A stretch of DNA of 52,101 bases, taken from the NCBI GenBank assembly GCA_900319705.1, contig ONPL01000008.1, forward strand, positions 1 through 52,101. Direction: 5' to 3'. Below are positions 1 through 52,101 of this stretch, piece after piece. The position numbers were made by a program, and so were the translations under genes. The stretch's first letter is position 1. The number at the start of each line of letters is the position of its first letter. The notes under the pieces were generated by a model, which worked only from the letters and a program-made list of their open reading frames with translations, searched no databases and had not been told where the DNA came from. Source of the stretch: an uncultured Pseudomonadota bacterium (GTDB lineage Bacteria > Pseudomonadota > Gammaproteobacteria > Enterobacterales > Succinivibrionaceae).

Positions 1-1
1 C

Positions 2-217
2 TGTGAAGGGCATGATTTCTGCCAGTGCCGTCTGGATAAAGATTCTTCTGTACCGAATGATGAAGTTAGTAGAGATTCACAGGTTATTGTTCCAAGAGGA
101 TTTCCTTATGATGTAAGCAAGCATCCGGGCGGCGGCTGCTATTTTAAATATACGTCGGCTGAAAAAGTAAATGGTAAAATTGAACCGGTTTATACGCTTG
201 TAACCTCCGGATGCTAG
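2..217 (+). CDS. C-terminal end of an unknown protein (partial)
   Basis: An open frame enters from the left edge and ends at TAG 215-217, giving 72 residues. The piece is cysteine-rich (CEGHDFCQC near the edge, GGGC in the middle, and a terminal Cys) and has no obvious membrane segment. Cysteine spacing and polar composition suggest an extracytoplasmic or metal-binding protein, but the visible part does not let me name a family. A good intrinsic terminator follows about 50 bases downstream, which supports this being the real end of a gene. Confidence 0.55.
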   Translation, partial: CEGHDFCQCRLDKDSSVPNDEVSRDSQVIVPRGFPYDVSKHPGGGCYFKYTSAEKVNGKIEPVYTLVTSGC

Positions 218-266
218 CCGATCCGGCGAAGTATTAACCGGAACATTCATTCTGACAGTTTTTTAG

Positions 267-305
267 ACCGGTGCGGGATTGAACCTGCACCGGTTTGTCT
301 TTGTG
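267..305 (+). terminator. Intrinsic terminator after the left-edge gene
   Basis: The inverted repeat ACCGGTGC (267-274) / GCACCGGT (287-294) has a 12-base loop and is followed by TTGTCTTTG. It separates the partial gene from the jet operon, so the operon probably has its own promoter in 306-422. I could not pick out a convincing -35/-10 pair there. Confidence 0.7.
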
Positions 306-422
306 CAATATCATATTTCTTTAATCCTTGCCCATTTTTTGTTAGTATGTACGGGACTTTTTTTTTACTGTTAAAAAAGTTGATTTTTGATTACCTGCAG
401 GTTTGTGCTGCTTTAATAGAAT

Positions 423-1907
423 ATGAATTTTTTAGCTGACTATACAAAATTAAACGATTTACTGGGAACAAACAGAACCTGGAAACTGCTGAGGGCTGAT
501 CGGGCTCCCATGATTATTGCTTTCCTGAAAAATCTGTTTGCCAATGAAACTGAAGTTCCCTACGGTACCGCCAGAGCCAATCTGATTGAATTTCTCAAAC
601 AGATTGAGCCGGAACTGGAGAAGGAAAATTTTGAAAACATTGTTACTTCAAAAAGTTCCGATCTTCTAAGAGAGTGGATTAACAACGGCTGGCTGACCGA
701 ACTCAACAACTGTATCACTCTGACAGATTCATCCCAGCGGGCGCTGGATTTCTGTAATCTGCTGGTGAACCGTACGGTTAATACCTCTGCAACCCACCTT
801 CAGATTTTCTTAAATGAACTTCAGCAGCTTTATGTGAGGATCGGTATTGATAAAAAGGCCAAAACATCAGAACTTATCAAGCAGAAAAAGGAACTTGAAG
901 AGGAAATCAGACTGATCCGCGAGGGACGCCAGATCCCGTTAACCGAACCGCAGAAGAAGGAGCGCATCCGCACTCTTTATGATCTGGCAAGCCGTCTGCC
1001 GCGGGATTTCCGTAAACTGGAGGAGGAAACCAGGGAAATCGACCGCAGGATCCGTGTCCGCATGATCGAGGAGAACACCACCAAGGGAAATCTGCTCAAG
1101 AGGGTTCTCAAGGAGGAGGCAGAACAGCGACAGACCGATTACGGCTCAGCCTACGAGGGCTTTTTCAAGATGCTCTGCGACAGTGAAGTTGTTGACAAAT
1201 TCAAAAGTCAGATGGCTTTTGTCCTTTCCCAGCCGATCGCGCAGTATCTTAATAAAAACGAGATTTCATTTCTCAAGAAAATGATCCCGGTGCTGCTGTC
1301 TGAATGTCAGCATGTACAGGATGTCCGCAGCAGGATAGATGAAAATCTGCGTATGTATGTGGAAAGTTCCGATTTCCAGGAAAACCGCACGGTAACGGAA
1401 CTTCTTTCCAAACTCGAACGTTTCGGTGTAATGCTTAAGGATACCACCTCCAATCTGCAGAGGGAGCGTCTTGATATTAAACTTGAAGGCGGCGGTATCA
1501 AGGTCTGCTCAATTGAAAACTTCCGTATCAAACGTCCTGACGAGATTACCGACTATTCCGGAGTTCAGGAGCACCAGAATTCATCCGTGATCAGCAATCA
1601 TATTATCAAGAGTCTTGATACGGTCCGCATCAAGGATGTAAGGGATTCGATCAGACGTACCCTGGGCAGAGCATCATCCATGACGGTTGCCGAGATTATA
1701 TCCAGGAATAAAATTTTATACGGTCTGCAGGAGGTGGTTGCATATGTTCGTGTAGCCAATGAACTCAAGGCAGAACTTGATCAGAGTCAGAATGACCAGA
1801 TAGAGGTGAAGGATTTCCGCAATCCTAACAAGATTTTAAGGATTACCATCCCGCGCCAGGTATTGAACAGCCAGAATATGCGGGACAGTGAAAGGGAAAC
1901 CCTTTAG
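423..1907 (+). CDS. jetA: JetA, Wadjet kleisin-like subunit (DUF3375)
   Basis: This 494-residue protein is the first gene of a type I Wadjet operon. JetA is the MukF-like kleisin that links JetB to the JetC SMC ATPase in the complex that recognises and cleaves small circular DNA. The N-terminus carries the DUF3375-like pattern W-KLLRADRAPMIIAFLKNLF, followed by a winged-helix-like region. Residues about 140-225 form a long charged coiled coil, and a second helical region runs to the C-terminus. The length matches the family. The start ATG has no clear Shine-Dalgarno sequence, but the conserved N-terminal motif begins soon after it and no better start exists. The call rests on the motif plus its position before DUF4194, SMC and DUF2220 genes. 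MukF is the main alternative and is ruled out by the linked jetD. Confidence 0.85.
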   Translation: MNFLADYTKLNDLLGTNRTWKLLRADRAPMIIAFLKNLFANETEVPYGTARANLIEFLKQIEPELEKENFENIVTSKSSDLLREWINNGWLTELNNCITLTDSSQRALDFCNLLVNRTVNTSATHLQIFLNELQQLYVRIGIDKKAKTSELIKQKKELEEEIRLIREGRQIPLTEPQKKERIRTLYDLASRLPRDFRKLEEETREIDRRIRVRMIEENTTKGNLLKRVLKEEAEQRQTDYGSAYEGFFKMLCDSEVVDKFKSQMAFVLSQPIAQYLNKNEISFLKKMIPVLLSECQHVQDVRSRIDENLRMYVESSDFQENRTVTELLSKLERFGVMLKDTTSNLQRERLDIKLEGGGIKVCSIENFRIKRPDEITDYSGVQEHQNSSVISNHIIKSLDTVRIKDVRDSIRRTLGRASSMTVAEIISRNKILYGLQEVVAYVRVANELKAELDQSQNDQIEVKDFRNPNKILRITIPRQVLNSQNMRDSERETL

Positions 1908-1919
1908 GAGAATAAACAA

Positions 1920-2678
1920 GTGACAGATATCAGTAACGAAAATTACAGTGAAAACACCCCTGATAACAGTCAGGGTACTGAACAGAAGGAAAATAATCCC
2001 CAGGTTTCAGAGTTCTCTGCAGAGATCCGCAATACCATTATTGAACTTCTGAAACACGGCAGTCTGACTTTTGCAGAACGTCCGAATATGTACAAAACTC
2101 TCTGTTCATATCAGAACGAGATTTCCTCATACCTTAGAAATATCAATATCCTGCTGGCCCATAACGAGGAGATGGGGGTTGCCTATATCAAGAATCTGTA
2201 CCGCGAAGAGGAGGCGGCACAGCAGAAGACCGATGATATTCTGGAGGAGCAGGATGATTTTGACGATGATTCACATTTAATCAGCTCCCGCACCCTGTCT
2301 GAGTTTGATTCCATAGTGATTCTGGTGCTGCGCAAATACTATCATGAACGGTACAACAGCGGTGAAACGAATGTCTTTCTGGATGTAGATCAGATCAGCA
2401 GTCTTCTGATCCCGTACGTCGGCGTGGCAAACTCCGCCACCAGAACTATTGAAAAAATCAACGGAACACTGACTAAACTTCAGGAAAAACGCCTGATCCG
2501 CAAGGAAAGCGGAAATTTCGGCGACCGTGTGGAGGTTCTTCCGCTGATCCGCTTTGTAATCAACGCAGAATTTATGACTCAGCTGCTGGAGGAATATCAT
2601 AATAAACTGCTTACCCGCTACACCGAGGAAGAACTGGAAAAAGTTATGAAAGCTGCTGAACAGGAGCAGGAACAATGA
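1920..2678 (+). CDS. jetB: JetB, Wadjet MukE-like subunit (DUF4194)
   Basis: This 252-residue acidic protein corresponds to JetB/MksE, the winged-helix KITE-type subunit that binds the JetA kleisin. After a disordered acidic start (about 1-35) comes the DUF4194 pattern: a leucine-rich helix, ELLKHGSLTFAERPNMYKTL, then EEMGVAYIKNL around 84-94. A second helical half contains SEFDSIVILVLRKYY and FLDVDQISSLLIPY, resembling the second winged helix of the family. The start is GTG at 1920, with AGGAG at 1906-1910 overlapping the jetA stop. The gene ends in an ATGA overlap with jetC, so the three subunits are translationally coupled, as expected for a fixed-ratio complex. Confidence 0.86.
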   Translation: MTDISNENYSENTPDNSQGTEQKENNPQVSEFSAEIRNTIIELLKHGSLTFAERPNMYKTLCSYQNEISSYLRNINILLAHNEEMGVAYIKNLYREEEAAQQKTDDILEEQDDFDDDSHLISSRTLSEFDSIVILVLRKYYHERYNSGETNVFLDVDQISSLLIPYVGVANSATRTIEKINGTLTKLQEKRLIRKESGNFGDRVEVLPLIRFVINAEFMTQLLEEYHNKLLTRYTEEELEKVMKAAEQEQEQ

Positions 2679-5600
2679 GAGATAAACAGATAGATATGTT
2701 TGAAGATCCGAATATCGAGGATCAGATTAAACTGGCGACCCTGACCGTTTACAACTGGGGTTCCTTCAACGGCCTTCATTCAATAAACATTAATCCTGAC
2801 GGAACCCTGATTACCGGTGAAAACGGTGCGGGTAAATCAACCATTATCGACGGACTGATGGTCCTGCTGTGTTCCGCAGGCCGTGTAAGCTTCAATATGG
2901 CCGCCGCCCAGGGGGATAAATCAGACCGTTCCCTGGTGTCATACATGCGCGGAAGCTACGGACGCTTCGAGGATGAATCCGGTTCCAGTGCGAAAAATCT
3001 GCGTAACGGTACTGTGGCCACCGTGCTCAAGGCAACCTACAAACATACCGCCAGCGATCGCATCGTGGTTCTGCTGGGGGTGTTCTATATCAACGGAAGC
3101 AGCAATCAGCTTTCCGATGTAAAGAAAATATATGTTATTTCGGAATCGGATATTTCCGTGAAGGAGGCTTTGAATCATTTCTCCAACAATGACACCCATT
3201 CCCTGAAGGCATATCTTAAAACCTTCAACCGGTGTTATGTATGCGATGATAACTTCAAGGAATACGAGGCACACTACAAGAATCTTCTCAATATCGAAAA
3301 CAGTAACGCACCGGCGCTGCTGTCACGTGCACTCGGTCTAAAGAAGATCGACGATCTGACCGAACTTATCCGCAAACTGGTGCTGGAACCCGGTGAAATC
3401 AAACAGGATGCGATGAATACCGTAAAACAGTTTGACGATTTGAAAACCACCCACCAGAAGCTGCTGGATGCCAGAAAGCAGGAGGCTGAGCTGGTTCCGC
3501 TTCGTGATACCCACATCGAATACCAGCGCACTGTGGAAAAGAGGGCTCTTTTTGACGAGGCGCGCAGTGAGCTCGACTGTTTCGTTTCCGGTTATGCAAT
3601 TGAGCATTATGAAAAGGAAATGAAGGATTTCAACAGCGAGATGGAAGTGGCCACGCTGAAGAAGAAGGAGCTTGAAGATAAAAAGACGGAACTGGAAAAC
3701 TACCAGAACCTCTGCCATGAAAACTATCTGAAACAGGGCGGTGATGCGATCGAAAAGATTTCATACCAGATCAGCAACACCAAAAGCAATCTGTCCCGCG
3801 TGAGTGATGATCTGCGCCGTTATAATGATCTTACCAGAAAGCTCAATCTCAAGGACGGAAGTTCCGAGGAGAACTTTACCGAAAACTTCAAAAAATACGC
3901 CCAGCTGCTGGAAGATTACGACAAACTGGAAAGTGAACTGTTTGATCAGCGTGCCAAGATTGTCAGTGAGTCTAAAAACCTTGACGGTAAAATCAAGGAT
4001 ATTACCCAGGAGATCAGACTGCTTGAGGATAAATCCGATTCCAATGTCGACTATCATTACCAGCGTGTAAGGGATGAAATTATCCAGGATTTGGATATCG
4101 ATCCGTCGGAACTGGTGTTTGCTGCCGAACTTATGGATGTTAAGGAAGAGGAGGCCCGCTGGCAGGGTGCCATTGAAAGAGCTCTCGGCGGTATTCGTCT
4201 GACTCTGCTTGTTTCCCAGCATTTCTACCGCGGTATCACAACCTGGGTAAACCAGCGCCATACCGGTCTGCATATCAGAATTCAGGTGGTTGAGCCTGAT
4301 ACCGATTATTCCGTATCTTTCGGAAACCGCGGTTATCTGCAGAAACTCAAATGGAAGAAACATCCTTTCACCAACTGGCTGCAGAACCATCTGCTCAAGC
4401 ACGATCTGGCCTGTGTCGACAGTGTGGAGGAGATGAATGATACTGAATTCTCCATGACGGTTGAAGGTCTGATCCACCGCAAGGGCGGTTTCTTTGAAAA
4501 GAAGGATCTGCGCTCAATCAACGACCGCCACGACTGGTTCCTCGGTTTCTCCAGCAAGGACAAACTGAATCTGCTCAAAAGAGAGCAGAATTTCCTCTCC
4601 TCCCAGTTGATCGAACTGCAGTCTAAAGATCTGAAACTGCTGCAGAAGAAGAGAGAATACGATGAACTGAATACCAATATAGTTCTTCTGAACGAATTCA
4701 AGCAGTTCTCCCAGATTGACACCCAGTCTCTTGAAAAGGAACTGGCTGCACTGGAGGAACAGCAGAATCTGATCCAGACCAGCCCGGATACCCTTAGACT
4801 CAAGGATATATGGGAGGAATCCAAGAAGGCGGTCTACCAGGCAAACCAGGATATTTATCTGTTTGTCGGTCAGATTGCCACTATTCAGACGCGAATTGAA
4901 AACTGTGAAAACAAACTCAAGAAATACCGCGAACTCAATCATGGAAATATCTCCAGGGAAATTGAGGAAATTATTCTGAATATTTTCAAAAAAGGTCATG
5001 TTACAGTTTCTGCCTGTTTTGAAGATCGCGAAATGGAAAAGACCGCCACCGCATTCAAGTTTGAAATCGATTCTCTTGATGCAAAGGTTAAATCCCTGTT
5101 TGCATCTGAAAGAGGTTCCATGAGTTCATTCTATACCGCATGGGCCGATCAGAAAGGATATGAGAATCTCACCCGCGATAATGTTGAAGGGTACCTTGAT
5201 CTGCTTGATAAAATCCAGAAGGAGGGGCTTCCTGCCCTGGTTGAGGAGTTCAAGGAAAAACTCAATACCGAGGTAACCCAGTCGGTGGCCAGTATCAAGT
5301 CGAAAATTGATGCTGAAATTGCTTCGATTGAAGAAAGGATCGGTATGATCAACGAGGTTCTAGCCCGTGCTGAATTCAGGGAAAACTCCTATCTTAAAAT
5401 TGTAGCCAAGAAGGTTAAATATCCGTTCATTACAGAATTTGAACGCGATGTGGACAAGGTGATGGGAATGCTGCTGTCCGATGATCATGAAAAGAGATTC
5501 GAAGCGCTTGAAAAGGTAATCAATACTCTGAATGTGGCTATCAAGAATTCCAACACCAAGGATAACATGCGACTGCTGGATCCTCGTCTGCGTATGTTCT

Positions 5601-6049
5601 TCGTTGCCCAGGAACTTGATCGTAAAACCAATGAAATCAGAGATGTTCTTGATTCCAGCAGCGGAAAATCCGGTGGTGAAAAGGAGGCGTTCGCAGGCTC
5701 CGTGGTTGCTGCTGCCCTGGCCTACGTTCTTACTCCGGCTGATGAATCGGTTCCGTCCTACAGTACCGTGTTCCTCGATGAGGCATTTTCCAATACTTCT
5801 GATGCGGTAAGTATCAGGGTTCTGCGCATATTCAAGGAACTCAAACTTCATGTCAACCTGATAACTCCGTTCAAGAATATCGATGTTGCCCGCGACTATG
5901 CCCGTTCACTTATAATTATGACCCGTGATGTTTCAAGCCACAACAGTATGGCCAGTGAACTGACCTGGGAGGAATATGATGAACAGCTTAATGCTGCACG
6001 CAGCAGGGAACTCGAAGAACTGGGAATCAGGGTAGATGAACAGCAGTAG
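2675..6049 (+). CDS. jetC: JetC, Wadjet SMC-like ATPase
   Basis: The largest operon member (1124 residues) is an SMC/Rad50-type ATPase. The N-terminal head has an aromatic NWGSFNG motif followed by Walker A GENGAGKS at residues 48-55. Two long coiled-coil arms (roughly 230-440 and 640-930) flank a hinge region. The C-terminal head has the signature GKSGGEKE at about 997-1004 and Walker B VFLDEAF at about 1032-1038, with the catalytic Glu present. In Wadjet, ATP hydrolysis drives loop extrusion that lets JetD measure and cut small plasmids. The ATG lies inside the jetB stop (ATGA). The 3' end overlaps the next gene by 14 bases, so the operon continues unbroken. Length and domain order match JetC/MksB rather than the larger MukB. 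Confidence 0.92.
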   Translation: MRDKQIDMFEDPNIEDQIKLATLTVYNWGSFNGLHSININPDGTLITGENGAGKSTIIDGLMVLLCSAGRVSFNMAAAQGDKSDRSLVSYMRGSYGRFEDESGSSAKNLRNGTVATVLKATYKHTASDRIVVLLGVFYINGSSNQLSDVKKIYVISESDISVKEALNHFSNNDTHSLKAYLKTFNRCYVCDDNFKEYEAHYKNLLNIENSNAPALLSRALGLKKIDDLTELIRKLVLEPGEIKQDAMNTVKQFDDLKTTHQKLLDARKQEAELVPLRDTHIEYQRTVEKRALFDEARSELDCFVSGYAIEHYEKEMKDFNSEMEVATLKKKELEDKKTELENYQNLCHENYLKQGGDAIEKISYQISNTKSNLSRVSDDLRRYNDLTRKLNLKDGSSEENFTENFKKYAQLLEDYDKLESELFDQRAKIVSESKNLDGKIKDITQEIRLLEDKSDSNVDYHYQRVRDEIIQDLDIDPSELVFAAELMDVKEEEARWQGAIERALGGIRLTLLVSQHFYRGITTWVNQRHTGLHIRIQVVEPDTDYSVSFGNRGYLQKLKWKKHPFTNWLQNHLLKHDLACVDSVEEMNDTEFSMTVEGLIHRKGGFFEKKDLRSINDRHDWFLGFSSKDKLNLLKREQNFLSSQLIELQSKDLKLLQKKREYDELNTNIVLLNEFKQFSQIDTQSLEKELAALEEQQNLIQTSPDTLRLKDIWEESKKAVYQANQDIYLFVGQIATIQTRIENCENKLKKYRELNHGNISREIEEIILNIFKKGHVTVSACFEDREMEKTATAFKFEIDSLDAKVKSLFASERGSMSSFYTAWADQKGYENLTRDNVEGYLDLLDKIQKEGLPALVEEFKEKLNTEVTQSVASIKSKIDAEIASIEERIGMINEVLARAEFRENSYLKIVAKKVKYPFITEFERDVDKVMGMLLSDDHEKRFEALEKVINTLNVAIKNSNTKDNMRLLDPRLRMFFVAQELDRKTNEIRDVLDSSSGKSGGEKEAFAGSVVAAALAYVLTPADESVPSYSTVFLDEAFSNTSDAVSIRVLRIFKELKLHVNLITPFKNIDVARDYARSLIIMTRDVSSHNSMASELTWEEYDEQLNAARSRELEELGIRVDEQQ

Positions 6050-6899
6050 CGGGATCGGACTGATCGGCTGTTCAGATCCCTGCGGGAAGGATGCTCTTGC
6101 AACGGTGGACCGGTTGACGGAGCATCTGAAGTCAGCCGGTCTGAATGTTTTCAGAGCTGATTATCACGGAAGTGATATCGAACCTTTCAGCAGTGAAGCC
6201 GCCTGTGCCAAGGCGCAAAAGCTCATTGAGATGTACAAAGATCCCCGGATCGGCATGATTTTTGATATATCCGGCGGAGATCTTGCCAACTCGGTGCTGC
6301 CGTATCTGGATTTTTCCGTTATCCGTGCCAGCAGTAAGCCATTCGCAGGTTACAGTGATCTTACCACGCTGGTTAATGCAATCAGCGTGCAGACCGGCAG
6401 AACCGGGATCCTTTACCAGATCAGAAATCTGGTTGATCCGGTTTACGGTGATGAGCAGACTGACCGGTTTCTAAGAACGTTCATTTCAGGCTCTGATGCT
6501 CTGTTTGATTTTGATTATCAGTTTCTGCATGGCAGTGATTTCTGCGGTGAACTTATGGGCGGTAACATAAGATGCCTGCTTAAACTGGCCGGAACGACCT
6601 GCTGGCCTGATTTTACCGGCAGGATCCTTTTTCTTGAGTCCCTCGGCGCTATGCAGCCGCAGTTGATTACTGCAATTGCCCAGCTGAAAATGCTTGGTGT
6701 TTTTGAGCAGATCAGCGGGCTGGTTCTTGGAACCTTTACCAGACTTGAATCTGCCGGTGTGCCGGTTTGGGAAATGATCCGCGGTTTTATTCCTGATCGT
6801 GTTCCGGTGGTCAAAACCTCGCAGATCGGCCATGGTCACGATTCAAGAGCGCTTAAAATAGGAGGATTCTATTCCTTCCTGCGGAGGAGGTCCGAATAA
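6036..6899 (+). CDS. S66-family serine peptidase (LD-carboxypeptidase / MccF-like) inside the Wadjet operon
   Basis: This 287-residue cytoplasmic protein has the whole S66 signature. There is an N-terminal Rossmann-like half with ISGGDLANSVLPYLDF (78-93), the nucleophile elbow GYSD with Ser107, GGN at 175-177, catalytic Glu201 in LFLES, and a His in the IGHGH motif (probably His266). S66 enzymes either remove the D-Ala from murein tetrapeptides (LdcA) or cleave microcin C-type acyl-sulfamoyl adenylates (MccF). The sequence does not tell me which. The ATG lies 14 bases before the jetC stop, and the stop overlaps the jetD start as TAATG, so it is translationally coupled on both sides. This gene is not part of the canonical jetABCD set. 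No signal peptide is seen. Confidence 0.88.
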   Translation: MNSSSGIGLIGCSDPCGKDALATVDRLTEHLKSAGLNVFRADYHGSDIEPFSSEAACAKAQKLIEMYKDPRIGMIFDISGGDLANSVLPYLDFSVIRASSKPFAGYSDLTTLVNAISVQTGRTGILYQIRNLVDPVYGDEQTDRFLRTFISGSDALFDFDYQFLHGSDFCGELMGGNIRCLLKLAGTTCWPDFTGRILFLESLGAMQPQLITAIAQLKMLGVFEQISGLVLGTFTRLESAGVPVWEMIRGFIPDRVPVVKTSQIGHGHDSRALKIGGFYSFLRRRSE

Positions 6900-8182
6900 T
6901 GCCGGTAAAGAAAGAACTGCTTCATCCCTCGGATATAATTACTGCTGTCCGCGAAAAGGAGTTTGCAGATCTGCGTCATCTGCGTGAACATCTCAGAGGT
7001 GAAAGAAAATATCCACTGGTGTTCAAACTCAATCTTCCTAAATCCTCCGATGTTCACGAAGGACTCAGAAATAAAAGTTTTATAACCGGATATACGGATT
7101 TTCAACTGGCCTGGAAGAAATTTCCTCATCAGGAAATGATCAGATCCTGTTCGCGCAACTGGCGTCTTGACGGCTGTGATACGGTTCCTGAAGCTCTTGA
7201 AATCAGCTGTTTCGGCGATTTGCGTAAACTGCTTGATGCACATCAGAACCGCTTTATTGATCTTGCGGTTAAGAGGGTAGAGCAGCTTTCCCGGGTAGCC
7301 GGGGTTGCGGAATCGGCAGTCTTCTATGCGCTGCTTGCACAGCTGGTGGGAACCACCGGCCACGGGATAGAATATTCTCTCAGCGACAGAGAGTTCAGTG
7401 ATCTTCTGATCCTGCTGCCGCAGCTTCGGGCAGGAATGGGCAGGGAACTGTATCTGCGTTCACTTCCTCTGATCAACATAGATACCAAATATATCGAAAA
7501 CCATGACAAACTTATTTATGATATTCTCTGCATTACCGGTGTACTTGATGTAGCTGCAGAAGTTCAGGGAATAACTGTCCGCAGGAAAATTGAGAATTTT
7601 CTCGGAGTTGAACCTCATCCGGACGGTTTTGTTTCAGTGGTGATTCTAGATCCGAAACTGGTCGGGGATCCTGCTGTTACCGGCAGATACCGGATCTGCA
7701 TGGTTCCTGCCGCTGAACTGAAAAAACATGCCCCGGTGGGAAGCAATCTGCTGGTGGTGGAAAACAAGGAGTCCGGTTATATGCTACCGGAAATCCCGGA
7801 TACCGTAGCGGTTTTCGGCGGCGGTAAAAATGTATCCTGGGCGGACAATGACTGGATTTGCACAAAACGAAAGGTTGCCTACTGGGGAGATCTAGATCAG
7901 TCAGGTTTTAAAATACTGGCGCAGTTCAGACATAAAGCCGGTTTTCAGATCCCTTCGCTGATGATGGATCCTGGCACGATTGAAAAGCATCTCGAAAGAA
8001 TGTGCATGGATGACAGCGGGGAAACGGTTGAACCGGCGGAAATGAGTCTGCTTACTGCTGACGAAAAGGAAGCTGTCCGGCTACTTTCTTCTCTTGAACA
8101 TTCGGTCAACCGGCTGGAGCAGGAAAAACTCAACCAGGATTATGTTGCTGAAACTGTGCTGAAGTTCTTTACCGAAAAATAA
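6899..8182 (+). CDS. jetD: JetD, Wadjet Toprim-like nuclease subunit (DUF3322/DUF2220)
   Basis: This 427-residue protein is the nuclease of the Wadjet system. The N-terminal DUF3322-like region (about 1-190, with TDFQLAWKKFPHQ near 66-78) probably contacts the SMC complex. The C-terminal DUF2220/Toprim fold has the metal-binding Glu288 in VVENKES, GGGKNVSW at 307-314, and the DxD pair Asp331/Asp333 in YWGDLDQSGFKIL. The closing pattern RLEQEKLNQDYV (405-416) also fits the family. All catalytic acidic residues are present, so the nuclease looks intact. The start ATG overlaps the preceding peptidase stop by one base. A hairpin directly follows the stop, so this is the last gene of the operon. 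Confidence 0.9.
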   Translation: MPVKKELLHPSDIITAVREKEFADLRHLREHLRGERKYPLVFKLNLPKSSDVHEGLRNKSFITGYTDFQLAWKKFPHQEMIRSCSRNWRLDGCDTVPEALEISCFGDLRKLLDAHQNRFIDLAVKRVEQLSRVAGVAESAVFYALLAQLVGTTGHGIEYSLSDREFSDLLILLPQLRAGMGRELYLRSLPLINIDTKYIENHDKLIYDILCITGVLDVAAEVQGITVRRKIENFLGVEPHPDGFVSVVILDPKLVGDPAVTGRYRICMVPAAELKKHAPVGSNLLVVENKESGYMLPEIPDTVAVFGGGKNVSWADNDWICTKRKVAYWGDLDQSGFKILAQFRHKAGFQIPSLMMDPGTIEKHLERMCMDDSGETVEPAEMSLLTADEKEAVRLLSSLEHSVNRLEQEKLNQDYVAETVLKFFTEK

Positions 8183-8211
8183 ACACCGTAAGTCGTTAAT
8201 TTTCGGTGTTT
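8171..8211 (+). terminator. Hairpin at the end of the Wadjet operon
   Basis: Two alternative perfect stems overlap the jetD stop: ACCGAAAAT (8171-8179) with ATTTTCGGT (8199-8207), and AAACACCG (8181-8188) with CGGTGTTT (8204-8211). The T-run is short, so it is a weak intrinsic terminator or an mRNA 3' end stabiliser. Confidence 0.45.
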
Positions 8212-8221
8212 GGTGATACTA

Positions 8222-8262
8222 CCAATAAAAACAGACAGTCAGTAGTAACTACGGACTGTCTG
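8222..8262 (-). terminator. Intrinsic terminator for the DUF4124 gene
   Basis: CAGACAGTC (8232-8240) pairs with GACTGTCTG (8254-8262), with extra pairing inside the loop. Read on the minus strand, the stem is followed by TTTTTATTGG, a classic terminator for the minus-strand gene ending at 8288. Confidence 0.75.
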
Positions 8263-8287
8263 GTCGCTCTGTTTAATCCTATATGTT

Positions 8288-8773
8288 CTATTTTTGTACG
8301 CAATCGTCCTCTGTCGGCAGCTGATTTACATCAATCATCTTTGCCTTCAGAGCATCAGCATAGCACTTTTCCTTCTTTGCCCTTGCCTGGGAAGGACGCA
8401 GATTCTGTACTGACAGATCGCACTTGTTGAGGTTTGCTATGTATGTATCTTCGATTTTACGTCTGTAGTAGCGGATCTTTTCGTTATGCAGATCCTGGCA
8501 TCCTCGAATAACTTCCTGATCCTTCTGTTTTGCCTTCTGTTCTGCAATTCTCTTTTTCTGCTCTTTGATTTCCTGAATAGTTCTCAACTCCGATGGGGAA
8601 AATACAGTATCAATCATTGAAAACTGCGCATTGTTATTTTCACGAGGAGGCTGCTGAGAGTAGTGGGTAACACCCTTTTCGTCAACCCAGCTGTACACCT
8701 GAGCTGCTTCAACTGTTACCACCGCTGCCGCAACAACGATAGCAGCTGCAACTATATATTTTTTAAATTTCAT
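8288..8773 (-). CDS. DUF4124-domain exported protein
   Basis: This 161-residue protein has a basic N-terminus, a hydrophobic signal segment rich in Ala/Val (residues 5-23), and then VYSWVDEKGVTHYSQQPP (about 26-43). That is the diagnostic DUF4124 motif found in many proteobacterial periplasmic or membrane-anchored proteins. The rest is a long, very basic coiled coil (about 60-140) with four cysteines that could form periplasmic disulfides. Family function is unknown. A GAAGG-type ribosome binding site lies about 10 bases before the ATG. The gene stands alone with its own terminator. Confidence 0.8.
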   Translation of the reverse strand: MKFKKYIVAAAIVVAAAVVTVEAAQVYSWVDEKGVTHYSQQPPRENNNAQFSMIDTVFSPSELRTIQEIKEQKKRIAEQKAKQKDQEVIRGCQDLHNEKIRYYRRKIEDTYIANLNKCDLSVQNLRPSQARAKKEKCYADALKAKMIDVNQLPTEDDCVQK

Positions 8774-8893
8774 TGATTATCGCCTTCCATAGCATAAACA
8801 GATCAATTCATATTATATGACAAAGAGTATTATAGAGATTCTTAAGTAACAATAATGAGAGTTTTGTCTAGGTTTTTTAATAAAAGGTTGAGA

Positions 8894-8921
8894 TTGACAG
8901 CTTATGTGATTGTTTTATAGT
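8894..8921 (+). promoter_or_regulatory. Strong sigma70-type promoter pointing into the space after the phosphatase gene
   Basis: TTGACA (8894-8899) and TATAGT (8916-8921) are separated by 16 bases, the best consensus pair in this part of the window. It points right, toward no annotated gene. Transcription would run antisense to the 3' end of the histidine phosphatase gene. Confidence 0.5.
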
Positions 8922-8946
8922 AGATTTTGGACAAGGCAAACCGCGG

Positions 8947-9036
8947 ATGGTCCCATGGAACTGTCCGTATTGCGATATTGCTGATCTTTCAGGAGTAAAG
9001 AACTATGCTACTGAAGGCAGAAGTGAAATCTTGTAG
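8947..9036 (+). CDS. Possible very small CPYC-containing protein or gene remnant
   Basis: A 29-codon frame begins MVPWNCPYCDIADLSG and ends at TAG 9034-9036. It lies about 25 bases downstream of the strong promoter at 8894. The same frame is open upstream to about 8883 without a start codon. The Cys-Pro-Tyr-Cys pair looks protein-like (zinc ribbon or thioredoxin-type turn), but no family can be named. The Shine-Dalgarno is poor (AAGG about 10 bases upstream). The 3' end overlaps the opposite-strand phosphatase gene. It could equally be the tail of a decayed gene or chance. Confidence 0.2.
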   Translation: MVPWNCPYCDIADLSGVKNYATEGRSEIL

Positions 9037-9635
9037 TCAACAGTTCTGCTTAGAGTGTCGTAGACTGCGTCAAGCTTCAGTACTGCAAGGTAGTTGAATT
9101 CAAGATTCATCCAGAGCTGATCCTTGTTCAGACCGTATTTCATCAGTTCTGCAAAAATGGTCTTGATTACCCCGTTATGACTGAAAACCACCAGATCTTC
9201 GTGGCGATCCATCAGTTTCTTAAGTACACCTTTTACTCTTTTGTGGAATTCGCGTAGCGTTTCTGCTTCGCGGATCCTAGCGCGAGAAGGGTGTCTTGCG
9301 ATCTTTTCAAGCAGTTCCCTCTGTTCTGTGGTGTATTTGCTGAAAGGAAGTCCGTCAAGCTCGCCGAAATGAAGTTCTTTTAATTCAGAAATATATTCGA
9401 TTTCACCGGTGTAGTTTATAAACCTGTTGAAAACTGCTGTGGTTTTTCTGCACCTTAGCAGCGGGGATGACACTATTTTGAAATGACTGTCGATCTTGTA
9501 CTTTTCAATGAATTCCTTTACCGGAACTTCATTGATCGGTTCGATGTCAACGTCGGTTGAACCGTATATGGACGGTTCTCCGGTAACTTTTCCGTGTCTT
9601 ACGAAATAGATAGTGAAATTGATTGTATCATTCAT
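9003..9635 (-). CDS. Histidine phosphatase family protein (phosphoglycerate mutase-like)
   Basis: This 210-residue cytoplasmic protein has the branch-1 histidine phosphatase motifs in order. They are FVRHGKV near residue 12 with the phospho-acceptor His, SSPLLRCRKT around 56-65, HFGELDG around 89-95 with the acid/base Glu, and VVFSHNGVIKTI near 149-160 with the second catalytic His. The overall pattern is closest to alpha-ribazole phosphatase/CobC or general small-phosphoester phosphatases. No cobalamin genes lie nearby, so the substrate is unknown. The gene is divergent from the small acidic gene at 9849. Confidence 0.85.
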   Translation of the reverse strand: MNDTINFTIYFVRHGKVTGEPSIYGSTDVDIEPINEVPVKEFIEKYKIDSHFKIVSSPLLRCRKTTAVFNRFINYTGEIEYISELKELHFGELDGLPFSKYTTEQRELLEKIARHPSRARIREAETLREFHKRVKGVLKKLMDRHEDLVVFSHNGVIKTIFAELMKYGLNKDQLWMNLEFNYLAVLKLDAVYDTLSRTVDYKISLLPSVA

Positions 9636-9848
9636 ATTTTTAATTTTTATTTATCCCGTTGATATGCCCGAAATTATATGACAAAAGTCTGTGTTTTGCC
9701 AGTTTCCCATTGTTGTTTCATGCTCCGGCTGTGTTCATTTTCTAAATATTTCGGGCATAGTAAAAAATTTGTTAAAATGATGTAACCTTTTTCACGGCGG
9801 ATCGTTTACAAAGTGAAGAGTTACGAAATTGTACACTGGAGGTAGATC

Positions 9849-10076
9849 ATGTCAGACAGAGATGAGTTCAAAAAAGATTTTGTTGATATTCTTATGAAAA
9901 AGGCTTTCAACTTTAAAGCACCGCCTATGCCGGATTTCAATGAACTTCAGGCAAAAGAGGGCAGAAGTGATTTTGACGAACTGATTCCGATGAATGACGA
10001 CGAACTTGATTTTGTTAATGCTGCCGGCAACAGCGACAAATATGACGGTTCGGCTGATGATATCAGAATTGATTAG
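9849..10076 (+). CDS. Small acidic protein with a double-glycine-leader-like motif
   Basis: This 75-residue, very acidic protein is preceded by a near-perfect ribosome binding site (GGAGGT about 6 bases before the ATG) and followed by a strong terminator, so it is very likely a real monocistronic gene. Residues 45-60 (LIPMNDDELDFVNAAG) resemble the LxxxELxxVxGG end of leader peptides of class II bacteriocins and NHLP/Nif11-type RiPPs, with Ala-Gly instead of Gly-Gly. It would leave a 15-residue acidic tail. No peptidase-transporter or maturase lies within the window, so a RiPP role is only a suggestion. An ordinary small acidic protein is equally possible. Confidence 0.6.
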   Translation: MSDRDEFKKDFVDILMKKAFNFKAPPMPDFNELQAKEGRSDFDELIPMNDDELDFVNAAGNSDKYDGSADDIRID

Positions 10077-10103
10077 CAGAAGACAGAAGCAGGACAACTA
10101 ACG

Positions 10104-10141
10104 CCTGCTGGAGATAAATTCGGATCTTCAGCAGGTTTTCT
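10104..10141 (+). terminator. Intrinsic terminator after the small acidic gene
   Basis: CCTGCTGGAGAT (10104-10115) pairs with the arm ending CAGCAGG (10129-10135) and is followed by TTTTCT. The stem is twelve base pairs long with one G-T pair. Confidence 0.8.
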
Positions 10142-10320
10142 AGTTGACGTGCGAAATTCTGTTGTTTCTAATCTTCTCAAAACAGAAGGTTCATACATTT
10201 TTTTTCTGCAAAGATTTATTTCTGTTGCAGTTTTTGTTTTTTTTACAATCTGTCAGACTCTGTTTTGTCTGTAATACCGCAGCAACGGAAGCGGTGTATT
10301 AAGGTTAAGGGGAACCGTTG

Positions 10321-10770
10321 ATGATTTGTCATGCTGAAGCAGAGGATTTGCCTGCGATTCTTGAACTGCAGTATCTTGCCTACCGGTCCGAGGCAGAACT
10401 GCTCGGTAACTGGGATATTCCTCCCCTCAAACAGAAACTGTCCGAGGTTGAAGAGGAATTTCGCAAAGGCGTGTTCCTTAAACTTATCTTTGAAAACGAT
10501 GCTATTGTCGGATCAGTTCGGGCCGTTGAAAAGGACGGTGCGGTGCAGATCGGAAAACTTATGGTACATCCGCAGTTCCGTCGTCGTGGATATGGAAGAA
10601 TGCTTCTTTCAGCCATCGAAGCTGAATTTGCCGGTAAACGCTGTGTTCTGTTTACTAGTACTAGAAGTGTAAACAATATCCGGCTTTATGAGAGTGCCGG
10701 ATATAGAATTTTTGAAATCAGAACGATCAGTCCTGAACTTCAGTTTGCGTATATGGAAAAACAACTTTGA
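10321..10770 (+). CDS. GNAT-family N-acetyltransferase
   Basis: This 149-residue protein has the GNAT fold motifs. There is a substrate-binding N-terminal helix region, then beta strands ending in GKLMVHPQFRRRGYGRMLL (about 79-97). That stretch holds the acetyl-CoA pyrophosphate loop R/Q-x-x-G-x-G/A in the form RRRGYG. The C-terminal RLYESAGYRIFE motif (about 121-132) is typical of the superfamily. ATG 10321 is chosen over an upstream in-frame TTG because AAGGGG lies at a normal distance. The substrate cannot be predicted from the sequence. Confidence 0.85.
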   Translation: MICHAEAEDLPAILELQYLAYRSEAELLGNWDIPPLKQKLSEVEEEFRKGVFLKLIFENDAIVGSVRAVEKDGAVQIGKLMVHPQFRRRGYGRMLLSAIEAEFAGKRCVLFTSTRSVNNIRLYESAGYRIFEIRTISPELQFAYMEKQL

Positions 10771-11058
10771 TTAGTTGGTGGTTTCTGAGGAAATAGTTTG
10801 GTGCTAAATTTTCTCTTCAGAATTTTTTCGTTAGACTTATGCCTGTTTTTTGTTTCTATCTATCTCTTTCTTTCCTCTCTAATGTTTAGGAACGTCGTTC
10901 CCTGAGAGTAGAAATAAAGTTTTTGCCTCAATGCACCCATGATGTCAGTCAATCTACAACTCTTACGGTATTATAGGCATTTGCATACCTGTTAAAGTGA
11001 AGAGTCGCTATGGCTCCGATGTACTGATGCTCGAACCGTGATCTATTGAGCTGGCTCT

Positions 11059-14000
11059 TTAATCCTTTATTAGTTTCTCAAGGGTATCGAAAAGAGCAGT
11101 TGGATCCACAGGTTTGGATAGGTGTGCATTCAAACCAGCCTGCATGCTGCGCTGCACATCTTCGTCAAAAGCATTGGCTGTCAGAGCTATGATCGGGATT
11201 TGCTTTGCATCATCGCGATCCATAGCCCTGATTATTCTTGTGGCTTCCAGTCCATCCATCTCCGGCATACGCATGTCCATAAGGATGGCATCGTAGTATC
11301 CTGCCGGATGCTGCGCGAATTTATCTACGGCAATTTTCCCGTTCTCGGCGGTATCGACTTCAATTTCTCGCATACTCAGAATCATAGCCATAATTTCTAT
11401 ATTCACAACCAGATCCTCTGCTAGCAGTATGCGGCGGCCCTTAAGATCGGCACGGTTGTTGAGAGGCGATGCATTTTTCTTCCTGAAAGCCTCCATGAAC
11501 TGATCCAGCACATTGCCGGCAAAGAGCGGTTTTGCTACAAAGGTATCCACACCGGCATTTATCGCTTCATCGGCCACCTCATCCCAGTTGTACGATGTCA
11601 GGATGATGATTGGTGTATCATGTCCCACTACGGAGCGGATTTTCCGGGTTGTTTCCACGCCATCCATACCAGGCATTTTCCAGTCTATAATAAGAAGATC
11701 ATAGTCAATGTTCCGCGCGTGGTGCAGTTTTACCATCTCAATGCCTTTTTCGCCAGATTCAGCCACGTCACAGCTTATTCCGACCTGACCGAGGATGATC
11801 TGTGCGTGTTCCAATGCAATCGGATCATCGTCGATTACAAGTACATTCATCTCATGAAGATTCTCTTCACCGGTTTCGATGCCCCCGTCCTTGTGATCTG
11901 ACTCGCCAAGCGTAACAGACACGGTAAACGTCGTGCCGACGCCCTTTTGGCTTTCAACCTCAATGGTTCCGTTCATCAGATCAATAATACTCTTGGTAAT
12001 CGGCATACCAAGACCGGTGCTTCCGTACTTATTTTTGGATGAGGAATCCTCCTGGCTGAAAGCATCAAACATTCGCGGCAGATATTCCTTACTCATGCCG
12101 ATGCCTGTATCACTGATAGTTAGTTTCAAAGTGGCTTTTTTATCAAACCGATGTCCCTCTTCAATCAGGAAAGTTACGGTACCGCCTTCAGGCGTAAACT
12201 TGACCGCATTTCCCAGAATGTTGATCATGATCTGTTTGATTTTCATCTCATCGCCAACGTAATAGTCATCGATCTTCCCGATGGTGCGGCAGGCGTAATG
12301 CAGTCCCTTATCCCTGCATTGCCCGCTGATCATGGTATTGACCTGTTCCAGACATTTGGAGAATGAAAATTCCTCGTTCTTAATGATCATCCTGCCGGAT
12401 TCGATTCTGGACATATCAAGAATGTCATTTATGATTTCCAGCAGGTGCTGGGCGGAGGCACCGCTTTTTTTCAAATATTCCTTCACCTTATCTGACGCTG
12501 TAGGATCATTCATGGCGATGCTGTTCAGACCTATGATGGCGTTCATTGGTGTGCGTATTTCATGGCTCATATTGGAGAGGAAGGCTGTCTTTGCCTTGTT
12601 GGCAGCTTCCGCTGCCGCCAAAGCATCATTGAGCATATGCTGTTCAGCTATTTCCGCACGGGTTTCTGCATCAACATCTGTGAAGCCTGCACTGATGCTG
12701 TGTACAATATGATCCTCGCGATCTTCCGGATGACGTACACCGGCAAATCGTAAAGCCTCATAGGAAACATTATCGTTTACGTTGATCATATAACGGTAGG
12801 AAACAACCTGTTGCGATTTTAATCCTTCCCTTATGGCATCAGGCTGGATAAACCGCATGAATTCCTCCCGATATTCCGGCAGAACATATTGATCGCAATA
12901 AGCAGTGAAGGCTTCGAGGTAGTTGAAATGCTCTCCTGAACGGAAGCCGTGCATATCGGATCGGGCGTGATAGCATACACCAGCATTCCTGTCCAACTCT
13001 ATGTAATAGACACTGCGGAAATCTGAGGACAGCGCTGTAATCATCCGTGACTGTTCCTCCTGTTGAGCTTGCTGATCCAGCAGTTGCTGCTGCAGGGCAA
13101 GCCGCTGCTCCATATTCTGCTGCTTGATCCGGTTCTCTGCGTCAGACATCTCTTTTTCCAGTTCGAGTTTCGAGTTTTTTCTCATCTGGCTTATGATGAA
13201 GGAAAACATGAAGGCCAGCACCAAAATCGCCAGCGTCGATTGGATTATGCTACGCTTGATGATGCCGTTTGAGATAGTATTGGTTCTCTCGCTGATTACA
13301 CTTTCCCGGATCAGATAGGTAAGCATCCAGTCGGTACCTTTTATAGGTATATAGTCAATCGTTTCCGGAACCCCGTTGTAGGTGAAGGATGCCAGACCCT
13401 TACTGCCTTTGCTGAAGTCCTGCCTGACGTTTTGTGCTGAATACCCCTCTTCAAACTGAGCCTGCTTCAGCGCCTCCAGAAGATTGTCTTCCACGGCAAG
13501 TCCGCCCAGCACGGTGTTGGAGAGAGCAAATCCATCCGACGTGTAGATGTTACAGAAGGTCGTTTCTGAATTCTGTGATGTCATGGAAACGTCCTGCAAC
13601 AATTTATTCATGTCAATTTCCATAAAACAGGCAACCAGCGGTTTCCCGTCAATGGAAAGCCCGTGATCCCGGATCGGCACGGCAATGACGGCCTGCTTAT
13701 CCTGAGTATTTCCTCTTTTGATTGAAATTTCCGGCTCGGTAAGGGTCTGGGGATCAAATTTGTAATTATCGATGTCGTTCTGAATACCTTCATCTGCTGT
13801 ATATACCAGTCCGTCTGAATCGACGAATGCGAAACGCTTAAGATTGAAGAGCCGTTTCATATTCCGCTGATAGGCCCGTATATGATCAAGATCTTTCAAA
13901 TCTTCTTTATTGATCATTCCGACTGCAATTTTAATTACCTTGATGTTGTCATTCAGTTTCCCTTCAACAACCTGTTCCCGTCTTACGGCCAGTTCGTCCA

Positions 14001-14151
14001 GATACATGCGACTGACTGTTCGAACAGCATCGATTGTATCGTTATGGGCATAGCGGCCCATATTGATTGTTCCGCTAACCATGATGGCGGCTAGAATAAC
14101 ACATCCTGCGATTGTAATTAGAGCAGTGAGGGTTGTTTTCCCATTCTTCAT
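11059..14151 (-). CDS. Hybrid sensor histidine kinase with two receiver domains
   Basis: This 1030-residue membrane sensor starts at ATG 14151, with GGAGGTG just upstream; a longer frame to 14235 is rejected. Transmembrane helices at about 7-27 and 300-322 enclose a dCache-like extracytoplasmic ligand domain. A glutamine-rich coiled coil (about 345-370) and a PAS-like segment follow. The HisKA motif SHEIRTPMNAIIGL has the phospho-His at about 530, and the HATPase motif is NILGNAVKFTPEGG near 645. Receiver domain 1 has its phospho-Asp near 823 (LLIIDWKMPGMDG) and receiver domain 2 near 959 (AILMDMRMPEMDG). There is no DNA-binding output. It follows the GGDEF gene by 106 bases on the same strand, so the two probably form one signalling unit. 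The architecture is common in Clostridia. Confidence 0.88.
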   Translation of the reverse strand: MKNGKTTLTALITIAGCVILAAIMVSGTINMGRYAHNDTIDAVRTVSRMYLDELAVRREQVVEGKLNDNIKVIKIAVGMINKEDLKDLDHIRAYQRNMKRLFNLKRFAFVDSDGLVYTADEGIQNDIDNYKFDPQTLTEPEISIKRGNTQDKQAVIAVPIRDHGLSIDGKPLVACFMEIDMNKLLQDVSMTSQNSETTFCNIYTSDGFALSNTVLGGLAVEDNLLEALKQAQFEEGYSAQNVRQDFSKGSKGLASFTYNGVPETIDYIPIKGTDWMLTYLIRESVISERTNTISNGIIKRSIIQSTLAILVLAFMFSFIISQMRKNSKLELEKEMSDAENRIKQQNMEQRLALQQQLLDQQAQQEEQSRMITALSSDFRSVYYIELDRNAGVCYHARSDMHGFRSGEHFNYLEAFTAYCDQYVLPEYREEFMRFIQPDAIREGLKSQQVVSYRYMINVNDNVSYEALRFAGVRHPEDREDHIVHSISAGFTDVDAETRAEIAEQHMLNDALAAAEAANKAKTAFLSNMSHEIRTPMNAIIGLNSIAMNDPTASDKVKEYLKKSGASAQHLLEIINDILDMSRIESGRMIIKNEEFSFSKCLEQVNTMISGQCRDKGLHYACRTIGKIDDYYVGDEMKIKQIMINILGNAVKFTPEGGTVTFLIEEGHRFDKKATLKLTISDTGIGMSKEYLPRMFDAFSQEDSSSKNKYGSTGLGMPITKSIIDLMNGTIEVESQKGVGTTFTVSVTLGESDHKDGGIETGEENLHEMNVLVIDDDPIALEHAQIILGQVGISCDVAESGEKGIEMVKLHHARNIDYDLLIIDWKMPGMDGVETTRKIRSVVGHDTPIIILTSYNWDEVADEAINAGVDTFVAKPLFAGNVLDQFMEAFRKKNASPLNNRADLKGRRILLAEDLVVNIEIMAMILSMREIEVDTAENGKIAVDKFAQHPAGYYDAILMDMRMPEMDGLEATRIIRAMDRDDAKQIPIIALTANAFDEDVQRSMQAGLNAHLSKPVDPTALFDTLEKLIKD

Positions 14152-14257
14152 ACTTGTACACCTCCGGTCAGGGAACGCCAGAACCTTTTGATACGGACTT
14201 GAACCAGTCATTAGGAACTGACGACTACCTTGCATTCCATTGTGCCTATTTGGATTT

Positions 14258-17044
14258 CTACTTCTTCACATTACCAGAGAAGCTGACGGAATTTTCATTT
14301 TTACTATCGGCGGAATTTGCCGCCTCTTTGGCGTTTTCAAATCTATGTTCAATATCCAATTTTTTATCCACAACCGCATAAACCCCCATCAGCATCCGTA
14401 CCTGCTCTGTAGAGGATTCATCCACAGTCAGGTTATCAGTCAGCCGGGTCAGTAGTTCGCGGTAGTCTTCACGATGCGGACAATAGATCAGGAAAGTATT
14501 TTCGTTCTGGCGACCGCCGACACCTCCGAGTTCACGGGACAACATTCTCAAACGTTCGCCCAAGCTCCGTAACACTCTGTCGCCACAGGATTTGCCGCAG
14601 TGTTCGCAAATATCCCGGTAGGTGGCTACCTCTACCGCCAGGGCATCCATCGGAGCATCCCAATCGTTCTGATCGAACATCTTTACATACCGGAAGAAAT
14701 AGTCAATATTGAACAGAGTGGTGAGTTTGTCCCTCTCAGTGGCGCGAATAATATCGCGATCTTCTGCCAGTTCGATACACTTGTTAACCTTAGCGCGTAC
14801 GATTTCCCATTTCGGATAAGGTTTAGGAATAAAGTCCATAACGCCAAGATTGAGACATTCCATCTCGGCATCCTGATCGGCAGTCATAACGATGACAGGA
14901 ATATCCCGGAGCTCATCATCGTTTTTCATGGTTTTAAGTACTTCGATACCATTTAGCTGAGGCATCAGCAGGTCGAGCATAATCAGCGCCAGATCGTTTT
15001 TGTGGATGCGGATCTGTTCCAGCGCCTCATAGCCGTTAGATGCAAATACCAGATCATAGCTGCTGCTCAATGCAGTACCGAGCATTTCCCTGTTGATTAA
15101 CTCGTCATCAACAATAAGCACTTGACGTTTTACCTTGATAATGCACTGCTGTGTCTTTTCAACGACTTCCGTTTCCTTATCGGATTCATTGTCCCGGGTA
15201 ACTGCTCCCATACTTTTGAGAAGTTTTTTCTCTTCATACATCAATTCATCGGCACGATGGAAAACATCGTGGGTACTCTTATCCTCTCCGGGACAGAAAT
15301 CAGAGATCCCCCCTGAAATCACAGCGCCGCCGGCAGTGATGTGAGCCAAAGATATGTCATGGAGTGTGAGCATCAGATCCTTTCTGATGGTGTAGTCCGT
15401 GCCGGTCAGAATCACAGTAAATTCATCACCGCCAACACGGTAGACAGTACTGTGCTGGAATATCTTGCATACCATCCTGCAGGCTTCCTGGATATAATCG
15501 TCGCCGGCTTTGTGACCGTAGGTATCATTAATTTTTTTCAGTCCGTTAACATCACATACTGCCACAGCAAACTCTTCGACAATTCCTGATTCAATATCCT
15601 GATTGAGCTCTTTCTCTTTCTGCAGGTAGGCGAACTTACTCCGGACGCCGGTCATAGGATCTTTCTCTGAGAGAGATTTCAGCCGGTCTCGCTCCTTTTT
15701 TTCCTCATCTATGGATTCCACCAGCAAAAGAACCTGTACCACCTTGCCTTCGGCATTCCTTGCGGCAGAAAGGAAGCGTGCTCTGCACCAGATGTTCTGA
15801 ATATTAATATACTCTACGGTCACAGAGTCGGTATTCTGAAGCCGTTCGGCGATAGTGGAGAGATCCATGAAGGCGTTTATAGTGCCTTTGAATATTTCGT
15901 CTACGTATTTATCACAAACCTCACGCAGTGCACTGTCGGCGCCTTTCTGGCTGGAACCGACTGCATGGTTTGTATCATCATCAAGCCCCCTGTGTATGGT
16001 ACGGATACTGTCGGTAAGCAGGTCAATATCGTGAATCGATATATACATGTCACCAAGGGCAGCCAGCTGGGTATTCTGGATAGAAATTGCCAGATTTTTT
16101 GAACTGAGGTTATAGAATACTGCGATAAATACCGCTACTTCCAGCAGTGTTAGTATAATCAGAAGAACGAGAATTATCTGTAGAGGCCGGTAAAACTCGG
16201 CAGTATTCACCAGGGAGGCACAGTACCATCCACCCTCCAGACTTTCGGCATAAATCATGTATTTCTGATCGCCGTACTGCAATTCGAACTGATGCTGTCC
16301 GTCAAAATACAAGGAATGAACGACAGAGGAACCGAGAGAACCTTTCTCCTCCAGATAATTTTTACCTAATTCCTTCGGATCGGAATGCGCAATAACCAGA
16401 CCGTTTTTGTTGAGTACAAAGCAGTAACTGTTCGGGGTTTGTCTCGCTATTTCCTCTGTGATTTTTTGAATCTGCTCCAATGAAATATCCAGTGCAAGAA
16501 CGCTGACCCCATCGTTCAACCGGGTGGCCAAAGTCATCATGATAGTGTGGGTGTAAGCATCCAGATAGGGACTGACAAAAGTAATCTGGCTGTTATCAGC
16601 CATGGTTTCCCTATACCAGGGCCGTTCGGTGGGGACGAAATCCTTATCCGGAATCCAACCTATTCCGTCTACATACTCGCCGTTTACCCAGCCGTAAAGA
16701 CCGGTATAATCCTGATCAATCGAGTCTTTAATGCTCTGGGATTCATTGGTGAGATAGTTCAGTATCTCACTGTTCGGAAGGGCTTCTTTGATCATGTTGT
16801 TGATCACGTTGCTTGCTAGAAAAACGGTGTTCTTTCGAACCATAAGATAGTGGTCAAAGGACTCGGCAGACTGCAGTGCATTTACCTCACCTTGAAGAAC
16901 AATACTCGCTTTTGTGGAATTGTAGAGCTTGATTCCACCTGCAAAAGTAGCAGCAACCGTAAGCAAAAAAACAGTCAGAGCTGCTATGATACTCTTGGTG
17001 CCGATATTTTTGAATACATCTAGAATATGTGACCATTTTTTCAT
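14258..17044 (-). CDS. dCache-PAS-GGDEF-REC-degenerate GGDEF signalling protein
   Basis: This 928-residue protein has helices at about 19-40 and 293-315 that bracket a dCache sensor (WYRETMADNSQITFVSPY is typical). A PAS-like region follows, then an intact diguanylate cyclase domain with GGDEF at 538-542 and DVNGLKKINDTYGHKAGD upstream. Next comes a receiver domain with phospho-Asp near 691 (IMLDLLMPQLNG). A C-terminal domain aligns by eye with a second GGDEF fold, but its active site reads GGRQNENTF, so it should be catalytically dead. It probably makes c-di-GMP in response to a periplasmic ligand and receives phosphate from the kinase encoded next. No RxxD inhibitory site is seen before the active GGDEF. 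Confidence 0.88.
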   Translation of the reverse strand: MKKWSHILDVFKNIGTKSIIAALTVFLLTVAATFAGGIKLYNSTKASIVLQGEVNALQSAESFDHYLMVRKNTVFLASNVINNMIKEALPNSEILNYLTNESQSIKDSIDQDYTGLYGWVNGEYVDGIGWIPDKDFVPTERPWYRETMADNSQITFVSPYLDAYTHTIMMTLATRLNDGVSVLALDISLEQIQKITEEIARQTPNSYCFVLNKNGLVIAHSDPKELGKNYLEEKGSLGSSVVHSLYFDGQHQFELQYGDQKYMIYAESLEGGWYCASLVNTAEFYRPLQIILVLLIILTLLEVAVFIAVFYNLSSKNLAISIQNTQLAALGDMYISIHDIDLLTDSIRTIHRGLDDDTNHAVGSSQKGADSALREVCDKYVDEIFKGTINAFMDLSTIAERLQNTDSVTVEYINIQNIWCRARFLSAARNAEGKVVQVLLLVESIDEEKKERDRLKSLSEKDPMTGVRSKFAYLQKEKELNQDIESGIVEEFAVAVCDVNGLKKINDTYGHKAGDDYIQEACRMVCKIFQHSTVYRVGGDEFTVILTGTDYTIRKDLMLTLHDISLAHITAGGAVISGGISDFCPGEDKSTHDVFHRADELMYEEKKLLKSMGAVTRDNESDKETEVVEKTQQCIIKVKRQVLIVDDELINREMLGTALSSSYDLVFASNGYEALEQIRIHKNDLALIMLDLLMPQLNGIEVLKTMKNDDELRDIPVIVMTADQDAEMECLNLGVMDFIPKPYPKWEIVRAKVNKCIELAEDRDIIRATERDKLTTLFNIDYFFRYVKMFDQNDWDAPMDALAVEVATYRDICEHCGKSCGDRVLRSLGERLRMLSRELGGVGGRQNENTFLIYCPHREDYRELLTRLTDNLTVDESSTEQVRMLMGVYAVVDKKLDIEHRFENAKEAANSADSKNENSVSFSGNVKK

Positions 17045-17784
17045 ATCTTTCCTTCCTGTCTTCTTGTTTTTTCTTATAGGTTAGCACCATATCATAGCCA
17101 ATCTTTTACACGGGGTTATCAACTTATTATTGACGATCTGCTTTCGGCCGTTAGTGATATGGTTCACATATGGAAGATCTACATCGATCCTTTTGGCAGG
17201 TATTCCTCATGTCATCAACACAACATTTTATGACCTGTCTTATTCATAGGACTAGCCGTTTAAAATTACTGTGTCTTACCTTCCTGCAGTTGTTTTTGAT
17301 TTTTTACCGGTATCGATTCTGCAGTTGTGCGGCAGTATAGAGCTTTGCGTGTAAAGGAACCTTTTTTCTATGTTTCTGGAAATAAAAAAGGAGCGATCTC
17401 TCATCAGATGCTGATCTAGATTGTTATGTGTTGAGTGGGGCATCCATGCAGCAACGAGCGGAATTATCCCCGCGATCTTTTTTCCTTCTAATCAAATTAG
17501 GTGACTGTCCTATCTTTTTATGTTCCGGTTCCTGCAGTCTGTGAAAAAACATATCAAATGTGAGGAAATACATCATCGCAAGGGCTAACTGTTGTGCTTT
17601 TCTGACAGATTGGATTTTCTACATGAACTTCCGTTTCGAAAAGTTATAACCTTCTAATGTTATGCGCTATCTCGTTGTTTATATTTTGATTAACTGATAG
17701 TAAAATAGAATGTAAGATTTAAATTTGATAGGTGTCGTCCCGGGTTTTTTCTGGCATTTTCGGGATAACTCCTTAGGAATGTTT
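17045..17784. other. Gene-poor region between the signalling unit and the TPR-GGDEF gene
   Basis: No convincing gene was found in these 740 bases. A 38-codon open stretch ending at the TAG near 17418 contains a protein-like segment (VKEPFFYVSGNKKGAISHQ), but it has no start codon and follows a stop, so it could be a gene remnant. A small GC hairpin followed by T's lies near 17459-17482. Base composition is mixed. The region probably holds the divergent promoters for the genes at 17044 and 17785. Confidence 0.5.
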
Positions 17785-20700
17785 ATGGCTAATCAGTTTG
17801 AGCTTGTACTGCAGAAAAATTACGAGGAACTTCAGTTAAGAGGTAAAAGCGGCTGCTACTTCGTTGATGTTGACGATGAAGGCCGGTTCCGCTCTCTTGT
17901 TGAAAAGTTCTGCCGCGAACACAGCATTGACAATGCGGTCAGGTTACAAATACTGCCATCCAACCTGTCTGATCCTCTGATCCTGATAGTATCAATCCTT
18001 AAAAAAATAGCTGAAACCTTCTATAAAGGTGATGCTGAAGAGTATTTCGCCAATTATCGCGAGGATCATCCGGAAACAGCCGGTATCATTGAACTGTTTA
18101 CGGGCAGTGCCTGTGAGGAGCTGGAGTTTCCGCTGAAGGATGAGATCAGATATAAGCAGAGACTTTATCAGAGTACTTTTACCAAAATTTTTTACGAACT
18201 GGTAAAGGGCAGTGATTCTCCGGTTATTTTTGTTTCTGGATTTCAGTATGCCAGTTATTCCTTTCTTTCCTTCTTTACCGAATTTATCAAGAGTGAACAG
18301 AATGATCGCAATTTTCTGATCTTCAGTTCCTTCTGTTCAAGCAAACGTCCGAAAATCAAGAACGGTAAAAATCTTTGGACCAAATGGATCTGGGAACTTG
18401 AGTGTAACGGAAAACTGCTGCACTGTGATCTTAATGATGAACGGGTACTGCCACCGGTCGAATGGCCTTCTCATGAACCAGACCGTGAACTGGGTGTGAA
18501 TGTTACAGTTTCACTGGATAAAGCAGAAGAACTGATTAATCATGTATGTTTCAATGAGGCTCTGCAGCTGCTGTATCGTATTTATGATTTGGTAAATGAA
18601 AATTATGAACCTTCGATCCGCATCCGTATGAATCTTCTGCTGGGACGGGCCCAGCTGTTCAGCGGTTTCAATGAGGAGGCACTGATCAGTTTTGACCGCC
18701 TGAACGATATTGCCCAGAAGCTCAATGACGAACGTAATCTGTGTATTTCAAACATGGAACTTGCCTATACCCATGTGTTCAGGGGTGATTACCTTACTGC
18801 GCAGCGCTATGCAACCTATGCGCTTAAATATGCGCAGAGTCTTGCGGGAAATCTTCCGATCAAGGCGCAGTTCTGCGAATTTGTGACCATGGATCTGGCG
18901 GCAGTTCCGTATCCTCTTGAAAGTATGCAGAAACTTCTGCTTGATCTGCAGATTAACGATCTCTATCGTGAACGCACATACGTGCTGAGCAAACTGTTCT
19001 CGCAGGAACCTTTTTACCCGACCGTGTTTACTCCGACCGTGTGTCTGAATTTTGTCAATGAGTCGATAGATCTTGCAAGACAGCATAATCTTCGTCTGCT
19101 GTTGGCCGGAGCATATCACGGTAAGGGTGTCATCTATGTGAAACTCGAGCAGATTGACAAGGCTATAAAATGCTTTCTTGAGAGTGAGGAAATCCGCATC
19201 GGTCTCAATATTCCGAGTGAACTTGCCAGAATTAAAAACGGGATCGGATATCTGTACTGCGTTAAAGAAAATTTTGAAAAGTCGCATGCATACTATCTTG
19301 ATGCCATGCGTACCGTAATTAATCTGTGCGATCTGGCTGAGATTTCAAGTTCTCTGTTCAATCTGGCATGGCTTTATTTCCAGATCGGCGAGTTTCAGGG
19401 AGTACTCAGTGTTCTTAAGACTTTGTCTGAAATCCTCAAGGTAAAAAATACCAAATATTTTCCGTTCCGCAATCTGCATGATGTGTTCCTGCTGCAGGGA
19501 CTGGCTTATTTTTCCCAGGGAATGTATGTTCATGCAGGTCAGATGATTGAGAACAGTCTCAATCTTGATATCCCGGTTTCATTCCAGGGAAGTCTGCTCA
19601 GACCTATTCTTCGGGCTCTTATTGCTACGGTATATCATGAGAAGGAAAAGACCGAGCGGTTCCTGGCCGAAGCAGACGAAGCCTGGCATCAGACCCGCGG
19701 TCAGTTAAGCCCGCTTCATGATATTCTGCTGATGAGATGTCATATATATATCTATCGCTGCTGGAATGAGCCGGAAAAAGCCTATCGGGAACTGAAAACT
19801 GCAGTGGCGTTCTGTAAAGAGCACAACTATATTCTGGCGCTGGATGCGCTGACTCTGGCGTGGACCAGACAGGCTATTCCGCAGTTTTCTGATATTAATT
19901 TTGCTGTGCCAAAGGTTGAACTTACCGAAATCCTGTTTATTATCAGTCAGGAGCGGAATGTTAAAAATCTGCGCCAACAGGTATACGGAATGCGGCTGTG
20001 CTCGCTGTTGCAGCAGATGACCACCAGATCGGATGATCTTGCTTTCATTTCATCTGAAACGCTGCGACTTCTGTGTATGCATTACAATGTTCAGGCCGGC
20101 CTGGTCTATGTTGAAAGAGAGGAGAGGAAGAATTCCTCCGGCGGTAATGTCGAGGTTATCGCGACCTACAATCAGCTTAAGAATTTTATGATCGACTATC
20201 CTAATCTGGAGTCTTTCATCCGTGAAAACCGGAATAAACCGGAACTGGTCTACCGGAAGGTTAAGATCAAGGATCAGGAGTTCAGTTCAGTACTGCTGCT
20301 GCCGCTGCTTGATTCCAAAAAACTGCTGGGTCATATCGTCCTGACTACCAATATCGGTGATTTTGATGTTGATGACAACCAGCTTGATACTCTGCGTTTT
20401 GTTGCCAATCTGCTGGCGTCAAAGGTGGTAAATATAAACCAGCGTGAACAGCTCATCAAACTCAGCACCAGGGATCAGCTGACCGGACTGCGCAACCGCC
20501 AGTATTTCCAGAGCAGACTTTCCAAGGTGAGACATCTGTCATCATGCTGTCTTGCCTTCATCGATCTTGATAATTTCAAATACTACAATGATACCTTCGG
20601 TCACGATGTCGGAGATCAGCTGCTGATCTGGTTCTCTGAACTGCTGACGTCGGTGGAGAACCGGAAGATTAAGGTATGTCGCTGGGGCGGTGATGAATTT

Positions 20701-20997
20701 CTGATCCTGTTCAGTGATGTTCCGCGGACTGAAGTTATGCAGATCATGCAGTCGCTAAGGTTGAGACTTGAGGCCAAAAACGGTTTTGTGGTAGAACTTA
20801 CCAAACTTCTGAACAGACCGATTATGCTTCCGCGCAAATTCTATCTTGATTTTTCCGCCGGCGTCTGTGTAGCTGAAAATATGGAGGAATCCATAGATCC
20901 TGCGGTTCTGCTCAAAAAGGCTGATGACAGTCTCTACCTGGTAAAACGTACCGGCAAGGCGCAGATTGTAAGCTGTGGATATTTAAATGACATATGA
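17785..20997 (+). CDS. Large TPR-GAF-GGDEF protein (diguanylate cyclase)
   Basis: This predicted soluble protein of 1070 residues has no membrane segment. The N-terminal ~230 residues look like a degenerate NTPase-type module with no Walker A motif. Residues about 245-700 are helical TPR-like repeats (for example GAYHGKGVIYVKLEQIDKAI). A GAF-like domain lies about 750-890. The C-terminal cyclase domain has DLDNFKYYNDTFGHDVGD and RWGGDEFLILF with GGDEF at 968-972, so catalysis should be intact. The layout resembles STAND-type or MalT-like regulators in which the output is a cyclase. ATG 17785 is chosen because AGGA lies 6 bases upstream. The stop overlaps the next gene by 11 bases, so the two are translationally coupled. 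Confidence 0.82.
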   Translation: MANQFELVLQKNYEELQLRGKSGCYFVDVDDEGRFRSLVEKFCREHSIDNAVRLQILPSNLSDPLILIVSILKKIAETFYKGDAEEYFANYREDHPETAGIIELFTGSACEELEFPLKDEIRYKQRLYQSTFTKIFYELVKGSDSPVIFVSGFQYASYSFLSFFTEFIKSEQNDRNFLIFSSFCSSKRPKIKNGKNLWTKWIWELECNGKLLHCDLNDERVLPPVEWPSHEPDRELGVNVTVSLDKAEELINHVCFNEALQLLYRIYDLVNENYEPSIRIRMNLLLGRAQLFSGFNEEALISFDRLNDIAQKLNDERNLCISNMELAYTHVFRGDYLTAQRYATYALKYAQSLAGNLPIKAQFCEFVTMDLAAVPYPLESMQKLLLDLQINDLYRERTYVLSKLFSQEPFYPTVFTPTVCLNFVNESIDLARQHNLRLLLAGAYHGKGVIYVKLEQIDKAIKCFLESEEIRIGLNIPSELARIKNGIGYLYCVKENFEKSHAYYLDAMRTVINLCDLAEISSSLFNLAWLYFQIGEFQGVLSVLKTLSEILKVKNTKYFPFRNLHDVFLLQGLAYFSQGMYVHAGQMIENSLNLDIPVSFQGSLLRPILRALIATVYHEKEKTERFLAEADEAWHQTRGQLSPLHDILLMRCHIYIYRCWNEPEKAYRELKTAVAFCKEHNYILALDALTLAWTRQAIPQFSDINFAVPKVELTEILFIISQERNVKNLRQQVYGMRLCSLLQQMTTRSDDLAFISSETLRLLCMHYNVQAGLVYVEREERKNSSGGNVEVIATYNQLKNFMIDYPNLESFIRENRNKPELVYRKVKIKDQEFSSVLLLPLLDSKKLLGHIVLTTNIGDFDVDDNQLDTLRFVANLLASKVVNINQREQLIKLSTRDQLTGLRNRQYFQSRLSKVRHLSSCCLAFIDLDNFKYYNDTFGHDVGDQLLIWFSELLTSVENRKIKVCRWGGDEFLILFSDVPRTEVMQIMQSLRLRLEAKNGFVVELTKLLNRPIMLPRKFYLDFSAGVCVAENMEESIDPAVLLKKADDSLYLVKRTGKAQIVSCGYLNDI

Positions 20998-21862
20998 AAA
21001 AAATACCTTCCTTGAAACTTTGTCTGAGCTTGCTGTCAGCTACAGCTGCTGTGAAAAGGTCCGTGTTCAGATCTGTGGTGATAGGGCGGTGCTAAGCGGA
21101 TTTCTTATCAGTATCCCAAAGCTCGATCTGCACAGTGAGTTCTGTAAATCGGCAATGACCGGATTTTTGATCCACGAGTGCGCACATCTGCGATTCACCG
21201 ATTTTGAAAGTTTTATGCCCGTTGCTTCAGATCCGTGTCTGTGTGCTGTCGCCAAGATCCTTGAGGATATCAGGATTGAAAGAAGGATTGGCCTCTACCA
21301 TGAGATCCCCTGCAATGAAAATGCTCTGTCCGATGCTCTTGTGTATATGGTTCGCAGCGGCAGAATGTCTTTTGATATAAAGAAAAAAGGCTGGGATCTT
21401 GCGCACTGTTTTCTTCATTTCTACATGCGCAGCAGATTTCTTAAACAGAAAGAGATTGCGCAGCCGGCAGAACTGTACGAACTGCTGGTAAAACGTCAGC
21501 TGCCGGAACTGTATGAAGATCTTACCCAGGCTCTCGGCTGTCCGGATGATCCCGGATCAGCATTTAACAGATGCGCCCATACCTCCCATGTGATTAAGCT
21601 GGCCAGAACGCTGGTGGATATCATCATTGATTATACTGATGTAAGTGAGAGTTATTCCCGTGAACATCTGCCGGATGAACTGGATCTGTCTCTTGATTTC
21701 GATTATCCGCATTTCGGTCTCAGAAAACCTGCCTCTCCTGATTTTGAAAGGGAGGATCCGAATGAACATCCTGATACAGCCAACTGCGATCTGCTCCCTG
21801 ATATTTCGCATTTCAATGCATGTCCTCTGACTCATGACGAAACGGCAGGGCAGGGCGAATAG
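20987..21862 (+). CDS. CobT/NorD-like HExxH protein without a VWA domain
   Basis: This 291-residue protein contains HECAH at 63-67 followed by LRFTDFE, and ILEDIRIERR at 91-100. The pattern is characteristic of the N-terminal metallopeptidase-like part of CobT/NorD-type and phage VWA proteins (HE-x-x-H-x-x-x-TDF ... LEDxRIE). Members usually continue into a von Willebrand A domain. This one stops after an acidic, Asp/Pro-rich tail, and I see no VWA remnant just downstream. It overlaps the cyclase gene by 11 bases, which suggests a functional link between a c-di-GMP enzyme and a putative zinc peptidase or chaperone-like factor. The exact role is unknown. Confidence 0.65.
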   Translation: MTYEKNTFLETLSELAVSYSCCEKVRVQICGDRAVLSGFLISIPKLDLHSEFCKSAMTGFLIHECAHLRFTDFESFMPVASDPCLCAVAKILEDIRIERRIGLYHEIPCNENALSDALVYMVRSGRMSFDIKKKGWDLAHCFLHFYMRSRFLKQKEIAQPAELYELLVKRQLPELYEDLTQALGCPDDPGSAFNRCAHTSHVIKLARTLVDIIIDYTDVSESYSREHLPDELDLSLDFDYPHFGLRKPASPDFEREDPNEHPDTANCDLLPDISHFNACPLTHDETAGQGE

Positions 21863-22032
21863 GTGGGTGAATTGAACAGATGTCTGTTCTGAATCCTGTT
21901 TCATTATGTTGAAATCCATCACTTTTCTTTATCAAATTTGGTTTTTGTCTTCAAAAGTATAGTAAAATCAAGTTATCGTCTTTAAGGACGGGATAATTTT
22001 TTAGATTAATTTTTTGTTAAGGGGTATATAAA

Positions 22033-22923
22033 ATGGCGGAAGAAGTAGCTAATAAAGCTGCTGAAGAAGCTGCAAAGGAACCTCAGAGTGTTGAAGTTCT
22101 CAACAGTTTCATAAGTGATCCTGTCGGATATGTAACTGCACATCAGGATGCAATCATTTCTGTATGTACAAATTTACTTTATGCGATGCTGATCCTGGTT
22201 ATCGGTTGGCTGGTTGCCAAGGTTTTCGGCGGTATTACCAACAAGGTTCTGAGTAAGGCAAAGGTTGAGGTTACAATCGCCAGATTTGCCGGTCAGCTGG
22301 TTAAATATGCGATCCTTGCATTTGTTATTACTGCTGCCCTCGGTAGACTCGGAATTGAAACCGCATCATTCATAGCAATCATCGGTGCCGCATCCTTTGC
22401 TGTAGGTATGGCTCTGCAGGGTTCTCTGTCAAATTTTGCTGCCGGTGTGTTATTACTGATTTTCCGTCCTATCAAAGCCGGTGAATATGTTAATGTTGCC
22501 GGACAGGAAGGTGTGGTTCAGGAAATCACCATTTTTACCACCGCTCTTCTGAGTGTTGACAACAAAATGATTGTGATCCCTAACAGTGCAGTCGGTTCAG
22601 GTACCATTATCAATTTTTCCAGAGAAGAAAAGAGACGTGTTGATTTCAACTTCTCTATAGCTTACGGTTCAGATATTGAAACCGCCAAAAAAGCTCTGCG
22701 TCAGATGTTTGAAGCTGATGACCGTGTAATCAAGGAAGACGGTATTACCACTGTTGTTTCCGCACTCGGTGAATCTGCAGTTACCATTCACTGCCGTGTA
22801 TGGGTTAAGAGTGCAAACTACTGGGATGTGTTCTTTGACGGAAATGAAAAGGCACTTGCAGCACTCGGCAAGGCGGCTGTAGAAATTCCGTACAGAACAA
22901 TTTCTGTTATCAATAAGAAATAA
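22033..22923 (+). CDS. mscS: Small-conductance mechanosensitive channel MscS
   Basis: This 296-residue inner-membrane channel releases solutes on hypo-osmotic shock. After an acidic/alanine-rich N-terminus come three helices (about 43-66, 85-108, 113-143). The third, pore-lining helix has the glycine/alanine pattern IGAASFAVGMALQGSLSNFAAG, split here only for description. The beta domain follows with the signature FRPIKAGEYV, and VIPNSAV lies near 182-188. Length and helix layout match E. coli MscS (286 residues). The gene is monocistronic with a strong terminator. AAGGGG lies 9 bases before the ATG. Confidence 0.93.
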   Translation: MAEEVANKAAEEAAKEPQSVEVLNSFISDPVGYVTAHQDAIISVCTNLLYAMLILVIGWLVAKVFGGITNKVLSKAKVEVTIARFAGQLVKYAILAFVITAALGRLGIETASFIAIIGAASFAVGMALQGSLSNFAAGVLLLIFRPIKAGEYVNVAGQEGVVQEITIFTTALLSVDNKMIVIPNSAVGSGTIINFSREEKRRVDFNFSIAYGSDIETAKKALRQMFEADDRVIKEDGITTVVSALGESAVTIHCRVWVKSANYWDVFFDGNEKALAALGKAAVEIPYRTISVINKK

Positions 22924-22948
22924 CTTCAACAGTTAATTTCCTTTCTTC

Positions 22949-22985
22949 CGGCGGCGGTCCTTCGAAAGGACGCCGCCGTTTTCAT
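22949..22985 (+). terminator. Intrinsic terminator after mscS
   Basis: A GC-rich hairpin (CGGCGGCG-GTCC around TTCGAAA with GGAC-GCCGCCG) is followed by TTTTCATTT. Confidence 0.88.
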
Positions 22986-23141
22986 TTGTAACGATCAACT
23001 GTTGTAAAATATTAAAATTGCATGTATACTGTCATTATGTTGCATGATTTATTATTGCTTTAGTGCGATATGCATGCTATGGTATCAGTATGACTTTAAA
23101 TATCGCTGTTGTTTATTTGTAAATATTTTTAGGTGGATGGA

Positions 23142-23627
23142 ATGCGCATTCTGGTTTTGATGAGAGGTTTGCCCGGTTCTGGTAAATCAACATGGATCAG
23201 AGAAAACGGCCTGGAACCGTATACTCTGTCGGCGGATAAGCTGCGTCTGATGTACTCTGCACCTGTATTAAATCAGTGTGGTGTACTGGATGTTTGTCAG
23301 AAGAAGAACACGCTGGTATTCAAGACACTTATGGAAATACTCAGCGTCAGAATGAACAACGGTGATTTTACAATTATCGATGCCTGTCATATCAGTGAAT
23401 CGGATTTTCAGAAATATCGTGATCTTGCAAAGAAATACCGTTACAGAGTTATTGCTGTTGATTTTTCAGACGTTCCTCTTGAGGAATGTAAACGGCGCAA
23501 CGCTCTCAGGGATGAAATGAATGTCCTTGATGACTCGACGATCGAACGAATGAACAGCAGGATGAAACAGACCGTGATCCCGAGCTGGATCCAGTGTTTC
23601 AGTCATAACGAACGAATTGTTCTGTAA
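23142..23627 (+). CDS. P-loop polynucleotide kinase (Pnkp kinase-like)
   Basis: This 161-residue single-domain AAA_33-type kinase has Walker A RGLPGSGKSTW near residues 8-18, LSADKLRLMY near 30-39 (the acceptor-binding Asp region of T4 Pnk/Pnkp kinases), IIDACH around 78-83 and the lid CKRRNALRDE around 111-120. Kinases of this type put a 5'-phosphate on RNA or DNA ends. It precedes, by 75 bases on the same strand, a gene encoding a metallophosphatase joined to an RNA ligase. It is therefore best read as the detached kinase module of an RNA repair system. ATG 23142 is preferred over GTG 23133 because AGGTGG is well spaced from it. Confidence 0.82.
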   Translation: MRILVLMRGLPGSGKSTWIRENGLEPYTLSADKLRLMYSAPVLNQCGVLDVCQKKNTLVFKTLMEILSVRMNNGDFTIIDACHISESDFQKYRDLAKKYRYRVIAVDFSDVPLEECKRRNALRDEMNVLDDSTIERMNSRMKQTVIPSWIQCFSHNERIVL

Positions 23628-23702
23628 AGCTTTTTCCTTTTTTCGGTTTTTCCAATCTGTATCTGGTATTTAGGAAAAACCCAAGTTTACGAGGTTTTTA
23701 TT

Positions 23703-25382
23703 ATGGACGCAAATTGCGTTATTTCACTTGCTCCGGCTGATTATAACCGGTATGCGAAAATTATTGTAATAGGGGATATACACGGCTGTCATACTGTACT
23801 GAAGGAAGCACTTGGAGAAATAAATCCGGACTGGCTGTATATTTTTGTCGGTGATTATCTGGACCGGGGTGTGGAGAACCGTGAGGTTCTGGAATTCCTG
23901 GTGTTGAATTACAACAGAGAAAATTTTATTTTTCTTGAAGGAAATCATGAGTCGGCTCTGCGCAGTTACGCTGAGGATGAGAAATACAACGGTACGGTGT
24001 TCACCTACAAAACTGTGCCGCAGATCAGTTCTGTTCCAAAGAAGGATATCCGTCAGTTCTGCCGCAGGTTAAGGCAGTGTGCCTATTTCACCTACGGTGA
24101 CAACACTTTCCTGGTGTGTCACGGGGGGATCCCTACCGTTCCGCCGGCCGGCCTTCTGACGGTGTCTACCTCAGCAATGATTGAAGGTGTGGGAAGTTAT
24201 GAGGATTATCTACCGGTGGCCGCCGCATGGCATGAAAGACAGCCTGAAAATTTTATCCAGATTTTCGGACACCGCAACACGTTAAAATCGGAAACCAGGC
24301 TGTTTCCGAATGTTTTCTGCCTTGAAGGAAAGGTTGAACTTGGAGGGGAACTAAGAACGGTGGAGATCTCCGGGGATGGTATCAGAACCTGTGAATACAG
24401 TAATAAGGTTTTTGATCCGATCCTTGCCGCCGATGTCCCTGATCTGATCAAAAGGCTCAGACAGAATAAATATATTGTTGAAAAGAATTTCGGCTGTATT
24501 TCTTCTTTCAATTTTTCCGACAAGGCCTTTGAACGAGGAATATGGAATGAGCAGACCATAACCGCCAGGGGACTGTTCATTGATGTATCAAATGGAAATA
24601 TAGTCGCCCGCGGCTACCGCAAGTTTTTCAATATAGGCGAGCGTGAGGAAACCAGACTTGAGACTCTTGAAAAAACTATGAAGTTCCCTGTTCAGCTGTA
24701 CATCAAGGAGAACGGGTTTCTTGGCATGATGTCTATGTACAACGGTGAACTGTTTATCACCTCCAAGTCCAATCCAACCTCCACCTTTGCCGGCTATGCC
24801 AGGGATCTTGTTGAAAAGTGCTGCACCAGACTGGAGTACCTGAAGGACTATCTGGCAAAGAACAATGTGACTCTGCTGTTTGAGTGTATTGATATAGAAA
24901 ACGATCCGCATCTTATCCGCTATCCGCAGAACAGGCTCGTGCTGCTTGATATCATTGATAATGAACTGGAATTCAGACATCATTCCTATGAGGAGTTGAA
25001 AGAACTGGGGGAAAAGGCCGGAATTGAGGTGAAAAAGGATGCCGGCACCATAGGCTGTTTCAGCGATTTCAGCAACTGGTATAAGAGTCAGATGGCCGAG
25101 AGTCTTGATCCGGGGATTAGTCATCTTGAAGGGTATGTCATTGAGGATGCATCCGGTTTTATGGTAAAAATCAAGCTTCCTTTCTATTCCAAATGGAAGT
25201 ATATGAGGTCTGTTGCCGGACTTGTTTACAATAATACACCGCCGCGCAGGACTCTTAGCAAACATGCACAGCGGTTTTACAGCTGGCTGACCAGGAAAGT
25301 GGAGGAGGGGCTTCCGAGGAAGAGTATTATCGATCTGAGAGATCTCTATTTTACTGAAACCGGTGATCGCTTTGATGATTAG
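23703..25382 (+). CDS. Metallophosphatase-RNA ligase fusion (RNA repair enzyme)
   Basis: This 559-residue two-domain protein starts with a binuclear metallophosphatase domain (1-210): GDIHG (Asp25, His27), GDYLDRG (Asp51), GNHE (81-82), CHGG (His140), FGH (His190). The second half is an ATP-dependent RNA ligase of the T4 Rnl1-like type. It has ARGLF and KFFNIGE before the adenylation motif KENG with Lys335, motif III FECID (Glu394), motif IV EGYV (Glu476-Val479) and motif V VKIK (488-491). The phosphatase would remove 2',3'-cyclic or 3' phosphates and the ligase would seal. With the kinase gene upstream, all healing and sealing steps are present. CthPnkp carries kinase, phosphatase and ligase in one chain; here the kinase is separate. 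No Hen1 methyltransferase is seen. Confidence 0.87.
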   Translation: MDANCVISLAPADYNRYAKIIVIGDIHGCHTVLKEALGEINPDWLYIFVGDYLDRGVENREVLEFLVLNYNRENFIFLEGNHESALRSYAEDEKYNGTVFTYKTVPQISSVPKKDIRQFCRRLRQCAYFTYGDNTFLVCHGGIPTVPPAGLLTVSTSAMIEGVGSYEDYLPVAAAWHERQPENFIQIFGHRNTLKSETRLFPNVFCLEGKVELGGELRTVEISGDGIRTCEYSNKVFDPILAADVPDLIKRLRQNKYIVEKNFGCISSFNFSDKAFERGIWNEQTITARGLFIDVSNGNIVARGYRKFFNIGEREETRLETLEKTMKFPVQLYIKENGFLGMMSMYNGELFITSKSNPTSTFAGYARDLVEKCCTRLEYLKDYLAKNNVTLLFECIDIENDPHLIRYPQNRLVLLDIIDNELEFRHHSYEELKELGEKAGIEVKKDAGTIGCFSDFSNWYKSQMAESLDPGISHLEGYVIEDASGFMVKIKLPFYSKWKYMRSVAGLVYNNTPPRRTLSKHAQRFYSWLTRKVEEGLPRKSIIDLRDLYFTETGDRFDD

Positions 25383-25469
25383 GAGAGATCTGCACGGAAA
25401 CTGATCAATCATACTGCGGGGGAGGATTGTTGAGTTTACCTGTTCCCGATCCCGAATTTTGTTATCTTA

Positions 25470-25503
25470 CAGGCTGTAACTGATCTTAATCGGTTACAGC
25501 CTG
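25470..25503. terminator. Hairpin between convergent genes
   Basis: A perfect 11-bp stem, CAGGCTGTAAC (25470-25480) with GTTACAGCCTG (25493-25503), lies between the 3' ends of the ligase gene and the minus-strand methyltransferase. T-runs are weak on both sides. It probably acts as a bidirectional terminator. Confidence 0.6.
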
Positions 25504-25525
25504 AATATTTCGATCCTGCGTGAAA

Positions 25526-27718
25526 TTATTTCAAAAGTTCAATTTCCTGATCGGTCAGTCCGTATATTTTATTTATTTTAATATTAATTTCAGAATGTAT
25601 TTTATTTATTTCATTATCGCTGAGATTATTATTAATTATTTGATCGATCTTATTTATAAAATATTTCTGATCTTCGATATTAATTATTTTGATCGGAATT
25701 GTTTCAAGCTGTGATCTTAAAACTTTCACCGCCTTGAATTTTTTCTGATAAATAAAATTGGCAATATCGGAATTTAATATTGCTAATATATATTTAATAT
25801 TCAGATTATTGAATTTAGGAATTAATATATTTGCACTGTTTAATGACAGTGTTTTTTTATTATCATAGGAAAAAATTAAATTTTTATTAATAAATTTGTA
25901 AAATAATTTTTCAGGGGCACGGTAATACAGATCCTGGGCTACCTGCTGATATAATTCTCTTTTATATGTAATATAATTTAAATTTTTATGATTTATTTTA
26001 TATTTATCAATATTAATACCTTTTAATATTATTTCATTATTTTTATTTTTTTCCTTTTCCAGAAAACGGCTGTTGTTCCCGGTTACAATTCCAAGTGCCC
26101 AGTCCGCATTTCCCGCCAGGGAGGTACAGTTTTCCTCCGCAAATATTTTATTAAGAAGACGGTACTGATCTTCATTGATCAGCAGATCGAATTCATTCTC
26201 GAATCTTCGGTTCTGTTCGATGGTGAAATGAGTTTTCCCTGTAGTGTAGATTGTGGCATTGCTGCAGCGCAGAATTTGCGGATTGTCGTTCAGCGGTTCT
26301 TTTCTTACGGTAAGTATTATGGACGGACATGATACATTGTTGAACTGTTCACCAAGCACCAGGCAGCTGCTCACTGATGAATGAAGCGCAATCAGTTTTC
26401 TTACCGGCAGGTGGGTATATACCCGGAGAATACTTTCCGGGATGACAAAACTCAGATAATCCCCGGTTCGCATCAGACTGAGACTTTTTTCAATAAACAT
26501 CGCAAAGGATTCCACGTTCATCGGAGATGCACATTCAAATATTTTGCTGAAAGCTATTTTTTCCGGCAGGGTGTAGGAAGCGCCCCAGGGTGGATTTCCC
26601 AGAACCACCAGCGGACCGTCTGCGTTAATGTCGTTGATTTCACCGAATCTGTTCAGGAGGTAGTCGGAGCAGAAAATACGCTTCTGCAGCTCCGGCAGCG
26701 GTATGGACGGGTACTTGAGAAGAACATTGATTCTGCAAAGCACAATGGCATGTTTATCAAGATCCGACCCCCAGATTTTCTGCCACGGGATCAGATCGGG
26801 AAGATTGAGAATAAAATTTCCGCTGCCGCAGCATGGATCAAAATATCTGATCTCGCTGTCAATCATTCCTGTTTCAGCAAGGTTGGAAATCATCCGGGAC
26901 ACGATTCTGGACGGTGTATAGTAGATCCCTGATTTTTTCCGATCGCTCATGCTTGATATCGAGATGTACAGACATCCCAGCAGATCCTCTCCGTCCTCGT
27001 ATACATACATCTGGTTGAACAGCTGCGGGTAGGTATTGATAAATTCAACCGCCGCCTCGGTACAGGTGATTAACGGATCGATCAGCTGAGTGTAGCCGTC
27101 CATATTCAGTCTGCCGCCGAGATACAGTTTCAGCAGATCGAAGGAACGGCTGAAGCACATTCCGAGTCGCTGGTTGAGAAGTTGAAGAGCGCATTCGGCC
27201 ACTATCAGATTGATCTGCTGCTGGTTCAGAGTAATAGCGTATTCGTTGTTGATGAGTTCAAATATTTTTTCGATAGTCTGCTTGTTGGCTGAATATTTAG
27301 TCAGATAACTATCATAAAAATCGATCCCTTCCTTGTAGGTTTTGTTGCGTCTTGATTTGAGCCTGCTGTTATCCTGATTTTCGAGTTCCTTCATCAATGT
27401 CAGAATATTATTGCGATAGAAAAAATATTTATTTTTATAAATTTTATCAGGATTTATTTTTTTTAATTTAACCCACAGAACCGCAGTATCGGGAGAAATG
27501 TGAACGGCGTTGGCCAGTGCATGTATATCGTAGAGCTCATTAACATTAAATAATAAATGTTTATTTTTATTTAAATAATCAATTGATGATGCTGGAATAA
27601 AAATATCCTCGTCAATAATCTGTCCGTTCTGAATAATATTTTTGGTGAGAAGTTCAATTATCTGGCCGGTGGTAAGATTCAACAGACCGGCTGCTTTATC
27701 TATGGTTAAAAATTTCAT
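25526..27718 (-). CDS. N6-adenine DNA methyltransferase (Eco57I/TaqI-like), orphan, mosaic composition
   Basis: This 730-residue protein has an N-terminal helix-turn-helix-like segment (IDKAAGLLNLTTGQIIELL), a helical region, then the class I methyltransferase core. SAM-binding FDPCCGSGNFIL lies near 291-302 and the catalytic GNPPWG is at 374-379, which marks an amino-methyltransferase acting on adenine. The C-terminal third resembles a TaqI-like target recognition domain. I see no PD-(D/E)xK motif, and no restriction gene lies next to it. It is either an orphan methylase or half of a system encoded elsewhere. The first ~100 and last ~180 codons are extremely AT-rich (Ile/Asn/Lys codons), while the core has the composition of its neighbours. 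This points to recombination or transfer of the end segments. Confidence 0.85.
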   Translation of the reverse strand: MKFLTIDKAAGLLNLTTGQIIELLTKNIIQNGQIIDEDIFIPASSIDYLNKNKHLLFNVNELYDIHALANAVHISPDTAVLWVKLKKINPDKIYKNKYFFYRNNILTLMKELENQDNSRLKSRRNKTYKEGIDFYDSYLTKYSANKQTIEKIFELINNEYAITLNQQQINLIVAECALQLLNQRLGMCFSRSFDLLKLYLGGRLNMDGYTQLIDPLITCTEAAVEFINTYPQLFNQMYVYEDGEDLLGCLYISISSMSDRKKSGIYYTPSRIVSRMISNLAETGMIDSEIRYFDPCCGSGNFILNLPDLIPWQKIWGSDLDKHAIVLCRINVLLKYPSIPLPELQKRIFCSDYLLNRFGEINDINADGPLVVLGNPPWGASYTLPEKIAFSKIFECASPMNVESFAMFIEKSLSLMRTGDYLSFVIPESILRVYTHLPVRKLIALHSSVSSCLVLGEQFNNVSCPSIILTVRKEPLNDNPQILRCSNATIYTTGKTHFTIEQNRRFENEFDLLINEDQYRLLNKIFAEENCTSLAGNADWALGIVTGNNSRFLEKEKNKNNEIILKGINIDKYKINHKNLNYITYKRELYQQVAQDLYYRAPEKLFYKFINKNLIFSYDNKKTLSLNSANILIPKFNNLNIKYILAILNSDIANFIYQKKFKAVKVLRSQLETIPIKIINIEDQKYFINKIDQIINNNLSDNEINKIHSEINIKINKIYGLTDQEIELLK

Positions 27719-27830
27719 TATATTAATTCTGTTTAAATTTGTTAATTTTGTTAATTTTGTTTTTATATAAATATTTAATTTATTTTTTATTTAAAAATTA
27801 AATTTATATTTATTTTAAATTTATAATAAA
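27719..27830. other. Extremely AT-rich spacer
   Basis: These 112 bases between the methyltransferase start and the glycerate kinase stop are almost entirely A/T, with repeated ATTTAAATTTATA-like text. They continue the AT-rich composition of the methyltransferase N-terminus. The spacer should hold the methyltransferase promoter on the minus strand. It could bind H-NS-like silencers. Confidence 0.6.
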
Positions 27831-28985
27831 TTATTTTGAAGCAGTGTTTAATTTCATAATTCTGTAAATCTGTCTGGTCACAAATTTTATTCTCTGTTCT
27901 GTCAGAGCCGCATCTGTGACAAGGGATTTTTCATACACTTTGTTCAGAGTGGCAAAAACTGCTGTGAAGGGATTTCCCTGCAGCAGATCAATGTCAGTTT
28001 CGGTCTGTCCGCAGATCCCGATTACCGGTATGTTTTTTCTGCGCGCACATGCGGCAATATAGCCAGGTCCCTTTCCCATCAGTGTCTGACTGTCGATAGA
28101 ACCCTCCCCGGTGATGACGAGATCGCACCGGTCAAGTTTTCGCTCCAGCTCCTGGATTCTTAGAATCTCTTCGACCCCTGATTTAAGACGTCCGTTGAGT
28201 GCCCAGAGAATTGCATATCCGAGTCCTCCGGCCGCACCGGCTCCCGGATCATTCTCTCTACTGTACCCGGTTACTGAATCAACCGCACGGCTGTATCCGG
28301 TCATTCCTTTTTCGAGCTTTTGTACCATAGAGCTGTCGGCTCCCTTCTGCGGACCGAATACCGTTGCTGCTCCGTTTATCCCCAGCAGCGGACTGGTTAC
28401 GTCACACAGACCGGTTATTTCCACGGAGGCTATTTTTTTCTGCAGTTCCAGGCAGTCCACCGAACCGATGTTCTCAAGAACCCCTCCGTTCATTATTTCT
28501 CTGATTACTTCTCCCTTATGATCCCTGAATACAGCCCCGGCGGCCTGGAGCATTCCGGTACCGCCGTCCACTGACGCGGAACCTCCGAGAAAAATGTTGA
28601 TTTTCCGGCTTCCGAGCTCGATGGCGCGCAGAAGCTGCTGACCTAGACCGTAGGAGGTTGTCCTGAGTGGATTTCTTTCTTCAGGAGCCAACTGCGGAAG
28701 ACCGTCGGTGGTCGCAGTTTCCAGCCACGCTTCTCTAGTTTCAGTATTATATATGAACCGGCTTTCAATCTCCCGTGCCAGCGGATCGAGAGTTTTCATC
28801 CGTTCTGTAACGCAGTCCGGCATGCTACCGGGAACGCTTAAAGAACCTTCTCCTCCGTCGGCCATGGTACAGGTTGAAATTTCAATTTGCGGATCCAGAA
28901 GTCTTAACTGTTCTGCTACGATGTGGTTCAGACTGTCAGAAGCAAGACAGCCTTTGAATGAGTCGATGGCGATGAAGATTTTCAT
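27831..28985 (-). CDS. glxK: Glycerate kinase
   Basis: This 384-residue cytoplasmic enzyme of the GlxK/GarK family phosphorylates D-glycerate to 2-phosphoglycerate, feeding glycerate into glycolysis. It begins with FIAIDSFKGCLASDSLNHIV and has MADGGEGS near residues 42-49, IFLGGSASVDGGTGMLQA near 132-149 and DLVITGEGSIDSQTLMGKGP near 288-307, all typical of the family. The length is as expected. AGGGAG lies 7 bases before the ATG. No other glyoxylate or galactarate genes are adjacent, so the upstream pathway is unclear. It is transcribed divergently from the ArsR gene. Confidence 0.92.
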   Translation of the reverse strand: MKIFIAIDSFKGCLASDSLNHIVAEQLRLLDPQIEISTCTMADGGEGSLSVPGSMPDCVTERMKTLDPLAREIESRFIYNTETREAWLETATTDGLPQLAPEERNPLRTTSYGLGQQLLRAIELGSRKINIFLGGSASVDGGTGMLQAAGAVFRDHKGEVIREIMNGGVLENIGSVDCLELQKKIASVEITGLCDVTSPLLGINGAATVFGPQKGADSSMVQKLEKGMTGYSRAVDSVTGYSRENDPGAGAAGGLGYAILWALNGRLKSGVEEILRIQELERKLDRCDLVITGEGSIDSQTLMGKGPGYIAACARRKNIPVIGICGQTETDIDLLQGNPFTAVFATLNKVYEKSLVTDAALTEQRIKFVTRQIYRIMKLNTASK

Positions 28986-29162
28986 AATATACTCCCTAAC
29001 CGATGTCTCTATTATACAGCAGTATACATCCGGCCGCAGTCTGAATATATTATGTCGGAACTGTCAGCCGCCTGTGCTTAAAACAGGTTCGCTGTTGTTT
29101 CAGCCTGCGGGCTTTTTGCGCTATAATAGTCCGGAATTTTTATGAAATTAATAAGGAAAACA

Positions 29163-29525
29163 ATGGCGGAATCGGGGAATTGTAAACACTGTTCTAATCC
29201 AAACCATCAGGAGCTGATGTCTCACCTGAGAAGTGAACAGATTAATGATCATGATCTGGAAATGATTGCCATGTTTTTCAAATCGCTGGCGGATCCGACC
29301 CGCTGCAGGATTATCAATGCACTTGCGATGCATGAGAGGGTGGGGGTCTGCTGCCTGGCTGATCTGGTAGGCATGACCGTATCCTCTGTATCTCATCAGC
29401 TGAGTATTCTTAAACTTCAGCGTCTTGTTAAAAGTGAGAAGGAGGGTAGAAATGTATTCTATTCCCTCAGTGACCGTCATGTTCATGATGTATTTGTTAC
29501 TGCTCTTGAGCATGTAAAAGAATAG
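29163..29525 (+). CDS. ArsR/SmtB-family metal-responsive repressor
   Basis: This 120-residue winged-helix regulator has FKSLADPTRCRIINAL followed by VCCLADLVGMTVSSVSHQLSILK (the recognition helix) and the wing SEKEGRNVFYSL. The Cys pair at the start of helix 3 corresponds to the classical alpha-3 metal site (ELCVCDL in ArsR). The N-terminus carries CKHC and a His-containing stretch, so a thiol-rich soft-metal site is likely. ATG 29163 is chosen over 29142 because AAGGA lies upstream. It is followed by the DUF5718 gene rather than a metal pump, so its targets are not evident. Confidence 0.88.
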   Translation: MAESGNCKHCSNPNHQELMSHLRSEQINDHDLEMIAMFFKSLADPTRCRIINALAMHERVGVCCLADLVGMTVSSVSHQLSILKLQRLVKSEKEGRNVFYSLSDRHVHDVFVTALEHVKE

Positions 29526-29554
29526 TTTTTTTTGTTTTTATTTGGAATTTGATT

Positions 29555-30379
29555 ATGGATTATCAGAAAGTTTTGGGTCTCGGCGTTGCCGGTAATTTTG
29601 CAGGTCATCTTGAACAGGCAGGGGAAGCTCGGGATTTTGCTAATGTAAAGACAGCGGAAAAAAAAGCCCCTAAAGCTCTGTTTCCTTTTTATCTGCCTCA
29701 GAAAAAGGATTCTTTCCTCAGTGAATTTCCTTTAAGTATATCCTCGCTTGCCATACCTGAAGATGCAGACAGGGTTCAGATTGAGCCTGAAATCGGCATT
29801 GTATTTAAAATCAATTACGACGGTGTTTTTGTTTCTTCCATTGAACCGCTCTGGTTCGGCGCATACAACGACTGTTCCATCCGCCGTGAGGGCGCAAAGA
29901 AGATTTCTGAAAAGAAAAACTGGGGTGCAGATTCCAAGGGATATTCACCGGTATCAATCACAATTGACACTCTGTCTGAAGGCGGGGTTCTGGATAACTA
30001 CCGTATCGCCTCCTTCCTTATCCGCGGTGAAGACTGTTATGAATACGGTATTGACAGTGCGGTAAGAGATTACAGCTATTTCCATGAAGATCTGATGAAA
30101 TGGATTGTTGACCGCATGAACAACCAGGCTGACGAGGGTCCGATGGAGAATATCCACGAATATATCCTGGCCTGCGGCAAACCTGAGCACTGCCTGATTT
30201 CCATCGGTGCAACCCGCTATACCGAATTCGGTGAAAAGAACTATCTTAAGAAAGGTGATTTGAGCGTGGTTCTGGCTTATTCTGAAAAGGATTACACTCC
30301 TGAACAGATCAAGGCTCTGGTATCTGAGTTCAGATTTGCTGATATCAAGGGTTCTCTGCTGGTTCAGAAGGCAGTATAG
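29555..30379 (+). CDS. DUF5718-family protein
   Basis: This 274-residue protein begins with the family-like motif LGLGVAGNFAGHLEQAGEARDF and later has PEIGIVFKINYD and FGAYNDCSIRR, a layout reminiscent of fumarylacetoacetase-like folds. It has no signal peptide. I recall this N-terminal motif as typical of DUF5718, an uncharacterised family; the assignment is from memory. It is followed 10 bases later by a DUF1653 gene and is probably cotranscribed with it. ATG 29555 is preferred over an in-frame TTG at 29549. Confidence 0.65.
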   Translation: MDYQKVLGLGVAGNFAGHLEQAGEARDFANVKTAEKKAPKALFPFYLPQKKDSFLSEFPLSISSLAIPEDADRVQIEPEIGIVFKINYDGVFVSSIEPLWFGAYNDCSIRREGAKKISEKKNWGADSKGYSPVSITIDTLSEGGVLDNYRIASFLIRGEDCYEYGIDSAVRDYSYFHEDLMKWIVDRMNNQADEGPMENIHEYILACGKPEHCLISIGATRYTEFGEKNYLKKGDLSVVLAYSEKDYTPEQIKALVSEFRFADIKGSLLVQKAV

Positions 30380-30388
30380 GAGACTGCG

Positions 30389-30661
30389 ATGGATCGTGAT
30401 TTTCATGTGGGGGACTTTGTCCGTCATTTCAAGAGAGAGAATTTTGATCAGTCAGGTAATGAATATCTATATAAAATCCTGGCCTTTGCACAGCATACTG
30501 AAACCGGTGAAAAGCTGGTGGTCTACCAGGGACTTTATCCCCCGTTCAAAACCTGTGCCCGGCCGTACGAGATGTTTGTAAGCGAGGTTGATCGCGTCAA
30601 GTATCCTGATGTACGGCAGAAGTTCCGCTTTGAAAAGATCGAACATCCGGATTTTGTTTGA
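30389..30661 (+). CDS. DUF1653-domain protein
   Basis: This 90-residue protein has the DUF1653 pattern: VGDFVRHFK, YLYKILAFAQHTETGEKLVVYQGLYP (longer motif at residues 31-56) and RPYEMFVSEVD. The fold is a small SH3-like beta barrel of unknown function. It is normally a stand-alone protein, and its size here is typical. It forms a pair with the preceding gene; the stretch after it leads into the sucC promoter. Confidence 0.83.
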   Translation: MDRDFHVGDFVRHFKRENFDQSGNEYLYKILAFAQHTETGEKLVVYQGLYPPFKTCARPYEMFVSEVDRVKYPDVRQKFRFEKIEHPDFV

Positions 30662-30698
30662 AATCATACCAAAAAGGTTGGTTTTATAGATCGTTTTT

Positions 30699-30727
30699 TT
30701 GCGAAAGAACAGCAGTTGATCTATAAT
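30699..30727 (+). promoter_or_regulatory. Promoter of sucCD
   Basis: TTGCGA (30699-30704) and TATAAT (30722-30727) have a 17-base spacer, about 85 bases before the sucC start. Confidence 0.7.
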
Positions 30728-30812
30728 TTATGCAGTTAATATAGTTGTGTACGGAACGCAGGTCCGGAAGAGCCGGCCGCGTTTCATTTTTATTTTGTAA
30801 TCGGCAAGTACA

Positions 30813-31976
30813 ATGAACATTCATGAATATCAGGCAAAGGAGATCTTTGCCAAGTGGGGACTTCCTGTTCTGCAGAATCAGGTTTGCAGTTCGCTTGAAG
30901 AGGTGGAGACTGCATATGCAAAAATAGCCAAAGACGGCAGAGCGGTGCTGAAGTGTCAGATCCATGCCGGGGGACGAGGCAAATCCGGTGGTGTTAAACT
31001 GGTATCATCTCTCGATGAGGCAAGGGAATTTACCCTGAAGTTTCTGGGGAGAAGCCTGGTAACCTTCCAGACAAACCAGAACGGTCAGCCGGTAAACAAG
31101 ATCCTGGTGGAAGAATGCCGTGCCTATGATCGCGAACTGTACGTGGGTGTGGTTATCGACCGTTCAAGAGAACGCATGGTCTTTATCGCATCTACCGAAG
31201 GCGGTACCGAAATAGAAAAGGTTGCCCGTGAAACTCCTGAAAAAATTTTTAAAACAGTGATTGAACCGATGAACGGTCCTCAGCCTTATCAGGGCAGGGA
31301 ACTCGCGTACAAACTCGGTCTGACACCTGAGCAGTCCAAACTCTTTGTAAATCTGTTCATTAAAATGTGCAGGATGTATGAGGCCTGTGACTGTTCTCTT
31401 CTGGAGGTTAATCCGCTGGTGGTTACCGCAGACAGTCAGTTGATCTGTCTGGATGCAAAGATGAATATTGATAATAACGCACTGTACCGCCAGAAGGAGA
31501 TCCTGGCGCTGCGGGATGTTAGCCAGGAACCGCAGATTGAGGCCGCCGCCCAGAACTACAATCTTAATTATGTTGCCCTGGACGGAAATATCGGATGCAT
31601 GGTTAACGGTGCCGGTCTTGCCATGGCAACAATGGATATCATCAAGCTTTACGGCGGGAACCCGGCAAATTTCCTTGATGTCGGAGGAAGCGCAACCAAG
31701 GAGCGTGTGGTCAAGGCTTTTGAACTGATCCTGTCTGAGCCGAATGTAAAGGCTATCTTCGTTAATATTTTCGGCGGCATTGTGCGCTGTGATCTGATTG
31801 CTGAAGGTATTATAAGTGCAATCAGTGAAGTTGGTATTTCCATTCCGGTGGTGGTAAGACTGGAGGGCAACGGTGCTGAAATTGCATCGAAGATGCTTGC
31901 TGACAGTAAACTTAATATTATTGCACAGAACGATCTTGCGCTTGCAGCCCAGGCTGCTGTCAAGGCGATTCAGTAG
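30813..31976 (+). CDS. sucC: Succinyl-CoA synthetase beta subunit
   Basis: This 387-residue ATP-grasp subunit begins [19 protein letters not shown] and has [14 protein letters not shown], then LLEVNPLVV near 198-206 and [13 protein letters not shown] near 312-324. Length and motifs match E. coli SucC (388). Together with SucD it interconverts succinyl-CoA and succinate with ADP or GDP phosphorylation. The neighbouring sucAB/sdh genes of the E. coli arrangement are absent. The ATG has a weak Shine-Dalgarno. sucD follows after 14 bases. Confidence 0.97.
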
Positions 31977-31990
31977 CGGGGGAGTTGAAG

Positions 31991-32875
31991 ATGAGTATTT
32001 TAGTTGATCGTAATACAAAGGTTATCTGTCAGGGATTTACCGGCTCCCAGGGAACGCTTCATTCACAGCAGGCTTTAATTTACGGTACCAAGCTTCTGGG
32101 CGGGGTAACACCAAACAAAGGCGGTCAGGAACACCTTGGTCTTCCTGTATTCAATACTGTAAGGGAGGCTGTTGATGCCACCGGTGCCACTGCAACATCA
32201 ATTTTCATTCCTGCACCGTTCTGCCGTGATGCTATTCTTGAAGCGGTAGACGCAGGGATCAAGCTGATTGTAACTATAACCGAAGGTATTCCTGTACAGG
32301 ATATGCTGAAAATCAAACCGGTTCTGCGAGCTAACAATGTCCGTATGATCGGTCCTAACTGTCCTGGTATTGTTACAGCCGGTGAATGTAAAATCGGAAT
32401 CATGCCTGGAAATATTTTCAAACCGGGCAGGGTAGGCGTTGTTTCACGTTCAGGAACTCTTACCTACGAAGCTATTAAGCAGACCTCTGACTGGGGATTC
32501 GGTCAGACTACATGTGTCGGCATAGGAGGGGATCCGATCCCTGGAAGCAATTTTATCGATATCCTGAAACTGTTCCAGGACGATCCTCAGACTGAAGCGA
32601 TTATCATGATCGGTGAAATCGGTGGAACGGCTGAAGAGGAGGCTGCTGAGTTTATAAAATCCTACGTTAAGAAACCTGTTGTATCCTACATTGCAGGTGT
32701 TACCGCCCCTAAAGGCAAACGTATGGGCCATGCAGGAGCAATCATTGCCGGAGGCAAGGGTACGGCAAATGAAAAATATGCTGCGCTTGAAGCTGCAGGT
32801 GTGTCTACCGTAAGATCTCTTGCAGATCTCGGAAAGGCTATGGCTGAAGCTACCGGATGGACTCCGGCGAAGTAA
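31991..32875 (+). CDS. sucD: Succinyl-CoA synthetase alpha subunit
   Basis: This 294-residue subunit has the CoA-binding Rossmann motif [15 protein letters not shown] near 14-28, IGPNCPGI near 120-127 and the phospho-His in [15 protein letters not shown] (His247, matching E. coli His246). ATG 31991 is chosen over an in-frame TTG at 31985; GGGGGAG lies upstream at normal spacing. It is in an operon with sucC and followed by a strong terminator. Confidence 0.97.
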
Positions 32876-32907
32876 GATTCTGTTTTTTACTTAGAGAATT
32901 TGATTAG

Positions 32908-32932
32908 ACCCGGTTAAGACCGGGTTTTTTTG
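32908..32932 (+). terminator. Intrinsic terminator after sucD
   Basis: ACCCGG (32908-32913) and CCGGGT (32920-32925) form a hairpin with a 6-base loop, followed by TTTTTTG. Confidence 0.9.
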
Positions 32933-32978
32933 TCAAACAGTAACGTAAATTTTGATTTTTTTATATAGAGGTGATTGA

Positions 32979-33542
32979 ATGGCTGAGGTGCGTATTTCCG
33001 GAGATAAATTGTTAAAGACGATAATTTCTGAATTCAGGAATTCTTTTCCCTATCTGACATTGCGTTTTTTTAGTAAAGAAGAAGGGAAGAGTTCAAACGA
33101 AACAGGGGCTTCAATTACCACGCTGGATGAAAATCAGCTGCTTTCTACAATATCAGCAAAAAATGCTGCTTCGGGAGCTGTTTGTATTCAAGGTGATACA
33201 ATAGTTAAAAATTTTGAACAGGCTTTTTTTGACTCTTTCGGGATCTGCTGCCAGGTAGGATATGTGGATCAAGATACCAAAGATTTTGCTTCTGACCAGA
33301 GATTCCAGGAAATGCCTTTTGAAGCTTTGAATGAAAAAATGGGTAATTTATTCTCGACTTATAATGATTTGGTTTCACTGCAGTCTAGTATCCTGGAAGA
33401 TATGGAGGAAACCGGATCAGAAGAAATTAATGATGAACATATCAAATCAATAACCGATGTTTGCCTTAAAGGACTATCTGATAGCGAAAGGGATAATGTT
33501 CTCAACATTATTCAAAATCTGAAGAATCAGGGTATGTTCTAA
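32979..33542 (+). CDS. Conserved-looking hypothetical protein
   Basis: This 187-residue soluble protein has two related units near its N-terminus, ISGDKLLKTIISEFRNSF and IQGDTIVKNFEQAFFDSFG. Both resemble a repeated 'VxGxxxVxxFxxxFxxxFGIxxxV' element that I recall from small uncharacterised bacterial proteins. The C-terminal half is acidic and helical. RBS AGAGGTG lies about 8 bases before the ATG. No function can be assigned. It is monocistronic, placed between the sucD terminator and a convergent ATPase gene. Confidence 0.65.
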   Translation: MAEVRISGDKLLKTIISEFRNSFPYLTLRFFSKEEGKSSNETGASITTLDENQLLSTISAKNAASGAVCIQGDTIVKNFEQAFFDSFGICCQVGYVDQDTKDFASDQRFQEMPFEALNEKMGNLFSTYNDLVSLQSSILEDMEETGSEEINDEHIKSITDVCLKGLSDSERDNVLNIIQNLKNQGMF

Positions 33543-33576
33543 GCATATTTGGGGGCTGTAGCACAACTTTCGGCAG

Positions 33577-34911
33577 TTATTTCCAGTTTTTCAGGTATTG
33601 CTTTAGCAAAAAAACACAGAAATACGGAAATGTAAAAATATTTCCTTCTCTGCCGATATTACAGTCTCCAAGTTTTATGCCGTGCTTGATGTCTTTGTAC
33701 CTGGTATTGTTAACAAGCTCTGATAGTGATTTAGATTTTTTGCTGTTGGATTTTACTTCTACCGGGATCAGTTCATTTGCAGTTCTTACAAAGAAGTCTT
33801 CCTCAAGTGTTGAATCTTCTTTCTTATAGTAGAACAGTCCGAACCCCTGTTTTGTCAGGGCCTCTGCTACAAAATTCTCGTACAGTGCGCCTTTGTATAC
33901 TCCAAGGTTTCTGTTGGCCCTCAAATCATCCTGAGCTTCGTCGTCCAAAGCTGAAACGAGAAGACCTGTATCCGGATAGTATAGTTTGAATCTTGATTGA
34001 TCCTCGTTTCCTTTGAGAGGAAGTTCCGGAAAATTTAGACAGTTGCAAGAGATTACTACACCTGCGTCCTGGAGCCATTGAATACACCCCGAGTACTCCC
34101 TGGAACGTCCGTTTTTACTTACCTGGCGATATTGAAATTTTTTATTTTCCTTTGCCAACTGCGCAGGTACAGACCTATATACGCTCAGAATTTTTGTCTG
34201 ATCCAGTCCTCCTGCATATTTTCTGATATCTTCCTCGTAGTCCATTTGTATCTGACGCTGTGTTTCCAGAGAACCGGAAAAATTACCGGACTCGATGTAC
34301 TTTCGGACTACATCCGGCATTCCTCCAAGAACACAGAAATCCATAAATAGATTTTTCCATATTGAATACTCTGTTTCTGTGAATGGTTTAAGATCGATCA
34401 TATGTTCCAGAATATTTATGATCTGTTCACTGCGGTATCCTTTGGCCCGCAGGAATTCTTCAAAATCCATTGAATGCATTTCGTAATCGAGTTTGTTTCC
34501 AACACTGTTGCTGTTGATTTTTTTATAACTGATCCCGAGAAGTGACCCACTTAGAATTACATCAAATCTGGCGTCCTCTCTGAAAGCTTTTAAGGTAGTG
34601 GCAATATCAGGATTATCCTGAATTTCATCGAAGATTATTGCAGTTTCTCCAGGAATAAAATGCTTTGAAGGATCAATGAGGCTGATGTTTTTTATTACAG
34701 AGTCAACATCATAACCGTCTGATGTAACGGTCAGATATTTTTTTTCAAGTGCAAAGTTTATATAGATGACTGAACTGTATTTTTTTCTTGCAAACTGAAG
34801 AATTGATTCTGTTTTTCCGGTTTGCCGTGCCCCTTTTACTATGAGAGGCTTGTGTTCAAGGTCGTTTTTCCAGTTTTCAAGATAATTATCGATTTTTCTT
34901 TTGAGGTACAT
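33577..34911 (-). CDS. AAA ATPase with DUF4143 domain
   Basis: This 444-residue protein has Walker A VKGARQTGKT at about 25-34 and Walker B AIIFDEIQDNP near 95-105. Its C-terminal DUF4143 region contains DFFVRTANELIPVEVKSNSKK, split over two strands, a PD-(D/E)xK-like E-x-K core. Proteins of this family are common, often multicopy, and of unknown function; roles in defence or DNA transactions have been suspected. ATG 34911 (MYLKRKIDNYLENW) is the family-typical start. A longer frame to 35091 runs into the tandem repeats and is rejected. It converges with the hypothetical gene at 33542. Confidence 0.85.
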   Translation of the reverse strand: MYLKRKIDNYLENWKNDLEHKPLIVKGARQTGKTESILQFARKKYSSVIYINFALEKKYLTVTSDGYDVDSVIKNISLIDPSKHFIPGETAIIFDEIQDNPDIATTLKAFREDARFDVILSGSLLGISYKKINSNSVGNKLDYEMHSMDFEEFLRAKGYRSEQIINILEHMIDLKPFTETEYSIWKNLFMDFCVLGGMPDVVRKYIESGNFSGSLETQRQIQMDYEEDIRKYAGGLDQTKILSVYRSVPAQLAKENKKFQYRQVSKNGRSREYSGCIQWLQDAGVVISCNCLNFPELPLKGNEDQSRFKLYYPDTGLLVSALDDEAQDDLRANRNLGVYKGALYENFVAEALTKQGFGLFYYKKEDSTLEEDFFVRTANELIPVEVKSNSKKSKSLSELVNNTRYKDIKHGIKLGDCNIGREGNIFTFPYFCVFLLKQYLKNWK

Positions 34912-35053
34912 TTGGTGATCCAGTTTTTTATTATATCTGCAAACCATGCAAGATTGCGTAAAATTATTTTTACTGCTGAATGTAAACAATAAATCTAGGT
35001 GCTCCTTTATGCAATAATTATCACATAGTATAAGTGAATGTAAAATAGTAATA

Positions 35054-35235
35054 ACACATTTTATGAGGGAAAATAGTAAGTTGTCACACATTTCATGAGC
35101 GAATAAATCTGAATGTCACACATTTCATGAGCGAATAAATCTGAATGTTACACATTTCATGAGCGAATAAATCTGAATGTCACACATTTCATGAGGGAAT
35201 AAATCTGAATATCACACATTTTATGATGGAATAGG
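35054..35235. repeat. Six direct tandem copies of a 32-bp unit
   Basis: Copies start at exactly 35054, 35086, 35118, 35150, 35182 and 35214. The core is ACACATTTCATGAGCGAATAA followed by ATCTGAATGTC; each core has TCATGA or TTATGA. Outer copies (1 and 6) are the most diverged. There are no spacers, so this is not a CRISPR. The array lies 140 bases upstream of the DUF4143 ATPase and downstream of the ABC operon, where an operator, iteron or duplication hot spot are all possible. Confidence 0.92.
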
Positions 35236-35246
35236 GTGATTGAAGT

Positions 35247-35270
35247 GGTGCGAAACAGAACTTTCGCACC
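35247..35270. other. Perfect 9-bp hairpin after the ABC operon
   Basis: GGTGCGAAA (35247-35255) pairs with TTTCGCACC (35262-35270) around a 6-base loop. Neither strand has a T-run, so it is a weak terminator or transcript-end stabiliser for the minus-strand operon ending at 35304. Confidence 0.5.
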
Positions 35271-35303
35271 ATGTATAGTAAATTTTGATTGAATAGGAAA
35301 CGC

Positions 35304-36077
35304 TTAGATTACATATTCGATCTGGTGAGTATGCTTCATGTTGAATATTTCAAAGATCTTCTCCCGAGTTCTGAAAAAATCTTCTGAAGTTCGATCTCGT
35401 TCTGAACCGATTTCGATTTTCAGAATGCTTTTAATCATTCCGGGATTAGGAGTCATAACCACTACGCGATCTGCCAGATATACAGCTTCCTCTATATCAT
35501 GTGTAACAAAAATAATGGTTTTCTTTTCCTTCTTCTGTATGTCGAGAATATCATCCTGAAGTTTCATTCTGGTCAGAGCATCCAGAGCACCGAATGGTTC
35601 ATCCATGAATATAATGTCAGGATCGGCGGTAAGAGCCCTGGCAATTGAAACTCTCTGCTGCATGCCGCCCGAAAGCTGATTTGGACTGGCGTCGCAGAAA
35701 CTGCCAAGACCAACAAGATCCAGATATTTTTTTGCAATGGCTGTCCTTTCCCTGGCCTTGATCTTTTTATTTGATTCAAGAGCAAGTTCCACATTTTTCA
35801 GTACATTGCGCCACGGAAGAAGACCGTAGTTCTGAAATATGGTCACGTTGCGGTTTGACGGTTTTTTTACCTCTTTCCCGTCAATGGTTATGGTTCCTGA
35901 CGATGGAATACTGAAACCGGCAATTGCGTTGAGCAGCGTACTTTTGCCGCATCCTGAAGGACCGAGCAGACAGATAAATTCCCCTTTCTCGATGGAAAGG
36001 TTTACATTCTGCAGCGCTGTGAACAGTTTTCCCTTGTGGGTGAACTGCTTGTTAACATTGTTGATTTCTATATACAT
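35304..36077 (-). CDS. ABC importer ATPase (TauB/SsuB-like)
   Basis: This 257-residue ATPase has Walker A GPSGCGKST at 39-47, Q-loop NYGLLPWRNV, signature LSGGMQQR and Walker B IIFMDEPFGALD, all intact. The sequence is typical of the nitrate/sulfonate/taurine/bicarbonate class of importers. It is the last gene of a minus-strand operon starting at 40869, lying 88 bases after the permease gene. The substrate is set by the binding protein and is unknown. Confidence 0.93.
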   Translation of the reverse strand: MYIEINNVNKQFTHKGKLFTALQNVNLSIEKGEFICLLGPSGCGKSTLLNAIAGFSIPSSGTITIDGKEVKKPSNRNVTIFQNYGLLPWRNVLKNVELALESNKKIKARERTAIAKKYLDLVGLGSFCDASPNQLSGGMQQRVSIARALTADPDIIFMDEPFGALDALTRMKLQDDILDIQKKEKKTIIFVTHDIEEAVYLADRVVVMTPNPGMIKSILKIEIGSERDRTSEDFFRTREKIFEIFNMKHTHQIEYVI

Positions 36078-36165
36078 ACTTACTGTAAACGCTCCATAAT
36101 AACCTTTGATGCTACTTAAGATTGTTTAAAATCAACAATCCAACCTTTTCGCTTTTCAATAAGAC

Positions 36166-36852
36166 TTAACTTTTTATAGGAAAGTTTCTTGCGTCTATAA
36201 TAAGATATCCAAGACCTGACTGTGCGCCGATCATCTCACCGCAGACTAGAAATACCCATGCTGATCCCAGGGCAAGGTGAATACCGCTGGTTATCTGTGG
36301 AAATGAGGCTGGAAAAATTATTTTCCAGAATATTTCAACTTTACCGACCGCGAAGTTTCTTGCAACCTTAAGGTAGATTTCAGGGATGTTTTTCACTCCG
36401 GATACTGTTGATAGAAACACCGGGAAAAATGCAGCAATGAAAATTGTCACAATTGCCGGCATGTCGCCGATTCCGAACATCAGCACAATAAACGGCATCC
36501 ATGCTATCGGTGAAATCGGACGCAGCAGCTGTACCACCGGATTTACCAGTTTAAACAGAATGTCAAACCATCCGAATATAACACCCGTTACTACAGCCAG
36601 TACGGTTGCCACAATAAATCCCGCGAAGAATCTAAGCATACTGGTGTATATATGGTTTACCAGTGTTCCGTCAGCGCATATTTCAAGCAGAGCGTTCCAT
36701 GCGGATGCTGGGGATGGAAACAGGGCTTCATTTACTCCTGACAGTCTGACGGCAAGTTCCCATACCGCAATCAGACACAGAAACGAGATTGCGATATATT
36801 TCAGATTTGCAGTCTGTTTGCGCAGATGACGCAGAAGTCCTCTAGTCGACAT
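36166..36852 (-). CDS. ABC importer permease (TauC/SsuC-like), C-terminus apparently shortened
   Basis: This 228-residue membrane protein has the BPD_transp_1 organisation and the EAA-type loop around VARNFAVGKVEIFWKIIFP. Relatives usually run about 250-260 residues and end with one more helix after LGYLIIDARN. Here the frame stops at NFPIKS. Just after, in another frame of the 88-base gap, comes SLIEKRKGWIVDF, similar to the usual basic tail of these permeases. This suggests a small deletion with frameshift that removed the last helix. The start overlaps the binding-protein gene by 11 bases. Function may be impaired. Confidence 0.8.
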   Translation of the reverse strand: MSTRGLLRHLRKQTANLKYIAISFLCLIAVWELAVRLSGVNEALFPSPASAWNALLEICADGTLVNHIYTSMLRFFAGFIVATVLAVVTGVIFGWFDILFKLVNPVVQLLRPISPIAWMPFIVLMFGIGDMPAIVTIFIAAFFPVFLSTVSGVKNIPEIYLKVARNFAVGKVEIFWKIIFPASFPQITSGIHLALGSAWVFLVCGEMIGAQSGLGYLIIDARNFPIKS

Positions 36853-37834
36853 TTCTTACAATATCCTCATAGCTTACCGGATTTTCTGATAATCCGTATT
36901 TTTTTACCTTTTCGCGCAGAAGCTCAAAATGTTCCTTGCTGATAGTAAGATCTTTGAAAGAAATCCACTTCAGTGATACATCCAGTGCATCTTTTGTTAC
37001 AGACAGATATTTTGACGCGGTCTCTCTGGCATGATCATGATTTTCATCAAGAGCCATACCAGCTTTTCTGATACCTGCAACCAGCAGTTTTGCCAGTTCA
37101 GGATGACTGCTGAGGAATTTACCGCTCAGCGCAAGACCGCAGCAGATCGAATCCGGCCACAGTTCGTTTGAATTGTAGAGAACCTTGCCTATTTTAAGTG
37201 AAACGGCCTTGGCTCCAAACGGTTCGGCCACACAGTATCCGGCAATCTGTCCCGATGCCAGGGCTGCCGGCATCTCCGGAGGTGCCAGCTCTACAATGTT
37301 GATTTCGCTGATCTCAATATTCTCTTTAGCCAGGGCATCATTCAGGAGAATATAGTGTGATGACTGACGGTGCGGAATGGCAAAAGTTTTTCCGCGCAGA
37401 TCTTTCATGCTGGTGATGTCATTGTTTACCACGATAACATTGCCGTCCTTGTGACCAAGTGCTGCCAGATATACATCGATGCCCTGTTCCCTTGCCTTCA
37501 TGACAAGTTCAACCAGTGCAAAGGCTGCGTCAACGCGGCCGGTGTTCAGCGCATCGACAAGTTCGGTCCAGGAACCGAATTTAACCAGTTCCACATTCAG
37601 ATTGGTATCTTTTTTCAGTTTTTCTATTTCTGCCAGTTCAAAAGCAGGAAGTGCGTGGGTTATCGGAAGATAGGCGATTTTTACTGTGGTTTTCTCCTCA
37701 TCCTTCTGACTTTCCTGTGACTGTGCCGGCGCTGTTGCGGCATTCTCTGTAGCGGCGGTACTGTCCTTTTCTCCGCAGGCTGTCAGCAGAAATGACAGTG
37801 CAATAATTCCGCCTGCAATAAATTTGTTGAACAT
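36842..37834 (-). CDS. ABC importer substrate-binding lipoprotein (NMT1/TauA-like)
   Basis: This 330-residue protein has a lipoprotein signal ending in LLTAC (lipid-anchored Cys20), then a low-complexity linker of Ala/Glu/Gln, and the NMT1/THI5-type fold. Features include VKIAYLPITHALPAFELAE, ALNTGRVDAAFALVELVM and ASGQIAGYCVAEPFGAKAV, the last split for length. Binding proteins of this class recognise small anions or heterocycles (nitrate, sulfonates, bicarbonate, thiamine precursors). It follows the CODH gene by 45 bases, so import of a small substrate may be coupled to that enzyme. The ligand cannot be read from the sequence. Confidence 0.88.
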   Translation of the reverse strand: MFNKFIAGGIIALSFLLTACGEKDSTAATENAATAPAQSQESQKDEEKTTVKIAYLPITHALPAFELAEIEKLKKDTNLNVELVKFGSWTELVDALNTGRVDAAFALVELVMKAREQGIDVYLAALGHKDGNVIVVNNDITSMKDLRGKTFAIPHRQSSHYILLNDALAKENIEISEINIVELAPPEMPAALASGQIAGYCVAEPFGAKAVSLKIGKVLYNSNELWPDSICCGLALSGKFLSSHPELAKLLVAGIRKAGMALDENHDHARETASKYLSVTKDALDVSLKWISFKDLTISKEHFELLREKVKKYGLSENPVSYEDIVRNVD

Positions 37835-37879
37835 GATTTTCTCCTTATGTCTGTTTTTATATTTATACTGCTGTTGTTT

Positions 37880-40117
37880 TTAGCTGTCCTGCGGCTGTTC
37901 CCCGGTACGCGGATCTTCTATATGATCAGGAACATACCATCCCAGAGCCTTCCTCTTGGTGATCATGTCATCCACAATCTTTTTACCCACCAGGAACGGA
38001 TCGGTGTTTACATACATTACAGATTTTAATTTTTCCATGGTCCCGTGTTTCAGAAATTCAATCACGTTCTTGGAACCGTAAATCTGAGCTTCCACACAGT
38101 GGTATGAATTTACCCCCATGAGACGGAAACCGAGTGCAGCATCAATTCCTTTTTCGTTGCTCCATTCAGGTGAAGCGAATCCGAACGGCATTTCATAAAT
38201 ATTCTTCTCTGCAGCTCCTGCAATGCCGGCAAAAATACCTGATGAGCGGGTGTTGTCTATGCATTCTCCGACATGCCATACCGGAGGTAGATCCGGCTGC
38301 AGGAATTCCTTTAGTTTGTCTCCGGCTTTCTGAATACCGGATTTTGCGCAGTAGCCGAGCTTCATGAGAGGGAATGAGGCACAGCCGTTTGACAGGATCA
38401 GTACATTGTTTTTCAGCAGAACATCGGCAACATCAATTATGGCTTTCTCGTATACAACCTTAGGATTGTTGCAACCCACCATATTGACGATTCCGAGGAT
38501 CTTCCCGCTTTTCAGCGCATCAAGCAGCGGCTGGAAACTGCCGAATTTCCTGCATACGTATTCAACGGAAAATCCGATTTCCGCTTCAACCTCGTATGGC
38601 GGAATGTACACCGGGATCCCTTTTCGCTGTTCAAAACTTTCGATGGCGCGAAGCACGATCCGGTCTGCAAGTTTACGTGCGTCGGCAATATTGCTGTGGT
38701 GGTGATCGAACTCAAATCGTTCTGCACCCGGAAGTCTTGCACTTTCCGAGGTGGTTACCACGGCGGTTCTGAAGCATTTTGCCACATCCATTATGGCCGG
38801 ATATACGTCCTGAACATCGGCAACCCATAAATCCAGAGCACCGGTTCCCAGTACCAGTTCGGCGGAAACCGCATTTGACAGCGGAATTACTCCGGCATAG
38901 CGGTACATAGCGGCAAGACCTGAACAGCAGATACCGTAGAATCTGATCCCCAGAGCCCCCTTTTCTTTAGCCAGTGCCAGCATTTGTTCCGACTGTCCGG
39001 ATTTTACAATTTCACTTACCAGCAGCGGCAGGTGGCCGTGCACGGCAATATTTACATATCCCTTTTTCAGCGCACCGAGGTTTACCATTGAGGTAACTCT
39101 GTCACCGACGCCGAACAGACAGTCGGTTGCAATATTGGTTGCGACCACACCGGTAAAGGTAAACGCCAGTCCGCAGCGCAGGAACTGCTGCATGATTGAA
39201 CGCCAGTCACCGTCAATGCCGCATCCTGATTTATGGTAGGCTTCAAAAACTTCGTGATAGGCGCTGATTGGAATAATATCCAAATCTTTCCAGGTCTCCT
39301 GTCTTTCCTTCGGTGCAAGTGCCCTGATGGTTTTATATTCATCAGGAACGGCCCTGGAGAGATCCTCGAGCAGAGTATCGGCAAGTTCAGAGGCAATTTC
39401 CTTTACATCCCTGTTTTCAGTTTCAATACCGAAGGCTTTTGCAACGGCAATTACTTTCTGTTTCCCGATAATTGGAATATCCAGCTTGCCTTCTGCCGCC
39501 CACTTCAGGTTAAGGATCACCTCCCTGGCATGCATACCGTGCTGTGCGGCACCGGCAGCTCCTGAACGCAGCAGATTGCGGGCAACAATAAGATCTGAGT
39601 CGGCTCCGCAGACACCTTTGGATGCCTTCGGTGTTATTCGGCACGGACCCATGTTGCAGATTTTGCAACAGATCCCGGCAAGGCCGAAACTGCACTGAGG
39701 CTTCTGTTTGTCAAAACGGTCGAATGCGGTATCAAACCCGATCTGTTCAGCTCTCAGAATCATTTCCCTGACGGCCGGATCAGGAGTGTTGTCGATAACA
39801 TCCTGCTTTGACGGGAAGGTTTTACGGTACTCGTTGACCGCTTTGTTGTAGTCTTTAACGAATGCCTGGGCATCCTCCACCGGATCTCCGGTACTGTGAT
39901 CTGCTTTTAAAATAACTTCCGGAATACCGTGCTCATCAAATCCGATAATATTGCGGTGTGAGTGGAAGTGATCCAGTCCGTTGTGGGTATGGAAGTGTCC
40001 GTCATGTTCATGACCGTTCAGGGCATTGATGGTGACCTTCGGATTGACCACATTTGAATGATCTGTTCCGGTCATACTGGTGATTCCGGTGATTACTAGG
40101 GAATGTTTATCCGTCAT
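37880..40117 (-). CDS. cooS: CooS-type Ni-Fe carbon monoxide dehydrogenase, divergent
   Basis: This 745-residue protein matches the catalytic subunit of anaerobic CODH. Cys142 and Cys150 (D-cluster) and Cys151, Cys154, Cys159, Cys170 (B-cluster) are all present. C-cluster ligand positions found are HGH 360-362, GICC 397-398, GCNN (Cys549), NGCA (Cys579) and GECID (Cys619). The sixth, normally Cys in a D-x-Q-C motif, is Asp437 in DVQD. A lysine near the C-terminus that helps catalysis in characterised enzymes also seems replaced. The first ~80 residues are an extension holding eight His between 36 and 54, likely nickel-binding. It lies in an operon between two small membrane proteins and an ABC importer. 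No CooC, CooF or ACS gene is present. Confidence 0.92.
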   Translation of the reverse strand: MTDKHSLVITGITSMTGTDHSNVVNPKVTINALNGHEHDGHFHTHNGLDHFHSHRNIIGFDEHGIPEVILKADHSTGDPVEDAQAFVKDYNKAVNEYRKTFPSKQDVIDNTPDPAVREMILRAEQIGFDTAFDRFDKQKPQCSFGLAGICCKICNMGPCRITPKASKGVCGADSDLIVARNLLRSGAAGAAQHGMHAREVILNLKWAAEGKLDIPIIGKQKVIAVAKAFGIETENRDVKEIASELADTLLEDLSRAVPDEYKTIRALAPKERQETWKDLDIIPISAYHEVFEAYHKSGCGIDGDWRSIMQQFLRCGLAFTFTGVVATNIATDCLFGVGDRVTSMVNLGALKKGYVNIAVHGHLPLLVSEIVKSGQSEQMLALAKEKGALGIRFYGICCSGLAAMYRYAGVIPLSNAVSAELVLGTGALDLWVADVQDVYPAIMDVAKCFRTAVVTTSESARLPGAERFEFDHHHSNIADARKLADRIVLRAIESFEQRKGIPVYIPPYEVEAEIGFSVEYVCRKFGSFQPLLDALKSGKILGIVNMVGCNNPKVVYEKAIIDVADVLLKNNVLILSNGCASFPLMKLGYCAKSGIQKAGDKLKEFLQPDLPPVWHVGECIDNTRSSGIFAGIAGAAEKNIYEMPFGFASPEWSNEKGIDAALGFRLMGVNSYHCVEAQIYGSKNVIEFLKHGTMEKLKSVMYVNTDPFLVGKKIVDDMITKRKALGWYVPDHIEDPRTGEQPQDS

Positions 40118-40183
40118 ACTAAATCCTTTATCAGGGAAATTACGTGTTTTTTACAAGTGCTTTATCAGCTCCGGATCCTGCGA

Positions 40184-40486
40184 TCAGGCAGCTTCACATC
40201 TGCGGGAACCAATCGCGGCAGCAAGATGCTGCAACCCCCATACTGCAAGAGCAAGAGCGGTTACCGATGCTGTCAGCAGCAGATCGTCAGATACGTCTGC
40301 AGCAGACATTTCAAGAGCGTTTATTCCTTCCTCTCTGAGTTCCACAAATAAATCCACCGACCACATCAGGAAACTTCCGTAGAACAGGTAGCACAGAGTG
40401 TTGAATCTGAATTTGCCGCTGCTGTCTTTTACATATCCGAGTGTTGCAATCAGAGCAGCTATGAGCATGAATACCACTAAAATCAT
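40184..40486 (-). CDS. Small membrane protein of the CODH operon
   Basis: This 100-residue protein has a hydrophobic N-terminal helix (2-18), a second helix around LCYLFYGSFLMWSVDLFVEL (31-50), and a third near 71-90. It contains acidic residues within the membrane-proximal part (VDLFVELREEG). No known family was recognised. It sits 66 bases before cooS and 20 bases after another small membrane protein, so a role in the CODH system (nickel or electron handling, membrane anchoring) is possible but unproven. Confidence 0.7.
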   Translation of the reverse strand: MILVVFMLIAALIATLGYVKDSSGKFRFNTLCYLFYGSFLMWSVDLFVELREEGINALEMSAADVSDDLLLTASVTALALAVWGLQHLAAAIGSRRCEAA

Positions 40487-40506
40487 TATCTTTTATCCTG
40501 TGTCTA

Positions 40507-40869
40507 TCAGTTTTGTCCGGCTGTTGCAGTTGTACCGGCAGTGTTCTTCTTCAGATATTTTTCAAGGCAGGCAAAGCCGATATATGCTACTGTTGTAACC
40601 AGAGCCATGCCTACGCCGGTGGTGGACAGTTCATCCAGCATGGTTTGCAGATCTTCAGGTGTTTTCATTGCTGTAATAAAAGGAGGGGCAAAGATTATTT
40701 CCCCGTGCCATATATGTTCAAGAGCCAGCAGCAGTGAACCGCCGTAGAGAAGTTTTGAAAGGCTGTCAAAATGCGAAGCCAGAGATTTGCCTTTGCCGGT
40801 CTTCTTCAGCAGACTGTTTGCAGCAGTCAGCACAGAAGCTTCAGCCAGGGGTATGAAGAAACAGCACAT
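40507..40869 (-). CDS. Small membrane protein with EHIWHGE motif, first gene of the CODH operon
   Basis: This 120-residue protein has hydrophobic stretches at about 3-17, 42-53 and 86-102. LEHIWHGEII (residues 50-59) places two His and two Glu near a membrane face, a possible metal site. The N-terminus has CC at positions 2-3. No family was recognised. It resembles its neighbour in length and topology, suggesting two related subunits. AAGGAATATG gives the ribosome binding site. The gene starts the operon that runs to 35304. Confidence 0.68.
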   Translation of the reverse strand: MCCFFIPLAEASVLTAANSLLKKTGKGKSLASHFDSLSKLLYGGSLLLALEHIWHGEIIFAPPFITAMKTPEDLQTMLDELSTTGVGMALVTTVAYIGFACLEKYLKKNTAGTTATAGQN

Positions 40870-41059
40870 ATCATATTCCTTATGTATAGTATAATTTAAA
40901 ACCTATTAAACCTATAGGGAATATGATAAATGGTTTGACTGTTAAATTCAATATCAATTTAGTAGGAATTAAAAATAACAGTGTTGATAAAGCCTGATTG
41001 TTTAAAAAATGACAGTAAAATCAAACACAAAAGAAAAAATAAAATGAAATTCCCGATTC

Positions 41060-41084
41060 ATAAGAAAGATTGAAACAATCAATC
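41060..41084 (-). terminator. Intrinsic terminator of the 4.5S RNA gene
   Basis: On the minus strand GATTGA-TTGTT-TCAATC is followed by TTTCTT, immediately after the mature RNA end. Confidence 0.8.
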
Positions 41085-41189
41085 GGGTGGAGACAAGCTG
41101 CATTCCGGTACTTAGCGAAATTGATTTGGCTGCTTCCTTCCGAACCTGACCAGGTGACCAACACGCCAATACGAAAGAACCTGCCCCCA
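41085..41189 (-). ncRNA. ffs: 4.5S RNA of the signal recognition particle
   Basis: The minus strand reads GGGGGCAGG, then TCACCTGGTCAGGTTCGGAA, GGAAGCAGCCAA and finally TCTCCACCC. The asymmetric-loop and tetraloop segment (GGTCAGG-TTCGGAAGGAAGCAGCC) is the universal Ffh-binding signature of bacterial small SRP RNA. The 5' G-run pairs with the 3' C-run to close the single hairpin. At about 105 nt it is close to the E. coli 114 nt. This RNA partners Ffh and FtsY for co-translational membrane targeting. Ends are approximate to a few bases. Confidence 0.95.
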
Positions 41190-41206
41190 TAACTGAAAAC
41201 AAGAGT

Positions 41207-41235
41207 ATATTACCCGATAATGATTTTTATTGCAA
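41207..41235 (-). promoter_or_regulatory. Promoter of ffs
   Basis: On the minus strand TTGCAA (41235-41230) and TAATAT (41212-41207) are 17 bases apart, placed to give a short 5' leader before the mature 4.5S RNA. Confidence 0.55.
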
Positions 41236-41304
41236 GTTCCATTCTGCCTGATCGAGTAATATCTATTCAGATGAGTGTGCCGTCGCCCGGTGCCGTTTAA
41301 TGTA

Positions 41305-41991
41305 TCAGTCAAGCAGACTGTACAGAAATATGATATAGGGAGGAGCAACCACCGATGTTATGATTCCGCACAGGATCAGGGCAAGGGATGAATAGGACCC
41401 CTGGACAACACCGTATTCCTGAGCGGACGAGGTACCAACAGCGTGTGAGCATGAGCCGATGGCAAGGCCCTGTGCTCTTGGATCGGTGATTTTCAGTCGT
41501 TTCATCAGCGGGAAGCCCATAACCGCACCGCAGATCCCTGCTATGCAGACAATTGCCACAGCGATGGAAGGGATCCCGCCCAGTTCATTGGTGGCACTGA
41601 TAGCCAGCGGGGTGGTGATGGATCTTGTTGTCAGTGCGTATGCAATCATTCGGTCGATGCCGAGAAAGTGGCATATAAACACGGCTGAAGTGACTGATAT
41701 GAAAACCGACAGCAGACAGCACAGCAGGATCAGAACTGCCTGTTTCTTTATTTCCTTGAACTGCAGATAAAGAGGTATGGCGAGGGCAACAATTGACGGC
41801 TCCAGCAGAAAAGTCAGTGCCGAGGTTCCCGTCTGGTAATCCTCCAGGGACAGATCTGCACTGATTAGCAGGATTATTATCAGAATACAGGGGATCAGCA
41901 CTGGATTGAGAAGAGGAATTCTTCTGAAAGCGTACATTTTCTTGGTCAGTGCGTAAAGAAGCAGAGTAAGCGGCAGTGCAATGTAGATCAT
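41305..41991 (-). CDS. lrgB: LrgB-family membrane protein
   Basis: This 228-residue inner-membrane protein has about six or seven helices and the LrgB motifs TTRSITTPLAISATNELGGI (126-145) and GLAIGSCSHAVGTSSAQEYG (175-194), both diagnostic. LrgB/YohK works with LrgA/YohJ in holin-antiholin-like control of murein hydrolases or in export of metabolites such as pyruvate or glycolate. The start overlaps the lrgA stop by four bases, so the two are coupled. Confidence 0.93.
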   Translation of the reverse strand: MIYIALPLTLLLYALTKKMYAFRRIPLLNPVLIPCILIIILLISADLSLEDYQTGTSALTFLLEPSIVALAIPLYLQFKEIKKQAVLILLCCLLSVFISVTSAVFICHFLGIDRMIAYALTTRSITTPLAISATNELGGIPSIAVAIVCIAGICGAVMGFPLMKRLKITDPRAQGLAIGSCSHAVGTSSAQEYGVVQGSYSSLALILCGIITSVVAPPYIIFLYSLLD

Positions 41992-42410
41992 TTTGAAATC
42001 TCCTGTTTCTTATGTTCCTTTTTTCTTGCCAGATATTCAAAGGTGTAGCCTACCGTTGCAATATTGACAATTATGCCGAGCACAACTGTAACCGTGATAA
42101 TCACGGCATTGTCCATGACAAAGTCTCTGTACTGCACAATGCCTACTGCAGCTGGTATGAAAAACAGTGCCATATAGAAAAGGATCAGTCGTCCTGACGG
42201 TTGAAGCCATTCAAGTTTGATAATTCTGCATTCCAGTGCCAGAAACAGAGATAGAAGGCCGATCAGTGAGCCGGGCAGCGGGATCCAGCGGGAGAGATAT
42301 CTGCCGGAGAGCAGAAACCCGTAGATTATGGCGAAGCTTACCATGAGAAAAAAAGTGTAGCGCAGAAAGTATTTAATTTTTTCGCGAGTGAAAATTTCTG
42401 ATCGATTCAT
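41988..42410 (-). CDS. lrgA: LrgA/CidA-family holin-like protein
   Basis: This 140-residue membrane protein has four helices and the LrgA pattern SRWIPLPGSLIGLLSLFLAL (35-54) and MALFFIPAAVGIVQY (81-95). It is the upstream partner of lrgB in a two-gene operon, equivalent to E. coli yohJK. It has a basic N-terminus. Confidence 0.92.
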   Translation of the reverse strand: MNRSEIFTREKIKYFLRYTFFLMVSFAIIYGFLLSGRYLSRWIPLPGSLIGLLSLFLALECRIIKLEWLQPSGRLILFYMALFFIPAAVGIVQYRDFVMDNAVIITVTVVLGIIVNIATVGYTFEYLARKKEHKKQEISK

Positions 42411-42432
42411 ATAGATAGTTCCGATAATAAAC

Positions 42433-42458
42433 AGGGTTAAGTAGTAAAGCTTAACCCT
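42433..42458 (-). terminator. Terminator hairpin between the DsbA-like gene and lrgA
   Basis: AGGGTTAAG (42433-42441) pairs with CTTAACCCT (42450-42458) and is followed on the minus strand by GTTTATTAT. It ends transcription of the DsbA-like gene upstream of lrgAB. Confidence 0.65.
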
Positions 42459-42501
42459 ATTGTCTTCTGTTCATCGGAACAATGTTATGATATTTTCCGT
42501 A

Positions 42502-43245
42502 TTATTTCAATTTATCTTTGATGTAGTCTAGGGAGGTAGGAGCACCTCTTACAAATTCATCATTAATAATGTAGCAAGGTGTTCCGGAAACATTCATGGC
42601 CTGACCCTTGGATTGGTTGAGCTTGATGATTTCTCTGATTTCCTTGGAATCCATCAGTTCCTTGATTTTATCCCATTTGAGGTTGAGCTTGACAACCGCC
42701 TTCTTGATATCATCTTCAGATTCAACTCTCTTGCCGTCAATTATTTCCATATGATAGGTCAGGAACTGTTCAGGATACAGTTTGTAAACAGCAAGGGATG
42801 CCCTGGCTGCTATGGTGGAACCGTCGCCGAGAATTGGATATTCCTTGAAAATATAGCGGATATCGTTGGCTTTTTCATGTTCCTTGAGCAGTTTGAAGAA
42901 CAGCTGTTTTGAACGTTTGCAGTAGCCGCAGTTATAATCGGAGAATTCGATGATCACGTTTTTGGCATCCTTCGGTCCGATTGATGCATCTGCAGGATTG
43001 TTGAACAGATAGTCGCGGTATTCATTAATATAGGCCTTATCCATGCTGACAGCCTCTTCAGCCATCTTTTTCTGGAGTTTGACATTCATTTCCATCAGAA
43101 TTTCAGGATTTTCAATCAGATAGTCGTGAACAATCTTTTCAATGTCCGCCTTGCTAAGGGATGCTGTTGCGGCTGTCTCTGCAGTTGATACATTTGCTGA
43201 CAGCGCAAGTGCTGATGCTAGCAGTACGGTTTTAAATAACTTCAT
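42502..43245 (-). CDS. DsbA-family periplasmic thiol-disulfide oxidoreductase
   Basis: This 247-residue protein has a signal peptide (about 1-22, cleavage near TAETA). A charged N-terminal helical region (KADIEKIVHDYLIENPEIL) is typical of the ScsC/BdbD/Com1-like DsbA group and may mediate oligomerisation. The thioredoxin fold has the active site CGYC at 106-109 and the cis-Pro loop SGTPCYII near 216-223, here with an extra Cys. It would form or isomerise disulfides in exported proteins. No dsbB or dsbD is adjacent. Confidence 0.9.
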   Translation of the reverse strand: MKLFKTVLLASALALSANVSTAETAATASLSKADIEKIVHDYLIENPEILMEMNVKLQKKMAEEAVSMDKAYINEYRDYLFNNPADASIGPKDAKNVIIEFSDYNCGYCKRSKQLFFKLLKEHEKANDIRYIFKEYPILGDGSTIAARASLAVYKLYPEQFLTYHMEIIDGKRVESEDDIKKAVVKLNLKWDKIKELMDSKEIREIIKLNQSKGQAMNVSGTPCYIINDEFVRGAPTSLDYIKDKLK

Positions 43246-43552
43246 TTTCTTTCCTTAATTTTATTAAAAATGCCAGTCCTGTGCCGGGAGCGCTGTGCCG
43301 GAAGGAGTGTAGTAAAAATTCTGTGAATTGTACCATATGTTTCTTTTCATTTATCGATTTGAAGACCGTATTTATACAGTAAAGCGCAAATACGTGATCA
43401 GATCGACAGATCTCCGGTCCATGTATTTGAAACTGTTTGAATTTTGTTATTGCTTATGCAGGTTCTTTTAAGTAAAATACCACTGTTTTCGGACGGTCGC
43501 ATCCGGGAACGTTTGTTTTTATTATTTTTTACATATATAGAGAGAATTTAAA
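43246..43552. other. Divergent promoter region of the DsbA-like gene and rplY
   Basis: The only clear signal I see in these 307 bases is an rplY promoter: TTGCTT (43450-43455) and TAAAAT (43473-43478) with a 17-base spacer. No gene is seen. Confidence 0.6.
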
Positions 43553-43840
43553 ATGGCATATTCATTTGATGCAGAAATTCGTACAGACTTAGGGAAAGGT
43601 GCGAGCCGCCGCCAACGTCGTCAGGATAAAGTTCCTGCAGTTGTTTACGGTGGTAACAAGGAAGCTGTGAGCATTTCACTTGATCACAACAAGATTATCA
43701 CTGCACAGCAGTTCGAAGCTTTCTACAAGGAACCTATCACTTTAAATATCAACGGTGAAGCTGTAACTGTTAAAGTTGTTGCTATTCAGCGTCATCCAGT
43801 TAAACCAAAGATTATTCACTTAGACTTCTTAAGAGTTTAA
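43553..43840 (+). CDS. rplY: 50S ribosomal protein L25
   Basis: This 95-residue 5S rRNA-binding protein begins with the motif [22 protein letters not shown] and ends [15 protein letters not shown], nearly identical in layout to E. coli RplY (94 residues). It is the short gammaproteobacterial form without the CTC-type extension. AGAGAG precedes the ATG. A strong terminator follows. Confidence 0.97.
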
Positions 43841-43883
43841 TTTGTTAATCGGTTTTTTTTCTCCTATTTTATTAGTTTGAGTG

Positions 43884-43908
43884 AGGCGCGGTACCGCGCC
43901 TTTTTTAT
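43884..43908 (+). terminator. Intrinsic terminator after rplY
   Basis: AGGCGCG-GTAC-CGCGCCT (43884-43901) is followed by TTTTTAT. Confidence 0.93.
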
Positions 43909-43922
43909 AATCACGGTTAACC

Positions 43923-44801
43923 ATGATAACTATCGGAAAAATTAATCGGCTCCCTATCACGGAAATAACTGAGAAGGGATGCTTTCTGGCGGCTGACGAT
44001 CAGCAGGTGTTCATACCTCTTTCCCAGATGAAGGAAGGAGCGCAGACCGGAGATCTTGTTGATGCTTTTCTTTACTATGATGATGAACGGCTGACTGCAA
44101 CAGCAAAGCGTCCTAAAGCCCAGGTGGGCGAACTTGCCTATCTGCCGGTGGTTGGTTCAAACCGTTTCGGCTATTTTCTTAATATCGGGATCCGCAAGGA
44201 TCTGTTTCTTCCCTTCGATCAGGTAAAGGAAAGATATGACACTGATGACAGTATATTTGTCTACGTGTATCTTGATTATCAGAAGAGACTGTGCGCCACG
44301 ACCAGATATGAAAAACACTTCAGTGAGACTGTAACGGAAGGCTTTTCCGCAGGTGACCAGGTCAAGGTGCTTCCGATAATGAAAACGCCTATCGGGATTA
44401 AGGTTTTGGTGGAGAATAAATTTTTTGCCATGATCCTCAATCATGATCTTCCAAAGGACAGCAGCATAAGATTCGGCAGAAAATTTTTTGCCTTCATTAA
44501 AAATATTAGAGCTGACCAGAAAGTTGATCTGGTTCTTCCTGAGCACAATCATCAGCAAAAAGATAGGGAGGCAGGCGAGGCGGGTACCGCTGCCTACCGT
44601 ACCAATGAACAGCTGGAGCAGAGTATTCTGCAGATGCTGGAAAACAACGGCGGTTTTATTCCATTCAACGACAGAACAGATCCGAAGGTTATTCAGAAAG
44701 TATTCAAGGTATCAAAGGGTGTTTTCAAGAAAACTATCGGAAACCTCTACAAACAGAATAAAATAGTTATTGAGATTACCGGGATCCGTCTGAATAATTA
44801 G
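43923..44801 (+). CDS. CvfB-like S1-domain RNA-binding protein
   Basis: This 292-residue cytoplasmic protein has repeated S1-type barrels (about 3-65, 68-135, 140-205) and a C-terminal winged helix (about 230-290, with NGGFIPFNDRTDPKVIQKVF and KGVFKKTIGNLYKQNKI). This is the CvfB/YitL arrangement (S1-like repeats plus winged helix). A typical segment is GYFLNIGIRKDLFLPF. It probably binds RNA and influences gene expression after transcription. The linker at 205-228 is charged and flexible. It is the first gene of a likely cluster with the MFS and sohB genes. Confidence 0.85.
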   Translation: MITIGKINRLPITEITEKGCFLAADDQQVFIPLSQMKEGAQTGDLVDAFLYYDDERLTATAKRPKAQVGELAYLPVVGSNRFGYFLNIGIRKDLFLPFDQVKERYDTDDSIFVYVYLDYQKRLCATTRYEKHFSETVTEGFSAGDQVKVLPIMKTPIGIKVLVENKFFAMILNHDLPKDSSIRFGRKFFAFIKNIRADQKVDLVLPEHNHQQKDREAGEAGTAAYRTNEQLEQSILQMLENNGGFIPFNDRTDPKVIQKVFKVSKGVFKKTIGNLYKQNKIVIEITGIRLNN

Positions 44802-44840
44802 GACTGCTGTTTCAATAACCCGTAAATTACGGAGTTTTTT

Positions 44841-46010
44841 TTGGTTGAATTAACAAAAAAACGAATGTCGAAAACAGTCTTTGGGTATATGTTCTCAATG
44901 CTGTTTGTCAGTATGGCGCTGGCGCTGTTCCTGCCGGTTACCGCCCTGTATCTGGCTGATGATGTGCATGCCTCAAAATTTCAGATCGGTATGTTCTTTA
45001 CGGTGCAGGGGCTGTTTACGATTATTCTCAGTCAGTTTGTCGCCAGATATTCTGATATTTACGGCGGTCGCAAACCGATCATAATCTGGGGCAGCATCTG
45101 CGGTGCCCTGACCTGCCTGGTTTTTACCCAGACCCGCAACTATTCTCTTATCCTTCTTACCGGTGCGTTCATCTACAGCATGGCCCAGATCGGCTCCCAG
45201 CTGTTCGCATCCGCCCGTGAGTACTGCATCTATTCCGGACGCAACGTCTATACCTTCACTTCCATACTGCGTGTCTTTTTTGCTCTTGCATGGGTTATAG
45301 GCCCTCCGGCAGCTCTTTATACGGTTGGTGTTTACGGATTTAATTTTGTATACTATGCCAACATTGCGGTTTATGCACTGGTTATCACCGCGGTGGTTAC
45401 GCTGTTGCCGAATACCAGCCAGTTCAGGAAAGAAGATGCAGGTGAGATAAAAAAAATCAGACTTTTCAGTGAGCCGAGTGTGGCTTTTCTCTGTCTGACA
45501 ACTGTATGCGTTTTCGTCTGCAACAATATGTATCTGATAACTATGCCCCAGTATGTGACAAAGGAACTTGATTTTCCGATCAGATTCGTGGGAATATTTG
45601 TTGCAGCCGCGGCAGCAATGGAAATGCCGATTATGGTTATTTCAAGTCAGCTTGCCCGAAGGATCAGCATGAAATATATAATTCTGTTCGGTCTGGGGTG
45701 TGGAGTGGTGTTCGGAGCTCTGGTTCCGGTGGCGTCAACAGTGGGCGGTTTTATCGCTATACAGATTGTTAACGCGCTGTTTATCGGTATTTACACTACT
45801 CTCGGAATGCTGTATTTTCAGGAGTTGATGCCGAAAATACCAGGTCAGTCGACAACACTGTTCACCAGCAGTATTGCTATCGGCAGTATTGCGGCCGGAG
45901 GAATAAGTGGTATTATAGCTGAAAGTCTCGGCTATGTTTTTGTTTTTTATACGAATATTATTGTCAGCTTACTGGGGTTTATCAGCATGAGCCTGGTAAG
46001 AAAAATATAG
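44841..46010 (+). CDS. MFS transporter (Set-like efflux type)
   Basis: This 389-residue protein has about twelve membrane helices. The motif A-like loop RYSDIYGGRKPIIIWGS lies between helices 2 and 3. The N-terminal pattern ALFLPVTALYLADDVHASKFQIGMFF resembles sugar-efflux (SetA/SetB) and drug transporters. The proposed start is TTG 44841, because GGAG lies 6 bases upstream. The first ATG in frame (44865) has no ribosome binding site. The substrate is unknown. Confidence 0.85.
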   Translation: MVELTKKRMSKTVFGYMFSMLFVSMALALFLPVTALYLADDVHASKFQIGMFFTVQGLFTIILSQFVARYSDIYGGRKPIIIWGSICGALTCLVFTQTRNYSLILLTGAFIYSMAQIGSQLFASAREYCIYSGRNVYTFTSILRVFFALAWVIGPPAALYTVGVYGFNFVYYANIAVYALVITAVVTLLPNTSQFRKEDAGEIKKIRLFSEPSVAFLCLTTVCVFVCNNMYLITMPQYVTKELDFPIRFVGIFVAAAAAMEMPIMVISSQLARRISMKYIILFGLGCGVVFGALVPVASTVGGFIAIQIVNALFIGIYTTLGMLYFQELMPKIPGQSTTLFTSSIAIGSIAAGGISGIIAESLGYVFVFYTNIIVSLLGFISMSLVRKI

Positions 46011-46044
46011 ATAATATAATTAAAGAAATTGGTGCCTACATCAT

Positions 46045-47109
46045 ATGATGAAATTTATTTCAGATTGTCTGTTGATTTCAACCGAAGTCACCCTTGTTAT
46101 GCTACTGATGCTTTTTATAACTGTGATTGCAACGGTGGTTGCTGTCAAAGTTGCAAAAGGCACAAAAAATTCCGATCCGTTGCAGCGCGAACTTGAAAAT
46201 CTCGAATTGAAGGATGTTACTGAAGTTTACAAGGCTGTTAAGTCTCATATGCAGAAAACGGTGCTTGACGAGGATGAACTCAAGAAAATAGAAGCTGAAA
46301 AAAAGAAAGAGGAAAAAGAAGAAAGGAAGGCAAGAAAGAAAAATAAATCCTCCCTTGAGGAGCCGATCAAGAAGAACCGCATTTTTGTGCTGTCTTTCAA
46401 CGGTGATACCGAAGCTTCGCAGTCAGACGTTCTGAGCAGTCAGATCTCTGCGGTTCTTTCTGTTGCCGAACCTTCCGATGAGGTTATTCTCAAACTGACA
46501 TCCCCGGGCGGACTGGTTCATGAATACGGTTATGCCGCATCACAGCTTTCCCGTATCCGTCAGAAGGGAATCAAACTTACCGTATGTGTTGACAAGGTTG
46601 CGGCATCCGGAGGGTATATGATGGCCTGCATCGGCAGCAGAATCATATCCGCACCGTTCGCTGTAATAGGTTCTATCGGAGTGGTTGCCGAATTTCCTAA
46701 TTTCAACCGGCTGCTTAAAAAATTAAATGTTGACTATGAGCAGGAAACTGCAGGTGAGTACAAACGTACCTTAAGCATGCTTGGTGATAATTCTGATCCT
46801 AAGGCCCGTGAAAAATTCCGCCAGGAACTTGAAGAATGTCATCAGCTGTTCAAGAATCATGTCAGCAAGTACCGTCCTCAGATTGACATCAATGAAATCG
46901 CAACCGGTGAGCACTGGTTCGGTGTTGATGCTGTCAAAAAACATCTGGTGGATGATATTTCTACGTCCGACGATTATATTCTGACCAAAATTGAAAACTC
47001 CAACAATCAGGTTTACGAATTCGTCGAAAAAGAACCGAAAAAATCATTGCTTAAGAAACTGATATCCGGAGCGTATCACGGTGTTATCGGTAGCAATAAA
47101 GTAATGTAA
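46045..47109 (+). CDS. sohB: Inner-membrane S49 peptidase SohB
   Basis: This 354-residue protein has an N-terminal helix (about 8-38), a charged Lys/Glu coiled linker, then the S49 (SppA-like) domain. The nucleophile is Ser188 in VAASGGYMMAC and the general base Lys240 in AGEYKRTLSMLG. The catalytic domain is nearly collinear with E. coli SohB (349 residues), including GEHWFG. It is thought to degrade signal peptides and abnormal proteins at the membrane. Two tandem ATGs occur; 46045 is used. topA follows after 23 bases. Confidence 0.95.
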   Translation: MMKFISDCLLISTEVTLVMLLMLFITVIATVVAVKVAKGTKNSDPLQRELENLELKDVTEVYKAVKSHMQKTVLDEDELKKIEAEKKKEEKEERKARKKNKSSLEEPIKKNRIFVLSFNGDTEASQSDVLSSQISAVLSVAEPSDEVILKLTSPGGLVHEYGYAASQLSRIRQKGIKLTVCVDKVAASGGYMMACIGSRIISAPFAVIGSIGVVAEFPNFNRLLKKLNVDYEQETAGEYKRTLSMLGDNSDPKAREKFRQELEECHQLFKNHVSKYRPQIDINEIATGEHWFGVDAVKKHLVDDISTSDDYILTKIENSNNQVYEFVEKEPKKSLLKKLISGAYHGVIGSNKVM

Positions 47110-47132
47110 TTATTGAATTTGATGGTGAGAAG

Positions 47133-49682
47133 ATGACTAAAGCCCTTGTTATTGTCGAGTCTCCGGCAAAAATAAAGACTATTTCAAAATACCTCGGAAG
47201 TGAATATACCGTGGAGGCCAGTATCGGTCATATTCGTGATTTACCACTGGGAAAAACTGATATCAAGGTGTCCCGTAAAGATCCGTACGGACCTGTTAAG
47301 AAGCTTGGTATTGATCCGGATAAAAACTGGAAGCCTACCTATGTTGTGCTGGATGGTAAGGAGACAGTTGTTAAAAAACTGAAAAAGCTTGCCAAAAGTG
47401 CAGATCTTATCTACCTGGCTACCGATTTGGATAGAGAGGGGGAGGCTATTGCATGGCATCTGCAGCAGGTTATCGGCGGTGATAAAAGCAAATATAAGCG
47501 TGTGGTGTTCAACGAAATAACCAAGGATGCGATTCACAAGGCGTTTGAAAATCCGGGAGAGCTTGATCTGAACAAGGTTAATGCCCAGCAGACCAGAAGA
47601 TTCCTGGATAAGATTGTAGGTTTTCTGGTTTCTCCTGTTTTATGGAAAAAGGTTGCCAAGAATCTCTCCGCCGGACGTGTACAATCGATTGCCGTTGAAC
47701 TCATTGTCGACAAGGAAAGAGAAATTAATTCCTTTGAGGCCCAGGAGTTCTGGGATTTGAGTGTAGATCTGAAACAGAAAAACAAGAAGGATACCATAAC
47801 CTTCGAACTGCTCAAGAAAAATAAACTGGCGATTCAAAACGCTGCTGAGGCGGCAGCTATACGTGAACAGCTGGAAAAATCCGAGTACCGTGTTGCCAGC
47901 ATAAAGAATTCTTCATATGTTACCCGTCCGCAGGCTCCTTTCATAACCTCAAGTCTGCAGCAGGCTGCAAGCACCCGTCTGGGTTTTTCGGTAAAACATA
48001 CCATGGCTGTGGCACAGCTGCTCTATGAAGCAGGTTACATCACCTATATGCGTACCGATGCCACCAATCTGAGTCAGTTTGCCCTGAATGCGATCAGGGA
48101 ACATATCTCTGAAAACTACGGCAGTAGCTACCTTCCTGAGAAGCCCCGTTTTTACGGCAGTTCAAATCAGACGGCACAGGAAGCGCACGAAGCGATCCGT
48201 CCTTCAAATATCGCTCTGGTTCCGTCACAGATCAAGATCAGCCGCTTTGCCACCGACGGCCAGAAGCTTTATGCTCTGATCCGCGATCGTGCCATTGCAA
48301 GCCAGATGACTGATCTGAAAGGAAATACCACCACCGTGATTTGTGAAACCGGGGAACACCAGCTCAAGACCTCAGGTTCGGTAGTGCTTTTTGACGGATG
48401 GACAAAGGTTATTCCTAATTCCAGCAAGGAACCGATCATTCCTGCCCTGACTGAAGGAGAGATCCTTGATCTTGCCGATGTAAAAGCAAAACAGAAATTC
48501 ACCATGCCGCCAGCCAGATACAATGAAGCAAGTCTGGTTAAGGAACTGGAAAAGCGAGGGATCGGAAGACCTTCAACCTATGCTGAAATTATCAGCAAGA
48601 TTCAGGAAAGAGGGTATGTTCATCTTGAACAGCGTAAGTTCTATGCGGATAAAATCGGAGAAGTTGTTGTTGATCGTCTGAAACACAGTTTCAAGGATTT
48701 GATGGCTTACAATTTTACTCGTGATCTTGAAAACGATCTCGATCAGATAGCCGAAGGTAATATCGACTGGGTTCAGAAACTCGACGATTTCTATTCACAC
48801 CTGTCAAAGGATATTGAAGAGGCCAAGAAGCCTGAAGGCATGCCCGAGAACAGACCTGTTATGCTCCCGGATTTCCACTGTCCTAAGTGCGGCCGCGCAA
48901 TGGAGGTAAGGATCGGCTCCACCGGTCTGTTCCTCGGATGCTCCGGATACGGGGAGAAGGAGCAGGCATGTACCAAGACTCTTAATCTCAATACCATTGA
49001 ACATCAGATCCTCAGCAAGGATTCGGAGGAGGATGAAATCCTCACCCTGGTTCACCGTAAACGCTGTCCTAAGTGCGGCAAGGCCATGGATGAATATCTG
49101 ATTGACGAGCATACCAAGATTTATCTATGCGGCGATGTTCCGAACTGTGAAGGTCATATTATTGAGACAGGAACCTTTGATGTTACCACCGCCAAGATGT
49201 TTATCTGTGACAAGTGCGGAAGCCCGATGATCAGAAAGGTCGGAAGATTCGGTCCGTATGCTGAGTGTACCAATGCCGAATGCGGTGAGAAGAGAAGTAT
49301 TCTGAAGAGCGGCCAGCTGTCACCTCCGAAGGAGGCTCCGATTGATTTACCTGGTCTGATGTGCGAAAAATCAGAAGGAAGTCATTTTGTACTGAGAAAC
49401 AGCGCCAAGGGAATATTCCTGGCTGCTCATGATTATCCGAAGCACAAGGAGGCCAGAGCACCTAAGATTAAGGAACTGATTCAGTACGCTGATGTGCTGC
49501 CAGAAAAATATCAGTACTTAACCAGGGCTCCGAAGACCGATCCTGATGGAAATGATGCTGTAGTTCGCTACAGTACGAGAACCCACCAGCAGTTTGTAGG
49601 TTCTTTTGTTGACGGCAAGGCTACAAAGTGGCAAGCTTACTTCAAGGATGGGGTTTGGCAGGTTGCCATTCCGAAGAAATAG
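47133..49682 (+). CDS. topA: DNA topoisomerase I
   Basis: This 849-residue type IA topoisomerase relaxes negative supercoils. The Toprim domain starts LVIVESPAKIKTISKYLG and has the acidic cluster TDLDREGEAIAWHL near 93-106. The active-site Tyr305 lies in YITYMRTDATNLS, and KELEKRGIGRPSTYA lies near 468-482. Three C-terminal zinc fingers have intact or nearly intact Cys4 sets (CPKCGRAM, CPKCGKAM, CDKCGSPM), followed by a zinc-ribbon-like tail. Length is close to E. coli TopA (865). It lies in a tight run with sohB and mepA. Confidence 0.97.
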   Translation: MTKALVIVESPAKIKTISKYLGSEYTVEASIGHIRDLPLGKTDIKVSRKDPYGPVKKLGIDPDKNWKPTYVVLDGKETVVKKLKKLAKSADLIYLATDLDREGEAIAWHLQQVIGGDKSKYKRVVFNEITKDAIHKAFENPGELDLNKVNAQQTRRFLDKIVGFLVSPVLWKKVAKNLSAGRVQSIAVELIVDKEREINSFEAQEFWDLSVDLKQKNKKDTITFELLKKNKLAIQNAAEAAAIREQLEKSEYRVASIKNSSYVTRPQAPFITSSLQQAASTRLGFSVKHTMAVAQLLYEAGYITYMRTDATNLSQFALNAIREHISENYGSSYLPEKPRFYGSSNQTAQEAHEAIRPSNIALVPSQIKISRFATDGQKLYALIRDRAIASQMTDLKGNTTTVICETGEHQLKTSGSVVLFDGWTKVIPNSSKEPIIPALTEGEILDLADVKAKQKFTMPPARYNEASLVKELEKRGIGRPSTYAEIISKIQERGYVHLEQRKFYADKIGEVVVDRLKHSFKDLMAYNFTRDLENDLDQIAEGNIDWVQKLDDFYSHLSKDIEEAKKPEGMPENRPVMLPDFHCPKCGRAMEVRIGSTGLFLGCSGYGEKEQACTKTLNLNTIEHQILSKDSEEDEILTLVHRKRCPKCGKAMDEYLIDEHTKIYLCGDVPNCEGHIIETGTFDVTTAKMFICDKCGSPMIRKVGRFGPYAECTNAECGEKRSILKSGQLSPPKEAPIDLPGLMCEKSEGSHFVLRNSAKGIFLAAHDYPKHKEARAPKIKELIQYADVLPEKYQYLTRAPKTDPDGNDAVVRYSTRTHQQFVGSFVDGKATKWQAYFKDGVWQVAIPKK

Positions 49683-49693
49683 AATAGGTGAAC

Positions 49694-50488
49694 ATGAAAT
49701 TATTTAAGTTACTGATAGCTGCAGGTATGTTGTGTTCCACCGGTGCATTTGCCCACGGTGTGAGTGAGCCGGTCGGAAATTACAATAACGGCTGTATTTT
49801 TAATTCTCATTCATTGCAGATTTCTACAGAACATTACCAGGTTGCACATCCTAAAAAGATGCGTTATTTCGGCGATGAGTCGATGATTCGTTTCATTGAA
49901 CGTTATTCCAGAACTGTTCATAAAAACGGCATCGGCAGTGTGCTTGTAGGTGATGTTTCAACGAAATACGGCGGTCGTCTTAATACCGGCCATGCCAGTC
50001 ATCAGAACGGACTTGATGTTGATATTGAGTTTTATCTTGACCGTATAAATCCGCGGGATCTCGATAAGCCTCATGCCAATATTCTGGTAAACAAAGGTAA
50101 GCAGACTACCAATTCTCTGTTCAACCGGAAATATTATGATCTGATCATGCTTGCTGCAAAAGATCCTCTGGTTGAAAGAATTTTCGTCAGTCCGGCAATC
50201 AAGGTAAAAATGTGTGATATGACCAGAGATGAGTCAATGCACAAGTATCTTCACAAGATACGTCCTTGGTTCGGCCATACCGAGCATTTTCATGTAAGGC
50301 TTAAATGTCCTTCTCATGCCTATGATTGCGAAAGACAGGATCCGATCCCTGAAATGTTTACCATAGCAGAGGAGAAGGAGGATGCTTTGAGCTGGTTCCT
50401 GCCTCCGCCGGAGAACAGTGTGGCAGCTGCTCCTAAAAAAACGAAGCCTGCGCTGCCGATGCGCTGTGAAAGACTGGCTAGAAAATAA
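49694..50488 (+). CDS. mepA: Penicillin-insensitive murein endopeptidase MepA
   Basis: This 264-residue periplasmic enzyme cleaves D-Ala-meso-DAP cross-links in peptidoglycan. A signal peptide (MKLFKLLIAAGMLCSTGAFA, 1-20 counted from this ATG) precedes the LAS-metallopeptidase motifs: TGHASHQNGLDVDIEF with zinc-ligand His and Asp, and WFGHTEHFHVRLKCP with the C-terminal His ligands. Conserved Cys residues fit the disulfides of E. coli MepA. ATG 49694 is preferred over GTG 49688 because AGGTG is well spaced. Confidence 0.94.
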   Translation: MKLFKLLIAAGMLCSTGAFAHGVSEPVGNYNNGCIFNSHSLQISTEHYQVAHPKKMRYFGDESMIRFIERYSRTVHKNGIGSVLVGDVSTKYGGRLNTGHASHQNGLDVDIEFYLDRINPRDLDKPHANILVNKGKQTTNSLFNRKYYDLIMLAAKDPLVERIFVSPAIKVKMCDMTRDESMHKYLHKIRPWFGHTEHFHVRLKCPSHAYDCERQDPIPEMFTIAEEKEDALSWFLPPPENSVAAAPKKTKPALPMRCERLARK

Positions 50489-50497
50489 TTTATTATG

Positions 50498-50528
50498 ACC
50501 GGATGTATTATGCGTCCGGTTTGTTTTT
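50498..50528 (+). terminator. Intrinsic terminator after mepA
   Basis: ACCGGA (50498-50503) pairs with TCCGGT (50515-50520) and is followed by TTGTTTTT. Confidence 0.85.
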
Positions 50529-50580
50529 GGTGGAGATGCTTAAGTAATAATCAAACGGGATGTATATATAAAAAAAGCAG

Positions 50581-50608
50581 TTGCACAATCACTCAGGTTA
50601 AGTATAAT
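50581..50608 (+). promoter_or_regulatory. Promoter of tRNA cluster 1
   Basis: TTGCAC (50581-50586) and TATAAT (50603-50608) have a 16-base spacer, 19 bases before the tRNA-Gly start. Confidence 0.75.
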
Positions 50609-50627
50609 TAACAGCGTTCACCAAGAC

Positions 50628-50703
50628 GCGGGAATAGCTCAGTTGGTAGAGCATAACCTTGCCAAGGTTACTGTCGCGAGTTCGATCCTCGTTTCCCGCT
50701 CCA
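50628..50703 (+). tRNA. tRNA-Gly (anticodon GCC)
   Basis: The 76-nt cloverleaf has acceptor GCGGGAA/TTCCCGC, anticodon loop TTGCCAA, T-loop GTTCGATCC and an encoded CCA end. It is identical to the copy at 51383. Confidence 0.97.
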
Positions 50704-50706
50704 CTT

Positions 50707-50794
50707 GCCCAGGTGGTGAAATTGGTAGACACAAGGGATTTAAAATCCCTCGGACTAAACATCCGTGCCGGTTCGACTCCGGCCCCGGGCACCA
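50707..50794 (+). tRNA. tRNA-Leu (anticodon TAA)
   Basis: The 88-nt class II tRNA has a long variable arm, anticodon loop TTTAAAA, T-loop GGTTCGACTCC and an encoded CCA. It reads UUA/UUG. The acceptor has one A-C mismatch (GCCCAGG with CCCGGGC). Its sequence is the same as the copy at 51539. Confidence 0.96.
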
Positions 50795-51335
50795 TCGATA
50801 GTCGATCTTCAAATTTTCTCCTATTAAAATCCCAGACGAACTTTTGCAATTGTTCATTTCAGGTATTTTCGTTTTTATGATGTTACTGGGACAGTTCTGT
50901 TGTCAGCTATTTCTTATTTCCGGTTATGCAATAAAAACAGAAGATAAGCGGTTTGCGGGTGAGAATTATAACATGGGTAGCTTTTGCCTTATAATCCTGA
51001 AAAAATAGATCTGCCGGTATTAACTGGTTGTTTCGAACAATCGGATGTTACCGGCCAGCTGTTGTATTGCACCGTTTTGATTGTGCATGAGTGTGGTTTA
51101 TTAATAGTTCTGCAGTTTTCATGTTTACCGTTCAAGGTTGTTCGGATCGATTCCTGTACGGCTGTGGTTAAAACTTCAGAGATATGCAGAGATACTGTTT
51201 GTTGAACTACATAACATCTGAATGGTTTGTAGCAGTTTTTAGATGAAAATGAACAATTTATACCCATGGTAAATGTGGAGTTACTCTGTTAGATCAAAAA
51301 GTAGGCATATGCAGAGATTTATCTTAATTTAGTAC
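50795..51335. other. Gene-poor DNA between the two tRNA clusters
   Basis: No convincing gene was seen in these ~540 bases. An open frame from TTG 50984 to 51207 (73 codons) has no ATG or ribosome binding site. There is no obvious integrase, attachment-site repeat or insertion sequence. It is probably a remnant of the event that duplicated the tRNA cluster. Confidence 0.55.
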
Positions 51336-51363
51336 TTGACGTACATCGATTATCAAGTATAAT
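51336..51363 (+). promoter_or_regulatory. Promoter of tRNA cluster 2
   Basis: TTGACG (51336-51341) and TATAAT (51358-51363) have a 16-base spacer. The sequence from the -10 box to the tRNA resembles cluster 1 (both continue CAGCGTTCAC). Confidence 0.82.
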
Positions 51364-51382
51364 TATCAGCGTTCACAAGGTT

Positions 51383-51458
51383 GCGGGAATAGCTCAGTTG
51401 GTAGAGCATAACCTTGCCAAGGTTACTGTCGCGAGTTCGATCCTCGTTTCCCGCTCCA
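51383..51458 (+). tRNA. tRNA-Gly (anticodon GCC), second copy
   Basis: This 76-nt copy is identical to the tRNA at 50628, including the encoded CCA. Confidence 0.97.
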
Positions 51459-51461
51459 AAT

Positions 51462-51535
51462 GGTACGATAACAAAGCGGTTATGTAGTGGATTGCAAATC
51501 CATCTAGTCCAGTTCGACTCTGGATCGTACCTCCA
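51462..51535 (+). tRNA. tRNA-Cys (anticodon GCA)
   Basis: The 74-nt cloverleaf has acceptor GGTACGA/TCGTACC, anticodon loop TTGCAAA and an encoded CCA. It is closely similar to E. coli tRNA-Cys in the D and anticodon arms. Confidence 0.97.
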
Positions 51536-51538
51536 CTT

Positions 51539-51626
51539 GCCCAGGTGGTGAAATTGGTAGACACAAGGGATTTAAAATCCCTCGGACTAAACATCCGTGC
51601 CGGTTCGACTCCGGCCCCGGGCACCA
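51539..51626 (+). tRNA. tRNA-Leu (anticodon TAA), second copy
   Basis: This 88-nt copy is identical to the tRNA at 50707, with the same 3-base CTT spacer before it. Confidence 0.96.
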
Positions 51627-51780
51627 TCCTCCAAATTAAATCTAGATCAAAAAACAAATTATTTTATTGTTTATCTTTTGTTCTTTCTTTTTAAATTTGA
51701 TTAAAAAATAAGCAAAATTGATTGATAATTAAACAATGTGATTAATGTAGCAATTTTGGTTATATTTAATACAATTTTTT

Positions 51781-51808
51781 TTGGCAACTTTCAAAATAAT
51801 GCTAGTAT
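51781..51808 (+). promoter_or_regulatory. Likely promoter of the amylase gene
   Basis: TTGGCA (51781-51786) and TAGTAT (51803-51808) have a 16-base spacer, giving a 5' leader of about 100 bases. The DNA upstream (51640-51780) is very AT-rich. Confidence 0.5.
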
Positions 51809-51913
51809 ATCCGCAGTAAATTTTTGGGACAGATTGTGTTCATCAAATCCAGAAAATTTATGATTTCATTTGTTTGTCAATGCCGTGAAAACGGTTCTAG
51901 GAGAAGTTTCAAT

Positions 51914-52101
51914 ATGCAAATCAAAAAGCTTGCATTATCTGTAGCTGCAGTATCAGCATTAGGTGTATTCAGTTCAGCAAACGCTTATACAACACACGAA
52001 GAGCAGATTATCGTTCATCCGTTCCAGTGGACCTACGATATGATTGCCGACGAATGTGAGGAAGTTCTCGGACCTAAAGGTTTCGATGGTGTTCAGATTT
52101 C
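51914..52101 (+). CDS. Secreted alpha-amylase, N-terminal part (runs off the right edge)
   Basis: The first 62 codons are visible. A signal peptide (about 1-24, ending SSANA) is followed by [19 protein letters not shown] and [11 protein letters not shown]. This is the first strand and helix of the GH13 catalytic barrel, as in amylases with the pattern VHLFEWKWxDIAxECE-LGPKGYxGVQ. AGGAG lies 8-9 bases before the ATG. It would hydrolyse starch outside the cell. The catalytic residues lie beyond the window, so activity cannot be judged. Confidence 0.85.

Follow-up and report, generated by a model that had tools for sequence, protein, structure and literature searches.

An aspartate at a C-cluster ligand position of a CODH-like protein

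The rumen bacterium Ruminobacter (Succinivibrionaceae) carries a gene for a protein resembling carbon monoxide dehydrogenase (CODH) in which an aspartate stands where a cysteine ligand of the Ni-Fe-S C-cluster is expected, and this raises the question of whether such a protein oxidizes CO or serves some other reaction. The gene lies in a 52,101-nucleotide stretch of DNA (contig ONPL01000008.1), here called the window, in a run of genes with the order m4-m5-cooS-binding protein-permease-ATPase that share one direction and are separated by short gaps (Table 1). Elsewhere in the window are a Wadjet-type operon at 423-8182 (plus strand), made up of JetA, JetB, JetC, an unmatched protein of 287 aa resembling an LD-carboxypeptidase, and then JetD, and a gene for a Type II DNA methyltransferase-like protein at 25526-27718 (minus strand).

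Table 1. Features of the CODH-like locus, with positions in the window
Feature	Position	Strand	Remark
ABC ATPase, 257 aa	35304..36077	(-)	
ABC permease, 228 aa	36166..36852	(-)	last ~35 residues of relatives absent
NitT/TauT-type substrate-binding lipoprotein, 330 aa	36842..37834	(-)	closest solved relative 3UN6
CODH-like protein, 745 aa, clade B / structural group B-1	37880..40117	(-)	His-rich N-terminus
Asp437 codon GAC, at the position of C-cluster ligand Cys333	38807..38809	(-)	from alignment
Small membrane protein m5, 100 aa	40184..40486	(-)	conserved beside CODH-like gene
Small membrane protein m4, 120 aa	40507..40869	(-)	conserved motif E51-H52-x2-H55-x-E57

Residues ~110-727 of the CODH-like protein match solved CODHs, with 6t7j as the best match (E 1e-126), and the protein also matches the Pfam family Prismane (PF03063). 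The initial annotation had read an aspartate in place of a C-cluster cysteine, and this is borne out: the reading frame gives DVQDVYP, and HMMER and MAFFT alignments place Asp437 at C333 of Carboxydothermus hydrogenoformans CODH-IV (6elq), C343 of 6t7j, and C333 of 6ytt. As had also been claimed, the remaining C-cluster ligands are present in the alignment with structurally known CODHs, namely His362 (equivalent to His261), Cys398 (Cys295), Cys549, Cys579, and Cys619, so that four of the five C-cluster cysteines and the ligand histidine are kept and the complete set of five cysteines plus histidine is broken only by the change of Cys333 to Asp. All of the D- and B-cluster cysteines (142, 150, 151, 154, 159, and 170) are retained, as are the acid-base residues His193 (His93) and Lys656 (Lys563). 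The catalytic lysine near the C terminus had been described as apparently lost, which is wrong, because Lys656 aligns with Lys563 and this position is lysine in 90 of 90 sequences of clade B, the CODH clade to which the protein belongs; the His93 equivalent is conserved in the same 90.

At the alignment position of Cys333, all 90 clade-B sequences, which come from four phyla, have Asp, and all 24 canonical sequences have Cys. Since the aspartate is fixed in this way, sequencing error, chance, and pseudogene formation are ruled out as the source of Asp437. Cys448, which had been put forward as a possible substitute ligand, is ruled out as well because in most canonical CODHs a separate residue, C344, already corresponds to it.

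The window's genome has a single full-length CODH homologue, as does each of the 17 clade-B carriers that we scanned. A search of that whole genome with TIGR01703 for hybrid cluster protein (HCP) gave no match, the CODH-like gene included. With TIGR01702 the CODH-like protein scores 476.9 bits, below the cut-off of 478, and most other clade-B proteins score just above it; because clade-B scores straddle the equivalog cut-off, the model does not separate the clades and annotation of clade B as CODH on this basis is arbitrary. Viral contigs searched for the CODH-like family gave nothing, and a promoter and terminator scan did no better than shuffled sequence.

Placement in clade B

Group B-1 of clade B has been defined by Asp or Glu for the second C-cluster cysteine together with a His-rich N-terminal region, and NitT/TauT ABC transporters (COG0715/0600/1116) adjoin all clade B groups, according to Inoue et al. 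2019 (PMC6344411). All three B-1 traits are present here, that is, Asp at the second C-cluster cysteine, a His-rich N terminus, and adjacent NitT/TauT genes. The match to the group extends to retention of the His, Lys, and other ligands and to a two-Cys D-cluster region, and the difference lies in the host, which here is Ruminobacter. Thus the Cys333-to-Asp swap is already published for clade B, and the CODH-like protein is a further member. The functional context is the new part. Neither the m4-m5 genes nor the further fixed changes in the pocket nor the linkage to cysK, all presented below, are described in the portion of Inoue et al. 2019 (PMC6344411) available to us. A 2026 survey lists clade B without any characterized protein.

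In our tree, which was built without the accessions of Inoue et al. 2019, clade B is monophyletic (support 100/100), sits at the end of a very long stem with 2.34 changes per column, and includes Ruminococcus flavefaciens and R. albus. The CODH-like gene is carried by 13 of 56 Succinivibrionaceae genomes, and the main Succinivibrionaceae clade-B sequences branch among those of Bacillota, which is consistent with transfer between gut bacteria.

Fixed changes around the active site

Comparison of the 90 clade-B with the 24 canonical sequences gave 24 positions (numbered after 6elq) that are fixed differently. Besides Cys333, they include the residues that we take, on an offset of one, to be D219 and I567 of CODH-II, which are replaced by Phe319 and Ala660. 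The residue preceding Cys526 is Ser in canonical sequences and Glu618 in clade B; near Cys295, N298 is replaced by Leu401 and M302 by Tyr405; near Cys476, T474 is replaced by Asn577 and A478 by Ser581; and G580 is replaced by Cys674. D219, I567, the Ser before Cys526, N298, M302, T474, and G580 vary little or not at all among canonical CODHs. By sequence distance alone, the enrichment of fixed swaps near the ligands is borderline (p 0.03-0.06). An AlphaFold2 model based on 53 close relatives has a mean pLDDT of 66.8 and confirms the CODH fold only, by Foldseek match; because residues 436-438 are below 50, the model is uninformative on the metal site.

It is well supported from the alignments that the active site is modified, and more strongly than the initial annotation had suspected, because besides the Asp437 ligand further near-invariant canonical residues are replaced by ones fixed in clade B. 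A reaction other than CO oxidation is plausible; both acid-base catalysts are still present, and the gene context described below (cysK, MetY, sulfate-assimilation genes, and nickel-linked membrane proteins) bears on the reaction only indirectly. Compared with CODH-II and CODH-IV of C. hydrogenoformans (clades F/E), the clade B protein shares the scaffold (~35% identity, Foldseek TM 0.8 on target), the B and D clusters, His93, Lys563, and five of six C-cluster ligands, whereas it differs in having Asp for Cys333, Phe for D219, Ala for I567, Glu for Ser before Cys526, and a His-rich N-terminal extension. The protein could be a functional CO dehydrogenase in which Asp takes the place of the thiolate on one cubane iron and hardly alters the chemistry, so that the low CO of the gut is oxidized. 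The other ligands and the His93 and Lys563 equivalents, kept in 90 of 90 sequences, would fit this, as would the existence elsewhere of carboxylate-ligated 4Fe-4S clusters, which are found in Pyrococcus ferredoxin and in DPOR. However, D219 and I567 are lost, a Glu adjoins the Ni-binding Cys, other swaps are fixed, and almost all clade B operons are reported to lack maturases (PMC13056359), and we regard a functional CODH as improbable. The clade B protein most likely has a function other than that of a CO dehydrogenase.

A single Cys-to-Glu ligand swap, at another ligand than here, goes with loss of CO chemistry in CooS-V (clade D-1, PMC9311411). The two proteins have in common the CODH scaffold and the replacement of one C-cluster Cys by a carboxylate, whereas in CooS-V the swap is Cys295 to Glu, the acid-base His is Tyr, and both the clade and the gene context are others. 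Hybrid cluster proteins belong to the same Prismane superfamily and differ in ligand set and context. The Cys295 position of our protein is Cys398, not Glu, and membership in CooS-V or HCP is ruled out by the ligand pattern and the tree. It is still conceivable that the clade B protein resembles CooS-V in working as a hybrid-cluster-like enzyme, with an Fe-S-O cluster that would turn over hydroxylamine, NO, or peroxide when the cell is under stress, since the ligand swap to a carboxylate goes with such a cluster in CooS-V (PMC9311411). This is quite improbable, because CooS-V and HCP replace Cys295, which is kept here, and CooS-V types keep Cys333, which is lost here; moreover, clades B and D lie far apart in the tree, and the gene context of clade B has no sign of nitrosative stress.

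Membrane proteins, transporter, and nickel

Residues 1-60 of the CODH-like protein contain 10 His, with HxH repeats (HEHDGHFHTH...HFHSH). Clustering the genes of clade B loci identified two small membrane proteins, m4 at 47 and m5 at 43 of 80 loci, both found by tblastn at 0 of 20 canonical or clade-D loci; neither matches a Pfam or NCBIfam family. A genome search also located m4 in genomes or places where the CODH-like enzyme is missing, and we dropped the idea that the pair is exclusive to this enzyme. Without a CODH-like gene, m4-m5 lie beside urease (L181, 4832-5454), beside the urea ABC transporter gene UrtA (L182, 5097-5750), and beside LarE-LarB-LarC (L188, 4799-5482); at other m4 places, as in Eubacterium eligens, the neighbors give no nickel hint. 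In Lachnoanaerobaculum a urease operon that includes CbiM follows the CODH-like gene. The company that m4-m5 keep with urease, UrtA, and LarBCE, together with the His-rich N terminus, suggests that the clade B protein is a nickel enzyme, and the m4-m5 pair is a candidate nickel-handling family.

The binding protein of the linked ABC transporter has four conserved histidines, H60, H128, H155, and H160, in common with 3UN6, which Inoue et al. 2019 (PMC6344411) call metal-binding, so the transporter may carry metal; sequence comparison gave no assignment of its substrate. Among Succinivibrionaceae, the binding protein is present in 13 of 13 carriers and 0 of 31 non-carriers of the CODH-like gene, and it is missing from several clade-B carriers overall. 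The window's permease ends in ARNFPIKS and a stop codon (36060-36300, minus strand), so that ~35 residues present in every relative compared are lacking, and no other frame ahead of the ATPase gene encodes them; the shortening is either a real deletion or an assembly fault. Directly after the ABC ATPase gene and outside the conserved module lies a gene for an AAA_14/DUF4143 ATPase (PADLOC candidate PDC-S01; 33577-35091, minus strand).

Linkage to sulfur genes

A cysK gene lies within 12 kb of the CODH-like gene, on the same contig and always on the same strand, in 10 of 35 carrier genomes against 0.51 expected under random placement, and within 4 kb in 7 of 35 against 0.17 expected; the other 25 carriers have no cysK within 12 kb, in some cases on a short contig, and the carriers do not count as independent samples. 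The linked cases come from at least five host groups: Succinivibrionaceae, Ruminococcus, Pseudobutyrivibrio, a Thermoguttaceae MAG, and a deeper clade B lineage (L145/L146), in which cysK adjoins the CODH-like gene and there is no transporter. The window's own 52-kb contig has no cysK. In several lineages cysK, MetY, the PatB C-S lyase, or an Rrf2 regulator sits beside the module in varying order. When any sulfur gene nearby was counted, clade B loci (16 of 80) were no richer than canonical or clade-D loci (3 of 20, p 0.76); cysK alone was near 12 of 80 and 0 of 20, respectively. A MetY- or MetB-like gene is present within 8 kb, non-adjacent, in 3 of 10 CooS-V-type (clade D) loci (L164, L167, and L174). 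A search upstream of 19 loci for SAM and T-box riboswitches gave none at the gathering threshold.

In Pseudobutyrivibrio xylanivorans the module lies within an operon for sulfate assimilation that contains CysWA, AprAB, CysDN, MetY, a sulfite-reductase protein, TusA, thioredoxin, ThiS, ThiF, a JAMM protease, and siroheme genes; another MetY and a CysK come next. Since this operon is already equipped with a sulfate transporter and the steps leading to sulfide, it is more likely that the module gives access to a further source of sulfur. The ThiS, ThiF, and JAMM protease genes of the same operon (L152, 8455-9928) suggest that cysteine or homocysteine is made by way of a sulfur carrier. The window's genome has a comparable sulfite-reductase and siroheme cluster with CysD on another contig, and across Succinivibrionaceae a sulfite-reductase domain occurs in 8 of 13 carriers and 0 of 31 non-carriers (p 7e-6). 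The domain is missing from several carriers, R. flavefaciens and R. albus among them, where a sulfite product would thus be a dead end.

These gene neighborhoods bear on two further explanations. Under a hypothesis of Inoue et al. 2019 (PMC6344411), Ni2+ or another metal enters through the ABC transporter and is stored and inserted by the His-rich end, giving a self-maturing nickel enzyme that is perhaps still a CODH, with the sulfur neighbors being incidental. The His-rich N terminus, the four histidines common to the binding protein and 3UN6, and the association of m4-m5 with urease and LarBCE all speak for such metal supply, but it would leave unexplained both the linkage to cysK, MetY, PatB, and Rrf2 and the position in the sulfate-assimilation operon, the binding protein is missing from several carriers, and pocket residues are replaced; we consider it rather unlikely. 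A redox or metabolite sensor without turnover, as proposed for the other deviant clades C and D (PMC13056359), is highly improbable for clade B, in which the electron-transfer clusters and acid-base residues are fully conserved and most loci have an importer and biosynthetic genes, not a regulator, in the operon.

A possible role in sulfur acquisition

We tentatively favor a reading, to which we give not quite an even chance, in which the clade B protein would be a redox enzyme that derives from CODH, depends on nickel, and serves to acquire sulfur rather than to oxidize CO. Its active-site cluster would be a carboxylate-ligated variant of the Ni-Fe-S C-cluster, and its nickel would be handled by the His-rich N terminus and the m4-m5 membrane proteins. 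Electrons could enter via the B and D clusters and reduce a sulfur compound, often one imported by the linked ABC transporter, in a reaction pocket that the change of I567 to Ala may have widened. The sulfide or sulfite released would then be fixed by CysK and O-acetylhomoserine sulfhydrylase (MetY). The substrate could be a sulfonate or a small sulfur anion.

There is a precedent for such repurposing. Isethionate reductase, IsrBHDK, is nitrogenase-like and works with the SsuCAB transporter in anaerobic sulfur assimilation (PMC11423573), and the reuse of the nitrogenase scaffold in Isr and Mar would be matched here by a CODH scaffold turned to sulfur acquisition. The likeness to IsrBHDK and MarBHDK is an analogy in working only, in that an O2-sensitive metalloenzyme is repurposed for sulfur assimilation and is linked to a NitT/TauT-type transporter and sulfur genes, whereas the protein families are unrelated. 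By this analogy, the clade B "CODHs" could be nickel-dependent, oxygen-independent desulfurizing reductases. In anaerobes of the rumen, gut, and mouth they would release sulfur from an organosulfur compound or sulfur anion taken up by the cell and so supply the synthesis of cysteine and methionine, and m4-m5 would be a previously undescribed nickel-handling membrane pair; this more specific proposal is possible but doubtful.

Of the 1,380 putative CODH genes counted in a survey of the human gut (PMC11338639), 493 fall in clade B, a group annotated as CO dehydrogenase yet without a characterized member. If the reading of sulfur and nickel is true, many "CO utilizers" of the gut and rumen would be mis-annotated, a second ancient metallocluster scaffold would have been adapted for anaerobic sulfur acquisition, and the function of clade B would be testable by growth of cultured species on single sulfur sources.
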